DNA of 53,562 nucleotides from Nitrospira sp. GTDB taxonomy: Bacteria > Nitrospirota > Nitrospiria > Nitrospirales > Nitrospiraceae. The stretch is from positions 1 through 53,562 of the forward strand of contig VGXG01000015.1 in assembly GCA_016873395.1 (NCBI GenBank), read 5' to 3'. The stretch's first letter is position 1; the number at the start of each line of letters is the position of its first letter. Shown in pieces: positions 1 through 53,562 of this stretch. The notes beneath the pieces were generated by a model. It saw only the letters and a program-made list of their open reading frames with translations. It did no database searches and was not told the origin of the DNA. Made by a program: the position numbers and the translations under genes.

Positions 1-226
1 AGGCAGCCAAGCTGCCGAGATCGCGGGACGAGAATTTGACGCCTCCTCCCTCTTGCCACCACCAGAGCGGGACGAGAATGGCCAGCGCGCCGAGGCCGCG
101 CAGAACGGAGGTCTCAACGACCGAGAAGGAACCGAGGGCCAGGTTCTGGCCCACGATCGAGCCACCCCACACGACTGCCGCCGTCGTGAGCGCGCCGTAG
201 GCGGCTAGATCAGAATGTTTACTCAC
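1..226 (-). CDS. EamA/DMT-type transporter, N-terminal part (cut by window edge)
   Basis: Reading leftwards from a GTG at 226 gives 75 codons without a stop, running off the window. The visible part has two hydrophobic helices, roughly residues 10-30 (with VVWGGSIVGQ) and 42-56 (ending LVPLWWW), and the pattern of the first helices of EamA (DMT) transporters, which move metabolites or drugs across the inner membrane. The substrate cannot be told from this fragment. The GTG was chosen because no ATG precedes the conserved first helix; the upstream ribosome site is weak. An IS256-family element lies about 55 bp upstream and its transposase is read toward this gene, so the native promoter may have been displaced. 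Confidence 0.6.
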   Translation of the reverse strand, partial: MSKHSDLAAYGALTTAAVVWGGSIVGQNLALGSFSVVETSVLRGLGALAILVPLWWWQEGGGVKFSSRDLGSLAA

Positions 227-279
227 AGCGCCCGGCCTATATCAGGCTCTGTAGGCACAGTCAAGCTCGAGCGGCAACA

Positions 280-1567
280 CGGTGACGTCAAGCTGCTTGT
301 GTAAAAGCGCAACGGGTGCGCTGGCGCCACTCCAAGTTAAATCGGTTGAAGATCGAGAAGATGATCCGCTCCACGCTCTGGACGTTCACGAAACACACCA
401 TCGGTCGGGTCCGGCGCCGCACTTCCACAAAGCAGCGCTCGATGAGGTTCGTAGTCCGGACCTTCCGCCACCAGCGCCGGGGGCACTGGAAGAACGCCAG
501 CAGCTCAGGAAGATCCCGCCAGAGGCGCGCGACCATCGCGGGGTAGGCCGCCTGCCATCGCTGGACGAACTGTCGAGCGCGGGCCTCGGCCTCCCGCCGG
601 CTCCCCGCTCGATAGATAGCCTGGGCGTCGGCCTTGACCGCCGCGTGATCCCGGCGCCGGACCGCCCCCAGCAGATTGCGCAGCTTGTGGACCCAGCAGC
701 GCTGATGCGCCACCCGCGGATACACGGTCTGCAAGGCGGCCGCGAGGCCCGGACAGCCGTCCGTCACGATCAAGGTTAGGTGGCGGCCTTCCAGGCCCCG
801 CCGATACAGGTCCTGCAGCAGCCCCTCCCAGGCCGCCTGACTCTCCCCCTGGCTCCGGGTCAACGCCAAGAGTTGCCGGCTCCCATCCCGCCGGACCCCG
901 TAGGCCACCAACAGCTGGACCCGCTTGCGCCCACTGGGCCGCCGTACCCGCAGACTGACCCCATCGAGGAACAGGTACTGCCAGGCATCGCCCAGGGGGG
1001 CGGTGTGAAACTGGGCCACCGCCTGGTCTAAGTCCCGCGTCAGCCGCGAGACGGTCTGGGCACTGACCGGCTCTTCCGTCACCAGGGCCACCACCCGCCC
1101 GACGGCCCGGGTACTCAGGCCCCGCAAGAACGCCTCCCGAATCAAGAGCAGGACCTCCCCGGCCCGACGCTGCAAACGCCCGAGGCCCACCGGCAGGAAC
1201 GCTTGCTGCCGCGTGCGGGCCACCCGGATCCGCAGCGTCCCCAGCCGCGTCACAAAGTCCCGCTCATAGAACCCGTTGCGGGCATCCGTCCGGATTGGAC
1301 TCCGTTCATACTCTCGCACGCCCAGGTACTGATCGCGGGCTTCGATGGAGAGCCGCCCCAGGAAGTCCGCCCAACTCTGCCGGGTGTGCTGCGTCAGGTC
1401 GCCCCAGAACTGCTCCCGCATGTCAGCCGTAAAATGTTGCCACTGCTCGGTCCACGGTGCTAGCGTTGCCATGGGTGTAAGCCTCCTTCAGTGGAGAATG
1501 GGTTTGCCTTGGACAGCGACCCAGCTTACACCCGTCTTGCTTTTACACAGAGAAGATTACATCACCG
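280..1567 (-). mobile_element. IS256-family insertion sequence
   Basis: A single mutator-type transposase gene lies between imperfect terminal inverted repeats. The inner 21 nt (298-318 and 1529-1549) match at 18 positions and share TGTGTAAAAGC and ACGGGTG. Similarity continues outward for 18 more positions, beginning CGGTGA on both sides, giving about 28 of 39 matches. I take 280 and 1567 as approximate ends because IS256-family repeats are usually 24-41 bp and because this places the transposase stop codon inside the element. No target-site duplication of 8-9 bp is visible at either choice of ends. The element sits about 9 bp beyond the stop of the neighbouring Panacea-like gene and breaks no recognisable reading frame. 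Confidence 0.82.
288..1472 (-). CDS. IS256-family (mutator-type) transposase
   Basis: A 394-residue DDE transposase that cuts and joins the ends of the surrounding insertion sequence. Visible catalytic residues are Asp170 in YLFLDGV, Asp238 in VTDGCPGL and Glu345 in TTNLIER. The family's Cys/His stretch HQRCWVHKLRN lies at about 257-267. The length is normal for the family (about 390-420) and there is no frameshift or internal stop, so the enzyme may be active. The ATG at 1472 follows a strong AAGGAGG site at good spacing. The last codons run through the inner part of the left inverted repeat. There is no passenger gene. Confidence 0.93.
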   Translation of the reverse strand: MATLAPWTEQWQHFTADMREQFWGDLTQHTRQSWADFLGRLSIEARDQYLGVREYERSPIRTDARNGFYERDFVTRLGTLRIRVARTRQQAFLPVGLGRLQRRAGEVLLLIREAFLRGLSTRAVGRVVALVTEEPVSAQTVSRLTRDLDQAVAQFHTAPLGDAWQYLFLDGVSLRVRRPSGRKRVQLLVAYGVRRDGSRQLLALTRSQGESQAAWEGLLQDLYRRGLEGRHLTLIVTDGCPGLAAALQTVYPRVAHQRCWVHKLRNLLGAVRRRDHAAVKADAQAIYRAGSRREAEARARQFVQRWQAAYPAMVARLWRDLPELLAFFQCPRRWWRKVRTTNLIERCFVEVRRRTRPMVCFVNVQSVERIIFSIFNRFNLEWRQRTRCAFTQAA

Positions 1568-1575
1568 GGAAAGAC

Positions 1576-2136
1576 TCAGTAGCCCATCGCGGCATTGAGA
1601 CTCGCCGCCATGCGCGGAGACACAGTGAACTCGCCTTGCACTTCGATCCGGGACGGTACCAGGAGGGTGGAATGAAATGAGATGTCCCGGATAGCCAGTT
1701 TCAGCTCAGGCTGCTCAGGCGCGCTGATCTCCACCGCCTCCACCGATTGCATGATCGCGCTGCTGTCTTGGGGCGCATAGGTGGCCGCCACCGCCTGCAC
1801 AATGTCGATCACGCGCCGGTTGGTTTCGTTCTCCTCCGCCGCTTCCGGCAGAATCTTGAGGACCTCCTCCGCCTTGTCGGTCAGGCTGAAATTCTCGATT
1901 CGCTCCTTGCGTCGGAGCGACAGGAGATCGTTGTCCAGGTCTTTGCTGAAGGCCCCATAGGCGTATCGGAAGAACTCGAAGTGCAAGCCCTTGAGCCCCT
2001 TGCCGAACAGTTGCAGCTCGCAGAGAAAGGCCAGTTGCTGCAGCTTCACATCGGTCATGAACCCGTGGGGCTCGGCCAGATGCAACAAGTACACCAGCAA
2101 CGCCCGATCGACGGTCATGTCATGCGGTTTGCGCAT
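1576..2136 (-). CDS. Panacea/SocA-like (DUF4065-type) domain protein
   Basis: A 186-residue soluble protein. Residues about 8-75 resemble the Panacea (SocA/DUF4065) fold: a helix VYLLHLAEPHG, then VKLQQLAFLCELQLFGKG, then the aromatic turn FFRYAYGAFSKDLDNDL, which corresponds to the family's Y-x-YGPYS-type motif. Panacea proteins are known as antitoxins paired with varied toxins, and some act as proteolysis adaptors. No toxin gene is adjacent here: a transposon lies downstream and an aldehyde dehydrogenase gene upstream. It may be an orphan antitoxin or an unrelated relative. The remaining 110 residues are not recognised. The start codon has only a weak ribosome site; an in-frame ATG at 2118 is an alternative. 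Confidence 0.5.
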   Translation of the reverse strand: MRKPHDMTVDRALLVYLLHLAEPHGFMTDVKLQQLAFLCELQLFGKGLKGLHFEFFRYAYGAFSKDLDNDLLSLRRKERIENFSLTDKAEEVLKILPEAAEENETNRRVIDIVQAVAATYAPQDSSAIMQSVEAVEISAPEQPELKLAIRDISFHSTLLVPSRIEVQGEFTVSPRMAASLNAAMGY

Positions 2137-2174
2137 CTATCTCTCAGCGTCGTTCGTATCTCGTCGTGAGTAAC

Positions 2175-2222
2175 AAGTTGCAAGTGGCCACGCGGCCAAG
2201 TTGGACTTGCCACTTGCCCGCC
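2175..2222. repeat. Imperfect inverted spacer repeat
   Basis: The short gap between two minus-strand genes holds copies of a word like CAAGTTGCAAGTGGCCA followed by its inverse (GGACTTGCCACTTGCC), which can fold as an imperfect hairpin. It may be a terminator or simply spacer DNA. It resembles other low-complexity inverted spacers in this window in style but not in sequence. Confidence 0.5.
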
Positions 2223-2267
2223 TGGTCACTTGTCAGCTTGCTCTATTTGTCATTGGCACGCTTCACG

Positions 2268-3770
2268 TCACTTGATCTCCGCACTCAACCCCTGGGCCAT
2301 CACGATCGTACGGTCCAGATTGTAGGTGACGGCCTTGGGATGGGTGAGGACCGGAATCAGCCCGGCGGCCGAGGGGATCAGGTTGCCCGACTGCTTGACC
2401 CCGCCGAACGGCAATCGTACGCCGGCGCCGATGCAGGGCAGGTTCCAGTAAAAAATCCCGCACTGCATGTGCTCTTCGGCATACTTGGCCTTGCGGTAGT
2501 CCTCGGTGATGATGGAGCCGGACAGGCCGTACTTCGTGTCGTTGTAGACAGCCACTGCCTCCTCTACGCCACGCACCGGCACGATCCCGACATGGGGACT
2601 GAAAGCTTCCTCGGTCAGGCAGACGCTGTCGTTCCGCCAGGGTCCGGCATAGACAAAGGGCCTCAGCCAGTAGCCATCCGGCGTCGGCAGCGGCTCATCG
2701 TTCCGATCCAACAGCACGTCAAACCCCTCCTTTCGTGTCAGCTCGTTGAACCGCCGCCCCTTCTCCACCCCCTGCTGGTTGATCATGGTGCCGTAGAAAC
2801 AGCTCTCGTCCATCGGGTTGCCGACCTTTACCCGCTTGGCGGAGGCGACGAACCGCTCCGTGAAGCGGCCTGCAACCCGGCTGTCCACGAGCAGGCGGCC
2901 GGCCGTCACGCAGCGCTGGCCGGCCGTTTTGAAGGCGGAGAGGAGGCCAGCCGTCACCGCCATTTCAAGGTCCGCGTCCTCCATAACCAACACGGCGTTC
3001 TTTCCGCCGGTCTCGATCGTGCAAACCTTGTGCGCATGCTTGGCCACTTCCTGCTTGATCCTGAGGCCGACCTCGTAGCTGCCGGTGAAGAGCACCACAT
3101 GGGTCTTGGGGTGGGCTACCAGGGGTGCGCCGGCCGTCTCTCCTGCCCCATGGATAACCTGAAAGACCCCCGGCGGAATCCCGGCCTGCTCGAAGTACCC
3201 GGCGATCCTGGTTCCGCAGAGGGGCGTATATTCGCTGGGCTTTAGGATGACGCAGTTGCCCAGGACGAGCGACAGGCCGGTCAGCCAGAAGGGCAGCGCC
3301 ACGGGAAAGTTCCAGGGAGTAATCGCCACGACCACCCCGCGCGGCTCCAGGACCTCATAGCAGCGCTTCGTCGGCACCTCATCGCCCAGCACCCGCCCGT
3401 ACTGGCCCAGATGTCCGAACGAGAAGGCGTACTGGGCCGTGTGGATGGCCTCGACCGCATCGGCCCGAGCCTCGTTGATCTGCTTGCCGGCCTCCTGGGC
3501 GATGATGCGCGCCAGCGGCTCCAGATCCTCTTCCATCAAGCGGGAGACCCGCAGCAGGTATTCCGCTCGCTTGACCAACCCGAGCGACCGCCAGCCCTCC
3601 TGCGCGCGGTCAGCCGCAGAGACCGCCTCCTCGATGTCGGCAGTTCCCGACTGGGGGAAGAGCCCGATCACCTCGCCCGGGTGGGCGGGATCGCGGCTTT
3701 CGAACCAGTCGCCGCCCTGGGACGGGCACCAAACCCCATTCATAAAATTGTGCATCCGTATGGCAGCCAT
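2268..3770 (-). CDS. NAD(P)-dependent aldehyde dehydrogenase family protein
   Basis: A 500-residue cytosolic enzyme of the ALDH superfamily, which oxidises an aldehyde to a carboxylate with NAD(P)+. Key residues are all present: Asn154 in TPWNF, Lys177 in LKPSE, the general base Glu253 in ETGGKNA and the catalytic Cys287 in GQRCVTAGR. The substrate cannot be fixed from sequence. The ETGGKN and PFGGVKQSG motifs are typical of semialdehyde and amine-derived aldehyde dehydrogenases, so a role in amino-acid or amine breakdown is possible. The ATG at 3770 is preferred because AAGGGA lies just upstream; an in-frame GTG at 3785 would add five residues. It stands alone, divergent from the fur gene. 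Confidence 0.9.
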   Translation of the reverse strand: MAAIRMHNFMNGVWCPSQGGDWFESRDPAHPGEVIGLFPQSGTADIEEAVSAADRAQEGWRSLGLVKRAEYLLRVSRLMEEDLEPLARIIAQEAGKQINEARADAVEAIHTAQYAFSFGHLGQYGRVLGDEVPTKRCYEVLEPRGVVVAITPWNFPVALPFWLTGLSLVLGNCVILKPSEYTPLCGTRIAGYFEQAGIPPGVFQVIHGAGETAGAPLVAHPKTHVVLFTGSYEVGLRIKQEVAKHAHKVCTIETGGKNAVLVMEDADLEMAVTAGLLSAFKTAGQRCVTAGRLLVDSRVAGRFTERFVASAKRVKVGNPMDESCFYGTMINQQGVEKGRRFNELTRKEGFDVLLDRNDEPLPTPDGYWLRPFVYAGPWRNDSVCLTEEAFSPHVGIVPVRGVEEAVAVYNDTKYGLSGSIITEDYRKAKYAEEHMQCGIFYWNLPCIGAGVRLPFGGVKQSGNLIPSAAGLIPVLTHPKAVTYNLDRTIVMAQGLSAEIK

Positions 3771-3948
3771 GTGAAGTCCCTTCACAAACCTTTCGGTCAG
3801 CGAGATGCGCCACCTACAAAACTATATGCTGTACAGAGGGGACCCGTCAACGCAGTCTTTGTCCACTTGCGCATTGTCGCCGAACACACGAGAGCCAGCG
3901 TCTTCGGCACATCAAACTCACGCTTGACCTGCCAGGCCATTTAGTTTT

Positions 3949-3963
3949 TAATATTCATTATCA
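3949..3963. promoter_or_regulatory. Probable Fur box upstream of fur
   Basis: TAATATTCATTATCA matches the 7-1-7 Fur core TGATAATnATTATCA at 12 of 14 defined positions. It lies 15 bp before the Fur start codon, within the gap shared with the divergent aldehyde dehydrogenase gene. This suggests that Fur represses its own gene, as in many bacteria. Confidence 0.65.
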
Positions 3964-3978
3964 ACTGGACTGGCCGGC

Positions 3979-4410
3979 ATGAGTAAAGCCCTCAAAGAAA
4001 TCAGCGCCCTGAAAGACCACCTCGCGAAGCATCAGCTCAAGCTGACCCGCCAGCGCGAGCTGATCCTCGCCATGTTCCTGAAGATGGAACATATCTCCGC
4101 GGAGCAGATGTACCGGCTGCTGGCCAAGAAAGACCCCCACATCGGCTTGGCCACCATCTACCGGACACTGAATCTGTTCTGCGAGGCTGGGCTGGCCCAG
4201 GCACGCCACTTTGGGACCCAGACCCAGTTCGACAATGTCTCGCACAAGGGGCACCACGATCACCTCATCTGCACGGGCTGCGGCAAGATCGTGGAGTTTG
4301 AGAATTGCGACATCGAACGGCTGCAGGAAGAAGTGGCCAAGCGAAACGGCTTTACGATTAAAACCCACAAACTGGAACTCTACGGCCTCTGCGCAGCCTG
4401 TCACCATTGA
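3979..4410 (+). CDS. fur: Fur family metal-responsive repressor
   Basis: A 143-residue dimeric DNA-binding repressor of the Fur family. The N-terminal winged helix includes the recognition region IGLATIYRTLNLF (about 55-67). The C-terminal part carries the HHDH metal site (residues 92-95), the first zinc pair Cys98/Cys101 and the second pair Cys138/Cys141 followed by HH. Length and motifs fit Fur rather than PerR or Zur, and the neighbours (a ferric ABC importer and, further on, TonB genes) point to iron as the signal. A Fur-box-like site precedes the gene. Zur or PerR activity cannot be excluded from sequence alone. Confidence 0.9.
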   Translation: MSKALKEISALKDHLAKHQLKLTRQRELILAMFLKMEHISAEQMYRLLAKKDPHIGLATIYRTLNLFCEAGLAQARHFGTQTQFDNVSHKGHHDHLICTGCGKIVEFENCDIERLQEEVAKRNGFTIKTHKLELYGLCAACHH

Positions 4411-4440
4411 CGGCGCGCATTTTTTTAGGTATCATATTGA

Positions 4441-4469
4441 GATGATGAATCAATTTCATTTTCATCATC
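4441..4469. promoter_or_regulatory. Inverted repeat over the start of the ferric-binding protein gene
   Basis: Perfect 9-bp arms GATGATGAA and TTCATCATC are separated by 11 AT-rich bases. The repeat overlaps the probable start codons (ATG at 4442 and 4445). It matches the Fur core poorly (about 8 of 14), so it may be a degenerate Fur site, an RNA hairpin masking translation initiation, or chance. Confidence 0.35.
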
Positions 4470-5566
4470 CTGCAAGCGATCGGCTTTGCCAGCCCGGAGC
4501 ACGGACGGCCATTGGCCCGATCAACCATCACCGACTATTCTCCCGAAGCTTCTGGCTCCCCCTGTTCCTGCTATTCTTCGCGACGATAACCCCCGCCCAG
4601 ATCCCGGAGGCCGGTAGCGCCGACGGAGACCGGCTGGTGGTCTACTCGGGACGCGCCGAGCGTCTCATCAAGCCGGTCCTGGATTTATTTCAGGCCAAGA
4701 CCGGCATTCGGGTGGATCTGCTCTCGTCGGGCACCACAGAGCTGGTCAATCGGCTGCAAGCCGAAGAGGAGCGGACGCCAGCCGACCTGCTGATCACCAA
4801 CGATGCCGGCAGCCTGGAACGGGCGCGTGAGCTGGGCCTGCTGCTGCCGCTGGGCATGAAGACCGTCGAGCAGGCCATTCCTCCTTCCTTCAGGGCCTCC
4901 GACAACAGTTGGGTCGGTCTCTCCGGACGGTTCTGGGTCCTGGTCTACAACACCACCCTGCTCAAGCCGACCGAGGTCACGTCGATCTTGGACCTGGCCG
5001 AACCGCGCTGGAAGGGAAAGGTCGCCATCCCGAACGCCGGCAGCGAGTATCTCCAGGCCGGGGTCTCGGTCATCAAAGCGATCTACGGCGACGACCGGAC
5101 GCAGCAATACCTCAAGGGGCTCAAGGCCAATGCGGGCACCGATGTCTTCGGAAAGAGCTCACAGATCGTCGATGCGATCGCCAAGGGGCAAGTCGCGATG
5201 GGGCTCGTGAACCACTACTATCTCTATCGGTACCTGGCCGACCATCCAGGCGCCCCGCTCGCACTCCTCATGCTGGACCAGCAAGAGGGGGGCATGGGCG
5301 CGATCATGAACGTGGCCGGCGTCGGGATCATCAAACACAGCCGCCGCCTGAATGCCGCCAAGCGGCTGGTGGAATTCCTGACTGCGCAGGAGGGGCAGAA
5401 ACTGTTCGCGGACCTCAACAAGGAGTACCCCCTGCGCCCTGACGTTCTCGCCGACCCTTCCTTGCCTCAGCGAGGCACCTTTCGCGTGGCAACGGTACCC
5501 CTCGCCAAGCTGGGCGAGTTGCGGGAACCGACCATGGCGCTCATCGAGCAAGCAGGTCTCCGGTAA
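4442..5566 (+). CDS. Fe(III) ABC transporter, periplasmic substrate-binding protein (FbpA-like)
   Basis: A 374-residue periplasmic iron-binding protein that captures Fe3+ and hands it to the permease encoded next. After an unusually long N-terminal stretch of about 30 residues comes a hydrophobic export segment (FWLPLFLLFFATITPAQ). The mature part begins with LVVYSGRAERLIKP, the usual FbpA/class-6 binding-protein opening. The iron-binding tyrosine pair is visible in NHYYLYRY. The reading frame stays open upstream into fur, but the first plausible starts are the ATGs at 4442 and 4445; the ribosome site there is weak. It lies 17 bp before the permease gene, so an fbpABC operon is likely. Confidence 0.88.
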   Translation: MMNQFHFHHPASDRLCQPGARTAIGPINHHRLFSRSFWLPLFLLFFATITPAQIPEAGSADGDRLVVYSGRAERLIKPVLDLFQAKTGIRVDLLSSGTTELVNRLQAEEERTPADLLITNDAGSLERARELGLLLPLGMKTVEQAIPPSFRASDNSWVGLSGRFWVLVYNTTLLKPTEVTSILDLAEPRWKGKVAIPNAGSEYLQAGVSVIKAIYGDDRTQQYLKGLKANAGTDVFGKSSQIVDAIAKGQVAMGLVNHYYLYRYLADHPGAPLALLMLDQQEGGMGAIMNVAGVGIIKHSRRLNAAKRLVEFLTAQEGQKLFADLNKEYPLRPDVLADPSLPQRGTFRVATVPLAKLGELREPTMALIEQAGLR

Positions 5567-5583
5567 TCCCTCAAGGCGTTCTT

Positions 5584-7170
5584 ATGTATCAGGCAGCCAG
5601 GCAGTCCCTTCCCTTATCGCTCTCGCTGGTGTCGCTGGCCACCGCCGCCGCCATCTGTCTCCCTCTCCTGTTTGTCTGCTCCATGGCCCTGACGGCCGAC
5701 GCCTCAGTCTGGAGCCGGCTCTGGAACACGCGGATCCCTGAGCTGCTCTGGAACACGAGCACCTTGGCGCTCAGCGTCTCGGTCGGCACCTTGCTGCTCG
5801 GCGTGTCGCTGGCCTGGTTTGTGACCCGTTACGAGTTCCCAGGCCGGACCGTTTGGGAGTGGGCCCTGGTTCTTCCCTTGGCCATGCCGACCTATGTCCT
5901 CGCCTACATCTACACCTATCTCCTCGGCGTCGGCGGCCCGGTTGAGCAGGCCTGGCAATGGGTGGCCGGGCCGGAGGCGCGGGTTTTCTCCCCGCACAGC
6001 TTCGTAGGCGCCACATTGGTGATGACGCTGGATACCTTCCCCTTTGTCTACCTGCTCACCAGGGCCGCGCTGCTCAACTTCAACGTGTCGTACGAAGAAG
6101 CGGCCAGAGCCTGCGGGGCCTCCCGGGTCGACGTGTGGCTGCGGGTCACCCTGCCTCTCCTGAGACCCGCCATCGTAGCCGGCCTCTCGCTGGTGATTCT
6201 CTACGTGGTGTCCGACTTCGGCGCCGTGTCTTTGCTGCGCTACCAGACCTTCACCTACGCCGTCTACCAACAGGTGACGGGTCGGTACGACCAGGCGGCG
6301 GGCTCCGTGTTGAGCCTGCTCCTCGTTCTGTTCGCGCTGATTTTTCTGCTGACCGAACGGTGGTTCCGGCGGCGAAGCCGGTTTTACCAGACCACGGGGC
6401 GCTATCGGACCCCGGCCAGAAAGACAGGGGGAGCGTTCGGCTCCCTGCTGATCACCGGCTATCTGGGGCTGGTGCTCGGCGCCTCCTTCGGCTTGCCGGC
6501 GCTGTTGCTCCTGCAATGGACGGTTTCGGCCACGGCGGAAGGAACGGTCGATCTCCGGTTCGCCGGCTTTATCTGGAACAGCGTCCTGCTCTCCGGGTTG
6601 GCGGCCTCGGCAGCCGTCCTGCTCGGCGCCCCTCTGGCCTATCTGGCCGGCCGATGGCCGTCGAAGTTGACTGTCCTCTGTTTCCAGGCCGCCTATGCCG
6701 GCTACGTGCTGCCGGGTCCCGTAGGAGCCTTGGCCCTCCTGGTCCTCTTCTCCCACCTGGCGCCCTTCTGGTACGGCACGATCCTGGTGCTGATCTTCGC
6801 CTATATCGTCCATTTCCTCCCCGCCGGCTTGCAGACGATGGAGCCGGCGCTGCAACAGGTGACGCCGAACCTGGAAGAAGCGGCAAGGAGCCTGGGACTC
6901 ACGACCCTGGGAACCCTCCAGAAGGTGACGTTGCCGCTTGTGCGGGGCGGGTTCGTCGCGGCCTGGGTGCTGATCTTCCTGCAATGTATGAAGGAGCTGC
7001 CGGCCACGTTGCTTCTCCGTCCGGTGGGCTTCGACACGCTGGCTGTCCGGGTCTGGCTGGAAGCCAGCGAGGAATATTTTCAATTGGCGGCGCCAGCGGC
7101 GCTCTTAATCGTGGTCATGACGCTGCCGGCTCTGCTGCTGCTTGTCTCAAAGGACTGGCGCGCGGCGTAA
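5584..7170 (+). CDS. Fe(III) ABC transporter permease (FbpB-like)
   Basis: A 528-residue inner-membrane permease made of two fused BPD_transp_1 halves with about 12 membrane helices. Each half has the cytoplasmic EAA loop that docks on the ATPase: YEEAARACGASRVDVWLRVTLP in the first and LEEAARSLGLTTLGTLQKVTLP in the second. Such double-length permeases are typical of the FbpB/SfuB/HitB iron family. The gene lies between the binding protein and the ATPase with gaps of 17 and 6 bp, so the three are probably co-transcribed and work as one importer. Confidence 0.92.
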   Translation: MYQAARQSLPLSLSLVSLATAAAICLPLLFVCSMALTADASVWSRLWNTRIPELLWNTSTLALSVSVGTLLLGVSLAWFVTRYEFPGRTVWEWALVLPLAMPTYVLAYIYTYLLGVGGPVEQAWQWVAGPEARVFSPHSFVGATLVMTLDTFPFVYLLTRAALLNFNVSYEEAARACGASRVDVWLRVTLPLLRPAIVAGLSLVILYVVSDFGAVSLLRYQTFTYAVYQQVTGRYDQAAGSVLSLLLVLFALIFLLTERWFRRRSRFYQTTGRYRTPARKTGGAFGSLLITGYLGLVLGASFGLPALLLLQWTVSATAEGTVDLRFAGFIWNSVLLSGLAASAAVLLGAPLAYLAGRWPSKLTVLCFQAAYAGYVLPGPVGALALLVLFSHLAPFWYGTILVLIFAYIVHFLPAGLQTMEPALQQVTPNLEEAARSLGLTTLGTLQKVTLPLVRGGFVAAWVLIFLQCMKELPATLLLRPVGFDTLAVRVWLEASEEYFQLAAPAALLIVVMTLPALLLLVSKDWRAA

Positions 7171-7176
7171 GGTTGC

Positions 7177-8313
7177 ATGATGTCCATCGGTCAACGCCAT
7201 AGAGCTGATCCCATGTTGACGGCGCGCCTGTCGAGCAACGCGGATCGTCCAACGGTGTTGGAACTCCGCAAAGTCACCTGCGTCTACGAGAAGGGGCAGT
7301 CAGCGATTGCAGACATCTCCCTCTCCGCCCGCGAGGGGGAAATTCTCTGCCTGCTCGGCCCGTCGGGATGCGGGAAAACGACGACGCTGCGGGTGATCGC
7401 GGGGTTTGAGCCGGTGGCGGCGGGAGAAGTCTACCTCGGAGGCCGGTTGGTCTCATCACCGGATCTGCTCATGCCCACCGAAGCGCGGCGCGTCGGCATG
7501 GTCTTCCAGGAGTATGCGTTGTTCCCTCATCTGCGCGTCACGGAGAACATCGCCTTCGGCCTGCACCATCTCCCCGCGGACCAGCGCCATGCGCAGGTCC
7601 AGACCATGCTCTCGATGATCGGCCTGACCGGTCTCGAGCGGCGGTTTCCCCACGAGCTTTCGGGCGGGCAACAGCAGCGGGTCGCGCTCGCGCGGGCCTT
7701 GGCGCAAAAACCCGTGATCCTCTTGCTGGATGAACCCTTCAGCAACCTCGACCCGGACATGACCGGCAGGATGCGGGAGGATCTGCACAACCTGCTCATG
7801 CACACCAAGACCACGGCCGTCCTCGTCACCCACGACCATGACGAAGCCTTCGCGATGGCCGACCGCATCGCGGTCCTGAACAACGGCCGGATCGAGCAGT
7901 TTGACACGCCGGAAGCCATCTACCATACGCCCGCCACGCCGTTCGTGGCTGATTTCGTCGGCCAAGCCGATTTCATTCCCGGTCTGGTCCAGAACGGGAA
8001 GGTGGTGACCGAGATCGGGGAATTCCCGAACCAGGCCGGCTATCAAGGGGGAACCAAGGTCGTGGTGATGATCCGCCCGGATGACGTCCACATTGTGCCG
8101 CAGGAAGAGTGCTCCGCCCGCATCCTTGCCCGGCAGTTCCGCGGATCGGAAAATCTCTACACGATCGGCCTCCCTTCCGGGCACATCGTCCACAGCAGCG
8201 AAACCTCCACCAGCGTCTATCCCGTGGGTACCCCCGTGGAGATCCAGGTCGTCGCCACCCACACGGTCCTCTTCGAGCAACCAGAGAGCCCACGCGGGCC
8301 AGAAGGGCCTTAG
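7177..8313 (+). CDS. Fe(III) ABC transporter ATP-binding protein (FbpC-like)
   Basis: A 378-residue ATPase that powers the ferric importer. Walker A is GPSGCGKTT, the Q-loop VFQEYALFPH, the signature LSGGQQQR, Walker B VILLLDEPFSNLD and the switch His lies in VLVTHDHDEA. The C-terminal 110 residues form a TOBE/OB-type regulatory domain (VGQADFIPG onward), as in FbpC. Two starts are possible, ATG at 7177 and ATG at 7213; the first adds 12 residues not usually seen in the family. The gene is the last of the fbp operon and converges on a TPR lipoprotein gene 27 bp away. Confidence 0.92.
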   Translation: MMSIGQRHRADPMLTARLSSNADRPTVLELRKVTCVYEKGQSAIADISLSAREGEILCLLGPSGCGKTTTLRVIAGFEPVAAGEVYLGGRLVSSPDLLMPTEARRVGMVFQEYALFPHLRVTENIAFGLHHLPADQRHAQVQTMLSMIGLTGLERRFPHELSGGQQQRVALARALAQKPVILLLDEPFSNLDPDMTGRMREDLHNLLMHTKTTAVLVTHDHDEAFAMADRIAVLNNGRIEQFDTPEAIYHTPATPFVADFVGQADFIPGLVQNGKVVTEIGEFPNQAGYQGGTKVVVMIRPDDVHIVPQEECSARILARQFRGSENLYTIGLPSGHIVHSSETSTSVYPVGTPVEIQVVATHTVLFEQPESPRGPEGP

Positions 8314-8340
8314 GTCTTCAACACCGGGGAGAGCGCCACA

Positions 8341-8763
8341 CTAGTATCCAAACTTCCCGCTGGCTGCCGTTCCGGATCCAAGGCCATAGCCGGTGACGGA
8401 TTCTTTGGGGGGACTCACATGGATTTGATAGGCGCTCGACTGGGTGATGGCCGTATTGCCTGGGGCCAATTCGCCAGCCCGCTTGAAATAGCCCCTGGCT
8501 TTCGCATGATCGCCGAGCTTATCCAGCGCCAGCGCCATATTATAGTGCGCCTCAGCCGACTTGGGATCGGACTTTATCGCCGCCTCAAAGTGCCGTTTCG
8601 CCTCGTCCCAATGGGCCATGTTGTAGTGATCGATGCCCTCGACGTTGTGTGTGACGGCGGACGGATCGGCTCCGGTCGAGACGGGTAAAGGCGGACTCGC
8701 AGTTGTGCAGGCAAACAGGAGAACCGGCGATATCAGAACGGCTATGTTCCTGACTGATCGCAT
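8341..8763 (-). CDS. Small TPR lipoprotein
   Basis: A 140-residue predicted lipoprotein. The signal peptide ends in a lipobox LLFAC, so Cys19 is probably lipid-modified. Residues about 40-110 form two tetratricopeptide repeats (DHYNMAHWDEAKRHFEAAIK and AHYNMALALDKLGDHAKARG), which usually mediate protein contacts. The last 30 residues are Gly/Ser/Thr-rich. The start ATG at 8763 follows AGAGGAG at ideal spacing. The specific role is unknown. It is transcribed away from the next gene, another predicted lipoprotein. Confidence 0.75.
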   Translation of the reverse strand: MRSVRNIAVLISPVLLFACTTASPPLPVSTGADPSAVTHNVEGIDHYNMAHWDEAKRHFEAAIKSDPKSAEAHYNMALALDKLGDHAKARGYFKRAGELAPGNTAITQSSAYQIHVSPPKESVTGYGLGSGTAASGKFGY

Positions 8764-8894
8764 AGAGACTCCTCTTGAGATGTTGGGATTGACGGTCCAT
8801 TTGACCGGGAGTGAGCCTAGCTCGATGCACAGAGGCAGTCAAGTCGGCACAGGGGCCCGGCGGTCGCCAGCGTAAGGGAAGCCAAGAAGGACGC

Positions 8895-9740
8895 ATGCCG
8901 CTTTCGCAATACAATCGAAACCTGCCGCCTTTCTTCATGTGCCTCGCCTACGCGCTCCTCGTGGGCTGCGTGACTGCCCCGGTCCGCGAGACGACAATTC
9001 ACGAGAGCCAGCGGGGCTGGGTGTACCTTGCCAAGGCAACCGATTCCGGCTTTCGGGCCTCCCATCCCCTCTCCCTCGATCACGCTTTAACTGCCCGCAT
9101 CCTGCAAGGCATCCGCGTCCAGCCCAGGCAGGGCAAGCCTACGACGCTGATGTTCGGCCCTGCTGCCCGGGCCAAGGCCTTTTCGGATGAAGAGGCAGAG
9201 TTTCTTGCTCCTTTCATCGCCACGGCCCTTGGCGGAGCCACGGCTCGTCAGGTCGTAGCCTTCGGCGTCATTGCCCCCCTGCCTCCCGGTCCCCTCAGCA
9301 CCGCCGGTGTCCTGTACGTTCAGGGGCCATCCCTCTACCTGACCCTGACACGCTATCGCTCCGGATCGGAACCGGCTGCTCGCGCGGACTTTCCGGACTT
9401 TACCAGACTGTATCAGCTCGAAATCCAGTTCACGCCCGAAAGCGTCCTGTCTACCGACCGCCCTCCCCGTCCTAGCCCTCCCGGTCTGGGGGAATTAGCT
9501 ACCCTAGCCATTGACTACAGACGGCTGGCCGCGCTGCCGGAGCCAAAGCCCGATCATTCCTCGGCAGTGAGCCCGTCACAGTCCTCGGCTTCAGCGAAGC
9601 CACGGGGGACGGACCAACGGGAGGCCGAGGTTGAACAGTTGAGAGAGGAAAACCGCTCGCTGAAACGCAGGCTCGCGGAGGTGGAATCAGAAGTCAGCCG
9701 TCTCAAGAAAGACCGCAGGGACCGTCGTGACGGCCGCTGA
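8895..9740 (+). CDS. Predicted lipoprotein with C-terminal coiled coil, function unknown
   Basis: A 281-residue protein. A hydrophobic N-terminus ends in the lipobox LLVGC, so membrane anchoring through lipid is likely. The middle part (about 30-200) is a globular domain of mixed strands and helices that I do not recognise. The C-terminus has a Ser/Pro-rich linker, then a charged heptad stretch EVEQLREENRSLKRRLAEVE that should form a coiled coil. The ATG at 8895 follows AAGGA; an open frame from 8811 would put an implausible tail in front of the signal peptide. It lies between the iron importer genes and exbB, but no link to iron can be shown. Confidence 0.6.
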   Translation: MPLSQYNRNLPPFFMCLAYALLVGCVTAPVRETTIHESQRGWVYLAKATDSGFRASHPLSLDHALTARILQGIRVQPRQGKPTTLMFGPAARAKAFSDEEAEFLAPFIATALGGATARQVVAFGVIAPLPPGPLSTAGVLYVQGPSLYLTLTRYRSGSEPAARADFPDFTRLYQLEIQFTPESVLSTDRPPRPSPPGLGELATLAIDYRRLAALPEPKPDHSSAVSPSQSSASAKPRGTDQREAEVEQLREENRSLKRRLAEVESEVSRLKKDRRDRRDGR

Positions 9741-9920
9741 GTCTCTCAGAAGCCCAGGCGCCTGAGCAAAAACATCGCCCCTTCACTCATACATAGTCGG
9801 GGGTGATTTCCGGTCCGCTTCTATCTCCTACCAGGTCGGCCTGTCTTTTGGCCGGACCATGCATATAGCCCGTTGTCAAACCGGATGACCTCATGCCTTG
9901 CTTCCGACACATTCTTGGGC

Positions 9921-9962
9921 TTGACAGGCGCCTACCTTTTCTGGTATTGATATTCATAGTCA
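9921..9962 (+). promoter_or_regulatory. Promoter with overlapping Fur box before exbB
   Basis: TTGACA at 9921-9926 and TATTGA at 9945-9950 (18-bp spacer) form a reasonable sigma-70 promoter. TGATATTCATAGTCA at 9948-9962 matches the Fur core TGATAATnATTATCA at 11 of 14 positions and overlaps the -10 element, the usual place for iron-dependent repression. The gap 9741-10029 holds no other feature I can identify. Confidence 0.6.
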
Positions 9963-10029
9963 AAATCAACTGTGCTGGACTTCCGCTGTATGCCCGTGTT
10001 ATTGTGCACCCCCATTTACGAGGTGTGTC

Positions 10030-10455
10030 ATGGACGCTCTGAAGGAAACCGTGGATTATGGAGTGATCGGGCTGCTGCTTGCCCTCAGCGTCTGGTCGGT
10101 CGCCGTCGCGGTGGAACGTTGGCTGTTTTACCGCCGTATCAACTTAGCCCAGTTCCCTAACCAGCAAGTGTTCGAAATCGCCTTGACCAAGCGCCTAGTG
10201 ATCATCGGGACGGTCGCCGCAAACGCCCCCTACATCGGCTTGCTGGGGACGGTGCTGGGCATCATGCTGACGTTCCACACGATGGGCACGTCCGGGCAAA
10301 TGGCGGTCAGCACGATCATGATCGGGCTCAGCCTCGCCTTGAAGGCCACGGCAGTTGGGTTGCTCGTTGCCATTCCCTGCGTGGTCATGAACAACGTGCT
10401 CCGGCGGCGGGTCACCGAGCTTATCACGCTGTACAAGGTTCAGCATGGAACGTGA
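10030..10455 (+). CDS. exbB: TonB-system energizer ExbB
   Basis: A 141-residue inner-membrane subunit of the proton-driven ExbB-ExbD-TonB motor. It belongs to the short ExbB type (about 140-150 residues). It has an N-terminal helix (VIGLLLALSVWSVAVAVE) and two further helices in the MotA/TolQ domain, with the conserved IGLLGTVLGIMLTF turn and the segment ALKATAVGLLVAIP. The ATG at 10030 follows GAGGTG. The 3' end overlaps exbD by 11 bp, so translation is coupled. It probably heads a transcript running through exbD, tonB and at least two more genes to the receptor. Confidence 0.93.
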   Translation: MDALKETVDYGVIGLLLALSVWSVAVAVERWLFYRRINLAQFPNQQVFEIALTKRLVIIGTVAANAPYIGLLGTVLGIMLTFHTMGTSGQMAVSTIMIGLSLALKATAVGLLVAIPCVVMNNVLRRRVTELITLYKVQHGT

Positions 10456-10819
10456 ATTGAACCAGATCAACGTCATCCCGCTGGTGGACGTGATGTTGGT
10501 GTTGCTGGTCATCGTCCTGACCACCGCCACCTTCATCACAACCGGCCAGATTCCCGTGGACCTCGCCAAGGCCAAGGAGGCCGGGGATCGGAAAGACGTA
10601 CCGCTGGTCATCACGCTGACCGCGGACGGACGGCTGTACATGAACGACCAGCCGGTGACGCAGGAGGGGCTGAAAATCGCGCTGAATCCACACCCCAGGG
10701 AATCTCTGGTGGTTGTCCGCGCCGATCGCGTAACCATGCTGGAACGGTTCGTCGGGGTGGTGGATGAGGTCCGTGGCCTTGGGTTTAAACAGGTCAGTCT
10801 GGAGGTTGTCCGGTCGTGA
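10445..10819 (+). CDS. exbD: Biopolymer transport protein ExbD
   Basis: A 124-residue partner of ExbB. A single N-terminal membrane helix (about 8-30) carries the essential aspartate in PLVDVMLVLLVIVL. It is followed by a periplasmic ExbD/TolR domain, beginning around FITTGQIPVDLAKA and ending GFKQVSLEV. The length is normal. Its start overlaps the end of exbB and its stop overlaps the tonB start by 4 bp, so the three proteins are made together. Confidence 0.93.
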   Translation: MERELNQINVIPLVDVMLVLLVIVLTTATFITTGQIPVDLAKAKEAGDRKDVPLVITLTADGRLYMNDQPVTQEGLKIALNPHPRESLVVVRADRVTMLERFVGVVDEVRGLGFKQVSLEVVRS

Positions 10820-11712
10820 ACACGTTGTCGATCCGCCATCCAGGCGAGATCCGCTCCTATGCTCAGAGCTTAGCCCTGTCCGTGCTTATTCACGGTCTGA
10901 TCATCACCTTCGCCGTGACGGTGCTGTCGGACCTCAAGCTTGCCCCGGAACCGGAGCCTTTCAAGTGGGATGTCGCGATGGTTGATCGGCCTGTTCCGAA
11001 ACAGGTCGAGACACCTTCCGAGGCCAACGTGGCAACACCGGCTCCTCCCCCACCGAAGCCGGCCCCGGCCCAACCGGTAACCGAGGCCGTCCAGACCGTA
11101 CAAACAGTCCAGCAGGTCGTCCACCAAGAAGTGCGGGAGGTTAGACGAGTCGTACAGACCTCCGCCCAGCCGACTCAGGTGGTCAGTCGTGCCGTTCAGC
11201 CCGTCCAAGCGCTGCAGCAGGTTGCGGCCCCCACGGAAGCCGTTGCCCCAGAGGGAGCGCGTCCGGCAGCGAGCGAGTCCTCGGCAGGACCGGCGGCTCA
11301 AGCCGTCGAAACAGCTCAGACTCCAACCGTGGCCCAGGCAGTGGCGGCAAGACCGACTGCCCCTGCTGTGGTCCAACAGGCTTCGATCAAGGAGCTTCCT
11401 GTACGATCAGTGCCTGAGACGAAGGCGGACTACGGTTGGCTGGCTGAGGCCCTGTGGCATAGGGTCGAACAGTTAAAGCGGTATCCGCACCTCGCCAGGA
11501 TGAACCGGTGGGAAGGGAAAGTTATCTTGCGCGCAGTGATCAAAGAAGATGGCCAGCTCGTCGATCTGGAGGTTGCGGAAACCTCAGGATATGCGGTGTT
11601 GGATCACGATGCTCTGGAGGTTATGAGACAGGCCTCTCCGTTGAAGCTGAAGCACCCCCTGGGAAAACCCCAGGTGGTCGTACAGGTGCCGATCAGTTAC
11701 AAGCTTCATTAG
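10816..11712 (+). CDS. tonB: TonB family protein
   Basis: A 298-residue protein that carries energy from ExbB-ExbD to outer-membrane receptors. It has a cytoplasmic N-terminus, one membrane helix (LALSVLIHGLIITFAVTVL), a long Pro/Ala/Val/Gln-rich periplasmic spacer (about 70-200) with repeated valine-glutamine words such as VQTVQ, and a C-terminal TonB domain from about residue 215 (RVEQLKRYPHLARMN to the end) with the conserved GKVILRAVI and SGYAVLDHDALE strands. The start is GTG, overlapping the exbD stop as GTGA. Confidence 0.92.
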   Translation: MNTLSIRHPGEIRSYAQSLALSVLIHGLIITFAVTVLSDLKLAPEPEPFKWDVAMVDRPVPKQVETPSEANVATPAPPPPKPAPAQPVTEAVQTVQTVQQVVHQEVREVRRVVQTSAQPTQVVSRAVQPVQALQQVAAPTEAVAPEGARPAASESSAGPAAQAVETAQTPTVAQAVAARPTAPAVVQQASIKELPVRSVPETKADYGWLAEALWHRVEQLKRYPHLARMNRWEGKVILRAVIKEDGQLVDLEVAETSGYAVLDHDALEVMRQASPLKLKHPLGKPQVVVQVPISYKLH

Positions 11713-11737
11713 ACAGAGAGAATACAGGGGCTACCCT

Positions 11738-12079
11738 ATGAGGCGCTTAATGAGAGGTCTGACCATAGTTTCCCTGCTGATGTTTGCCTGGCCGACTCCT
11801 ATCGTTCTCGCAGATGAAAAAGGCATGAGCGAGCTCGAGCTGCACAACATCAGCGACGCCGAGAAGGTGACGTGGGCGAGGGCAGCCAAGGTTCTCATCA
11901 CCGACGCCATTAGGACTGCGACGGCCCACATCCATGGACAGGTGGTCCAAGCCACACTCGAGTCGCTGAATGGCCGGCTGTTATATGAAATCGAGGTCGT
12001 GACCGGTGAGGGAAAGGTGGTCGAGCTGTTCATCGACCCTCAGACTGGGAACTTGATCGAGCCCGGAGGCAAGAAGTGA
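11738..12079 (+). CDS. PepSY domain protein, periplasmic
   Basis: A 113-residue exported protein. A signal peptide of about 25 residues ends at VLAD. The rest is one PepSY-like domain: helix VTWARAAKVLITDAIRTAT, then strands VVQATLESLNGRLLYEIEVV and KVVELFIDPQTGNLIE. PepSY domains occur in peptidase propeptides and often beside TonB receptors, where they are thought to bind or regulate partners. It lies 25 bp after tonB and its stop overlaps the next gene, so it is probably part of the iron-uptake operon. The exact role is unknown. Confidence 0.75.
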   Translation: MRRLMRGLTIVSLLMFAWPTPIVLADEKGMSELELHNISDAEKVTWARAAKVLITDAIRTATAHIHGQVVQATLESLNGRLLYEIEVVTGEGKVVELFIDPQTGNLIEPGGKK

Positions 12080-12525
12080 GACATCCATCGCAACTCTGGA
12101 AGACGGCACTCCTGATAAGTGGGCTTGCGATCATCCTGTGTGCGGAGCCACAAGCCTGGGCCCAAGCCAAGGCCGAGAAGGTCTTCACGGCCATCGTGAC
12201 CGACGCGCAGGGTGTGGAGACGGAAGTGAAGAACGCCCTCTTCTACTGGGAAGAAAAGGTCAGCGAGACCGCTTTTGTCCCTCATGAGGTGAAAGAAGTG
12301 CCGGTGAAACGCGGCGCTGCCACGGTCAAGGTCAAGTTCGACACCATCAAGCAGATTGACGTGAAACCTTCCCCTGATGGTGGACTGCCAACCCTGAGCA
12401 TTACGCTCACGAACGGCAAAACAGGGGAATTTGCTCTCGCCATTAGCGGGAGCTTCCGAGGGGTATCCGATTTCGGCGACGTGGAACTCCCGGCCAGCGG
12501 CCTGAAGAAGATCGTATTCAAATGA
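12076..12525 (+). CDS. Predicted periplasmic protein of the TonB operon, unknown function
   Basis: A 149-residue protein with a signal peptide ending around PQAWAQA. The mature part of about 120 residues looks all-beta (KVFTAIVTDAQGVETEV, AATVKVKFDTIKQIDV, PTLSITLTNGKTGEFALAI). I do not recognise the family. It starts at a GTG that overlaps the PepSY stop as GTGA, so the two are translationally coupled, and it precedes the receptor gene by 123 bp. An accessory role in iron uptake is inferred from position only. Confidence 0.6.
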   Translation: MRHPSQLWKTALLISGLAIILCAEPQAWAQAKAEKVFTAIVTDAQGVETEVKNALFYWEEKVSETAFVPHEVKEVPVKRGAATVKVKFDTIKQIDVKPSPDGGLPTLSITLTNGKTGEFALAISGSFRGVSDFGDVELPASGLKKIVFK

Positions 12526-12648
12526 CACGTGAGCCCTTCCCGACAGACCTGCTCGGGCAACTGAGGGGCAATCCTCCCCACAAGCCGAATGGGTCATTGA
12601 TGCTCGCCAACCTTAACCCGCAGTAACTAAACAAGGAGGGCCGGCAGG

Positions 12649-15054
12649 ATGGATGTCTTTCTAGAAATATTGAGAACGAGAATCAGAACTATAACCATTT
12701 ATATTGCCCTATGGACATGGCTTGTTCCGGGAAGCCCTCCCCCGGCGGCTTATGGGGCGGAGTCGGCTGGAGGCTCACCACCGTTAGTCGCGCAGGCGCC
12801 AGCCTCCTCAGAAAGCTCCCAGGAGACGACTGGCACTGAGGCTCCTAAAGAGAAGGAAAAACCAGTCAAGGTTCCCCTGACCGAGGTGATCGGGATCGGC
12901 CCCAGCGCGCTGGAGCACATTCCTGGGTCCGGCCGGGTCATCACCCAGGAGCAACTCTTCGAGAACCACCGGTTCTCGATCAACGAGGCGCTACGCGAAG
13001 TGCCCGGTGTGAACGTACGGGATGAGGATGGGTTCGGCATCCGACCCAACATCGGGATCAGAGGCCTGGACCCCACCCGCAGCCGGAAGATCCACATCAT
13101 GGAAGATGGCGTACCGATCATGATCATGCCCTACGGCGATCCATCCGCCTACTACTTCCCGCCGGTCTTCCGCTTTGACCGGATCGAGATTCTGAAGGGC
13201 AGCGGCCAGCTCTTGTACGGCCCGCAGAACATCGGCGGCGTCATGAACCTGATCACCCGCATGCCTCCGCGCACTCCGGGGGGTAACCTTGAACTCAGGG
13301 CCGGCAACCTCAGCTATATCAACACGCACTTGGATTATGGAGGCATGTGGGGCAAGAGCGGGTACCTGCTCGACGTGACCCATTACCAGGGTGAGACCCC
13401 TCGGTTCACCAACATCCGGGCCCAGGTGAATGATGCGACCTTCAAGACCGTTCAGGAATTGAATGACCGCAACACCCTGCTGGTCAAGTTCAACTACTAC
13501 AAGGAAAACTCGGGGATCGGCTATCAGGGCCTGACTGAGAACGATTTTCAGAACAACCCGCGTTATACGCCGTTCACGAACGACAACTTTGATTTCAGGC
13601 GGATGGGACTGCACCTGGCACATCAGTACATGTTCAACGCGAGCCTGTCTGTGACGACCAACTACTTCGGCCACTACATCTCACGTGACTGGACCCGCCA
13701 GGAAACCGATCCCGGCACCTGCATTAACCAGACAACTTCCAACTTCTTCAACACCGGCAACGCCATCTGCGCGGAATCGACCAGCGCGACGCCGACAAGC
13801 GGACGCTTCACGAATGCGCGTGAGTACACGGTGTATGGGGTCGAACCCCGCTTTCACCTGACTCACAACCTGCTCGGCGTCAAGAGCGAGGCCGAGTTCG
13901 GCGGACGGTTCATGTATGAGGAATCGGACCGCCTGCAGACCCGCAACTTTTCATCCGGTCTCGGCCAAAGCTGTGCGGGCGGTACTTCCGGCTCAGCTTG
14001 CATCGGCGAAAACAACCTGCGCAAGACCAATGCCTTCGCACTCTTTTTCCAGAACCGATTCGAGGTGACCGACCAGATCACGATCACTCCCGGCCTCCGG
14101 CTTGAGAGCGTGATGTACTCTCAGCAGGACCGGACCGCGAACAGCGGCACCGGACAATTCAACAGCACTTCCATCTTCGCGCCGCTCCCCGGCATTGGCG
14201 CGACCTATTCACCGCTCAAAAACTACACCCTCTTCGCCGGGTTCCACCGTGGCTTCGCCCCACCGCAGATCTCGGACGCCATCCAGTCCAACGCCGTTGT
14301 GGACCTCAACGCCGAGCTGAGCTGGAACTACGAGCTGGGCCTGCGGAGCAATCCGACATACTGGCTGTGGAACGAGCTGACCTTCTGGCGTATGGACTTC
14401 CAGAACCAGATCATCTCGCAGTCCGCCGCGGGCGGCACCGGCGCCACCCTGACGAATGCCGGCCAGACCAGGCATCAGGGCATCGAGTTCGCGACCAAGC
14501 TGGACATGTTGGATATGGTGCGGGGACAAAACCCGAACGAAGACGTGTTCTTCCAGGTGAACTACACCTGGGTGGCCGACGCGGAATTCCGAGGGACGCG
14601 CAACAGTAACCTGGGCTGCATCTCGCTGACTCCATCGGAACGGACCGCCTACGGCTGTGCCTCAACCCCCTTTGGCCTGAGCGCAGCGCCGAGCGCTGCG
14701 CCGAGCGTCAAGGGTCACCGGCTGCCCTACGCGCCGAAACACATGCTTGAGGCCGCCATCGGCTACGTGAACCGTCCGTTCGGATTTGACGGTCGGGTGG
14801 AAACCCAGTGCATCAGCGATATGTTTGCCGATGACATCAACACCGTCACTCCCACGCCGAACGGCCAGCGTGGCACCATTAATGGCTGGTGCGCGATCAA
14901 CCTGGCGGCCACTCAGTACGTCAAGCAGCTCAACGCGACCTTTTACTTCACCGGCAAGAACATTTTCGATCAGACTTACCTCGTAGACCGCTCCCGCGGC
15001 ATGTATGCAGGTCTGCCGGCACTGTACCAGGCCGGCGTGAAGTGGTCGTTCTAG
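12649..15054 (+). CDS. TonB-dependent outer-membrane receptor, FecA-like
   Basis: An 801-residue outer-membrane beta-barrel receptor that takes up a ferric chelate using TonB energy. There is a signal peptide (about 1-36), a linker, a plug domain from about residue 85 (VITQEQLFENHRFSINEALR, the NIGIRGLDPTRSRKI strand and MEDGVPI.MPYGDPSAYYFPP, a hallmark of the FecA group), then a 22-strand-type barrel that ends in an aromatic residue (VKWSF). No N-terminal FecR-signalling domain is seen, in line with the absence of fecI/fecR genes nearby. Ferric citrate is a guess; other chelates are possible. The ATG follows AAGGAGG. It is the last gene of the probable Fur-controlled operon. Confidence 0.9.
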   Translation: MDVFLEILRTRIRTITIYIALWTWLVPGSPPPAAYGAESAGGSPPLVAQAPASSESSQETTGTEAPKEKEKPVKVPLTEVIGIGPSALEHIPGSGRVITQEQLFENHRFSINEALREVPGVNVRDEDGFGIRPNIGIRGLDPTRSRKIHIMEDGVPIMIMPYGDPSAYYFPPVFRFDRIEILKGSGQLLYGPQNIGGVMNLITRMPPRTPGGNLELRAGNLSYINTHLDYGGMWGKSGYLLDVTHYQGETPRFTNIRAQVNDATFKTVQELNDRNTLLVKFNYYKENSGIGYQGLTENDFQNNPRYTPFTNDNFDFRRMGLHLAHQYMFNASLSVTTNYFGHYISRDWTRQETDPGTCINQTTSNFFNTGNAICAESTSATPTSGRFTNAREYTVYGVEPRFHLTHNLLGVKSEAEFGGRFMYEESDRLQTRNFSSGLGQSCAGGTSGSACIGENNLRKTNAFALFFQNRFEVTDQITITPGLRLESVMYSQQDRTANSGTGQFNSTSIFAPLPGIGATYSPLKNYTLFAGFHRGFAPPQISDAIQSNAVVDLNAELSWNYELGLRSNPTYWLWNELTFWRMDFQNQIISQSAAGGTGATLTNAGQTRHQGIEFATKLDMLDMVRGQNPNEDVFFQVNYTWVADAEFRGTRNSNLGCISLTPSERTAYGCASTPFGLSAAPSAAPSVKGHRLPYAPKHMLEAAIGYVNRPFGFDGRVETQCISDMFADDINTVTPTPNGQRGTINGWCAINLAATQYVKQLNATFYFTGKNIFDQTYLVDRSRGMYAGLPALYQAGVKWSF

Positions 15055-15100
15055 TCAATGCAATGTAGGGGACGAGGGGACTCTTCCTTCGCCTCATGTG

Positions 15101-15128
15101 CCGCCCCTGGCTTTCCAGCCAGGGGCGG
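15101..15128. terminator. Strong hairpin after the receptor gene
   Basis: A perfect 12-bp stem with a 4-nt loop (arms CCGCCCCTGGCT and AGCCAGGGGCGG) lies 47 bp after the receptor stop codon. There is no U-tract on the plus strand, so it may be an RNA-stabilising 3' end or a non-canonical terminator. Confidence 0.55.
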
Positions 15129-15137
15129 ATCACGCAG

Positions 15138-15359
15138 ATGGAGATTTTCCAGGTGGGAGTTGATCGGGCAAGCCATACATCCGCTGCTGAAAACAGGCGG
15201 GCCGAAGAGGTTCGCTGCCAATGTCGGCAACTCCTGGCTCGGTGGCTCTCAAATGGCATCCAGATCAAGTGTAAGCGATGCTGTAGGCTCGTGACGATTC
15301 CGTTCTCGCGGATTACGGGTCCATTACCGATCAGAGGAGATTGCCTCGGCAGATTGTAA
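15138..15359 (+). CDS. Small Com-like zinc-ribbon protein
   Basis: A 73-residue reading frame. Its core EEVRCQCRQLLARW, then NGIQIKCKRCCRLVTI, resembles Com, the small zinc-ribbon translational activator of phage Mu, and the many bacterial Com-like proteins with the pattern (I/V)RC.C.(K/Q)LLA...IKC.RC. The four metal ligands would be the Cys pairs C-Q-C and C-K-R-C. The start is uncertain: ATG at 15138 has no clear ribosome site, and an ATG at 15096 would put the strong hairpin inside the gene. It is bracketed by a hairpin and a terminator, so it may form its own small transcript. It could also be a degraded gene. Confidence 0.45.
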   Translation: MEIFQVGVDRASHTSAAENRRAEEVRCQCRQLLARWLSNGIQIKCKRCCRLVTIPFSRITGPLPIRGDCLGRL

Positions 15360-15398
15360 CAAACGCTGTAGAAAGAGAGGCCAGAGGACGACCAGTCC

Positions 15399-15440
15399 AG
15401 AGCCCAAGGCCGCTACAACGGCCTTGGGCTCTGTTGTTTT
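15399..15440 (+). terminator. Rho-independent terminator
   Basis: A near-perfect 14-bp stem (arms beginning AGAGCCCAAGGCCG and ending CGGCCTTGGGCTCT) with a short loop is followed by GTTGTTTT. It would end transcription arriving from the iron-uptake operon or the small Com-like gene. Confidence 0.75.
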
Positions 15441-15471
15441 GGGGGAACCCATATAAGTTGGAGGGATGCCG

Positions 15472-16134
15472 ATGCCAGTCATGCCGAATCCATCAGGCCT
15501 GAGCAAGAAAATCGTCCCCGAGGCTTTTCGTCACCTTGCTGCGCTCATGGTCTCGCCGGCCTCCTCTTATAGCCAGACACAGCTTGAGGTCACGCTGCTG
15601 TTCTCACTCCTGCAGACAATGGCAACCCAGCAACCGTATTTGCTCGGGCATGGAGATCGGACTGCCTCCTATGCCCTGTTGCTAGGAAAGGCCGCCGGTC
15701 TCCAGGCAGCCGACCTGATCCATCTGCACTATGCCGCGCTACTGCACGACATCGGCCAACTCACCCTCCCCGACGAGTTGCTGAAGAAGGACGGCCCGCT
15801 CACCGATGACGAATACGAAATCGTCCAGTCCCACCCACGGGCCGGCGCTCAACTCCTCGAACCCATCTCATTCTTGCGAGTCCCAGCTCTGTGGATCGCG
15901 CACCATCACGAACGTTGGGACGGGTGCGGCTACCCCTATGGACTCAGGGGCCGACTCATCCCGCTTGGCTCCCGCATCCTGGCAGTTGCGGACACCTTCG
16001 ATGCGTTCACGTCAGATCGTTCTTCCGGGGTCGCAAGGAATACGGAAACCGCCCTGGACTTGCTTCAAGTAGTTGCCGGCTCGCAGCTCGATCCGGAATT
16101 GGTCGAGGCCTTTATGCGGCTCACACCGGATTGA
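15472..16134 (+). CDS. HD-GYP domain protein (probable cyclic-di-GMP phosphodiesterase)
   Basis: A 220-residue protein whose residues about 45-185 form an HD-GYP domain, a metal-dependent phosphohydrolase that degrades cyclic di-GMP. Motifs are HGDRTASYALLLG (helix before the core), LLHDIGQLTLPD (HD pair), SHPRAGAQLL, IAHHHERWDGCGYPYGLRG (HH and GYP) and RILAVADTFDAFTS. There is no receiver or sensor domain, so any input comes from a partner. The GYP motif is followed by YGL, within family variation. ATG at 15472 sits 7 nt after GGAGG; ATG at 15466 is also possible. It converges with topA. Confidence 0.85.
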   Translation: MPVMPNPSGLSKKIVPEAFRHLAALMVSPASSYSQTQLEVTLLFSLLQTMATQQPYLLGHGDRTASYALLLGKAAGLQAADLIHLHYAALLHDIGQLTLPDELLKKDGPLTDDEYEIVQSHPRAGAQLLEPISFLRVPALWIAHHHERWDGCGYPYGLRGRLIPLGSRILAVADTFDAFTSDRSSGVARNTETALDLLQVVAGSQLDPELVEAFMRLTPD

Positions 16135-16144
16135 CCACGATCAC

Positions 16145-16166
16145 GGGCGGGCTGTGCCTCCCGCCC
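16145..16166. terminator. Hairpin between convergent genes
   Basis: GGGCGGG and CCCGCCC form a 7-bp GC stem around an 8-nt loop in the 69-bp gap between the HD-GYP gene and topA. It lacks a U-tract on either strand, so termination here is only a suggestion. Confidence 0.4.
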
Positions 16167-16203
16167 ATCACCCGTTGCAGGCGGATCGGATTCACGGAAC
16201 GAC

Positions 16204-18543
16204 TCAGCCCGCTTCTTTGTAGCCGCAGTCCTCGTTCCGGCACTGAACGGTGACACCGGTCTGCTTGCTCAACTTCTCAACCAGGAAGGAGGCCTTGCAA
16301 CTGGGGCAGGGCTTGTTGACCGGACGGTCCCAGATGGCAAATTCGCATTTGGGATAATTGGCGCAGGCGTAAAATGTGCGACCTTTCTTGGTCCGCTTCT
16401 GCGCCAGGTCCCCTCCGTCCTGCGGGCACTTGACGCCGAGTGGGATGGGTTTAGTGGTCTTGCAAGCCGGATAGGCGGAACAGGCGATGAATTTGCCGAA
16501 CCGGCCGGTTTTGATGACCATCGGGGAGCCGCACTTCTCGCACTTCTCATCGGTCGTCATGTCCTGTTTGGCGACGACCTTGATGGTCCCGTCCTGGAGC
16601 TTCTCGAAGTTCTGCGTGTTCTTGCAGGGGGGATCCTCCTTGAAACCCGGACAGGCTAGAAATTTTCCATTCCGGCCCCACTTGATCTCCATCATGCGCC
16701 CGCACTTCTCGCAGGGAATGTTCGTCGGAGGCTCGACCACATCCTTCGGCCCGGGGATGTCCTGCGCCTTTTGCATATCCTTGCTGAAGGGCTGGTAGAA
16801 ATCACGCACCGCGGTAACCCAGGGCTTCCCGCCCTCCTCTACCTCGTCCAACTCTTTCTCCATCAGCGAGGTAAAATCTACATTCAGGATGTCCGGAAAA
16901 CCTTTCACGAGAAAGTCATTGACGGTCCGGCCTGTCTCGGTCGGCACGAAGCGGCCTTCCGTCTTCTCCACGTACTTGCGGTCTTGGATCGTGGAGATGA
17001 TGCTGGCATAGGTGGAGGGGCGGCCAATGCCTTTTTCCTCTAGCTCACGGATCAGCAGGGCCTCGTTGTAGCGAGGAGGCGGCTGCGTGAAGTGTTGCTT
17101 CGGCATGAGGCCGGGCACGGGCTGGCCTTCCTGGGCGACCAGGTGCAGGCGTTCGCCTTCGGTCAAGGGCGGCAGCCGCCGCTCGGACTCATCTTCCACC
17201 TCCTGGTCCGCCATCTTGCTTGTGGCCGCGCTGTCCAGGTCGCGCCCTTCCAGATAGACCGCCTGGTGGCCTGAAAACTTCACCACGGTTCCGTTGGCGC
17301 GGAAGAGATACGTCTGGCTCGTCCCTTGAGGGACACTGTCCACCCGAGTGACCTCCAAGATCGCCGGCGCCATCTGGGAGGCAACAAAGCGGTTCCAGAT
17401 CAACTTGTAGAGCTGGTACTGATCCCGCTCCAAAAACTGTTTGATGGCTTCAGGGTCGCGATGGGCCGAGGTCGGGCGGATGGCCTCGTGAGCCTCCTGC
17501 GCGGCTTTCTGGGTCTTGTAGACATTGGGCGTGGCCGGCACGTACTCATTGCCGAACCGCTCACGGATGACCTGCCTGGCTTCATCCGCCGCCTCGTTGG
17601 AAATGCGCGTGGAATCGGTCCGCATGTAGGTGATCAAGCCGACCGGCCCCTCCTTGCCGATCTCCAGTCCCTCGTAGAGCTGCTGGGCGAGCGCCATGGT
17701 CTTCTTGGGAGTGAACCGGAGCTTGCGCGCCGCTTCCTGCTGGAGCCGGCTGGTGATGAACGGCGCAGCCGGGTTGCGCCGCTTCTCCTTGCGCTCAATG
17801 GAGTACACGACGAAGTCTTTCCCCTGCACGGCGCCCACAATGCGCTCGGCCTCCTGCGCCGACGGGATGACGGCGTCCCGGCCGCTGATACTGTGGAGCC
17901 TGGCCTCGAAGGGCGGGGGATTGGTGCCGGCCAGGGTGGCCGTGATGGACCAGTATTCCTCAGAACGGAAGGCTTCCCGGTCGCGCTCCCGGTCGCAGAT
18001 CAGCTTCACCGCCACCGACTGCACCCGGCCCATGCTGAGGCCCCGGCGCACCTTCTTCCACAGCAACTGGCTGCCCTGGTAGCCGACGATGCGGTCCAGT
18101 ACGCGACGGGCCTGTTGAGCGTTGACCAGCTTGGAGTCGATCTGGCCGGGCGACTGCAACGCACGCTTAATTGCCGACTCGGTGATCTCATTGAACAGGA
18201 CGCGAAAGACCTTGCGGTCCTTGCTCTTGCCGGTCGCAGATTTGCTGTCGATTTCCTGAGCGATGTGCCAGGCGATGGCCTCCCCTTCCCGGTCCGGGTC
18301 CGGCGCGAGGTAAACCTTGTCGGCCTCCTGGGCCTTCTTTTTGATCTCGGCCAGGACCTTCGCCTTGCCCTTGATGGTGACATACTGCGGGGTGAAATCA
18401 TGCTCGATGTCCACGCCCAGCTTGCTGGTGGGCAGATCCTTGACGTGGCCGATCGAGGCCATCACGGTATAGCCGCGACCCAGGTATTTGGTGATGGTCC
18501 TGGCCTTGGCCGGAGACTCCACGATGATGAGCGATTTGGTCAT
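16204..18543 (-). CDS. topA: DNA topoisomerase I
   Basis: A 779-residue type IA topoisomerase that relaxes negative supercoils. The TOPRIM domain opens with SLIIVESPAKARTITKYL and contains the metal-binding DPDREGEAIAWH. The active-site tyrosine is Tyr306 in GLITYMRTDSTR. The C-terminus carries four zinc-ribbon modules from about residue 605, each with Cys pairs such as CEKCGRMM and CPQDGG, the third with only one classic pair per side. ATG at 18543 is chosen because GAGGAG lies 5 nt upstream; a slightly longer frame to 18555 has no such support. It follows dprA on the same strand. Confidence 0.96.
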   Translation of the reverse strand: MTKSLIIVESPAKARTITKYLGRGYTVMASIGHVKDLPTSKLGVDIEHDFTPQYVTIKGKAKVLAEIKKKAQEADKVYLAPDPDREGEAIAWHIAQEIDSKSATGKSKDRKVFRVLFNEITESAIKRALQSPGQIDSKLVNAQQARRVLDRIVGYQGSQLLWKKVRRGLSMGRVQSVAVKLICDRERDREAFRSEEYWSITATLAGTNPPPFEARLHSISGRDAVIPSAQEAERIVGAVQGKDFVVYSIERKEKRRNPAAPFITSRLQQEAARKLRFTPKKTMALAQQLYEGLEIGKEGPVGLITYMRTDSTRISNEAADEARQVIRERFGNEYVPATPNVYKTQKAAQEAHEAIRPTSAHRDPEAIKQFLERDQYQLYKLIWNRFVASQMAPAILEVTRVDSVPQGTSQTYLFRANGTVVKFSGHQAVYLEGRDLDSAATSKMADQEVEDESERRLPPLTEGERLHLVAQEGQPVPGLMPKQHFTQPPPRYNEALLIRELEEKGIGRPSTYASIISTIQDRKYVEKTEGRFVPTETGRTVNDFLVKGFPDILNVDFTSLMEKELDEVEEGGKPWVTAVRDFYQPFSKDMQKAQDIPGPKDVVEPPTNIPCEKCGRMMEIKWGRNGKFLACPGFKEDPPCKNTQNFEKLQDGTIKVVAKQDMTTDEKCEKCGSPMVIKTGRFGKFIACSAYPACKTTKPIPLGVKCPQDGGDLAQKRTKKGRTFYACANYPKCEFAIWDRPVNKPCPSCKASFLVEKLSKQTGVTVQCRNEDCGYKEAG

Positions 18544-18697
18544 GTTGCTCCTCAAACAGCACTCAGTCTTCAGCCATCAGCTTATCAGCAGACCAACCGT
18601 CTTTCAAAGCCGACTGCTGAAAACCGACGGCTCCCCAGCTTCGATAGGGGCCGTGATATATACCGACTTCGGCCTGCTTTGCAAGTTTCTTGAGTCA

Positions 18698-18845
18698 ATC
18701 CTTCGACTACCCCGCCCTCCTAGCCCGTCGAGAGCCTCGAGGTCGAACGAGCAGGGCTTGCTCAGGATTGACGCTGAGCGGCCTGCGACGAGCTCAGTCG
18801 AGTCGGGCCCCGAGCCCGTCGAAGGGTCGAACCAGGCGCCGTCGA
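18698..18845. repeat. Low-complexity inverted words rich in CTCAG/TCGA
   Basis: The 306-bp gap between dprA and topA (18544-18849) contains no gene. It holds many short words in both orientations: TCGAG, GCTCAG, CTGAGCG, CCCGTCGAAGGGTCGA. Similar words occur at 52780-52830. They look like a dispersed palindromic repeat of the GAGCTCAGTCGA type. A second inverted spacer (TTCAGCCATCAGCTTATCAGC) lies next to topA. Confidence 0.6.
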
Positions 18846-18849
18846 AGCG

Positions 18850-19998
18850 TCAAATGTCGGCGCGGACAAAGGAGCGGCCGGGCAATTGCCGCACCGCGCC
18901 TTTCAACTCCAGGGCCAGGAGCAGCCCGGCAACATCGGACGCGGGCAAGCCGGCCCTGGCGATCAGCTCGTCGATGTGCAGCGGTTCCGCCGTGAGCAGG
19001 GCATGGATCGCCGCTTCTCCCTTGCCCAGCTCGGGCTTTGCACCGGCCTGAGTTGGCGGACGGTTCTGCAAGCGCTCCCGAAAGGGGCCGTCAAGCTGGG
19101 GCAACAACTCGTCGATCACATCCGCGACATGCTCGACCAGCTTCGCCCCTTGCTTGATCAGACCGTTGGGTCCCCGACTGTTCTCAGCGGTGACCGCTCC
19201 CGGCACGGCAAAGACCTCGCGCCCTTGCTCGGCCGCCAGGCGGGCTGTGATGAGCGATCCGCTCTGCAGGGCCGCCTCGGTCACCACCACACCCAAGGAC
19301 ATCCCGCTGATGATGCGGTTCCGACGCGGGAAATGGTAGCCGTGCGGGTATGCTCCGAGCGGCAATTCGGCCACCACCGCCCCGCTCGCCTCGATCTGCT
19401 TCCGGAGAGCCTGGTGCTCGCTCGGATAGGTTCGATCCAGCCCGCAGCCCAACACGGCCACCGTCCGCCCGCCGGCTTCCAGCGCTCCCCGGTGGGCCGC
19501 TGCGTCCACTCCCCGCGCCAAGCCGCTGACGATCGTGAAGCCGGCTGCAGCCAGGTCTCGGCTCAGCCGCTCCGTCACCAACCGCCCGGCAACCGTCGCA
19601 TGTCGGGACCCCACGATCGCCACGGCGTGACGATCCATCGACTCCAACGAACCGCTCACATACAGCAGGGGGGGAGGGTCCGGAATCAACTTGAGTCGGG
19701 GTGGATAAACGGCGTCAAGGAACGTGATCACCGAGAACCCCAACCGTCCCACGAGCGCTAGTTCGCGGTCGATCGCTCTTTCAGCCTTCTCATCCGGCCC
19801 CTGCCTGATCGCCTGTGCCGCCGAGAGAGTCACACACCCGGACGCCATAAGCGCGTCGACCGAGGCAGCCAGGACCGCGGCCGGCGAACCAAACGCGTGG
19901 ATGAGCTGGCAGACCGCCGCATCGCCTACCCCCGGCACGGCGCGCAAGCGAAACCATGGCCGAAGCTGATCGACGCAGCCCACGGGCGCTCCCCTCAT
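18850..19998 (-). CDS. dprA: DNA-processing protein DprA
   Basis: A 382-residue protein that binds incoming single-stranded DNA and loads RecA during transformation. An N-terminal helix-hairpin-helix-like region (residues about 10-75) is followed by the Rossmann-like DprA core: VAIVGSRHATVAGRLVTERL, SGLARGVDAAAHRGAL, TVAVLGCGLDRTYPSEH, SLGVVVTEAALQSGSLITAR and VFAVPGAV. A C-terminal winged helix (about 320-382) completes the DprA1-type layout. The ATG follows GAGGAG at about 10 nt. It lies 14 bp after rng and precedes topA, a common arrangement. Confidence 0.95.
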   Translation of the reverse strand: MRGAPVGCVDQLRPWFRLRAVPGVGDAAVCQLIHAFGSPAAVLAASVDALMASGCVTLSAAQAIRQGPDEKAERAIDRELALVGRLGFSVITFLDAVYPPRLKLIPDPPPLLYVSGSLESMDRHAVAIVGSRHATVAGRLVTERLSRDLAAAGFTIVSGLARGVDAAAHRGALEAGGRTVAVLGCGLDRTYPSEHQALRKQIEASGAVVAELPLGAYPHGYHFPRRNRIISGMSLGVVVTEAALQSGSLITARLAAEQGREVFAVPGAVTAENSRGPNGLIKQGAKLVEHVADVIDELLPQLDGPFRERLQNRPPTQAGAKPELGKGEAAIHALLTAEPLHIDELIARAGLPASDVAGLLLALELKGAVRQLPGRSFVRADI

Positions 19999-20012
19999 GC
20001 GCGGGCAACTCC

Positions 20013-21521
20013 TCAGAGGACGGCAATGTCGTACTGTTCCAGGTGGAGCAGCGGATCGGCCTTCACGATGATCCGGACGTTGCTGTTGCGTTCCAGGTCC
20101 TCCACCCCCTGCCGTTCCTCCTCATACAGAAGGTCGGCGACGCTGGGATTGACGCCCAGGATGATTTTCTGCTCCTCGGGCGCACGTCCGAGGCGGCGGA
20201 TCTCACGGAAGATTTCATAGACCACCGTCGGCGGCGATTTGGTATAGCTCCGCCCTTCACAGTACCGGCAGGGTTCGGACAGGGTCCGCAGAAGGTCCTC
20301 CCGCACCCGCTCGCGGGAGATTTCGACCAAGCCCAAGTCCGAGATACGGGAAATCCTGGTACGGGCTTTGTCGCTGGCCATGGCATCCACGAGCGCCTGG
20401 TAGACCTTGTCGCGGTTCTTCTCGCGCTCCATATCGATGAAGTCAATAATGATGAGTCCTCCAATCCCGCGCAGCTTGACCTGGTACGCGATCTCCTTCA
20501 CCGCCTCGAGGTTGTTCTTGAGGATGGTCTCTTCCTGGTCTCGCTTGCCGACGTACCGCCCCGTGTTGACGTCGATGACGGTCATCGCTTCCGTATGGTC
20601 TACGACGATGTGGCCGCCGGATTTCAGCCAGACCTTGCGGCTGAGCGCCCGCGCAATTTCCATCTCGATGCCCAGATGGTCGAAGAGGCTTTCCTCTTTG
20701 TCGTAGTAGTGAATGCGGGAGGTCTGCTCAGGCAGAAAGCGATGGACAAAGTCCTTGACCGCCTCGTACTCCGACTTGGAATCGACCAGCAGGCGGTCCA
20801 CCTTTTTGGTAAACAGATCCCGGACCACCCGGAACGTCAACGTCAGGTCCGTGTGCAGGAGAGCCGGCGCCGGCAACTGTTCGCGCTTCTTCAGCACGTC
20901 CTGCCAGAGGACGTGCAAGAACTCCACGTCCGACCGCAACTCCTCTTCCTTCACGCCTTCGCTCACCGTCCGGACGATGTAGCCGCAGCCGGGCCGGCGG
21001 ACCCGCTTCATGATCTCCTTCAGCCTAGCCCGCTCTTCGTCCCGGGGAATCCGCCGCGAGACGCCGATGTGCTCGACGTTCGGCATGAACACCAAGTACC
21101 GGCCCGGGAGCGACACGTAGGTCGTGACCCGAGGTCCCTTGGTCCCGATCGGCCCCTTGGAAATCTGCACCATCAGCTCCTGGCCTTCGTGTAGCAATTG
21201 CTCGATGGGCCGCGTCGTCTGACGGCGGGGCCGCGGCATCTCGGGACCTTTGTCGTCCTCCTCGTTCTCCACCAGCGTATCCCCGGGCTCCGTATCGGTC
21301 GAGAGGTCCGACACGTGCACGAAAGCCGCCTTCTCCATTCCGATATCGATGAACGCCGCCTGCATGCCCGGCAGCACCTTCACCACCCGTCCCTTGTAGA
21401 TATTCCCGACGAAATCCTTGTTCTTGGTCCGGTCGATGTAGAGATCCGTGACGACGCGGTTATCGAGCACCGCCGCCCGGGTCTCTTCACGCGTGACCGA
21501 GATCGCAATTTCAAGTCCCAT
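20013..21521 (-). CDS. rng: Ribonuclease G (RNase E/G family)
   Basis: A 502-residue endoribonuclease for rRNA and mRNA processing. It opens with an S1 RNA-binding domain (about 35-125; VGNIYKGRVVKVLPGMQAAFID). The catalytic core contains HIVVDHTEAMTVIDVNTGRYVG and GIGGLIIIDFIDME with the metal-binding aspartates. The zinc-link cysteines appear in CRYCEG. Length and the absence of a long C-terminal scaffold fit RNase G rather than RNase E. ATG at 21521 has AAGGAG 6 nt upstream; the longer frame to 21587 runs into spacer repeats and is not used. Confidence 0.93.
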   Translation of the reverse strand: MGLEIAISVTREETRAAVLDNRVVTDLYIDRTKNKDFVGNIYKGRVVKVLPGMQAAFIDIGMEKAAFVHVSDLSTDTEPGDTLVENEEDDKGPEMPRPRRQTTRPIEQLLHEGQELMVQISKGPIGTKGPRVTTYVSLPGRYLVFMPNVEHIGVSRRIPRDEERARLKEIMKRVRRPGCGYIVRTVSEGVKEEELRSDVEFLHVLWQDVLKKREQLPAPALLHTDLTLTFRVVRDLFTKKVDRLLVDSKSEYEAVKDFVHRFLPEQTSRIHYYDKEESLFDHLGIEMEIARALSRKVWLKSGGHIVVDHTEAMTVIDVNTGRYVGKRDQEETILKNNLEAVKEIAYQVKLRGIGGLIIIDFIDMEREKNRDKVYQALVDAMASDKARTRISRISDLGLVEISRERVREDLLRTLSEPCRYCEGRSYTKSPPTVVYEIFREIRRLGRAPEEQKIILGVNPSVADLLYEEERQGVEDLERNSNVRIIVKADPLLHLEQYDIAVL

Positions 21522-21645
21522 GTCTGCTCCTTCAATCGTAAGGCAAGAGGACCGGGGCAACATAGCGACACGGCGAAGGGGTGACACGGCGATGTCGCCG
21601 CGTCCCCGTGTCTCCGCGTCTCCCCCTCGCCTCGCGCCGAATGAA

Positions 21646-22767
21646 TCAATAGAACAACGTCAGGCGCCGGCGCTTCACGTTCAACAGGAGGCCCAGGGCC
21701 GCCATCGTCGTCACCACCGCGCTTCCGCCGTAGCTCATCAGCGGCAACGGGATGCCGACGATCGGCAAGAGGCCGACCGTCATCCCGATGTTGATCACGA
21801 GGCAGAAGCCGAGCATGGCGATCACGCCGGCCGCCAGGAGCGCTCCCAAGACATCCTTGGCTTTTGCCGCAATTTCCAACGAAAACATGATCAGGCCGAG
21901 GAAGAGGGCCAGAAGCACCAGGACGCCCACAAATCCCCACTCTTCGGCGAAGACTGCGAAGACAAAATCCGTATGCCCCTCCGGCAAGAACTTGAGCTGA
22001 CTCTGGGTCCCCCCGTACAGCCCCTTACCCAACAGCTCCCCGGACCCGACGGCGATGCGTGATTGCAAGGCATGGTACCCCTTCCCACCCGTGTCGTAGG
22101 CGGGATCGACGAACGTCATGACCCGTTCGCGCTGGTAATCATGCAACGACCCCCAGAGCATCTCCCACGCGAAGGGGAAGAGCATCAGGGCAAAGAGCAG
22201 CAGGATGCCGAGCGCCTTGGAGCGCATCCCCACCACCAGCAACATGGCGGCGTAAATCGCCAGAAAACTCAACCCGCTGCCCAGGTCCGGCTGTTTGAGA
22301 ATCAGCAGGAGGCCCGGCATCATGATCAAGGCCGGCAGTACCACGCGCTGGAGCCACCCTTCGCGCGGCGCATTGGCATAGTACGAGGCCAGCACGAGGA
22401 TCAGGACCAGCTTGGCGAATTCAGACGGCTGAAAGGCGAATGGCCCGATCGGAATCCAGCGCTGCGCGCCGCGGCTGGTTTTCCCCGCCACCAGGACCAC
22501 CACCAACAACACCAACACGATCGCATAGAGAACGTACGCCAGCCTGGAAATTTTGTGATAGTCGACGGCGAGCATGGTGATAAAGGCGCCGGCCCCGACC
22601 AGGATCCAGATAATCTGCTTCATGTAGAGCGGGAACCGGCCGCCCGGCTGGGCGTGGGTGACGCTGTAAATGGACAGGACACCGATCGACAGGATGGCTC
22701 CCATCAGCGCCAGGAACTGCCAGTCAAAACTGTCCATCCGCCGGCTGTCGATGACCCGGTCAATCAT
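21646..22767 (-). CDS. rodA: Rod shape-determining SEDS glycosyltransferase RodA
   Basis: A 373-residue polytopic membrane protein of the SEDS family, the glycan polymerase of the elongation machinery. About ten helices are visible. Family motifs include AQRWIPIGPFAFQPSEFAKL, GLSFLAIYAAMLL, LQSRIAVGSGELLGKG, LPEGHTDFVFAVFAEEWGFVG and GIPLPLMSYGGSAVV near the end. It overlaps the upstream mrdA gene by 8 bp, so the polymerase and its transpeptidase partner are made together. It closes the mreB-mreC-mreD-mrdA-rodA cluster. Confidence 0.96.
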   Translation of the reverse strand: MIDRVIDSRRMDSFDWQFLALMGAILSIGVLSIYSVTHAQPGGRFPLYMKQIIWILVGAGAFITMLAVDYHKISRLAYVLYAIVLVLLVVVLVAGKTSRGAQRWIPIGPFAFQPSEFAKLVLILVLASYYANAPREGWLQRVVLPALIMMPGLLLILKQPDLGSGLSFLAIYAAMLLVVGMRSKALGILLLFALMLFPFAWEMLWGSLHDYQRERVMTFVDPAYDTGGKGYHALQSRIAVGSGELLGKGLYGGTQSQLKFLPEGHTDFVFAVFAEEWGFVGVLVLLALFLGLIMFSLEIAAKAKDVLGALLAAGVIAMLGFCLVINIGMTVGLLPIVGIPLPLMSYGGSAVVTTMAALGLLLNVKRRRLTLFY

Positions 22768-24643
22768 GGGGCACCTGCATGGCCAGCTCCACCTCGCCCG
22801 GCGGACCCGGTGCCGGCCCCTCGGCCGTCCGTGAGGCAGGGGCTTGGCTCTTCACATAGGCCTCGATGATCTGTTTGGCCAGCGGAGCCGCGGCCGATCC
22901 CCCGTGTCCCATGTGCTCGACGAGGACCGCCACGGCGATCCGCGGCTTCTCCACAGGGGCATAGGACACAAACCACGCATGGTCCCGCAGCTTCTTCGGA
23001 ACATCTTTCTCCGGCCCCGTGCGGAGCGCGGCTGTCTGCGCAGTCCCCGTTTTACCCGCAATGGACACGAGGGACGATTTGGCTCTCGCGGCCGTGCCTC
23101 GGGTGACGACCCCGGCCAGCGCTTCCTGGATGAGCACGAGCGTCTCGGGTTTGATCGACAGCCTCCTGTTGGCGACTGCGGGAATTTCTTGGATGCGGCC
23201 CGACGCGCGCTCCATGACCGCCTTGACGAGTCGGGGACGGAACGAGACCCCGTCATTGGCGACGGTGGCGATCAGATGAGCCATCTGCAGCGGCGTCACA
23301 ATCACGTATCCCTGGCCGATGGAGGCGGAAATCGTCTCCCCCGGCAGCCAGGGTTGGCCCTTGGCCTTCTCCTTCCAAGCCGTGGACGGCACGATGCCCA
23401 CTCGCTCGGACGGCAGCTCGATACCGGTCTCTTGCCCCAAACCGAACTGCTGCGCGAACGAGGCGATCGTATCGATGCCCATCCGCTGCCCCACCGTATA
23501 AAAAAACACGTCGCACGAGTCCACGAGAGCCTGACTCACATCCATCAGCCCGTGCCCGCCTGCTTTCCAGTCCCGGTACACACGGTTGCCGAATGGAAAG
23601 CCGCCCATGCAGCGGATCTTCGTCGCGGGCCCGATCGTGTTAGATTCGAGCGCCGCCGCGGCCATGACGACCTTGAAGGTCGATCCCGGCGGGTACTGGC
23701 CCTGGACCGCTCGATTCGTCAGGGGGTGGGTCTCGTTCTGAACGATGGCCTCCCATTGCTTGGCGGTCAGCTCGCGCGAGAGGAGATTGGGATCGAACGC
23801 CGGGCGGCTGGCCAGCGCCAGCACCTCACCCGTGGTCGGATCCAGCGCCACGATGGCGCCGGCCTCGCCGCCGAGCAGCTCCTCGGCCAGCGTTTGCAGG
23901 CGAAGATCGATCGTGACGTACAGATCGTCTCCGGCCTCCGGTCGCTGGACCGTGACCGTCTGTTTCTCATGGCCCAGCGCATCCACCTCGACCACCTTCT
24001 GTCCGGCTCTTCCCCTGAGGAAGCGATCGTAGGCCTTTTCCACTCCGTACTGACCCACGAGGTTGCCTTGATGCAGATCCGCCGATTCGTCTTTCTCTAA
24101 TTGATCCGCCGAGACCTCTCCGACGTAGCCGAGCAGGTGAGCCGCGGCCATACCGGCCGGATAGTTTCTCCGGGAATCAGCCTGGACCATCACGCCCGGC
24201 AGGTCCAACCGGTGCGATTCAATGATCGCCGCTTCCCGCAGCGTCAGGCTGCCCTTTAGCTTTCTCGGGACCAGCCTGCTGCCGCGCTCCGAGAGCTTCT
24301 TGCGAAGCACGGCCTCATCCAGGCCGATCAGATTGACCAGACGTTCCACCAACTGATTGCGATCCTTGACGTCCTCCAAGGTCGCGTAGAGGCCAAAGCT
24401 CGGCACGTTGTTCGCCAACAACACCCCATTCCTGTCATAGATCAAGCCGCGTGCCGGATCGAGGACAACCGAGCGGGTCCGGTTATTTTCGGACAGATCG
24501 CGATAGTAGGCGCCGTCACGGACCTGGAGGTGCCAGAGGCGAAGCGCCAACAGCCCTACAACCAGCAGCAGCGCCACCTTCAGGATCAGCAACCGCCGCT
24601 GCAGCTCACGCAGTTCGTCGTGCCTTGTCCCAAGCTCCTGCAT
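22760..24643 (-). CDS. mrdA: Penicillin-binding protein 2 (elongation transpeptidase)
   Basis: A 627-residue class B penicillin-binding protein that cross-links peptidoglycan during side-wall growth, anchored by one N-terminal helix (LLILKVALLLVVGLLALRLW). The pedestal/dimerisation domain is followed by the transpeptidase domain with the nucleophile motif PPGSTFK, the SxN-type motif in SCD following LVDS, and KTGTAQ. ATG at 24643 (GAGGAG 2 nt upstream, rather close) is preferred; a GTG at 24697 that overlaps the mreD stop would add 18 residues. It is read together with mreD and rodA. Confidence 0.94.
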   Translation of the reverse strand: MQELGTRHDELRELQRRLLILKVALLLVVGLLALRLWHLQVRDGAYYRDLSENNRTRSVVLDPARGLIYDRNGVLLANNVPSFGLYATLEDVKDRNQLVERLVNLIGLDEAVLRKKLSERGSRLVPRKLKGSLTLREAAIIESHRLDLPGVMVQADSRRNYPAGMAAAHLLGYVGEVSADQLEKDESADLHQGNLVGQYGVEKAYDRFLRGRAGQKVVEVDALGHEKQTVTVQRPEAGDDLYVTIDLRLQTLAEELLGGEAGAIVALDPTTGEVLALASRPAFDPNLLSRELTAKQWEAIVQNETHPLTNRAVQGQYPPGSTFKVVMAAAALESNTIGPATKIRCMGGFPFGNRVYRDWKAGGHGLMDVSQALVDSCDVFFYTVGQRMGIDTIASFAQQFGLGQETGIELPSERVGIVPSTAWKEKAKGQPWLPGETISASIGQGYVIVTPLQMAHLIATVANDGVSFRPRLVKAVMERASGRIQEIPAVANRRLSIKPETLVLIQEALAGVVTRGTAARAKSSLVSIAGKTGTAQTAALRTGPEKDVPKKLRDHAWFVSYAPVEKPRIAVAVLVEHMGHGGSAAAPLAKQIIEAYVKSQAPASRTAEGPAPGPPGEVELAMQVPHD

Positions 24644-24693
24644 GACTCCTCGCTCGCACGCCGTCTCATCCAGCCGGCAGAGATCGCCGACCG

Positions 24694-25209
24694 TCACCCG
24701 ATCAGCCCCGCCGGCCCCCTCGGGATCGCCTCCTGCCTCCGCACCCGCCTTGCGATCAGCCAGTACAGGCCCGTTCCGACCGCCGCGTTCAGGACGACCT
24801 CCGGCACCAGCACGGAGCGCACGGCCGCCAGAAATGCCACAAGGCCTGCTCCGGACCGAATGGCAACAAGAACGATGATCCCGGACAGGACGGACAGCCC
24901 AGCGAGCACGGCCAGCATGGACACAGTGGTGGGATTCGTCACGTGCCTGCCCGCCAACCCGGCCAGCAGCCCGGCGCCCCCCTTGGTAATCACGTTGAGC
25001 CAGAGGTCCCCAGCCGAGAAGAGCCCCTGCACCAACCCCAATGCAAGGCCGATCAGCAGTCCTTCAAGCTCGCCGGCCAGGAAGCCCGCCAAGCAGGCGG
25101 CAACCAAGCAAAGATCCGGCCGGATGCCGACAAACTCGATATGCTGGAGCAGCGCGGCCTGGACCGGAACGAGCCCGAGCAGGAGTCCCGCATACAGCGC
25201 TGGCTTCAC
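24694..25209 (-). CDS. mreD: Rod shape-determining protein MreD
   Basis: A 171-residue membrane protein of the elongation complex with about five helices and almost no hydrophilic loops (ALYAGLLLGLVPVQAALL, LCLVAACLAGFLAGELEGLL, then GLALGLVQGLFSAGDLWLNV). The pattern D/P-L.L+...GF..G...G...GL..D is typical of MreD. The start overlaps the mreC stop by 4 bp. Length is normal for the family (160-180). Confidence 0.9.
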   Translation of the reverse strand: MKPALYAGLLLGLVPVQAALLQHIEFVGIRPDLCLVAACLAGFLAGELEGLLIGLALGLVQGLFSAGDLWLNVITKGGAGLLAGLAGRHVTNPTTVSMLAVLAGLSVLSGIIVLVAIRSGAGLVAFLAAVRSVLVPEVVLNAAVGTGLYWLIARRVRRQEAIPRGPAGLIG

Positions 25210-26090
25210 GGCTTCGGCCCCTTGGAAAAGTCAGTCGGCAGGGCGGGCTCTTCATGCGACTCCCCGGACGGACGCGGATCGGTAATCACCAGCACTTCTT
25301 CGTACTTCAGAAAATCCACCTCCGGAGCGATTTCGGCCGACTGGAACAGATCCCCCTCCGCCTTGTCGATGCGCGTGATCGTCCCGACGGCCAATCCTCG
25401 CGGAAACCCGCCGGTGAGCCCCGACGTCACCACGACGTCCCCGATCCGCACGGTGGAGAGGAGGGGAATATATTTCAGGCGCGCGCGGCCCTGGGCCGTT
25501 CCTTCCACGATGCCCTCCTCTCTGGTCCGCTGAATCAATCCCGTGACCGCGTTGTTGGGATCGATGATCAGCAGCACGACGGAGGAGAACGGTGTGGTGT
25601 TCACCACCCGCCCCACCACCCCATCCGGAGTCATCACCCCCATCTCGACACGAATGCCATCCCGTTCCCCCTTGTCCAATACGACGCTCCGATACCAGTT
25701 GGTGGCATCCCGGCCGACGACCTGCGCCGCCACCGTCCGAGGTGCGAACTTCTTTTTCAACTCGAGCAGGCCGGCCAGGCGTTGGCTGGCTGCCACCATC
25801 TCCTGCAGCTCGACGTTCTGCCCCCGCAATTGCTGGACCTCCCGCCGCAGGCGTCGGTTCTCTTCGGCCTCGCGATGTAAGGCCACGTACCCGTCCCAGA
25901 AGTCCCGCAGGCTGTGATCCAGCGCGGAGAAGGCCTCAAGAGGAAAGGACGCGAGTTGGGCGATCGGCTGGCCGATATTCTGCAGCAGACCACGACTCTG
26001 TTGGGGGAGCAGGAAGACGACCGACAGCAGCAGGACAAACAGAAACAGCGCCGCCCGCCTGGTTCCGGAAGTCGTACGAAACATGGCCAT
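25206..26090 (-). CDS. mreC: Rod shape-determining protein MreC
   Basis: A 294-residue single-pass membrane protein that links MreB to the periplasmic wall synthases. One N-terminal helix (AALFLFVLLLSVVFLLPQ), a coiled coil (about 65-105; EENRRLRREVQQLRGQNVELQ) and the MreC beta-barrel core (about 120-265, with VVGRDATNWYRSVVLDKGE and VVTSGLTGGFPRGL) are visible. The acidic and proline-rich last 25 residues look disordered. It starts 22 bp after mreB. Confidence 0.94.
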   Translation of the reverse strand: MAMFRTTSGTRRAALFLFVLLLSVVFLLPQQSRGLLQNIGQPIAQLASFPLEAFSALDHSLRDFWDGYVALHREAEENRRLRREVQQLRGQNVELQEMVAASQRLAGLLELKKKFAPRTVAAQVVGRDATNWYRSVVLDKGERDGIRVEMGVMTPDGVVGRVVNTTPFSSVVLLIIDPNNAVTGLIQRTREEGIVEGTAQGRARLKYIPLLSTVRIGDVVVTSGLTGGFPRGLAVGTITRIDKAEGDLFQSAEIAPEVDFLKYEEVLVITDPRPSGESHEEPALPTDFSKGPKP

Positions 26091-26111
26091 CCACGCGCGG
26101 GATGGGAAGCG

Positions 26112-27176
<1,065 letters not shown>

Positions 27177-27210
27177 TCACGCACGGCCTTGCCTGTACCG
27201 CATCACAGGC

Positions 27211-27684
27211 TCAGTCCCGCACGTCCAATTGGCCCGCGCCCAGCACCTGCGTATGCGCAATCTCATCGCCCAGCCGAATGCCCTGCTCGTTGCCGATGAT
27301 CAACAGCGCCTCAAGCCCCGTAATCGCCATCGCCAAGAGCCACCCGATGTAGGGCAGGGGAAACAGCAGGTAGGCCAGCGCGAGAGGTACGTTCCGAACG
27401 ATGGACTCCTTGAAGCCGGCCACCTCGCGGGTACGCGGAATGACCGTCTGCAAGCCGATCAAGCGCTTCCCGACACTCTGCCCGCCGGACAATCCGTCGG
27501 CGATCAAGACATAACCCAATCCCGCTAACCAACCCACCGGAGGAACGAGCCGGTCGGCAGCGGCGACAAGAATAAAGTCCACGAACTTGGCGATGAACCG
27601 ATTGAGAATATGCGCCTTGGGGTAGACGCCCAGCCCAAACGGGCTCGTTCCCTGCCCTTCCTCCGCCAAGCGTCCTCCCCACAA
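27211..27684 (-). CDS. RDD family membrane protein
   Basis: A protein of about 150 residues with an RDD domain: an N-terminal helix starting NRFIAKFVDFILVAAADRLV (here the first R-x-x-DF form of the motif), a second GWLAGLGYVLIADGLSGGQSVGKRLIGL with the conserved GQSxGKxL turn, and a third helix LALAYLLFPLPYIGWLLAMA. RDD proteins are small membrane proteins, some linked to ion exchange; the role here is unknown. The start is uncertain: TTG at 27684 or TTG at 27669, the latter right after GGGGAGGA. It lies 49 bp upstream of mreB on the same strand. Confidence 0.75.
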   Translation of the reverse strand: MWGGRLAEEGQGTSPFGLGVYPKAHILNRFIAKFVDFILVAAADRLVPPVGWLAGLGYVLIADGLSGGQSVGKRLIGLQTVIPRTREVAGFKESIVRNVPLALAYLLFPLPYIGWLLAMAITGLEALLIIGNEQGIRLGDEIAHTQVLGAGQLDVRD

Positions 27685-27769
27685 TTGTGCGGTCAGTATA
27701 GCAAAATTCGTGCTGGATCACAAATTTGCTTCTCCTTTCCTGCCTTTCTCTACTCCCTACTCCCTTTGA

Positions 27770-27891
27770 GGGGTGGCTGGGCTGTTCTTAACTGCGTGCG
27801 TCATCACCCGTTGCATTTTCAAAGAGCAACGGGTACCCGGCATTTTCCGAAGTGCGCGATGCGCGAGCACAAAGAACAGTCCGACCACCCC
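27770..27891 (-). repeat. Long intergenic palindrome, family A, copy 1
   Basis: A 122-nt inverted repeat. The outer arms pair over about 20 nt (CTGTTCTT with AAGAACAG, and GGGGTGG with CCACCCC). Inside are a second hairpin (CACCCGTTGC with GCAACGGGT) and, on the minus strand, the family core GTGCTCGCGCATCGCGCAC. The middle is clearly similar to the copy at 38031. It fills the gap between the RDD gene and the next, divergent gene. Confidence 0.8.
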
Positions 27892-27954
27892 TCCCTGCCC
27901 CTTGCCTTTTGGGATCGCTGCTCAGTACAATCCAACCGATACGGGAGACCTAGC

Positions 27955-28653
27955 ATGATCAAGTTGATGCGCGACAGCGCCCATAAGTATCCCTGGCTGC
28001 TGAAATCCATCATGGGGGCCTTGGCTATCGCATTCGTGATCACCATGGGCTGGTGGGGCTTCGAGGAACAAGAATCGAACGCCGTCGCCTCGGTCGGAGA
28101 CATGGCAATCACCCGGGACGAATACCGGCGCAGCTTCGAGAGCACCTACCGTTTCTACAAGGAGAACGTCCAGGGGGATTTCAAGGAGGAAACGCTGAAG
28201 CAGTTCGTCATCGACGGGTTGATTGAAAACAAGATATGGCTGCTGGCCGCCAAGGACATGGGCTTGACCGTCAGCCCCGGCGAGCTGCGCGACAGTATCC
28301 TACAGCGCAAGGACTTCCAGCGGAACGGCAAGTTTGACCCGGACCTCTACCGCCGCGTCCTCGCCGCCAATCGCCTTACTCCGTCGCTCTTTGAATCACT
28401 TTACACCGTGGAGCTGCTGAGCCAAAAGGCCATGACCGTGGTCCGGGATTCCGTCGCCCTCACCCCGGCTGAGATCGCGGAGGCGCAAAGCCTCACAGCC
28501 CGCCAGACCGAGGCCCAGCCCGACGCGGGCCCTTCGGCCAGCGAACGAATTCTGCAGGACTTCCTGTTCCAGAAGCAGCAACGCGCCTTGATGGCCTACC
28601 GAGAATCGATGAAGAGTCGCGTCCCTATCCAGATCCACAAGGAACTGCTCTAA
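27955..28653 (+). CDS. SurA-N/PpiD-like membrane-anchored chaperone without PPIase domain
   Basis: A 232-residue protein with a cytoplasmic N-terminus, one membrane helix (SIMGALAIAFVITMGWWGF) and a periplasmic SurA N-terminal chaperone domain (about 40-190; VASVGDMAITRDEYRRSFES, then LIENKIWLLAAKDMGLTVSPGEL and FQRNGKFDPDLYRRVLA). PpiD has the same opening but continues into parvulin domains; here the protein ends soon after, so it probably holds unfolded exported proteins without isomerase activity. ATG at 27955 follows GGGAG. The frame is open further upstream through repeat DNA, which is not coding. It converges on the caspase-like gene. Confidence 0.8.
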   Translation: MIKLMRDSAHKYPWLLKSIMGALAIAFVITMGWWGFEEQESNAVASVGDMAITRDEYRRSFESTYRFYKENVQGDFKEETLKQFVIDGLIENKIWLLAAKDMGLTVSPGELRDSILQRKDFQRNGKFDPDLYRRVLAANRLTPSLFESLYTVELLSQKAMTVVRDSVALTPAEIAEAQSLTARQTEAQPDAGPSASERILQDFLFQKQQRALMAYRESMKSRVPIQIHKELL

Positions 28654-28654
28654 C

Positions 28655-28774
28655 GGACGCTGAAAACGGCCTCCAGCGTCGTTCTCGCATCGTTCAAGAC
28701 CTCAACGTACCGAGAAAAGTACGCCTCGGCCTTTCGCTCGCTGCGGCCTTGCCGGGCGGCCGTTTTGAGCGTCC
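28655..28774. repeat. Long intergenic palindrome, family B
   Basis: A 120-nt inverted repeat beginning 2 nt after the preceding stop codon. The arms GGACGCTGAAAACGGCC and GGCCGTTTTGAGCGTCC pair at 16 of 17 positions. The interior has a smaller hairpin, CGTAC with GTACG, and the words CTCGCATCGTTCAAGACC and CTTTCGCTCGCTGCGGCC. I associate this sequence type with Nitrospira intergenic repeats. It sits between convergent genes and could act as a two-way terminator. Confidence 0.75.
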
Positions 28775-28789
28775 TGTGGTGTACATCCA

Positions 28790-30295
28790 TCACTGTTGAG
28801 CACGCTCGACGAGCCGTCCCCCTCCTTTCTTCAATAACTCCGGGTTGGCGAGCAGTTGCGGGGTTTGCTCGTTGTTGTATTGTTTGCGGGCAATCCGCTG
28901 CACGTTCGGCTTCACGTAATCATACAGCTCGGACATCTCGATCGTTCCATCCTTGTTCCCGTCTCCCTCTCCCTGCAAGCCTTTCAGAAAGAAATAGGTG
29001 AGCAGCCCATGACCCTGCTCTAGGTATGTGCTAGAGGTTTGGGAGCCGGAACTTGCCGACAGGACGACGACCTTGCCGGCAGCCAGAACCGGGTTCTCAA
29101 CGGAAATCACCATCGGTCGAGAGCCCTTGGCGAGCACCGAGCGTCCGCCAGCCCCGGAGAAGCAGGAATCCAAGACGACCGTGATCTCCTTGGCCGGAAG
29201 TTTGTCGAGCGCCGCGTAGAGTCGTTTAAGCGGAAAGCCGGTCGAGTCCACAAAGTTGGGGTCCCCGTCGTAGGGCACCAGGTAGGCGTCACCTGTCTTG
29301 GGATTGGGCGCCCCGTGGCCGGAGTAATAGACAAAGACCGACCCATCTTTCTCCACGTTATTCCGCAGCCATTCCTCAAAATACTTCTCCAAGTCCGTCT
29401 TGGCCGCCTTCTCGTTGAGGCGGACGACGACGTTCTCTTCCGGATAGCCCAGTACCCTGGTCAGGTACTCGCCGACTAACTTTGCATCCTTGTCCGCAAA
29501 ATCCGCATTCGACAGTTTCTCCCGGTACTGCTCGATGCCGATGACCACGGCGTAGGCGTGCTTCTTCTGCACGGCCCTGAAAGACGGCAAGCGATCCACG
29601 TCACTGGCTGAGATCACCGGCAATGCTTGAGAGGCCTGAGGCTTAGCGGCAACCACTGTGGTTGTATGTGCTTTGCTGAACGCGATCAGTTTCGGCGAAC
29701 TTTTGATGCTCTCTTTCAGTTTAGTGACCAGATCTTCCGTGACTTCAGCAATTCTGTCTCTGACCGGCGTCATTGACGAAAAAATAGAGCCAGCCCCGAC
29801 CGCTTCAAATTGCACGCGATCAATTTGGTTATTGTTCGCGGTTACGAATAGAAGGTTGACGTCGATCTTGGCATGACCGCTCACTCCGTGCGCATTTGGA
29901 AAATCCAAGTACATATCCAGAATGACAACCAGGTCCGCGCCTAAAGCTTTCGCATCCTCAACGGTTTCAACACGTTTCACCTCCTTGAAATTATTCCGGA
30001 ACACTTCAGCCGTCCTGTCGAAAACTTTGTCGCCGTCCATCACGGGTCCCAGTGGAGGTCTCGATGCTTCCCACTCCTGAGCATACCGAATTGCTTTTTT
30101 TGTGTTTTCAGACAAAACCAGCCCGAGGACTAACTCCGGATAGGCTTGCGTTTGCACCGTTACCCCTGCAAATGGATCAAGGCGTTCGGGTACCGTCACG
30201 CAGCCGGCGAGCAGGATAAACAGAGCAAGAGTATATGAGAACCATGCGCACACATAACAGCGGCTTATCCTGCTGGTTGTCTCCGATCGTTTCAT
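28790..30295 (-). CDS. Caspase-fold (peptidase C14) lipoprotein with EF-hand loop
   Basis: A 501-residue predicted lipoprotein: lipobox LLAGC, Cys32. Residues about 50-200 form an unrecognised domain with a nucleotide-binding-like feel (ADLVVILDMYLDF). Residues about 245-440 form a caspase-like peptidase domain with the His/Cys dyad His327 (VYYSGHGAP) and Cys378 (VLDSCFSGAGG). Residues 445-456 (DGNKDGTIEMSE) match the canonical EF-hand loop at positions 1, 3, 5, 7, 9 and 12, so calcium may control it. The length and both catalytic residues are intact. Bacterial caspase homologues act in signalling, stress responses or programmed death; substrate and role here are unknown. It is a single gene with its own spacer on both sides. 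Confidence 0.85.
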   Translation of the reverse strand: MKRSETTSRISRCYVCAWFSYTLALFILLAGCVTVPERLDPFAGVTVQTQAYPELVLGLVLSENTKKAIRYAQEWEASRPPLGPVMDGDKVFDRTAEVFRNNFKEVKRVETVEDAKALGADLVVILDMYLDFPNAHGVSGHAKIDVNLLFVTANNNQIDRVQFEAVGAGSIFSSMTPVRDRIAEVTEDLVTKLKESIKSSPKLIAFSKAHTTTVVAAKPQASQALPVISASDVDRLPSFRAVQKKHAYAVVIGIEQYREKLSNADFADKDAKLVGEYLTRVLGYPEENVVVRLNEKAAKTDLEKYFEEWLRNNVEKDGSVFVYYSGHGAPNPKTGDAYLVPYDGDPNFVDSTGFPLKRLYAALDKLPAKEITVVLDSCFSGAGGRSVLAKGSRPMVISVENPVLAAGKVVVLSASSGSQTSSTYLEQGHGLLTYFFLKGLQGEGDGNKDGTIEMSELYDYVKPNVQRIARKQYNNEQTPQLLANPELLKKGGGRLVERAQQ

Positions 30296-30404
30296 TGGAG
30301 ACCTCTTTACAAGCGGTGGGGATGCAAAAAACTAGGCCGGTTTCAAAAAGAAGTCAAGGAACTCAGCTCCACCGTGATGACTTTAAGCCCTTATGGCTTT
30401 GTAA

Positions 30405-31424
30405 CTAAACGATCAGCATCGCGTCGCCGTAGGAATAGAATCGATACCGTTCCTTGATCGCGGCTTGATAGGCCTCCCGTAGCCGCTCGGCTCCCGCAAA
30501 AGCTGATACCAACATGAGCAGCGTTGTATGAGGCAGGTGGAAGTTGGTCATCAGCGCGTCCACGACACGGAATTTGTAGCCCGGTGTGATGAACAGACCC
30601 GTCTCGCCTGTTGTCGGCTCGACCAGGCCGTTCTGTCCCGCTGCGGCTTCCAGGGTCCGCACGACGGTCGTGCCGACCGCCACGACCCGCCTCCCCTCGG
30701 ATTTGGCTTGCTGGATCGCCTGAGCGGCCTCTTTCGTCACTTCGAAGGCTTCCGGCAGCATCACATGCTCCTCGATCCACTCCGTGCGAACAGGTCGGAA
30801 GGTGGCCGGACCCACGTGCAGCGTCACCGTCGCCAGCCGTATGCCCCGCTGCCGCAAGGCTGCCAACAAGGACTCCGTAAAGTGCAGGCCGGCGGTCGGG
30901 GCCGCAATGGCTCCCTCGGCCTTGGCGAACAGTGTTTGGTACCAGATCCGGTCCTGCTCCGTCGGCGACCGTTTGATATAAGGCGGCAAGGGCACCTGCC
31001 CGATATCCTGCATCACCTCCCTCATCGGCCTCGCGCTCGCGACGCGCACAACAGTCCCTGCTGCCCCTTGCCGGACGACCGAGACCAAGACCCCACCGCC
31101 GAGATCAATGACCTGCCCCGGCGCCGCCTTGCCCTTGAGCAGAACCTCCCACTGGTCTTCGGCGAGCTCCTGGACCAGCACCAGCTCGACTTTTCCACCC
31201 CCCGGCTTCTTTCGCCCGGTCAGTCTGGCCGGCAAAACTTTCGTATCGTTGACCACGAGCAGGTCTCCGGGCTCCAGCAGGGCGGGCAAATCGCTCACGT
31301 GCCGATGGGAGCAAACTCCACCGCTACGGGGCAGGACCAGTAACCGTGCCTGATCCCGCGGCTCGGCCGGTCGGTCGGCGATCAACGACGGATCGAAGGG
31401 AAAGTCAAAATCGGATAACTGCAT
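30405..31424 (-). CDS. queA: S-adenosylmethionine:tRNA ribosyltransferase-isomerase
   Basis: A 339-residue enzyme that builds epoxyqueuosine in tRNA by moving the ribosyl group of S-adenosylmethionine to preQ1. Motifs are FDFPFDPSLIADRPAEPRD at the start, LVVNDTKVLPARL, GAIAAPTAGLHFT, TLHVGPATFRPV, VVAVGTTVVRTLE and the end FYSYGDAMLIV. The ATG at 31424 overlaps the stop of the SpoIID-like gene. The frame is open further upstream but that part is the other gene read out of frame. Last gene of the long minus-strand series. Confidence 0.96.
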   Translation of the reverse strand: MQLSDFDFPFDPSLIADRPAEPRDQARLLVLPRSGGVCSHRHVSDLPALLEPGDLLVVNDTKVLPARLTGRKKPGGGKVELVLVQELAEDQWEVLLKGKAAPGQVIDLGGGVLVSVVRQGAAGTVVRVASARPMREVMQDIGQVPLPPYIKRSPTEQDRIWYQTLFAKAEGAIAAPTAGLHFTESLLAALRQRGIRLATVTLHVGPATFRPVRTEWIEEHVMLPEAFEVTKEAAQAIQQAKSEGRRVVAVGTTVVRTLEAAAGQNGLVEPTTGETGLFITPGYKFRVVDALMTNFHLPHTTLLMLVSAFAGAERLREAYQAAIKERYRFYSYGDAMLIV

Positions 31425-32572
31425 CAGGGGATGGCGACGGGAGCGAGCAGGCGCAGGTGTTTGACTTCGGTCCCCGGATAGTAATAGGCCAGAATCGTGG
31501 TAAAGAGGTAGCCGAGGTCTGCCATTTCCTTGGCCCCCCACTGGCAGAGCCCCACTGCATGACCGGCTCCCCGTCCAGACAAGACGACGCTCTCGCCGAT
31601 CGCCTCCACCTCGAATTGGGTGCTGGGAATCACGGTATAGCCCACCAGCCGGCGCAAATCCTCGCCGCGCAGGATCAGCTCTCCCTGGGCATGCAGCAGC
31701 CGGATCTTGGTGACGCGACCGGCCTGGCTGTAGGCGAAGGGGGTCAGGGTGGCGATGGGCCCGATGCCGATCCCCTCCCGCCTGAGCTTGTCTTCCAGAT
31801 CCTGGAGTTTGAAGGAGGCCCGCCACTGGTAGTAGGGAGAATTCGCATCGAAGGGACAGTCCACCCCCTTCAGATAGGGCAGGTCCTGGGACCAGACATT
31901 CATCGCGTCCTCGGTCGGTCCCGCGGCGGTCGAGGAGAAGGCAGCCAGAATGGGGGCACCCCCGTAGGTCAGCACCAAGCCGCGCGTTGACTCCACCGCT
32001 TGCTGGACCCGCTGATCCAGCCCCCGGCGGCCTCGATAGACTTGGTCCTGTGTACCGGCCGCCACATCATACTCCCGCTCCCCATTAGCGAGGCGTTGGT
32101 AGAGGGCGTAGGTCCGGGCCACCACCGCCTGGACCTTGAGCGCTTCCGGGTGCCAGCCGGCGTGCATTTCCGCAGGCACCACACCCTTGACGTACTCTTC
32201 CAGATCGACTTGATTGAGCAGCGTCAGGCCCTTCCCACGGACCATGACCTGCAGCACCCCGCTGACCGAAAGAGAAGCGGAATCCGCCGCGACCGTCACA
32301 TCTCCTTCCCATCCCCTTACCGTCAGGCTCTGAGTCTGGAGTCGATCCCCGTTCACCACCAGCTCGGTCCTGTCGACCCCGGTCGTGACGACAAGGGGTC
32401 CTGGGAGCAGCCGCTCCTCCCCGGCCAGCGGGCGGATCGCCAGCCCCTGCTCGGCCGAGAGGGTAATCTGCTGAACATCCTGCATCAACAGGACGCGGAC
32501 GGAGTCGGCTGCCGAGGCCGGCGCCGCGAGGAGGACTGCCAGCAGGCTACAGGCTGTTGCACGAAGGCCCAT
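31424..32572 (-). CDS. SpoIID/LytB domain protein (probable amidase enhancer or lytic glycosylase)
   Basis: A 382-residue exported protein. The signal peptide (LRATACSLLAVLLAAPASAA) is followed by a beta-rich region and a SpoIID/LytB domain from about residue 130: QVDLEEYVKGVVPAEMHAGWHPEALKVQAVVARTYAL, then the GRGAGHAVGLCQWGAKEMA stretch. In sporulating bacteria SpoIID is a lytic transglycosylase for denuded glycan; Gram-negative homologues are thought to act in cell-wall remodelling. ATG at 32572 is used; a GTG at 32581 overlapping the previous stop as GTGA is an alternative. It is coupled to the DUF2905 gene and to queA. Confidence 0.85.
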   Translation of the reverse strand: MGLRATACSLLAVLLAAPASAADSVRVLLMQDVQQITLSAEQGLAIRPLAGEERLLPGPLVVTTGVDRTELVVNGDRLQTQSLTVRGWEGDVTVAADSASLSVSGVLQVMVRGKGLTLLNQVDLEEYVKGVVPAEMHAGWHPEALKVQAVVARTYALYQRLANGEREYDVAAGTQDQVYRGRRGLDQRVQQAVESTRGLVLTYGGAPILAAFSSTAAGPTEDAMNVWSQDLPYLKGVDCPFDANSPYYQWRASFKLQDLEDKLRREGIGIGPIATLTPFAYSQAGRVTKIRLLHAQGELILRGEDLRRLVGYTVIPSTQFEVEAIGESVVLSGRGAGHAVGLCQWGAKEMADLGYLFTTILAYYYPGTEVKHLRLLAPVAIP

Positions 32573-32577
32573 GCGTT

Positions 32578-32847
32578 TCACCGCCTGGAAAGAACGTACA
32601 GCAACAGGCTTACCACCAGGCTGATCAAGAGACTCGTGGCCAAAGGAAAATAGAACGTGACGTGATCCCGCTTGATCAGGATGTCTCCGGGCAGCTTGCC
32701 GAGCCATCCCAACAACGGGCCGAACAGAGTGCCGACCCCCTCGCCCAGAGCAGGCCACTTGCCGAGCAGCGTCAGGAAGCCGCCGAGGCAGGCGAGCACG
32801 ACGCCTGCCAGGATTAAGACTTTGCCCAGCCAACTCCAGTCCTCCAT
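32578..32847 (-). CDS. DUF2905 small membrane protein
   Basis: An 89-residue membrane protein with two or three helices (LGKVLILAGVVLACLGGFLTLL and TSLLISLVVSLLLYVL) separated by the signature LGKLPGDILIKRDHVTFYFPLATS. This matches the DUF2905 family, usually about 70 residues; here the loop is longer. The function is unknown. It lies 16 bp after asd and overlaps the start region of the SpoIID-like gene. Confidence 0.85.
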   Translation of the reverse strand: MEDWSWLGKVLILAGVVLACLGGFLTLLGKWPALGEGVGTLFGPLLGWLGKLPGDILIKRDHVTFYFPLATSLLISLVVSLLLYVLSRR

Positions 32848-32863
32848 ACATCATCCGAGCGGA

Positions 32864-33877
32864 TCACCTGACGAGAAGTTCGGCAATCTGGACCGCGTTC
32901 AACGCGGCCCCCTTCCGCAGATTATCCGCGACGATCCAGAGGTTGAGCCCGTTCGGGATCGACTCATCCTCCCGGATGCGGCCGACATAGACCTCATCCT
33001 TCCCGGTTGCATCGAGCGGCATGGGATAGATCGCATGGGCCGGATCATCATACAGTTGCACACCCGGAGCCGTGGAGAGGATCACGCGGGCCTCGTTGGC
33101 CGAGAGCTTGCGTTGCGTCTCGATGTTCACCGACTCCGAATGGCCGATGTAGACCGGCACCCGCACCGTGGTGGCCGTGACCTGGATCGAAGGGTCGCCC
33201 ATGATCTTCCTGGTCTCGTGGAGCAGTTTCATCTCCTCCTTCGTATAGCCGGTCGGCAAGAACTCATCGATGTGCGGCAAACAGTTGAAGGCGATCTGGT
33301 GAGGATAGACCTTGGGTTCCGGCTGTCTGAACCCCAGCAGGGCCTTGCATTCCTCCATCAGCTCGTCCATCGCCTCTTTCCCGGTTCCCGAGACCGATTG
33401 GAAGGTGGTCACCACGATCCGTTTGATGCGAGCTTCGTCATGCAGCGGCTTGAGCGCCACCACCATTTGAATCGTCGAGCAGTTCGGGTTCGCGATGATC
33501 CCGCGGTGGCTGTTCAGATCGTGGGGGTTGACCTCCGGCACCACCAGGGGGACTTCCTTGTCCATTCGCCAGGCGGCGCTGTTATCGATGACGACGGCGC
33601 CAGCCTTAGCTGCAATCGGGGCAAACTCCCTGCTGACGTCGCTCCCGGCTGAAAAAAGCGCCACGTCCACGTCCGCGAAGGAATCCGTCGTCAACTCCTG
33701 CACCGTGATCTCACGACCCTGAAACGAGACGCTGCCGCCGGCCGAGCGGGAGGAGGCCAGAGGGATCAGCTTGTCCACTGGAAACTTCCGCTCCTCCAGG
33801 ACCTCGATCATCTCGGCCCCAACCGCCCCGGTCGCGCCGACGACCGCCACATTGTATGACGATTTTTTCTTCAACAT
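32864..33877 (-). CDS. asd: Aspartate-semialdehyde dehydrogenase
   Basis: A 337-residue NADP-dependent enzyme that reduces aspartyl phosphate to the semialdehyde for lysine, threonine and methionine synthesis. Visible are the Rossmann motif VGATGAVGAEMIEVL, the phosphate-binding ASSRSAGG, the catalytic Cys in IANPNCSTIQ and QSVSGTGKEAMDEL, with the substrate-binding region RVPVYIGHSESVN. The length is typical. It is read with the DUF2905 protein downstream; a 71-bp spacer separates it from the NHL gene upstream. Confidence 0.96.
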   Translation of the reverse strand: MLKKKSSYNVAVVGATGAVGAEMIEVLEERKFPVDKLIPLASSRSAGGSVSFQGREITVQELTTDSFADVDVALFSAGSDVSREFAPIAAKAGAVVIDNSAAWRMDKEVPLVVPEVNPHDLNSHRGIIANPNCSTIQMVVALKPLHDEARIKRIVVTTFQSVSGTGKEAMDELMEECKALLGFRQPEPKVYPHQIAFNCLPHIDEFLPTGYTKEEMKLLHETRKIMGDPSIQVTATTVRVPVYIGHSESVNIETQRKLSANEARVILSTAPGVQLYDDPAHAIYPMPLDATGKDEVYVGRIREDESIPNGLNLWIVADNLRKGAALNAVQIAELLVR

Positions 33878-33902
33878 GCCTTTGTCATTGGCCTCAGGCC
33901 CA

Positions 33903-33946
33903 TTCCTCGCGTCTGCTATACGCTATCAGCCATTAGCTCTTAGCTT
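33903..33946. repeat. Spacer with CTATCAGCCATTAGCTCTTAGC words
   Basis: The gap between the NHL gene and asd carries short words (GCTATACGCTATCAGCC, ATTAGCTCTTAGC) almost the same as those between ilvN and ilvB (41790-41825). I see no other feature here. Confidence 0.5.
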
Positions 33947-33948
33947 TC

Positions 33949-35160
33949 CTACGCGACGATCACCCGGACTCGGTGATTGAAGGTGTCCGCAATGTATATA
34001 TGACCCTGCGGATCCACCGCCACCCCGAACGGATAATTCAAGCTGCTCTCCTGCGGCGCCCCGCCGTCCCCTCCGAAGCCGGCCCTGCCGTTTCCTGCCA
34101 CCAGCGTGATGATTTTCTTGCGCCGGTCCCAGCGCCGGATCAGATGGCTGTCCGAATCAGTGATCAGAAGATGGCCGTCTCGATCCAACGCAATCCCGTA
34201 CGGACGGGACAGGCTAGTGGAAAACTCGTTGGGCAGACCCTGGTACCGATACTCCCCTCCATCCCCGGCCACCGTGCTGATCAAACCGGTCTCCAGATTC
34301 ACAGCCCTGATCCGCCCGTTGAAGGTATCGGCAATATACAGCGTGTCCGGTCCCAAGGCCAAGCCGCTCGGCCCGGCAAGGCTCGCCTCGGCTGCCGGAA
34401 CTCCATCCCCCGTGTAGGAAGCCTGGCCGGTTCCGGCCAGGGTCGTGATGATCCCACTTGCCAGGTCCACCTTGCGGACCCGGTTGTTGCTTTGGTCGGC
34501 GATGTAGAGGGCTCCCCGCTCATGATCAACCACCAGAGCCGATGGCTCATTCAGGCTGGCTAAGGCAGCCAGCCCCCCGTCACCAGAGCAGCGGTGCTGG
34601 CCGGTCCCGGCCAGGGTCGTGATGATCCCGGTGGCCGCATCAACCTTCCGAACCCGGTGGTTCATGGTATCGGCAATATAGAGATGCCCCTCGCGATCCT
34701 CCACCGCAGCCGTCGGGAAATTCAAGGCGGCCTGAAGAGCCGGCCCTCCGTCCCCCTGAAACCGTCCGGCCTTCGGGGCGATCCCGACGACGAACCGAAC
34801 CGTGCCGCTTAGGTCTCCCAACTGGGCGAACTTCTCCGGCATCTGCTGCGTCGGCCCCCCCAGCGGATCGTCATCCGACTGGTCCGACGCAATTCCCACG
34901 CCCGTAGACCGGTCGGGCTCGGCCGCCTCGGAGCCGCCAGGCCGCCCGGCAACAGTTGAGATCGTGCCGCTTGCCAGGTCCACCATCCGGACGACGTGAT
35001 TCTCCGAGTCCGCAATGTAGAGCCGTCCGGCTCCATCCAGCGCGAGGCTCTTGGGCTCATTCAGGCGGGCTTCGACAGCCGGCTTTCCGTCGCCGGCGTA
35101 GCCGGGCTCACCGGTGCCTGCCAGGGTCACGATGGTACCTGGTTTAGCTTGCACAAGCAT
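33949..35160 (-). CDS. NHL-repeat beta-propeller protein
   Basis: A protein of about 403 residues made almost wholly of NHL repeats, six or seven blades, each like TLAGTG..GYSGDGGPA..A.LN.P.G+A+D..G+LYIAD..NHRVR. Such propellers bind proteins or other ligands. No signal peptide or enzyme motif is seen, so the role is unknown. ATG at 35160 is preferred because the frame upstream to 35232 is encoded by a low-complexity inverted spacer (repeated GATCTGGTGA words). There is no strong ribosome site. It lies inside the leucine-asd series, but a link to amino-acid synthesis is not evident. Confidence 0.8.
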   Translation of the reverse strand: MLVQAKPGTIVTLAGTGEPGYAGDGKPAVEARLNEPKSLALDGAGRLYIADSENHVVRMVDLASGTISTVAGRPGGSEAAEPDRSTGVGIASDQSDDDPLGGPTQQMPEKFAQLGDLSGTVRFVVGIAPKAGRFQGDGGPALQAALNFPTAAVEDREGHLYIADTMNHRVRKVDAATGIITTLAGTGQHRCSGDGGLAALASLNEPSALVVDHERGALYIADQSNNRVRKVDLASGIITTLAGTGQASYTGDGVPAAEASLAGPSGLALGPDTLYIADTFNGRIRAVNLETGLISTVAGDGGEYRYQGLPNEFSTSLSRPYGIALDRDGHLLITDSDSHLIRRWDRRKKIITLVAGNGRAGFGGDGGAPQESSLNYPFGVAVDPQGHIYIADTFNHRVRVIVA

Positions 35161-35164
35161 GGTG

Positions 35165-35270
35165 TTCGATCTGGTGATTCCGTGATTTGGCGATCTGGTG
35201 AAGTGTCGGTCGAGCATCTGGATGTTTTTCAATCACCAGGTCACCAAATCTCACTTCGCCAAATTCTTGA
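35165..35270. repeat. Inverted spacer between leuB and the NHL gene
   Basis: Words GATCTGGTGATTCCGTGATTTGGCGA and later, inverted, CACCAGGTCACCAAATC and ACTTCGCCAAAT form an imperfect hairpin across the gap and reach into the last codons of leuB. Confidence 0.5.
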
Positions 35271-36324
35271 GGATCGTGTCGCCCATCTCCTTCGTGCCGA
35301 CCAACTTGGTTCCCACCCCCTGGATGTCTTTGGTCCGATACCCCTGCTCCAGCGTCTTGACGATCGCCTGTTCCACCGCGTCCGCCTCCTTATCCAGACG
35401 CAACTGGTAGGCCAGCAGCATGGCGGCGGAGGCGATCGTGGCAATGGGGTTGGCCAGATTCTTCCCGGCAATGTCCGGTGCGCTCCCATGAATCGGCTCA
35501 TACATGCCGGTCTTGGTCCCGACGCTGGCGGACGGGAGCATGCCGATGGACCCGGTCAACATAGCCGCCTCGTCGCTGAGAATGTCGCCGAACAGGTTGG
35601 TGGTCACCAGGACATCGAATTGCCTGGGGTTCCGGATGAGCTGCATGGCGCAATTGTCTACATACATATGGGACAATTCGACGTCAGGATAGTCGCGATG
35701 GACCTGGCTCACCACGCGTCGCCACAGCTCGGAGGACTCCAGCACGTTGGCCTTGTCCACCGAGGTCACCTTGCGCCGACGCTTGCGCGCCGCTTCGAAG
35801 GCCACCTTGGCGATGCGGGTGATCTCCGGGGTCGTGTAGACCTCGGTGTTGACGCCCCGTTCCCCCTCCGCGGTTTTCTCGATCCCTTTGGGCATGCCGA
35901 AATAGATCCCTCCGGTCAGTTCGCGCACCACCAGGAGATCAATGCCCTCGATCACCTCCCGCTTCAAGGTCGAGGCATCCGCCAGCATCGGGTAGAGCTT
36001 CGCGGGACGGAGGTTGGCAAAGAGCCCCAGTCGCTCCCGCAGGCCCAGCAAGGCCCGCTCCGGGCGCAGCTTGTATTCCAGTCCTTCCCACTTGGGACCG
36101 CCGACCGCACCCAACAGCACCGCGTCGCTCTTTTGCGCCAGCGCCAATGTCTCGTCCGGCAAGGGGACTCCCACCCGGTCGATCGCCTGCCCTCCGACCA
36201 GCCCCTCGACAAACTCAAACGTATGGTGAAACCGCTCGCCCACCGCCTTGAGCAGCTTGACCGCTTCCGGCACGATCTCCTGCCCCACGCCGTCACCAGC
36301 CAGCACCGCGATCGTGGCTTTCAT
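35251..36324 (-). CDS. leuB: 3-isopropylmalate dehydrogenase
   Basis: A 357-residue NAD-dependent decarboxylating dehydrogenase, the third step of leucine synthesis. Motifs are [52 protein letters not shown] (substrate arginines), [30 protein letters not shown] and [24 protein letters not shown], then [18 protein letters not shown]. The length is typical. It follows leuA by 111 bp; the gap holds spacer repeats (GAACCGTTAATCGTGATC with GGCTCACGATCCACG). Confidence 0.97.
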
Positions 36325-36435
36325 TCAGACGCTCCCTTGGACATGGCGTGAACCGTTAATCGTGATCTGGACGCAAGCGGACCCTCTGTGGCAACGAACG
36401 GCTCACGATCCACGTCCTGTGACTCTACCCCGCAA

Positions 36436-37989
36436 CTACTGCCAAATCAAGCCGGCGCTTTTCGCCGGATCGAAGTGCTTGGAGGCCCAGAAGGCCAGCT
36501 TGTTCAGCGCATTCAAGTAGGCCTTCGCCGAGGCCACGATGATGTCCGTGTCCGCCCCGTGACCGGTCGTGGTCTTGCCCTCCTCTTCGATTCGGACCGA
36601 CACCTCGCCCTGCGCTTCCGTCCCGCCCGTGATCGCCTCCACCGCATAGCTCAGCAGGCGACTCTTCGTCTTCGTCATGGCGGCGATGGTTCGGTAGGCC
36701 GCATCCACCGGGCCGTCGCCCGTCCCGGTCTGTTTCACCAGCCTCCCGTCGATCTCCAGCTCCACATCGGCCGTGGGAGGCTTGTCGGTCCCGCTCTCCA
36801 CATAGAGGCGCTTGAGTACGAACCGCTCAGGCACCTTGGCGATCTCTTCTGAGACGATCGCCTGCAAGTCTTCTTCGTAGACCTCCTTCTTCTGGTCCGC
36901 CAGCCGTTTGAACTGCTCGAAGGCACGGTTGAGTTCCTCATCGGACAGTTTATAGCCCAACTCCTCCAGATTCTGCCGGAACGCGTGCCGACCGGACAGT
37001 TTCCCCATGACCATCTTGCTCTGCTTGAGCCCGACCGCTTCGGGCTTCATGATCTCGTAGGTGCTCTTCTCCTTCAGCAGCCCGTCCTGGTGGATGCCGG
37101 ACGTGTGGGCAAAGGCGTTGGTTCCGACGATGGCTTTGTTCGGCTGAACCACCATGCCCGTAATCTTGCTGACCAAGCGACTGGTCTTGGAGATCTCCTC
37201 GGTCTTGATGCCCGTGTCGGCCTGATAGAAGTCCTTGCGGGTCCTGAGCCCCATGGCAATCTCTTCCAACGAGGCATTGCCGGCCCGCTCCCCGATGCCG
37301 TTGATCGTGCATTCCACTTGTCCGGCCCCTTCCAGCACGGCGGCCAGCGAGTTGGCCACCGCCAAGCCCAGGTCATTGTGGCAATGGACGGAGATCACAG
37401 CCCGGTCGATGTCCTTGACCTTCTCGCGGATCCCGCGGATCAACCGACCAAATTCCTGCGGTGTCGTATAGCCCACCGTGTCCGGGATGTTCACCGTGGC
37501 GGCGCCGGCCTCGATCACCGCTTCCAACACCTCGTGCATAAAGCCAGGATCAGAGCGGGTGGCGTCCATGGGGGAGAACTCCACGTCCTGCACATAGCCG
37601 CGCGCCCTTTGCACCATCTCCACCGCCCGCTTCAAGGCCTCCGCCCGGGTCATCCGGAATTGGTATGTGAGATGGATGTCCGAGGTCGAGAGAAAGGTAT
37701 GGATGCGAACCTTGGGAGCCCCCTTCAGAGCCTCCCACGCCCGATCGATGTCTTCCGGCCTGGCCCTGGCCAGGCTGCAGATTGTGGGCCCGTCCACTTC
37801 CTGAGCGATCCGGCGGACCGCCTCGAAATCGCCGGGAGAGCTGTACGCAAAGCCGGCCTCGATGATGTCCACACCCAGCCTGGCCAGCTGTTTGGCGATC
37901 ATGACTTTTTCCTCGACGTTCATGCTCGCCCCCGGCGACTGCTCGCCGTCCCGCAAGGTCGTGTCGAATATTCGGATCATGCGCGCCAT
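36436..37989 (-). CDS. leuA: 2-isopropylmalate synthase
   Basis: A 517-residue enzyme that condenses acetyl-CoA with 2-oxoisovalerate, the first leucine-specific step. The catalytic TIM barrel begins [18 protein letters not shown] and contains the metal motif [15 protein letters not shown] and the turn [15 protein letters not shown]-terminal LeuA regulatory domain (about 390-517), the site of leucine feedback, is present and ends near [12 protein letters not shown]. The residues [12 protein letters not shown] replace the more usual EAGFPxxSPGDF. ATG follows AGGTG. A T-box leader with a probable leucine specifier precedes it, so leucine-tRNA charging should control expression. Confidence 0.97.
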
Positions 37990-38030
37990 GGTTCACCTCA
38001 TCTTTTCTCTATCATCAATCCCCAACCATT

Positions 38031-38158
38031 GGGGGTGGCTGGGGTTCGTCCAACTGCGGCCGTCATCACCCTTTGCATTCAACACAGAGCAACGGGTGCC
38101 CGGCGCATTCTGATCGTGCGCGCTCCGGGAGCACAGGACGAACCCTAGGCATACCCCC
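38031..38158 (-). repeat. Long intergenic palindrome, family A, copy 2 (in the leuA leader)
   Basis: A 128-nt inverted repeat with outer arms GGGGTTCGTCC and GGACGAACCC, flanked by GGGGGT and ACCCCC. The centre (CATCACCC, TTGCATT, AGAGCAACGGGTGCCCGG) is homologous to the copy at 27770 although the outer stem has another sequence. It lies between the T-box terminator and the leuA start codon, so any full-length leuA mRNA carries it. Confidence 0.8.
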
Positions 38159-38161
38159 AAC

Positions 38162-38449
38162 AAAAAAGCCTTCATCCCACCCAGGGACGAAGGCTCGCGC
38201 GCTCCGTGGTACCACCCTGCTTCGATGCCCTGCTTCGAACGACGCGCGGGCACCCTTCATTGAGGACCCATCTCGAGGGTCAGGCGGAACCCATTACCAT
38301 CCCGAGGAGGGGGAATTCACGGGCTCGGCTCCGAGGCGAGTTCGGCGCTCGACGGGCTGGCTTGCACCCTGTCCTCCCTTATTCCAGAAGGACGCCGCCA
38401 GCTCTCTGGTGACCGTCGGAACCGCCTACTACTCCTCTTCTTCGCCGCT
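38162..38449 (-). promoter_or_regulatory. T-box riboswitch leader of leuA
   Basis: On the minus strand the conserved T-box AGGGTGGTACCACGG is at 38218-38204. It is followed by an intrinsic terminator (38195-38162): a 12-bp stem, AGCCTTCGTCCC with GGGATGAAGGCT, ending in a run of six T. Stem I lies at about 38449-38330, with GAGGAGTAGTAGG at its base, AGAGAGCTGG and GGTGCAAGCCAGC in the upper part, then GAACTCGCCTCGGAGC. By comparison with known T-boxes (GAA-codon-xxCCUxGGAGC) the specifier is CUC, leucine, complement of 38340-38338. Uncharged tRNA-Leu would stabilise the antiterminator and allow leuA transcription. T-boxes on leuA are known outside Firmicutes, notably in Deltaproteobacteria. 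The promoter must lie in or upstream of the end of pssA. Confidence 0.92.
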
Positions 38450-39262
38450 CTACTGCCTGGAGTCTAACACGGGTGGCTCGGACCCGGCAACTCCCTTCTT
38501 GCCGAACGCCTTGGCAAGCAGGCTCACGCCCTTTTCGACGGGGCCCAGCGCTGCATAGCCGGCAAAAACCACGAAGAGCATCAACTGGGGCCAGGCGATG
38601 ACCAGCATCAACCCCAAGATCGCCCAGACCAGATAGTTGAAATGGTACCCCCGCTTGAACTTGAGATCTTTGAAGCTCCGGTACTTGACCGTGCTGACCA
38701 TCAGAAAAGCCAGACCGAGGGTCATGACTAAAATCAACAGCGGCTTGATCTCCGCCCCCATGCGGACGATGTGATGATCGAAAATCACCAGGGACGCGAT
38801 CACGCTGGCGGCGGCCGGGATCGGCAAGCCCGTGAAATACCTGCTCTCGGAGGTGGTCGCCATGACGTTGAACCGGGCGAGGCGCAGGGCGCCGCAGGCG
38901 ACGAAAGCGAACATGACCGCCGACCCCGCCATGCCGTGGGTGCTGAGCGCCCAGGAGTAAATCAGCAGCCCAGGCGCCACGCCGAAGGAGACGAGATCCG
39001 CCAGGGAATCATACTCCACCCCGAACTGACTGGTGCTGTTCATCCAGCGAGCGGACTTCCCGTCGAGCATGTCGAAGATCAGCGCGACCAGGATGGCCAC
39101 GGCAGCCGTCACGTAGTTGGCGTTGAAAACGGCAAGGATTGAGAAGAGCCCGGAGAATAAATTTCCGGTCGTCAGCAGATTGGGGATCAAGTAGACTCCC
39201 CGTCTCCGCTTGGATTCCTTAAGAACCGTCTTGCTGTCTTTCAAGAAGGTGCCGCGCATCAC
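38450..39262 (-). CDS. pssA: CDP-diacylglycerol--serine O-phosphatidyltransferase
   Basis: A 270-residue membrane enzyme that makes phosphatidylserine from CDP-diacylglycerol and serine. The CDP-alcohol phosphotransferase motif D-x2-D-G-x2-A-R-x8-G-x3-D-x3-D is complete, from DMLDGKSARW to YDSLAD. About eight helices follow the usual plan, with LIPNLLTTGNLFSGLFSI at the N-terminus and LARFNVMA in the middle. It lies downstream of psd, which uses its product to make phosphatidylethanolamine. Its last codons abut the leuA T-box leader. Confidence 0.95.
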   Translation of the reverse strand: MMRGTFLKDSKTVLKESKRRRGVYLIPNLLTTGNLFSGLFSILAVFNANYVTAAVAILVALIFDMLDGKSARWMNSTSQFGVEYDSLADLVSFGVAPGLLIYSWALSTHGMAGSAVMFAFVACGALRLARFNVMATTSESRYFTGLPIPAAASVIASLVIFDHHIVRMGAEIKPLLILVMTLGLAFLMVSTVKYRSFKDLKFKRGYHFNYLVWAILGLMLVIAWPQLMLFVVFAGYAALGPVEKGVSLLAKAFGKKGVAGSEPPVLDSRQ

Positions 39263-39286
39263 GCCTCCATACCCAGCTTGCTTGAG

Positions 39287-39339
39287 CCGCCGCGTTTGAT
39301 CGTTCGACCCAAAGGCTCTCGACGGGTCACACGCGGCGG
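39287..39339. repeat. Short palindrome, family C, compact copy
   Basis: Outer arms CCGCCGCGT and ACGCGGCGG and inner arms GACCC and GGGTC enclose AAAGGCTCTCGAC. An expanded copy with the same flanks lies at 52704-52840. It occupies the gap between psd and pssA. Confidence 0.65.
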
Positions 39340-39343
39340 GGAG

Positions 39344-40015
39344 TTACTTTGCCTCTAGTGAAATATCCGCCAACTCAGCGAGGATCGTCTCCCCGCCCTT
39401 GACACAGTCTCCGATCCCGACGTTCAGCCTGGCCGCCAGGGGGAGGAACAGGTCCATCCGCGAACCGAACCGGATCAACCCATACCGTTCCCCGCGGCTC
39501 ACGTGCTCGCCCGGCTTGGCCCAGCAGACGATCCGACGCGCGATCAACCCCGCGACCTGGACACAGAGCACCTTGCTCCCTTGCCGGGTCTGAATCATCA
39601 GCGCGTTCTGCTCGTTCCGCAGCGTTGCCTCCGGCCGATTGGCCGCCACGAACCGGCCCGGCTGGTACGCGATGTCCCGGATCGTTCCGTCACAAGGAAC
39701 CCGGTTCACGTGAACATCGAACACGTTAAGGAAGATGCTGATCCGCTTCGCCTGGTCCTTCAGAAATCGCGGCTCGTATTCTGTTTCGATCGCGATGACG
39801 CGACCGTCTCCCGGCGCCACCACGGCCCCCTCAACCTGGGGCACAGCCCGCTTGGGATTGCGAAAGAACCAAGCCGTGAAGAGGGTTGCGCCTCCCAGCA
39901 GCAGCATCAGCCCAGCCCAGCCGAGGGCCCCGGCCATCGCGGCGGCCCCGCCGGCACCGGCCACGAACGGAAGCCCTTCTCTGACAATGGGAATACCGAC
40001 CGCGCGATCTGCCAT
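39344..40015 (-). CDS. psd: Phosphatidylserine decarboxylase proenzyme
   Basis: A 223-residue membrane-bound pyruvoyl enzyme of the short Psd type that turns phosphatidylserine into phosphatidylethanolamine. An N-terminal hydrophobic pair is followed by FFRNPKRAVP, VVAPGDGRVI, SIFLNVFDVHVNRVP and WAKPGEHVSRGERYGLIRFGSRMDLFLP. The self-cleavage and pyruvoyl site is the GS of RFGSRMD, the short-type counterpart of LGST. Length and motifs are complete. It lies between ilvC and pssA; psd-pssA inside the branched-chain block is a common arrangement. Confidence 0.95.
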   Translation of the reverse strand: MADRAVGIPIVREGLPFVAGAGGAAAMAGALGWAGLMLLLGGATLFTAWFFRNPKRAVPQVEGAVVAPGDGRVIAIETEYEPRFLKDQAKRISIFLNVFDVHVNRVPCDGTIRDIAYQPGRFVAANRPEATLRNEQNALMIQTRQGSKVLCVQVAGLIARRIVCWAKPGEHVSRGERYGLIRFGSRMDLFLPLAARLNVGIGDCVKGGETILAELADISLEAK

Positions 40016-40037
40016 TGGTTTGAGTTCTTAGTTGTCA

Positions 40038-40082
40038 GTTATCAGTCATTTCAGTTGAAACTGACCACTGACGACTGATAAC
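40038..40082. repeat. Inverted spacer between ilvC and psd
   Basis: GTTATCAGTC and GACTGATAAC form a perfect 10-bp stem, with further pairing of TTCAGTT and AACTGA inside. It lies just beyond the ilvC stop and could end or stabilise the ilv transcript. Confidence 0.6.
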
Positions 40083-40089
40083 CTCTTTT

Positions 40090-41205
<1,116 letters not shown>

Positions 41206-41207
<2 letters not shown>

Positions 41208-41724
41208 ATTCTTTCGCGACCCGCTTCGGCTGGACCGCCGCGGGGCGGATCGGCTCCCGCGCGATGGCCACGCGGCCGGTCCTCGCCAGTTCTTTGATAC
41301 CCAGCGGCTGCAGCAAGTTGATGATCGCCTCGATCTTGTGGACGTCCCCTGTGGCCTCGAGCGTGTAGGTGGTGGGGGTGGAGTCGATCACGTTGGCGCG
41401 GAAAATATCCGTGATGCGCAACGCCTCGGCCCGATCCTCCGGCTTCGTATGGACCTTGATGAGCACGGTCTCGCGCGCGACGAACTCGCTCTCGTTGAGG
41501 TCCACCACTTTGATCACGTCGATCAGCTTGTTGAGCTGTTTGACGATCTGCTCGATGATCCGGTCATCGCCCTTGGTGACGATCGTCATCATGGACATCG
41601 AGGGATCGAGGGTTGGGGCCACCGACAGGCTCTCGATATTGAAGCCGCGCCCGCTGAAGAGGCCGGCCACCCGCGACAGCACGCCGAACTTATTCTCGAC
41701 GATGACCGAGATAATGTGTTCCAT
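41206..41724 (-). CDS. ilvN: Acetolactate synthase small (regulatory) subunit
   Basis: A 172-residue regulatory subunit that makes acetolactate synthase sensitive to valine. An N-terminal ACT domain (HIISVIVENKFGVLSRVAGLFSGRGFNIESLSV) is followed by the ALS_ss_C domain (ETVLIKVHTKPEDRAEALRITDIFRANVID). The length is typical of IlvH/IlvN. It lies 107 bp after ilvB; the gap holds an inverted spacer. The last 15 residues, with several Pro, Arg and Lys, are probably a tail. Confidence 0.95.
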
Positions 41725-41729
41725 CTTCA

Positions 41730-41825
41730 GACCGGAGCTTATAGCTGATGGCTGATGGCCGGCTGCGAGGAAACCGAGAACGACAGGTTCCTGCTATCAG
41801 CTATACGCCATAAGCCATTAGCTCT
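41730..41825. repeat. Inverted spacer between ilvB and ilvN
   Basis: AGCTTATAGCTGATGGC at one end and GCTATCAGCTATACGCCATAAGC at the other can pair imperfectly. The word set GCTATACGCCAT, AGCCATTAGCTCTT recurs at 33903-33946. Confidence 0.55.
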
Positions 41826-41830
41826 TTTCT

Positions 41831-43603
41831 TCACGCCGTCAGGACCGTATCCTTGTCTTCTCCCGCCACTTTCACGCCCGCCTGCTTCTTCTTGAGCTCC
41901 GGCGGATCGGCCAGGATCATCTCATGGTTGCAGCCGCCGGCCGGGATCATGGGATAGCAGTTCTCGTACTGGTCCACCGGCACGTCCACCAAGACCGGCT
42001 TGTTGACGGCCAGAGCCTCCTTGATCACGTCATCGACCTCCGACACCTTGGCGGCGCGCAACCCGACGGCTCCATAGGCATCCGCCAGCTTGATGAAGTC
42101 GGGCGTCGCATCCAGGTAGCTGGAGGCGTAGCGGCCTTCGTAGAAAAGGTCCTGCCACTGGCGCACCATGCCGTGGTAACGGTTGTTGACGATAAAGACT
42201 TTGACCGGCAGCCTGTTCACCACCGCCGTGGCCAGTTCCTGCGTGTTCATCTGAAAACTGCCGTCCCCCGCGACGCAGAGCACGAGCTGATCCGGAAACG
42301 CGGCTTGGGCGCCCATGGCGGCCGGGAATCCAAACCCCATCGTCCCCAACCCGCCGGAAGTCAGCCACCGGCGCGGCTTGGCCAGCTTGAAATACTGGGC
42401 CGTCCACATCTGGTGTTGCCCGACATCCGTCGCCACGATCGGGTCCCGATCCTTGGTCAGCTCATACAGCCGCTTGATGAGATGCTGCGGCTTGATAGGC
42501 CCCTGGGAGTCCTGTTCGTACGCCAGGGGATGGGCCCGCCGCCACTCGTTGATCTGGTCCCACCAGGGCTTCCGCAGCTCCTTCTGCTCCCCGTTCACCG
42601 TCGCTTTCAGGATTTGGTTCAATTCCCGCAGCACACGCTTGCAATCGCCGACGATCGGGATATCCACGTTGACGTTCTTCCTGATGGACGTGGGATCGAT
42701 GTCGATGTGGATGACCTTGGCATGGGGGCAAAACTCGGACACCTTGCCAGTCACCCGGTCATCGAAGCGGGCTCCCACCGCGATCACCAAGTCGGAATAG
42801 TGCACCGTCATGTTGGCCCAGTAGGTGCCGTGCATCCCCATCATGCCCATCGAGAGAGGGTGTTCGCCGGGGAAGGCCCCCAGGGCCATGAGCGTCATGT
42901 CCACCGGGATCTGGCACAGCTCCGCCAACTCGAGGAGTTCTTCGGAGGCCCCGGAGAAGATCACCCCGCCGCCCACGTAGAGGACCGGCTTCTTGGCCTT
43001 GGTGATGGCCTCGGCTGCCTGCTTGATTTGCCACTTGTTGCCGTCATACGTCGGGTTGTAACCCCGGATCGACACGGAGCCGGGATACTTGAACTCCGCC
43101 TTGTTCATGGAGACGTCTTTCGGGATATCCACGAGCACGGGACCCGGTCGACCGGTCGTGGCGACGTAGAAGGCCTCTTTGATCGTCACGGCCAGGTCGT
43201 TGACATCCTTGACGAGGAAGTTGTACTTCGTGCAAGGACGGCTAAGGCCGATGTTGTCGGCTTCTTGAAACGCATCGTTCCCGATCAGGCTGGTCGACAC
43301 CTGACCGGTAAAGCAGACGAGCGGCACCGAATCCATGTAGGCGTCGGCCAGGGCCGTCACGACGTTGGTCATGCCGGGCCCAGAGGTCACAAGCGCCACG
43401 CCCGCCTTGCCCGTCGCTTTGGCATACCCCTCGGCCATATGGCCCGCCCCTTGTTCGTGGCGGGTGAGGATAACCTGGATGTCCTTTTGCTGATGCAGGA
43501 TATCGAAGATTTTCAGGACGACCCCTCCGGGTAAAGCAAAGATCGTCTTGACCCCTTCGCGCTTGAGACACTCCACAAAGATCTCTGCGCCTGTAAGTTT
43601 CAT
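41831..43603 (-). CDS. ilvB: Acetolactate synthase large (catalytic) subunit
   Basis: A 590-residue thiamine-diphosphate enzyme that starts valine, leucine and isoleucine synthesis from pyruvate. The N-terminal domain has GAEIFVECLKREGVKTIFALPGG with the catalytic glutamate in RHEQGAGHMAEGYAKATGK, and the C-terminal domain the cofactor motif AGDGSFQMNTQELATAV.VIVNN. The FAD-fold middle part is complete. The ATG follows GAGGACAGAGCG. Upstream are a promoter and a terminator-like hairpin, so attenuation is likely. It leads the ilvBNC genes. Confidence 0.97.
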   Translation of the reverse strand: MKLTGAEIFVECLKREGVKTIFALPGGVVLKIFDILHQQKDIQVILTRHEQGAGHMAEGYAKATGKAGVALVTSGPGMTNVVTALADAYMDSVPLVCFTGQVSTSLIGNDAFQEADNIGLSRPCTKYNFLVKDVNDLAVTIKEAFYVATTGRPGPVLVDIPKDVSMNKAEFKYPGSVSIRGYNPTYDGNKWQIKQAAEAITKAKKPVLYVGGGVIFSGASEELLELAELCQIPVDMTLMALGAFPGEHPLSMGMMGMHGTYWANMTVHYSDLVIAVGARFDDRVTGKVSEFCPHAKVIHIDIDPTSIRKNVNVDIPIVGDCKRVLRELNQILKATVNGEQKELRKPWWDQINEWRRAHPLAYEQDSQGPIKPQHLIKRLYELTKDRDPIVATDVGQHQMWTAQYFKLAKPRRWLTSGGLGTMGFGFPAAMGAQAAFPDQLVLCVAGDGSFQMNTQELATAVVNRLPVKVFIVNNRYHGMVRQWQDLFYEGRYASSYLDATPDFIKLADAYGAVGLRAAKVSEVDDVIKEALAVNKPVLVDVPVDQYENCYPMIPAGGCNHEMILADPPELKKKQAGVKVAGEDKDTVLTA

Positions 43604-43637
43604 CGCTCTGTCCTCTGTATGGACTGCCCCATGAGTT

Positions 43638-43664
43638 CAAAAACAGCCCTCGCCGTCAGGGCTG
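43638..43664 (-). promoter_or_regulatory. Terminator-like attenuator in the ilvB leader
   Basis: On the minus strand CAGCCCT, a 7-nt loop and AGGGCTG form a GC-rich hairpin followed directly by five T. It lies 35 nt before the ilvB start codon and within the 5' leader, so it is well placed for attenuation. I do not see a leader peptide rich in Ile, Val or Leu codons, nor a T-box, so the antitermination signal is unknown. Confidence 0.65.
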
Positions 43665-43728
43665 CCGCCTGGCCTCTCCTGTTACCCGATGCGCACAAAT
43701 CCTGCTGAAAAACAAGGGAAAAGAGTCT

Positions 43729-43760
43729 ATTATACTAGCATCCGTTATCCAACAAGTCAA
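43729..43760 (-). promoter_or_regulatory. Promoter of ilvB
   Basis: TATAAT (43734-43729) is a perfect -10 element. A TTGACT sits 20 nt upstream (43760-43755), too far for a standard -35, and TTGTTG gives a 15-nt spacer, so the -35 contact is ambiguous. Transcription would begin near 43722, giving a leader of about 120 nt. Confidence 0.6.
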
Positions 43761-43812
43761 CTGGAACCACCTTCCAGCAAGAGGAGTAAGGAGTAATGGG
43801 TGCTGGGCGATC

Positions 43813-43868
43813 AGTTTTGAGTTTTTAGTTGCGCGTTGCTTGAGGATCTCAACGCTCAAAACTCCAAC
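43813..43868. repeat. Inverted spacer before the glutaredoxin-like gene
   Basis: AGTTTTGAG and CTCAAAACT are perfect 9-bp arms, with AGTTG and CAACT outside and inside. Otherwise the 373-bp region between ilvB and the glutaredoxin-like gene holds only the ilvB promoter and attenuator. Confidence 0.55.
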
Positions 43869-43976
43869 TGCATGACTCATCACCACTCGGTTGAGAGGGG
43901 ACCCACAAGTCGGCTAGTCTACAGCCCACCCAATCCCGTCACAGGCGGCGATCACTCAGGAACAGCTCTCCCGGGA

Positions 43977-44291
43977 ATGCCAACCGAAGAACTCATTCAG
44001 GTCACGATCCTGTCGCGGCCGGGGTGCCACCTCTGCGAAGTGGTGGCCAAGATGGCTCACCGGCTCCAGAGCGACATGCCGTTTGATCTGAGTCAGGTGA
44101 ATATTGACGAGGATGCGGCGCTCTCCGCCCGCTACGGGTCCCGGATTCCGGTCGTGCTGATCGATCGCGTCGAGCGGCTGTCCGGCAGGATCATGGAGCG
44201 GGACCTGCGGCAGGCCATCAAAAGGGCGCGCTGGAGGAGACCTATAAGCCGGATTCTGTCCCGCCTTCGCCAAAGGCTTTGGCGGGGATGA
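43977..44291 (+). CDS. Glutaredoxin-like thioredoxin-fold protein
   Basis: A 104-residue protein of the glutaredoxin/DUF836 type: strand VTILSRPGCHLCEVVAKMA with the redox pair Cys17/Cys20, then VNIDEDAALSARYGSRIPVVLID with the cis-proline, and a final helix. It may reduce disulfides or glutathionylated proteins. The ATG at 43977 has only a weak ribosome site and the frame is open upstream to 43836. The last 18 residues (basic, RRPISRILSRLRQR) are encoded on the strand opposite the 3' end of the RNase P RNA gene. Such an overlap with an essential RNA is unusual. Confidence 0.72.
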   Translation: MPTEELIQVTILSRPGCHLCEVVAKMAHRLQSDMPFDLSQVNIDEDAALSARYGSRIPVVLIDRVERLSGRIMERDLRQAIKRARWRRPISRILSRLRQRLWRG

Positions 44292-44632
44292 CCATTTCTC
44301 TTGGGCTCGAGTTGCCACGAGCCTCATGCGGCCTACCCGAGGGCCACGGTCGGGCCGACCGTTGAGAAGCGGCACCGGTCCCCGCTCCTCGCGCCCTCCT
44401 ATTTGGCCTTGCTCCGGGCGACGCTTGCCGTGCCGCCTGTGTCACCACAGACGCGGTGGGCTCTTACCCCACCGTTTCACCCTTGCCTGAGCCCTTGCGG
44501 GCCATCGGCGGTCTGCTTTCTGTTGCGCCGGTGTCGGATCGCTCCGCCTGGGGGTTACCCAGCGCCCCGCCCTGTGGAGTCCGGACTTTCCTCCCGCCGG
44601 TCGAGCCGGCGGGCGATCATCCGGCCTTCTCC
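44234..44632 (-). ncRNA. rnpB: RNase P RNA (class A)
   Basis: The catalytic RNA that removes 5' leaders from pre-tRNA. Reading the minus strand, the conserved blocks appear in order: GGAGAAGGCCGG (P1 side), GAGGAAAGTCCGGACTCC, ACAGGGCGGGGCGCTGGG, the CR-II/III part with GACACCGGCGCAACAGAAAG, CAGGCAAGGGTGAAACGGTG, GGGTAAGAGCCCACCG, then CCTCGGGTAGGCCGC and the 3' block ACAGAATCCGGCTTATAGG. The size of about 400 nt is right for class A. End points are approximate (a few nt). The 3' end overlaps the glutaredoxin-like gene on the other strand by about 58 nt. Confidence 0.95.
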
Positions 44633-44740
44633 AACGCGCAAAGGCAGTATACCCTCCGCCGCACAGCCGCGCAAGCAAATTGACCGGCCGGCGTCCGTTT
44701 GTTAGAGTCCCCGCCAAGCACCTCTCGACACGAGACCACG

Positions 44741-45406
44741 ATGACCGCCACAACCTCAGCCGACAACCGGAGCCGCATCGGCATCGACGAATCCGGCAAG
44801 GGCGATTATTTCGGCCCGCTGGTGATCGCAGCCGTACACGTGACGTCGGACATTGAACCGGATCTCAAGCTCATGGAAGTCCGGGACAGCAAGAAGGTCT
44901 CCGACGGCCGGGTGCTGGAGATCGCCCGCGATCTCCGTCAGGTCTGCAAACACAGCATCGTCGCCATCGGCCCCCAGCGCTACAACGAACTCTATGCCAA
45001 GATCGGGAACCTGAACCGGCTGCTGGCCTGGGGACATGCGCGCGCGCTGGAAAACCTGCTTGAGCGGGCCGACTGCAACTTGGCCATTTCGGATCAGTTC
45101 GGGGACGAGCGGTACATCCTGAACGCCCTGCTGGAAAAAGGGAAACGCATTCAACTGGTGCAGCGCACGAAAGCGGAAGACGATCTGGCCGTGGCTGCCG
45201 CCTCGATACTCGCCCGAGCCGAATTTCTGCTCAGGCTGAAGCGACTGTCGGAGGAAGTCGGCACCGCGCTCCCGAAAGGCGCATCCAACGTGGAGTTAGC
45301 GGCGCGGATGGTCGTGAAGAAACACGGGAAGGACCGGCTGGGGACCGTCGCGAAACTGCATTTTAAAACGACGAAGTCCGTGCTGGGGAAAACAGAAGAA
45401 GCCTAG
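44741..45406 (+). CDS. rnhC: Ribonuclease HIII, short form
   Basis: A 221-residue RNase H that cuts RNA in RNA-DNA hybrids. The opening IGIDESGKGDYFGPLVIAAV is the RNase HIII signature (Asp16, Glu17 and neighbours); VRDSKKVSD, ISDQFGDE and AAASILARAEFL supply further active-site residues. Known RNase HIII proteins have an extra N-terminal TBP-like substrate-binding domain of about 80 residues; this one starts directly at the catalytic domain. The reading frame upstream begins only at 44699, so the domain is absent rather than missed. ATG at 44741 is the natural start. It converges with the zinc-ribbon gene, overlapping by 4 bp. Confidence 0.85.
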   Translation: MTATTSADNRSRIGIDESGKGDYFGPLVIAAVHVTSDIEPDLKLMEVRDSKKVSDGRVLEIARDLRQVCKHSIVAIGPQRYNELYAKIGNLNRLLAWGHARALENLLERADCNLAISDQFGDERYILNALLEKGKRIQLVQRTKAEDDLAVAAASILARAEFLLRLKRLSEEVGTALPKGASNVELAARMVVKKHGKDRLGTVAKLHFKTTKSVLGKTEEA

Positions 45407-46182
45407 ACCGCCTCTCCGGCCTCATCCTGCTCATGTTTCGCAGGCGCGCCGGCTGCGACTGGCTGTTCCGCAGCCGGGCCCCCTTCCCAATAGAGAATGC
45501 GCTGGCAGTAATTGCAGGAGAGTACTTCCTGTGAGCGTTTGACTTCCGCCACAAGCTGCGGCGGCAACTGCAGTTTGCAGCCAAAACAGGTGCCGTTCCG
45601 AACCGGCGCCAACGCCAGCTCTTTCCTGGTGGCCTTGAGCTTGTTGTAGCGGTCAAGAAGGGCCCGGTCCAGCTTGACAGCCAGCTCCCCTTGCTTCTGC
45701 TCCAACTGGACCAATTCCGACTGAAGGCCCGCCGCGCTTGATTCGAGCCGCTGTTTTTCCTGCGTGAACGTCCGTTCCGCCTCGGTCGCTCGATCCTTAG
45801 CCTGAGCAACCTCTTTCTGCTTGGCTTCGATCCCCTCCATGAGCACGAGGATCTGCTCCTCGACCTCCCCCTTCTTCTTGTTCGCCATTTCAATCTCGAA
45901 GAGGCGGGCCTGGTACTCTTTGTTCGTCTTGAGCTCCGTCACGCCGGCCTTGAGTTTGTCGATCTGCGTCTCATGGGCGTCCAGATCGCGCTCGCGGTCC
46001 CGGCGCTCTTTCATGAGCTGCTCAACGGTGGCGGTGGCTTCTTTCAGAAGGCGGGTGGCCTCGCGGAAGGGGGCTTCGGCGGCTTCAACAAGTTGCGGGG
46101 TTTTTCGTTGTTGCTCCTTGATCTCCCCGATCCGGAGATCGAGAGCTTGCAGTTCGACCAGCGGTGCAAGCTGGGGATTCAA
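45403..46182 (-). CDS. Coiled-coil protein with C4 zinc ribbon (DUF164/zf-RING_7 type)
   Basis: A 259-residue protein. Residues about 10-175 form a long antiparallel coiled coil (LVELQALDLRIGEIKEQQ through LEQKQGELAVKLDRALL). A zinc ribbon follows with Cys pairs in GTCFGCKLQLPPQL and LSCNYCQRILYW, then an acidic/Ala-rich tail. This is the layout of the DUF164 family, for example chlamydial CT398, which contacts RpoN and export proteins, and of HP0958. The exact role here is unknown; a nucleic-acid or sigma-factor-binding adaptor is possible. The start at 46182 is set by the family N-terminus. Confidence 0.85.
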   Translation of the reverse strand: MNPQLAPLVELQALDLRIGEIKEQQRKTPQLVEAAEAPFREATRLLKEATATVEQLMKERRDRERDLDAHETQIDKLKAGVTELKTNKEYQARLFEIEMANKKKGEVEEQILVLMEGIEAKQKEVAQAKDRATEAERTFTQEKQRLESSAAGLQSELVQLEQKQGELAVKLDRALLDRYNKLKATRKELALAPVRNGTCFGCKLQLPPQLVAEVKRSQEVLSCNYCQRILYWEGGPAAEQPVAAGAPAKHEQDEAGEAV

Positions 46183-46389
46183 CAGGACCTCTCTGACATC
46201 AGATCACTCGCCTCCAACAATTTTAAGATCGTAACGCGAAGCCGGGCGGTCTTTCAACAACAATCGGAGCAGGCGGCTCTCGCAAGCGCGGTATGGTCGA
46301 AAGACATGAAAGAATCTCTGGATGGTTTTCTCCGCGCGCATCAAACTCGATACAACGATAAATAGCGCGCGGCTCTAGCAAGCTCGGTA

Positions 46390-46466
46390 TGGTGGGCCCA
46401 CCAGGATTCGAACCTGGGACCAACGGATTATGAGTCCGCCGCTCTGACCACCTGAGCTATGGGCCC
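46390..46466 (-). tRNA. tRNA-Ile2 (anticodon CAU)
   Basis: A 77-nt cloverleaf. Acceptor arms GGGCCCA and TGGGCCC, an encoded A-CCA end, D arm GCTCAGGTGGTCAGAGC, anticodon arm CGGACTCATAATCCG and T arm CCAGGTTCGAATCCTGG. The anticodon CAU and the anticodon-arm sequence around CTCATAA followed by CGTTGGTC match the tRNA-Ile2 whose C34 is changed to lysidine by TilS to read AUA, rather than a methionine tRNA. It lies downstream of rpoD on the same strand. Confidence 0.9.
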
Positions 46467-46473
46467 CTCTTAA

Positions 46474-46577
46474 CCGTGAGGCGTGAAACGTGAGGGGTGA
46501 ATGGTAGACCTGCAAAGAGTTAAGACGTGAATCAGCCTTCCTCCGGCCCCTTACACCTAACGCCTCACCCCTCACGG
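46474..46577. repeat. Inverted spacer between rpoD and tRNA-Ile2
   Basis: CCGTGAGG at 46474 and CCTCACGG at 46570 pair perfectly, and additional GTGAGGGGTGA / TCACCCCTCAC words reinforce the stem. It may end rpoD transcription. Confidence 0.55.
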
Positions 46578-46580
46578 TTT

Positions 46581-48383
<1,803 letters not shown>

Positions 48384-48405
48384 AGCCACTCCCTCAACAA
48401 GCTCG

Positions 48406-50265
48406 TTACGCGGTCGGGGCCGGTGGGACGCCGGCCTTTTTCATGCGCAGGTCATTGACCTGGGCGTTCAAGCGCCGGGCATCGTCCGTTCGCCCGGTCT
48501 GTTCCGCGGCCCGGAGCTGCACGATGAGCTCAGCCAGCGCCTGCTCGCGGCGCTTCCGCTCCAGGGTCTCCAGGCACCCGCGGATCTGCTCCGGCACGTC
48601 TTCGTCGTGCCGTTCCGTCATCGACAGCTCGGTCGTCACGGAGCCGCAGTCGGGGTCGGCCACCGCCTCGTCCAGCATCGGCCGGATGAGCACTCGACCA
48701 TCCCGATCCAGGTGCCGGAGCGCGATCTCGACGATGCGCCGGCAGGCCGGCACGGAGAAGGCCTCCGCGTCCAAGACCCGCACCTGGGCGGCCGTCAATT
48801 GTCCCAGCAGAAGCAGGTGGACCAGGTCCCGCTCTTCCGCACTGCCCTTGAAGCGGCTGTCCGACGTCGGCCGCGCGGCGGCGGCGTCCTGTCGCCCGCC
48901 TCCCCGGCTCGCCCGTCGGCCCCCCAGCCGTTCCTCTTTCGCCACCAGCTCCGGATACCGCTCGATCAGCCGCTGCTGGCTGATCCCCAGTCGCTCCGCG
49001 ACGCGGCGGAGACATTCTTCCTTTTCAATCCTGTGGCCGGTCTTCTGAAGGATGCGCAGGACTTCATCCACGCTCCGGATTCGATCTTCGATCAACCCGG
49101 AGGCGGCCTGCGCCAGACTGTGCTCCACGGCAAAATCCAGCAGGCTGGGCGCGCGCTCCTGCGCCTGCAGGAAGGCCTCGGGACCTTGTGCCCTGATAAA
49201 GGTGTCCGGATCATCCCCCGCCGGCAGCGACACGACTCTGACGCCGATCCCGCTGTCCACGAAGAGGTCCAGCGTCCGCAAGGCCGCCCGCACGCCGGCC
49301 GGATCGGGATCGAACAGCAGCACCACCTTCGTGACGTACCGCCGGATCGTCCTGATGTGATCGGGCGTCAGCGCCGTGCCCAGCGTCGCCACCACGTTGG
49401 TGATCCCCGCCTGGTGCAGCGCAATCGCGTCGAAATAGCCCTCGACGATGATGAGGGTGTCCGTGGTCTTGCCGGCCGTCTCCCGCGCCCGCTCCAGCAG
49501 GTACAAGGCGCGGCCCTTGCTGAAGAGGGGCGTCTCCGGCGAATTGAGATATTTCGGCATCCCCTCGCCCAGGATGCGGCCGCCGAAGGCGATCACTTTT
49601 TTGCGCAGGTCGCAGATCGGGAACATCACCCGCGAGCGGAACTTGTCGTAGTAGCCGGAAGCGTCCTTCGGGTTGCGCCCGGCGTTCTCCTTCGGCGTGA
49701 TCAACCCGCCCGCGAGCAAGTCCGGCAGCGTGTAGCCGCTCCTGAGGAGATGTTTCAGCACGCCGTCCCAGCTTTCCGGCGCATAGCCGAAGCCGAAGGT
49801 TTCCAGCGTGTCGTCGAACATGCCGCGATCCTTGAGGTAGAGCCGCGCATCCCGGCCGACTTCCGCCTGGTGCAGATTGTGCCGAAACCAGGCCTGCGCC
49901 GCCTCGTTCAATTGCTCCAACCGCTCCTTGTTCCCCGAATCCTGCGAGGGCCTGGCCCCTTGCATCACCGGCACCTCGACGCCGGCCTTGGTGCCCAATT
50001 CCCGCACGGTCTCCGGGAACGACGTGCCTTCCATTTTCATCACGAAGGTGAACACGTTGCCGCCGGCGCCGCAGCCGAAACAGTGGAAGATTTGCCGCGA
50101 AGGGCTGACCATGAAGGAGGGAGTCTTCTCCGCGTGGAAGGGACAGAGGCCTTTGAAGTTCTGACCCGCCTTGGAGAGCGTCACGTACCCGGAAACCACG
50201 TCCAGGATGTCAGTGCGATCTTTGATTTGATCGATGACTTCCTGAGGAATAACCCCGTGGCTCAC
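48406..50265 (-). CDS. dnaG: DNA primase
   Basis: A 619-residue primase that lays RNA primers at the replication fork. The N-terminal zinc ribbon has CPFH (Cys41, His44) and CFGC (Cys62, Cys65). The catalytic core follows, with the TOPRIM motif [19 protein letters not shown] and [17 protein letters not shown] carrying the metal acidic residues, then a linker and a C-terminal helicase-binding domain that is weakly conserved. The start is GTG; AGGAG lies 11 nt upstream. A good promoter is found about 100 bp upstream. It is co-transcribed with rpoD. Confidence 0.97.
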
Positions 50266-50362
50266 GCCGGTACCGCTCCTGTGCTTGTCTTGCCGTGAAC
50301 CGAGTGCGCCGCCAGCCGGAAGGGCTTGAAATCCTGAAAGTAATGACCGGTCAATCTAACAG

Positions 50363-50391
50363 ACGAAAGAAGGGGTGTCAACGGCGGGAAG
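50363..50391 (-). promoter_or_regulatory. Promoter of dnaG-rpoD
   Basis: TTGACA (50391-50386) and TAGATT (50368-50363) are separated by exactly 17 nt, a strong sigma-70 promoter. Transcription would start near 50356, leaving a leader of about 90 nt before the GTG of dnaG. Confidence 0.7.
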
Positions 50392-50449
50392 GACGCGGCC
50401 ATGAGCCCTCGTTTTCACGCACCACGCACACATAAAAAGCAAGCGCAGG

Positions 50450-50539
50450 GGGGCAGCCTGACCGTCCTTGTGCTCGCAGAGCCCGCACTTCGGAAAGTGC
50501 TCGCTCGATGCGCGCAGTACAGGACGATCAGGCTACCCC
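50450..50539 (+). repeat. Long intergenic palindrome, family A, copy 3
   Basis: A 90-nt inverted repeat with outer arms AGCCTGACCGTCCTTGT and ACAGGACGATCAGGCT inside GGGG and CCCC. The core GTGCTCGC, a small hairpin (GCACTT CGGA AAGTGC), then GATGCGCGCAGT matches the family core. It lies between the divergent-side leader of dnaG and the terminator of the toxin-antitoxin remnant. Confidence 0.8.
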
Positions 50540-50610
50540 GCGGAAGAAAAATTTGGATATGGTAGGCGGATGCGCGTAGCCGAGCCGCCGTTCAAAGGGG
50601 GAGAGAAGGT

Positions 50611-50642
50611 GAGGGGAAAGGCGCCTTGGAGCCTTTCCCCTC
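50611..50642. terminator. Hairpin after the 66-residue gene
   Basis: A perfect 12-bp stem, GAGGGGAAAGGC with GCCTTTCCCCTC, around an 8-nt loop, 44 bp beyond the stop of the neighbouring minus-strand gene. No U-tract is present on the minus strand; it may be a 3'-end stabiliser or non-canonical terminator. Confidence 0.5.
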
Positions 50643-50685
50643 TCTCGGAACGAAGACCGCTCATCCGGCAACATGCGCGTCGGAG

Positions 50686-50886
50686 TCAGCTGTTCGAGTA
50701 ATCCGATTCCAGCGGGGCGATGTTGTACAGCAGTTCGAGGTCGAATTCGTCAATGAGCGCGTTGACGGCTGACGCGCCGAGGTCGGAGCGCACTTCGTTG
50801 ATGACCAGCTCGATGGCCATGCCGGCCTGCTGGCCATACTGTGCGATCGCAGCCTCAATCCGCCGCCTGGCTTCTTCCGGTTTCAT
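50686..50886 (-). CDS. 66-residue protein of unknown function
   Basis: A small acidic protein. Residues 1-30 look like one amphipathic helix (PEEARRRIEAAIAQYGQQAG) followed by helical parts (AIELVINEVRSDLGASAVNALIDEF). I do not recognise the family. Its ATG overlaps the stop of the truncated DUF5615 frame as ATGA, so it is translated by coupling with the two genes before it. That placement suggests a part in, or a passenger of, the toxin-antitoxin locus. Confidence 0.6.
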   Translation of the reverse strand: MKPEEARRRIEAAIAQYGQQAGMAIELVINEVRSDLGASAVNALIDEFDLELLYNIAPLESDYSNS

Positions 50887-50987
50887 GCGTCTACCTCACA
50901 CCAGGCTTGCGGGACAGTGACGACCTCATGGCCCGTAATCTCCCGGCCCAACCGGCAGTCGATACACTCATCGAGAAGCACTCTCAC
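50883..50987 (-). pseudogene. Truncated DUF5615 (PIN-like) toxin remnant
   Basis: A 34-codon frame starting at a GTG that overlaps the DUF433 stop as GTGA. It reads V-RVLLDECIDCRLGREITGHEV, then VTVPQAWCEVDA and a stop. This is the typical start of DUF5615 proteins (VLLDECVPRRLAREL.GHEV.TV), PIN-like ribonuclease toxins of about 110-120 residues paired with DUF433 antitoxins. Only the first strand with its metal-binding DE and the next helix remain; the rest is lost by deletion or frameshift after TVPQA. It should have no nuclease activity. Confidence 0.75.
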
Positions 50988-51205
50988 GAAGCGACGGTCA
51001 GCATCCTGGTTTTCGCCTCTTCGAGGAAGGCGATGACCTGCTCACGAGTGACCGTGGGAAATCCTTCGAGGAAGTCGTCGATTGTCTGCCCCCCTTCCAG
51101 ATACTCGATGAGCGTTTGGACGGGTACCCGCGTACCGCGAAAGACCGGCGTCCCACCGAGCACGTCAGGGTTTGAAGAGATCAGGGATGAGGTCGGTGTG
51201 GCCAT
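50984..51205 (-). CDS. DUF433 antitoxin-like protein
   Basis: A 73-residue protein of the DUF433 family, small helix-turn-helix proteins that serve as antitoxins next to DUF5615 toxins. Motifs are NPDVLGGTPVFRGTRVPVQTLIEYLEGGQTIDDFLEGFPTV, complete in order, and a final helix EQVIAFLEEAKTRM. ATG at 51205 follows GAGG. The partner toxin is truncated just downstream, so this antitoxin appears to have outlived its target. Confidence 0.88.
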   Translation of the reverse strand: MATPTSSLISSNPDVLGGTPVFRGTRVPVQTLIEYLEGGQTIDDFLEGFPTVTREQVIAFLEEAKTRMLTVAS

Positions 51206-51272
51206 CACGCATCCTCTAGGTGTTCGAATTCTAAGCCAGGAGCGGCGAGAAAGCAATTTGCAACTGCAAGAC

Positions 51273-51590
51273 TTAGCCCAACGTCTGAAGCAACGCATGC
51301 ATTTCCGGGATAAGATCAACGCCGCCACTTGACCGGCCCGAGGCAGCCGCATTGATCCCGGCCGCAAGTACCGGCTTGGCCTCCTCTTTCCTTCCCAGGG
51401 CGATCAAGGCGCGGCTCAAGGCCAGGTGCGACGCGACATGGACGGGGTCAAGCTGGACCGCCACGCGCAGATGCTCGACCGCCTCCTCCAGATCCCCGCC
51501 TTCCTGCAGAATCTTGTTCCCCAGGCCGTACCGCCCCAGAAACCCCTTCGGATTCTTGGCGACCATTTGCCGAAACGCATCAAGATCCAT
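51273..51590 (-). CDS. Small TPR protein
   Basis: A 105-residue cytosolic protein with about two tetratricopeptide repeats: FLGRYGLGNKILQEGGDLEEAVEHLRVAVQLDP and HLALSRALIALGRKEEAKPVLAAG. The N-terminal MDLDAFRQMVAKNPKG is typical of small stand-alone TPR proteins in this group. ATG at 51590 follows AAGG, and a good promoter lies just upstream, giving a very short leader. No enzymatic motif; presumably a protein-binding adaptor. It is divergent from aat. Confidence 0.75.
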   Translation of the reverse strand: MDLDAFRQMVAKNPKGFLGRYGLGNKILQEGGDLEEAVEHLRVAVQLDPVHVASHLALSRALIALGRKEEAKPVLAAGINAAASGRSSGGVDLIPEMHALLQTLG

Positions 51591-51602
51591 AAGGGCCTTT
51601 AT

Positions 51603-51631
51603 ATCATACCGATTTCGAGGTACGCTCTCAA
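51603..51631 (-). promoter_or_regulatory. Promoter of the small TPR gene
   Basis: TTGAGA (51631-51626) and TATGAT (51608-51603) are separated by 17 nt. Transcription would begin about 5-8 nt before the start codon, so the mRNA may have almost no leader. Confidence 0.6.
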
Positions 51632-51677
51632 AAATATCAGCGTCGTGCGCGTACTGTGAACGGGAACCACGCGCCGT

Positions 51678-51683
51678 TATAAT
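51678..51683 (+). promoter_or_regulatory. -10 element before aat
   Basis: A perfect TATAAT lies 34 nt before the aat start. No convincing -35 is seen at 16-18 nt. Confidence 0.4.
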
Positions 51684-51717
51684 GAGAGCGCCACAGAAGG
51701 CACGTGACAGGATAACC

Positions 51718-52413
51718 ATGTCGTCACGCTACTTCACCGACCGGTTCCGCTTTCCCGACCCCCGCGAGGCCGACCCCGAGGGCCTCGTCGCCTACGGGGG
51801 CGACCTGAACCCCCAGCGTGTGCTCGCGGCCTACGCGCAAGGCATCTTCCCCTGGCCCTACGATGCCCGCACGCCGCTCCTGTGGTTCTCTCCCGATCCT
51901 CGCATGGTGCTCCGACCAGCCGAGCTGCACGTGAGCCGCAGCTTACACAAGACCATCAAGAAACACCTGTTCGACATCCGATTCGATACCGCGTTTGACG
52001 AGGTCATCCGGCACTGCGCCACGGTCCGGCGTCCCGGACAGCGCGGCACATGGATTACCGAAGAGATCATCCGGGCCTATGGCAAGCTCCACAAGATGGG
52101 GTTTGCTCATTCTGCGGAAGCCTGGAGCGAGGACACACTGGTGGGCGGCATATACGGGATCTCGCTGGGTGCGGCGTTTTTCGGGGAATCCATGTTCACC
52201 CGACGTCCCGATGCCTCCAAGGCGGCTTTCGTCACCCTGGTCAAGCAGCTCCGGACCTGGGAGTTTCAGTTTTTGGACTGTCAGATCTACGCGGAGCACC
52301 TAGCCCGCTTCGGCGCCACGCCCTGGCCACGAGCCCGCTTCCTCACAGCCCTGGCAAAAGCGCTCAAACAACCCACGCGCCGAGGATCGTGGAGATTGAA
52401 CGACGAAACGTAA
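51718..52413 (+). CDS. aat: Leucyl/phenylalanyl-tRNA--protein transferase
   Basis: A 231-residue enzyme that adds Leu or Phe from tRNA to proteins with N-terminal Lys or Arg, marking them for ClpS-ClpAP. Motifs are LVAYGGDLNPQRVLAAYAQGIFPW, LLWFSPDPRMVL, WITEEIIRAYGKLHKMGFAHSAEAW, VGGIYGISLGAAFFGESMF and FLDCQIYAEHLARFGA. The length is typical. The ATG follows AGGA; the frame upstream is open by chance. It is followed by a family A palindrome. Confidence 0.95.
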   Translation: MSSRYFTDRFRFPDPREADPEGLVAYGGDLNPQRVLAAYAQGIFPWPYDARTPLLWFSPDPRMVLRPAELHVSRSLHKTIKKHLFDIRFDTAFDEVIRHCATVRRPGQRGTWITEEIIRAYGKLHKMGFAHSAEAWSEDTLVGGIYGISLGAAFFGESMFTRRPDASKAAFVTLVKQLRTWEFQFLDCQIYAEHLARFGATPWPRARFLTALAKALKQPTRRGSWRLNDET

Positions 52414-52431
52414 ATGTTGGGGTAAGGAGGC

Positions 52432-52522
52432 GGGCGGCCTGGTTATTCCCCTTGCTCGCGCAACGCGCGGCCTCAGAAGGCCCTCGTTGGACGCGCGCAG
52501 TTAGGGAACAACCAGGCCGCCC
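52432..52522 (+). repeat. Long intergenic palindrome, family A, copy 4
   Basis: A 91-nt inverted repeat with outer arms GGGCGGCCTGGTTATTCCC and GGGAACAACCAGGCCGCCC. Inside are TTGCTCGCGCAACGCGC, a hairpin GGCC TCAGAA GGCC, then CTCGTTGGACGCGCGCAG. It begins 18 nt after the aat stop and could serve as its terminator. Confidence 0.8.
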
Positions 52523-52546
52523 TAGACGAAGTACAGAGTCGCCACA

Positions 52547-52591
52547 AATAAAAAATGAAACGGCGACAGGCCGCTTTCCAAGCCTGTCGCC
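52547..52591 (-). terminator. Minus-strand intrinsic terminator
   Basis: A perfect 10-bp stem, GGCGACAGGC with GCCTGTCGCC. On the minus strand it is followed by GTTTCATTTTTTATTTG, a T-rich tail. No minus-strand gene is recognised directly to its right, so it would end an unknown transcript or antisense RNA. Confidence 0.55.
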
Positions 52592-52703
52592 TTGACGCTT
52601 CGCCACGTTCGTTGAGTTGCTCCAGGGTAGTTGAGAGCAATCGACAAGTTATCGCCCTAGCAGCCCCGTGGTCTCTTCGCCACTATACCAAGCTTCGCTT
52701 GAA

Positions 52704-52840
52704 CCGCCGCGCCTCCGCGCACCGAAGCGCTCTGGCGCGCAGACGCGTTCGATCGCTCGACCCAGAGGCTCTCGACCCCTCGACCTCGCTCGGGGTCGAG
52801 CCTGAGCGGGGTCGAAGGCTCGACGGGTCAACTCGCGGCG
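52704..52840. repeat. Palindrome, family C, expanded copy
   Basis: It shares with 39287-39339 the flanks CTTGA.CCGCCGCG and GCGGCGG and the core GATCG(T/C)TCGACCCA(A/G)AGG with CTCTCGAC. Two insertions are present: about 33 bp after CCGCCGCG, and 48 bp of inverted TCGACC/GGTCGA words between CTCTCGAC and GGGTCA. The region 52414-52880 has no gene. Confidence 0.6.
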
Positions 52841-52885
52841 GAGTGGTCCTTTGCCACCTGTAGCCTTAGATTCTGCGGAATGCGT

Positions 52886-53010
52886 TAAGGCCCGTGATAG
52901 CTCCCCTAACAAGTTTCCAGGGCTTCATTCTTCTCCTGATTGTGTCAACTCTCCGAGGTCTGCCGGGGCTTAGGGCGGGCTTCCCAATGGCGCGGGGCTT
53001 CACCGCGCAG
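52886..53010 (+). ncRNA. Candidate small RNA ahead of a strong terminator
   Basis: No protein-coding frame is credible here. AAGGCCCGTG near 52891 can pair with CGCGGGGCTT near 52992 (9 of 10 pairs counting G-U), and CCCCTAA with TTAGGG inside it, giving a long irregular hairpin of the general kind seen in 6S RNA. A strong intrinsic terminator follows. I cannot identify a family and found no clear promoter. Confidence 0.3.
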
Positions 53011-53062
53011 AAAGGCGACGGGTCTATCAGCGACTCGTCGCCTTTCCACTTTTTGTTTTTTT
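53011..53062 (+). terminator. Strong Rho-independent terminator
   Basis: Arms AAAGGCGACGGGTC and GACTCGTCGCCTTT pair at 13 of 14 positions and are followed by a T-tract (53050-53062). There is no plus-strand protein gene ending nearby (aat stops about 600 bp upstream behind its own palindrome), which suggests that an RNA gene ends here. Confidence 0.75.
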
Positions 53063-53159
53063 CGGCTGGCAGGGTATAGACACGGAGACGTCGGAGTGGT
53101 GGAAAAAGCGACATTGTGGGACCGCCGTGCTGATGTGCGTAGCGGGAGAACGAGCGAGG

Positions 53160-53203
53160 TCCGACCGCCCTTGCCTGTGGGAACCAGGCATGGGCGGATC
53201 GGA
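53160..53203. other. Long stable hairpin in an otherwise empty region
   Basis: Arms TCCGACCGCCC and GGGCGGATCGGA enclose a second stem GCCTG/CAGGC with a 7-nt loop. A weak promoter-like pair (TTTGTT 53052, TATAGA 53075) lies upstream. The region 53063-53478 has no convincing protein gene on either strand; the open frames there lack family resemblance and ribosome sites. It may belong to a structured RNA or an unknown repeat. Confidence 0.35.
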
Positions 53204-53478
53204 GAACCCCTGCATTCCGATGTGGGGGATGGGGGGAGCCGCAGCCGTTCTACCGGTCGCTACAGCAGCTAGGCGGGTACACACCGGAGCAACTTCCATC
53301 ACTTCGATGACCCGCTCCGATTCGTCAGCCGAGTCTTGAATCGTTCCGGGAAGCGCGGGAACGTCGGGCCATGCCACCCCGCTCCATCCGTTCGTCAGCC
53401 GCGTCCATCTTTCAGTTAGAGCGCTCGGCGACAGTCCCCGCATAGCTGCGGCCGCGCCTTCGAAATCATACAGACTGG

Positions 53479-53562
53479 CTACACGTAGGTGTGCTCGTCG
53501 CGTTTGACTAACTTCAGCAGAATGACTTTCTTGCGCGTCTCATCAATATCGTACAGGAGGCG
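53479..53562 (-). CDS. RelE/ParE-like toxin, C-terminal part (cut by window edge)
   Basis: The last 27 codons of a gene that begins beyond the window, ending YDIDETRKKVILLKLVKRDEHTYV and a TAG. The pattern RLLY.ID...K.V.LLK...R...Y is the usual end of RelE/ParE-family toxins, ribosome-dependent mRNA nucleases or gyrase poisons. An antitoxin would be expected next to it, outside the window. Only the C-terminus is seen, so the family call is tentative. Confidence 0.6.
   Translation of the reverse strand, partial: RLLYDIDETRKKVILLKLVKRDEHTYV

Follow-up and report, generated by a model that had tools for sequence, protein, structure and literature searches.

The minus strand of the window (the whole 53,562-nucleotide stretch of Nitrospira sp. 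DNA that was analyzed; Table 1) carries, between pssA and leuA, a genuine, canonical leucine T-box that shows a minor structural peculiarity. From its sequence, structure, covariation and position, together with the tRNA complement of the host, we infer that this element regulates leuA. In all likelihood, it belongs to the class I T-boxes that act by transcription attenuation, with uncharged tRNA-Leu(GAG) as its ligand and leuA, probably together with leuB, under its control. The more surprising material is found in the relatives of this T-box rather than in the window copy.

When the minus strand was searched with the Rfam T-box model (RF00230), as the preliminary description had proposed, a significant end-to-end match was obtained (58.0 bits), though below the gathering score of 93 bits, which is a curation threshold and not a defining biological feature. 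With the terminator included, the whole element extends from 38162 to 38451. A search of the whole genome returned a single match (E 4.2e-12), which makes this the sole T-box of the genome. Because its score is below the gathering score, the element is missed by default cmscan, which reported only RNase P and a tRNA for the window; it was recovered by cmscan in E-value mode only. As the same kind of element passes the gathering score in 58 of the 396 genomes of the phylum, the low score reflects the divergence of the window copy itself, and it is accompanied by an apical loop of Stem I that is longer by an insert of 25 nt. The minimum free energy of the leader alone was not exceptional (z −1.24), which is no surprise in an element that is rich in GC and has two states. 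Every landmark named in the preliminary description was recovered in its place on the minus strand; however, AGUAGUA, which had been taken for the base of Stem I, is really the 5′ strand of the specifier loop.

Table 1. Features of the leuA T-box and of the neighboring genes, in window positions.
Feature	Position	Strand	Basis or remark
T-box leader	38180..38451	(-)	RF00230 match, model 1-219, cmscan 58.0 bits, E 5.3e-12
Stem I (K-turn region, specifier loop, elbow-binding distal part)	38326..38448	(-)	Rfam alignment
AGGAGUAGUA, 5′ strand of helix and specifier loop	38427..38436	(-)	conserved in relatives
CAGAGAGCUGG with AGAGAG, 5′ half of interdigitated T-loop (elbow) module	38398..38408	(-)	Rfam alignment
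Extra hairpin, apical loop of Stem I	38370..38394	(-)	-11.3 kcal/mol, 25 nt
GGUGCAAGCCAGC, 3′ half of elbow module	38356..38368	(-)	Rfam alignment
GAA-CUC	38338..38343	(-)	
Specifier CUC (Leu)	38338..38340	(-)	CUC in nearly all relatives
Stem II with S-turn strands (GUGAA ... GGUAA)	38288..38324	(-)	Rfam alignment
Stem IIA/B region	38253..38287	(-)	Rfam alignment
Stem III	38224..38253	(-)	Rfam alignment
AGGGUGGUACCACGG (T-box sequence)	38204..38218	(-)	with UGGU bulge
Antiterminator with T-box sequence	38183..38218	(-)	fold -12.2 kcal/mol, UGGUACC bulge; UGGU 38211-38214
Intrinsic terminator	38162..38195	(-)	13-bp stem, -23.3 kcal/mol, then T6
leuA, 2-isopropylmalate synthase, regulated gene (predicted)	36436..37989	(-)	NCBIfam NF002086 equivalog, 812 bits
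leuB, 3-isopropylmalate dehydrogenase, downstream of leuA	35251..36324	(-)	TIGR00169, 527 bits
pssA, phosphatidylserine synthase	38450..39262	(-)	TIGR00473; stop codon 38450-38452 abuts Stem I
psd, phosphatidylserine decarboxylase	39344..40015	(-)	NF003678
ilvC	40090..41103	(-)	NCBIfam equivalog; block ilvC-ilvN-ilvB 40090..43603
ilvN	41206..41724	(-)	NCBIfam equivalog
ilvB	41831..43603	(-)	NCBIfam equivalog

Stem I contains AGGAGUAGUA, CAGAGAGCUGG, the inserted hairpin, GGUGCAAGCC, and GAA-CUC. The predicted fold of the leader has the two marks of class I, namely a long Stem I with the interdigitated T-loop module (AGAGAG and GGUGCAA, which lie on the Rfam consensus) and a Stem II with S-turn, the latter indicated by the Rfam alignment and by the match of R1, a Stem I/II core model from another family, to positions 38285–38450 (E 4.6e-11). 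The elbow module of the window copy carries the extra hairpin. L004, L005, L038, L198, and L199 likewise have a hairpin at this site, but most relatives have none; among the genomes bearing it, both sides of its stem have changed (GUCCU/AGGAC, GUCCG/CGGAC, GUCUG/CAGAC). In 43 thinned relatives with a canonical Stem I, 95.2% of the cells hold standard pairs, compared with a mean of 85.4% (maximum 87.1%) for 200 shuffles, the structure so assessed having been derived from that very alignment. Two-sided change was seen at 14 pairs, and 3 of the 22 predicted pairs cannot be counted as support because they lie inside the specifier loop and hardly vary.

Antiterminator and terminator have positions 38183–38195 in common and are mutually exclusive. 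The antiterminator core of 106 homologues reads ACG/CGU (82), GCG/CGC (14), GCG/CGU (8), or GCG/UGC (2), and in none of the 106 was the mismatched combination ACG/CGC (A·C) encountered. The covariation among relatives, thus, supports the predicted Stem I and antiterminator. The terminator corresponds to what had been claimed for it, and in relatives the pairing of terminator arms is more stable between native partners (mean −21.0 kcal/mol) than after the partners have been swapped (−18.4 kcal/mol).

The agreement of the specifier CUC with leuA, also claimed beforehand, is borne out by the assignment of the downstream gene and by the conservation of CUC in the relatives. The genome contains five tRNA-Leu genes, one for each anticodon. 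That for tRNA-Leu(GAG) is present once and ends with A73-CCA; the tRNA, therefore, fits both contact sites, CUC and UGGU. With leucine plentiful, the 3′ end of the charged tRNA would be unable to bind the UGGU bulge; with UGGU unbound, the 13-bp terminator would form and RNA polymerase would halt ahead of leuA. Upon leucine starvation, uncharged tRNA-Leu(GAG) would base-pair with the leader at two places, CUC through its anticodon and UGGU through its ACCA end, and the bound tRNA would steady the antiterminator, thereby permitting transcription of leuA.

The leader is preceded on the same strand by ilvB, ilvN, ilvC, psd, and pssA and followed by leuA, with which leuB is probably co-transcribed. 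The closest named relatives of the window LeuA are from Nitrospira/Nitrospirota MAGs. From the pssA stop codon to AGGAGUAGUA there are 13 nt in the window, mostly 10–16 nt in its family, and 11–15 nt in family f16. To assess where transcription of leuA might start, the region in front of the T-box was scanned by a simple TTGACA/TATAAT match (scored out of 12) and compared with shuffles. No consensus promoter was found before the T-box in the window's family, nearly all members scoring 5–8 of 12, which is shuffle level. Scores of 10–11 were reached at four loci of family f9, at the f16 loci L084, L088, L208, and L210, and at 12 of the 16 loci of the Syntrophus phylum. As a consensus promoter is missing in front of the window T-box, unlike in several relatives, we lean slightly toward an attenuator inside an ilvBNC-psd-pssA-leuA operon rather than a weak promoter of its own. 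That leuA instead forms its own transcription unit, governed by a promoter within the last part of pssA and not by an operon-internal attenuator, is a substantial possibility, if short of an even chance: clear TTGACA-type promoters occupy the homologous place not only in f9 but also in the four f16 loci and the majority of the second-phylum loci, and the best promoter-like match of the window (TTGCCG-18-TAGACT, 8 of 12) sits at the homologous site, a score which 2% of the shuffles reach. Against it stand the scores of the other family members and the short gap after the pssA stop codon in most of them. However, in f16 the gap is so short that the promoter must lie inside pssA; thus, abutment alone is no proof of an operon-internal switch.

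Between the terminator and leuA, the minus strand carries a long hairpin-forming element (38031–38162, −62 kcal/mol), of which 12 other partial copies with 77–95% identity are present in the genome, one of them at 27770–27871 of the window; it is a dispersed palindromic repeat. Elsewhere on the minus strand of the window (31424–32854), a SpoIID/LytB-domain protein is encoded (TIGR02669, 238 bits); its host is not known to sporulate.

T-boxes are regarded as a Gram-positive device with few outliers. RF00230 matches were obtained for 125 of the 396 genomes of the phylum: 108 of the about 110 genomes scanned from the window's family (two are listed without a T-box) are among them. Of the others, six come from two further families of its class and eleven from three families in other parts of the phylum. 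In family f2 of the same order, no T-box was found in the genomes listed. In the Nitrospirota loci that were read, the T-box always precedes leuA wherever leuA is in the stretch. In the Syntrophus phylum, 16 of 395 genomes possess a T-box, in all 16 cases before leuA and with CUC. Upstream of it, psd-pssA is found in most readable loci of both phyla, with psd and/or pssA recognized in 11 of the 16 Syntrophus-phylum loci. Among ∼110 distinct homologues, CUC is the specifier in nearly all, and three genomes of the window's family, L097, L102, and L202, have CUG. The two CUG genomes that were checked by a tRNA family search encode tRNA-Leu for both GAG and CAG, so that CUG would seem to reflect a change in which isoacceptor is sensed and not a response to tRNA loss. 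A leucine T-box is, thus, standard equipment of the Nitrospira family and occupies the same place in a second phylum.

Relatives lacking the T-box were checked by a whole-genome scan and by permissive cmscan, and the latter disclosed no hidden, diverged T-box at nine of their leuA loci. In L035–L037 (Nitrospirota), which have leuA without a T-box, pssA runs nearly straight into leuA, as is expected if the leader had been deleted from the operon. Two further candidates were rejected: a second T-box in L006 (GGUGGAACCGCG at 7376) is without specifier, and GGUGGCACCAUG at the start of leuA in L028, L030, and L062 constitutes a ribosome-binding site plus start codon.

Comparison with other leaders, likewise proposed in the preliminary description, revealed that leuA T-boxes with CUC recur across Nitrospirota and in the second phylum. 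A LeuA tree was computed by a quick method from 99 rows. Its T-box-bearing rows fall into three deep regions, made up of a pair of groups that belong to other classes of the phylum, the group holding the window, and a clade of the second phylum. This clade joins T-box-less rows of its own phylum (support 99) and does not lie inside Nitrospirota, and no exchange between the two phyla was seen in the tree. On it, the T-box label changes five times (L107 counted as T-box-bearing), a count that does not distinguish gain from loss. The common junction, specifier, and antiterminator lead us to favor one old origin of the leuA T-box followed by several losses over repeated transfer. Of the two options raised initially, transfer or deep ancestry, the latter is, thus, favored by the near-universal presence in the family, the occurrence in other families and the common junction, and a lone transfer is not. 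Horizontal acquisition from Firmicutes or from relatives of Geobacter would be in keeping with the concentration of T-boxes in Gram-positives and with their patchiness across Nitrospirota and the second phylum, but it is improbable, as it would require the leader alone to have entered the same psd-pssA/leuA junction, identical along with CUC in both phyla, several times, and as the T-box-associated LeuA proteins of the second phylum group with T-box-less ones from that phylum. An ancient transfer may have preceded the split of the families.

It is very improbable that the window copy is a decayed T-box no longer capable of switching, the terminator merely lowering leuA expression: it does belong to the lowest RF00230 tier of its family (most relatives score 70–105 bits), its elbow-binding loop carries the inserted hairpin, and the genomes listed from family f2 show no T-box, but all contact elements (GAA-CUC, AGAGAG, GGUGCAA, UGGU, and the matching tRNA) as well as antiterminator and terminator are intact, and the hairpin itself has changed on both sides among its bearers.

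Among the relatives, departures from the canonical layout were found. In family f9, six of seven genomes (L230–L235) have a T-box, and in all six Stem I is closed by a plain hairpin only a few base pairs beyond the specifier loop, without AGAGAG or GGUGCAA, whereas Stem II with its S-turn strands, UGGU, and the terminator are kept. The elbow-less leuA T-box of f9 (L204, 1461–1740; L230–L235) stands behind a TTGACA/CATAAT-type promoter. Beyond f9, the R1 model without elbow module identified no more elbow-less T-boxes at full score; the shorter R1 spans in some Nitrospira correspond to an insert-bearing Stem I in which AGUAGUA lies ∼90–200 nt upstream of the specifier. The converse was observed in L208 (1501–1684) and L210 (2191–2373, minus strand), which keep a full Stem I but are without Stem II or IIA/B, positions that the Rfam alignment itself skips. 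Their sisters L084 and L088 have long linkers. In L011, L015, L021, L225, and others, the distal 5′ strand of Stem I contains an insert with ends resembling CAGAATGTT...AACATTCTG; such inserts in Nitrospira range from tens of bases to about 110 nt and are apparently tolerated.

Judging from these sequences, one leuA T-box lineage, constant in its amino acid and mostly also in its junction, has, we think with moderate confidence, given rise to three layouts: elbow module and Stem II together (the window and most relatives), Stem II only (L230–L235 of f9), and elbow module only (L208 and L210). Each of them retains an intrinsic terminator. If functional, they would represent a natural deletion series in which two tRNA-holding modules are able to replace each other. 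T-boxes that lack Stem II have been described as specific for glycine, and most of those that lack the elbow module as acting on translation (PMC10482949); the elbow module has been called essential for transcriptional T-boxes (PMC7583486). If functional, the elbow-less layout would contradict the rule that transcriptional T-boxes need this module, and the Stem II-less layout the rule of glycine specificity. With natural T-boxes that are devoid of one or the other, it can be tested directly, on a single tRNA and a single gene, whether transcriptional control needs each module.

An open-access search for T-box and Nitrospirota jointly yielded no paper, the sole Nitrospira/Nitrospirae match being about RNase P; Gutierrez-Preciado 2009 and Vitreschak 2008 may mention Nitrospira T-boxes. 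Since 58 genomes of the phylum pass the Rfam cut-off, automated annotation very probably lists Nitrospirota T-boxes already. New are the f9 T-boxes without elbow module yet with terminator, the two Stem II-less genomes, the three CUG readers, and a window copy whose elbow-binding loop holds an additional hairpin and which lacks a clear promoter. The phyla with T-boxes have been listed along with two scenarios for their origin, spread from Firmicutes versus a deeper ancestor (PMC3766115), a question on which the occurrence in two phyla bears.

The closest described relative of the window element is the leuA T-box of Geobacter. As the preliminary description had stated for Deltaproteobacteria, such T-boxes have been published for Geobacter sulfurreducens, G. 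metallireducens, and Pelobacter carbinolicus (PMC2494555, PMC2700814), and that of Geobacter senses tRNA-Leu(GAG) (PMC2700814). Gene, tRNA-Leu(GAG), and antiterminator mechanism are common to these and, as predicted, the window element, which differs by the extra apical hairpin of Stem I, the lack of a consensus promoter, and the abutment of Stem I on the pssA stop codon. The T-box genomes of the Syntrophus phylum, which presumably include Geobacter relatives, often have the psd-pssA-leuA order in common with the window. With class I transcriptional T-boxes of the Bacillus subtilis tyrS type (classes as defined in PMC10482949), the window element shares Stem I, Stem II with S-turn, Stems IIA/B and III, antiterminator, and terminator; it is set apart by its occurrence outside the usual Gram-positive range, its 25-nt apical hairpin, and its possible position inside an operon. 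The ilv-leu T-box of B. subtilis controls, in response to leucine, one ilvBNC-leuABCD operon (PMC12452182). Leucine-specific control of branched-chain synthesis genes would be common to both, but the window T-box follows ilvBNC-psd-pssA and would select leuA onwards only. The layout of L208 and L210, with elbow module and without Stem II, resembles that of class II (glyQS), which is described as glycine-specific, whereas these two are leucine-specific and have an intrinsic terminator. Similarly, the f9 layout, without elbow module and with Stem II, resembles class IV, but T-boxes of class III/IV (actinobacterial ileS) are described as mostly translational, whereas those of f9 combine leucine specificity with an intrinsic terminator.
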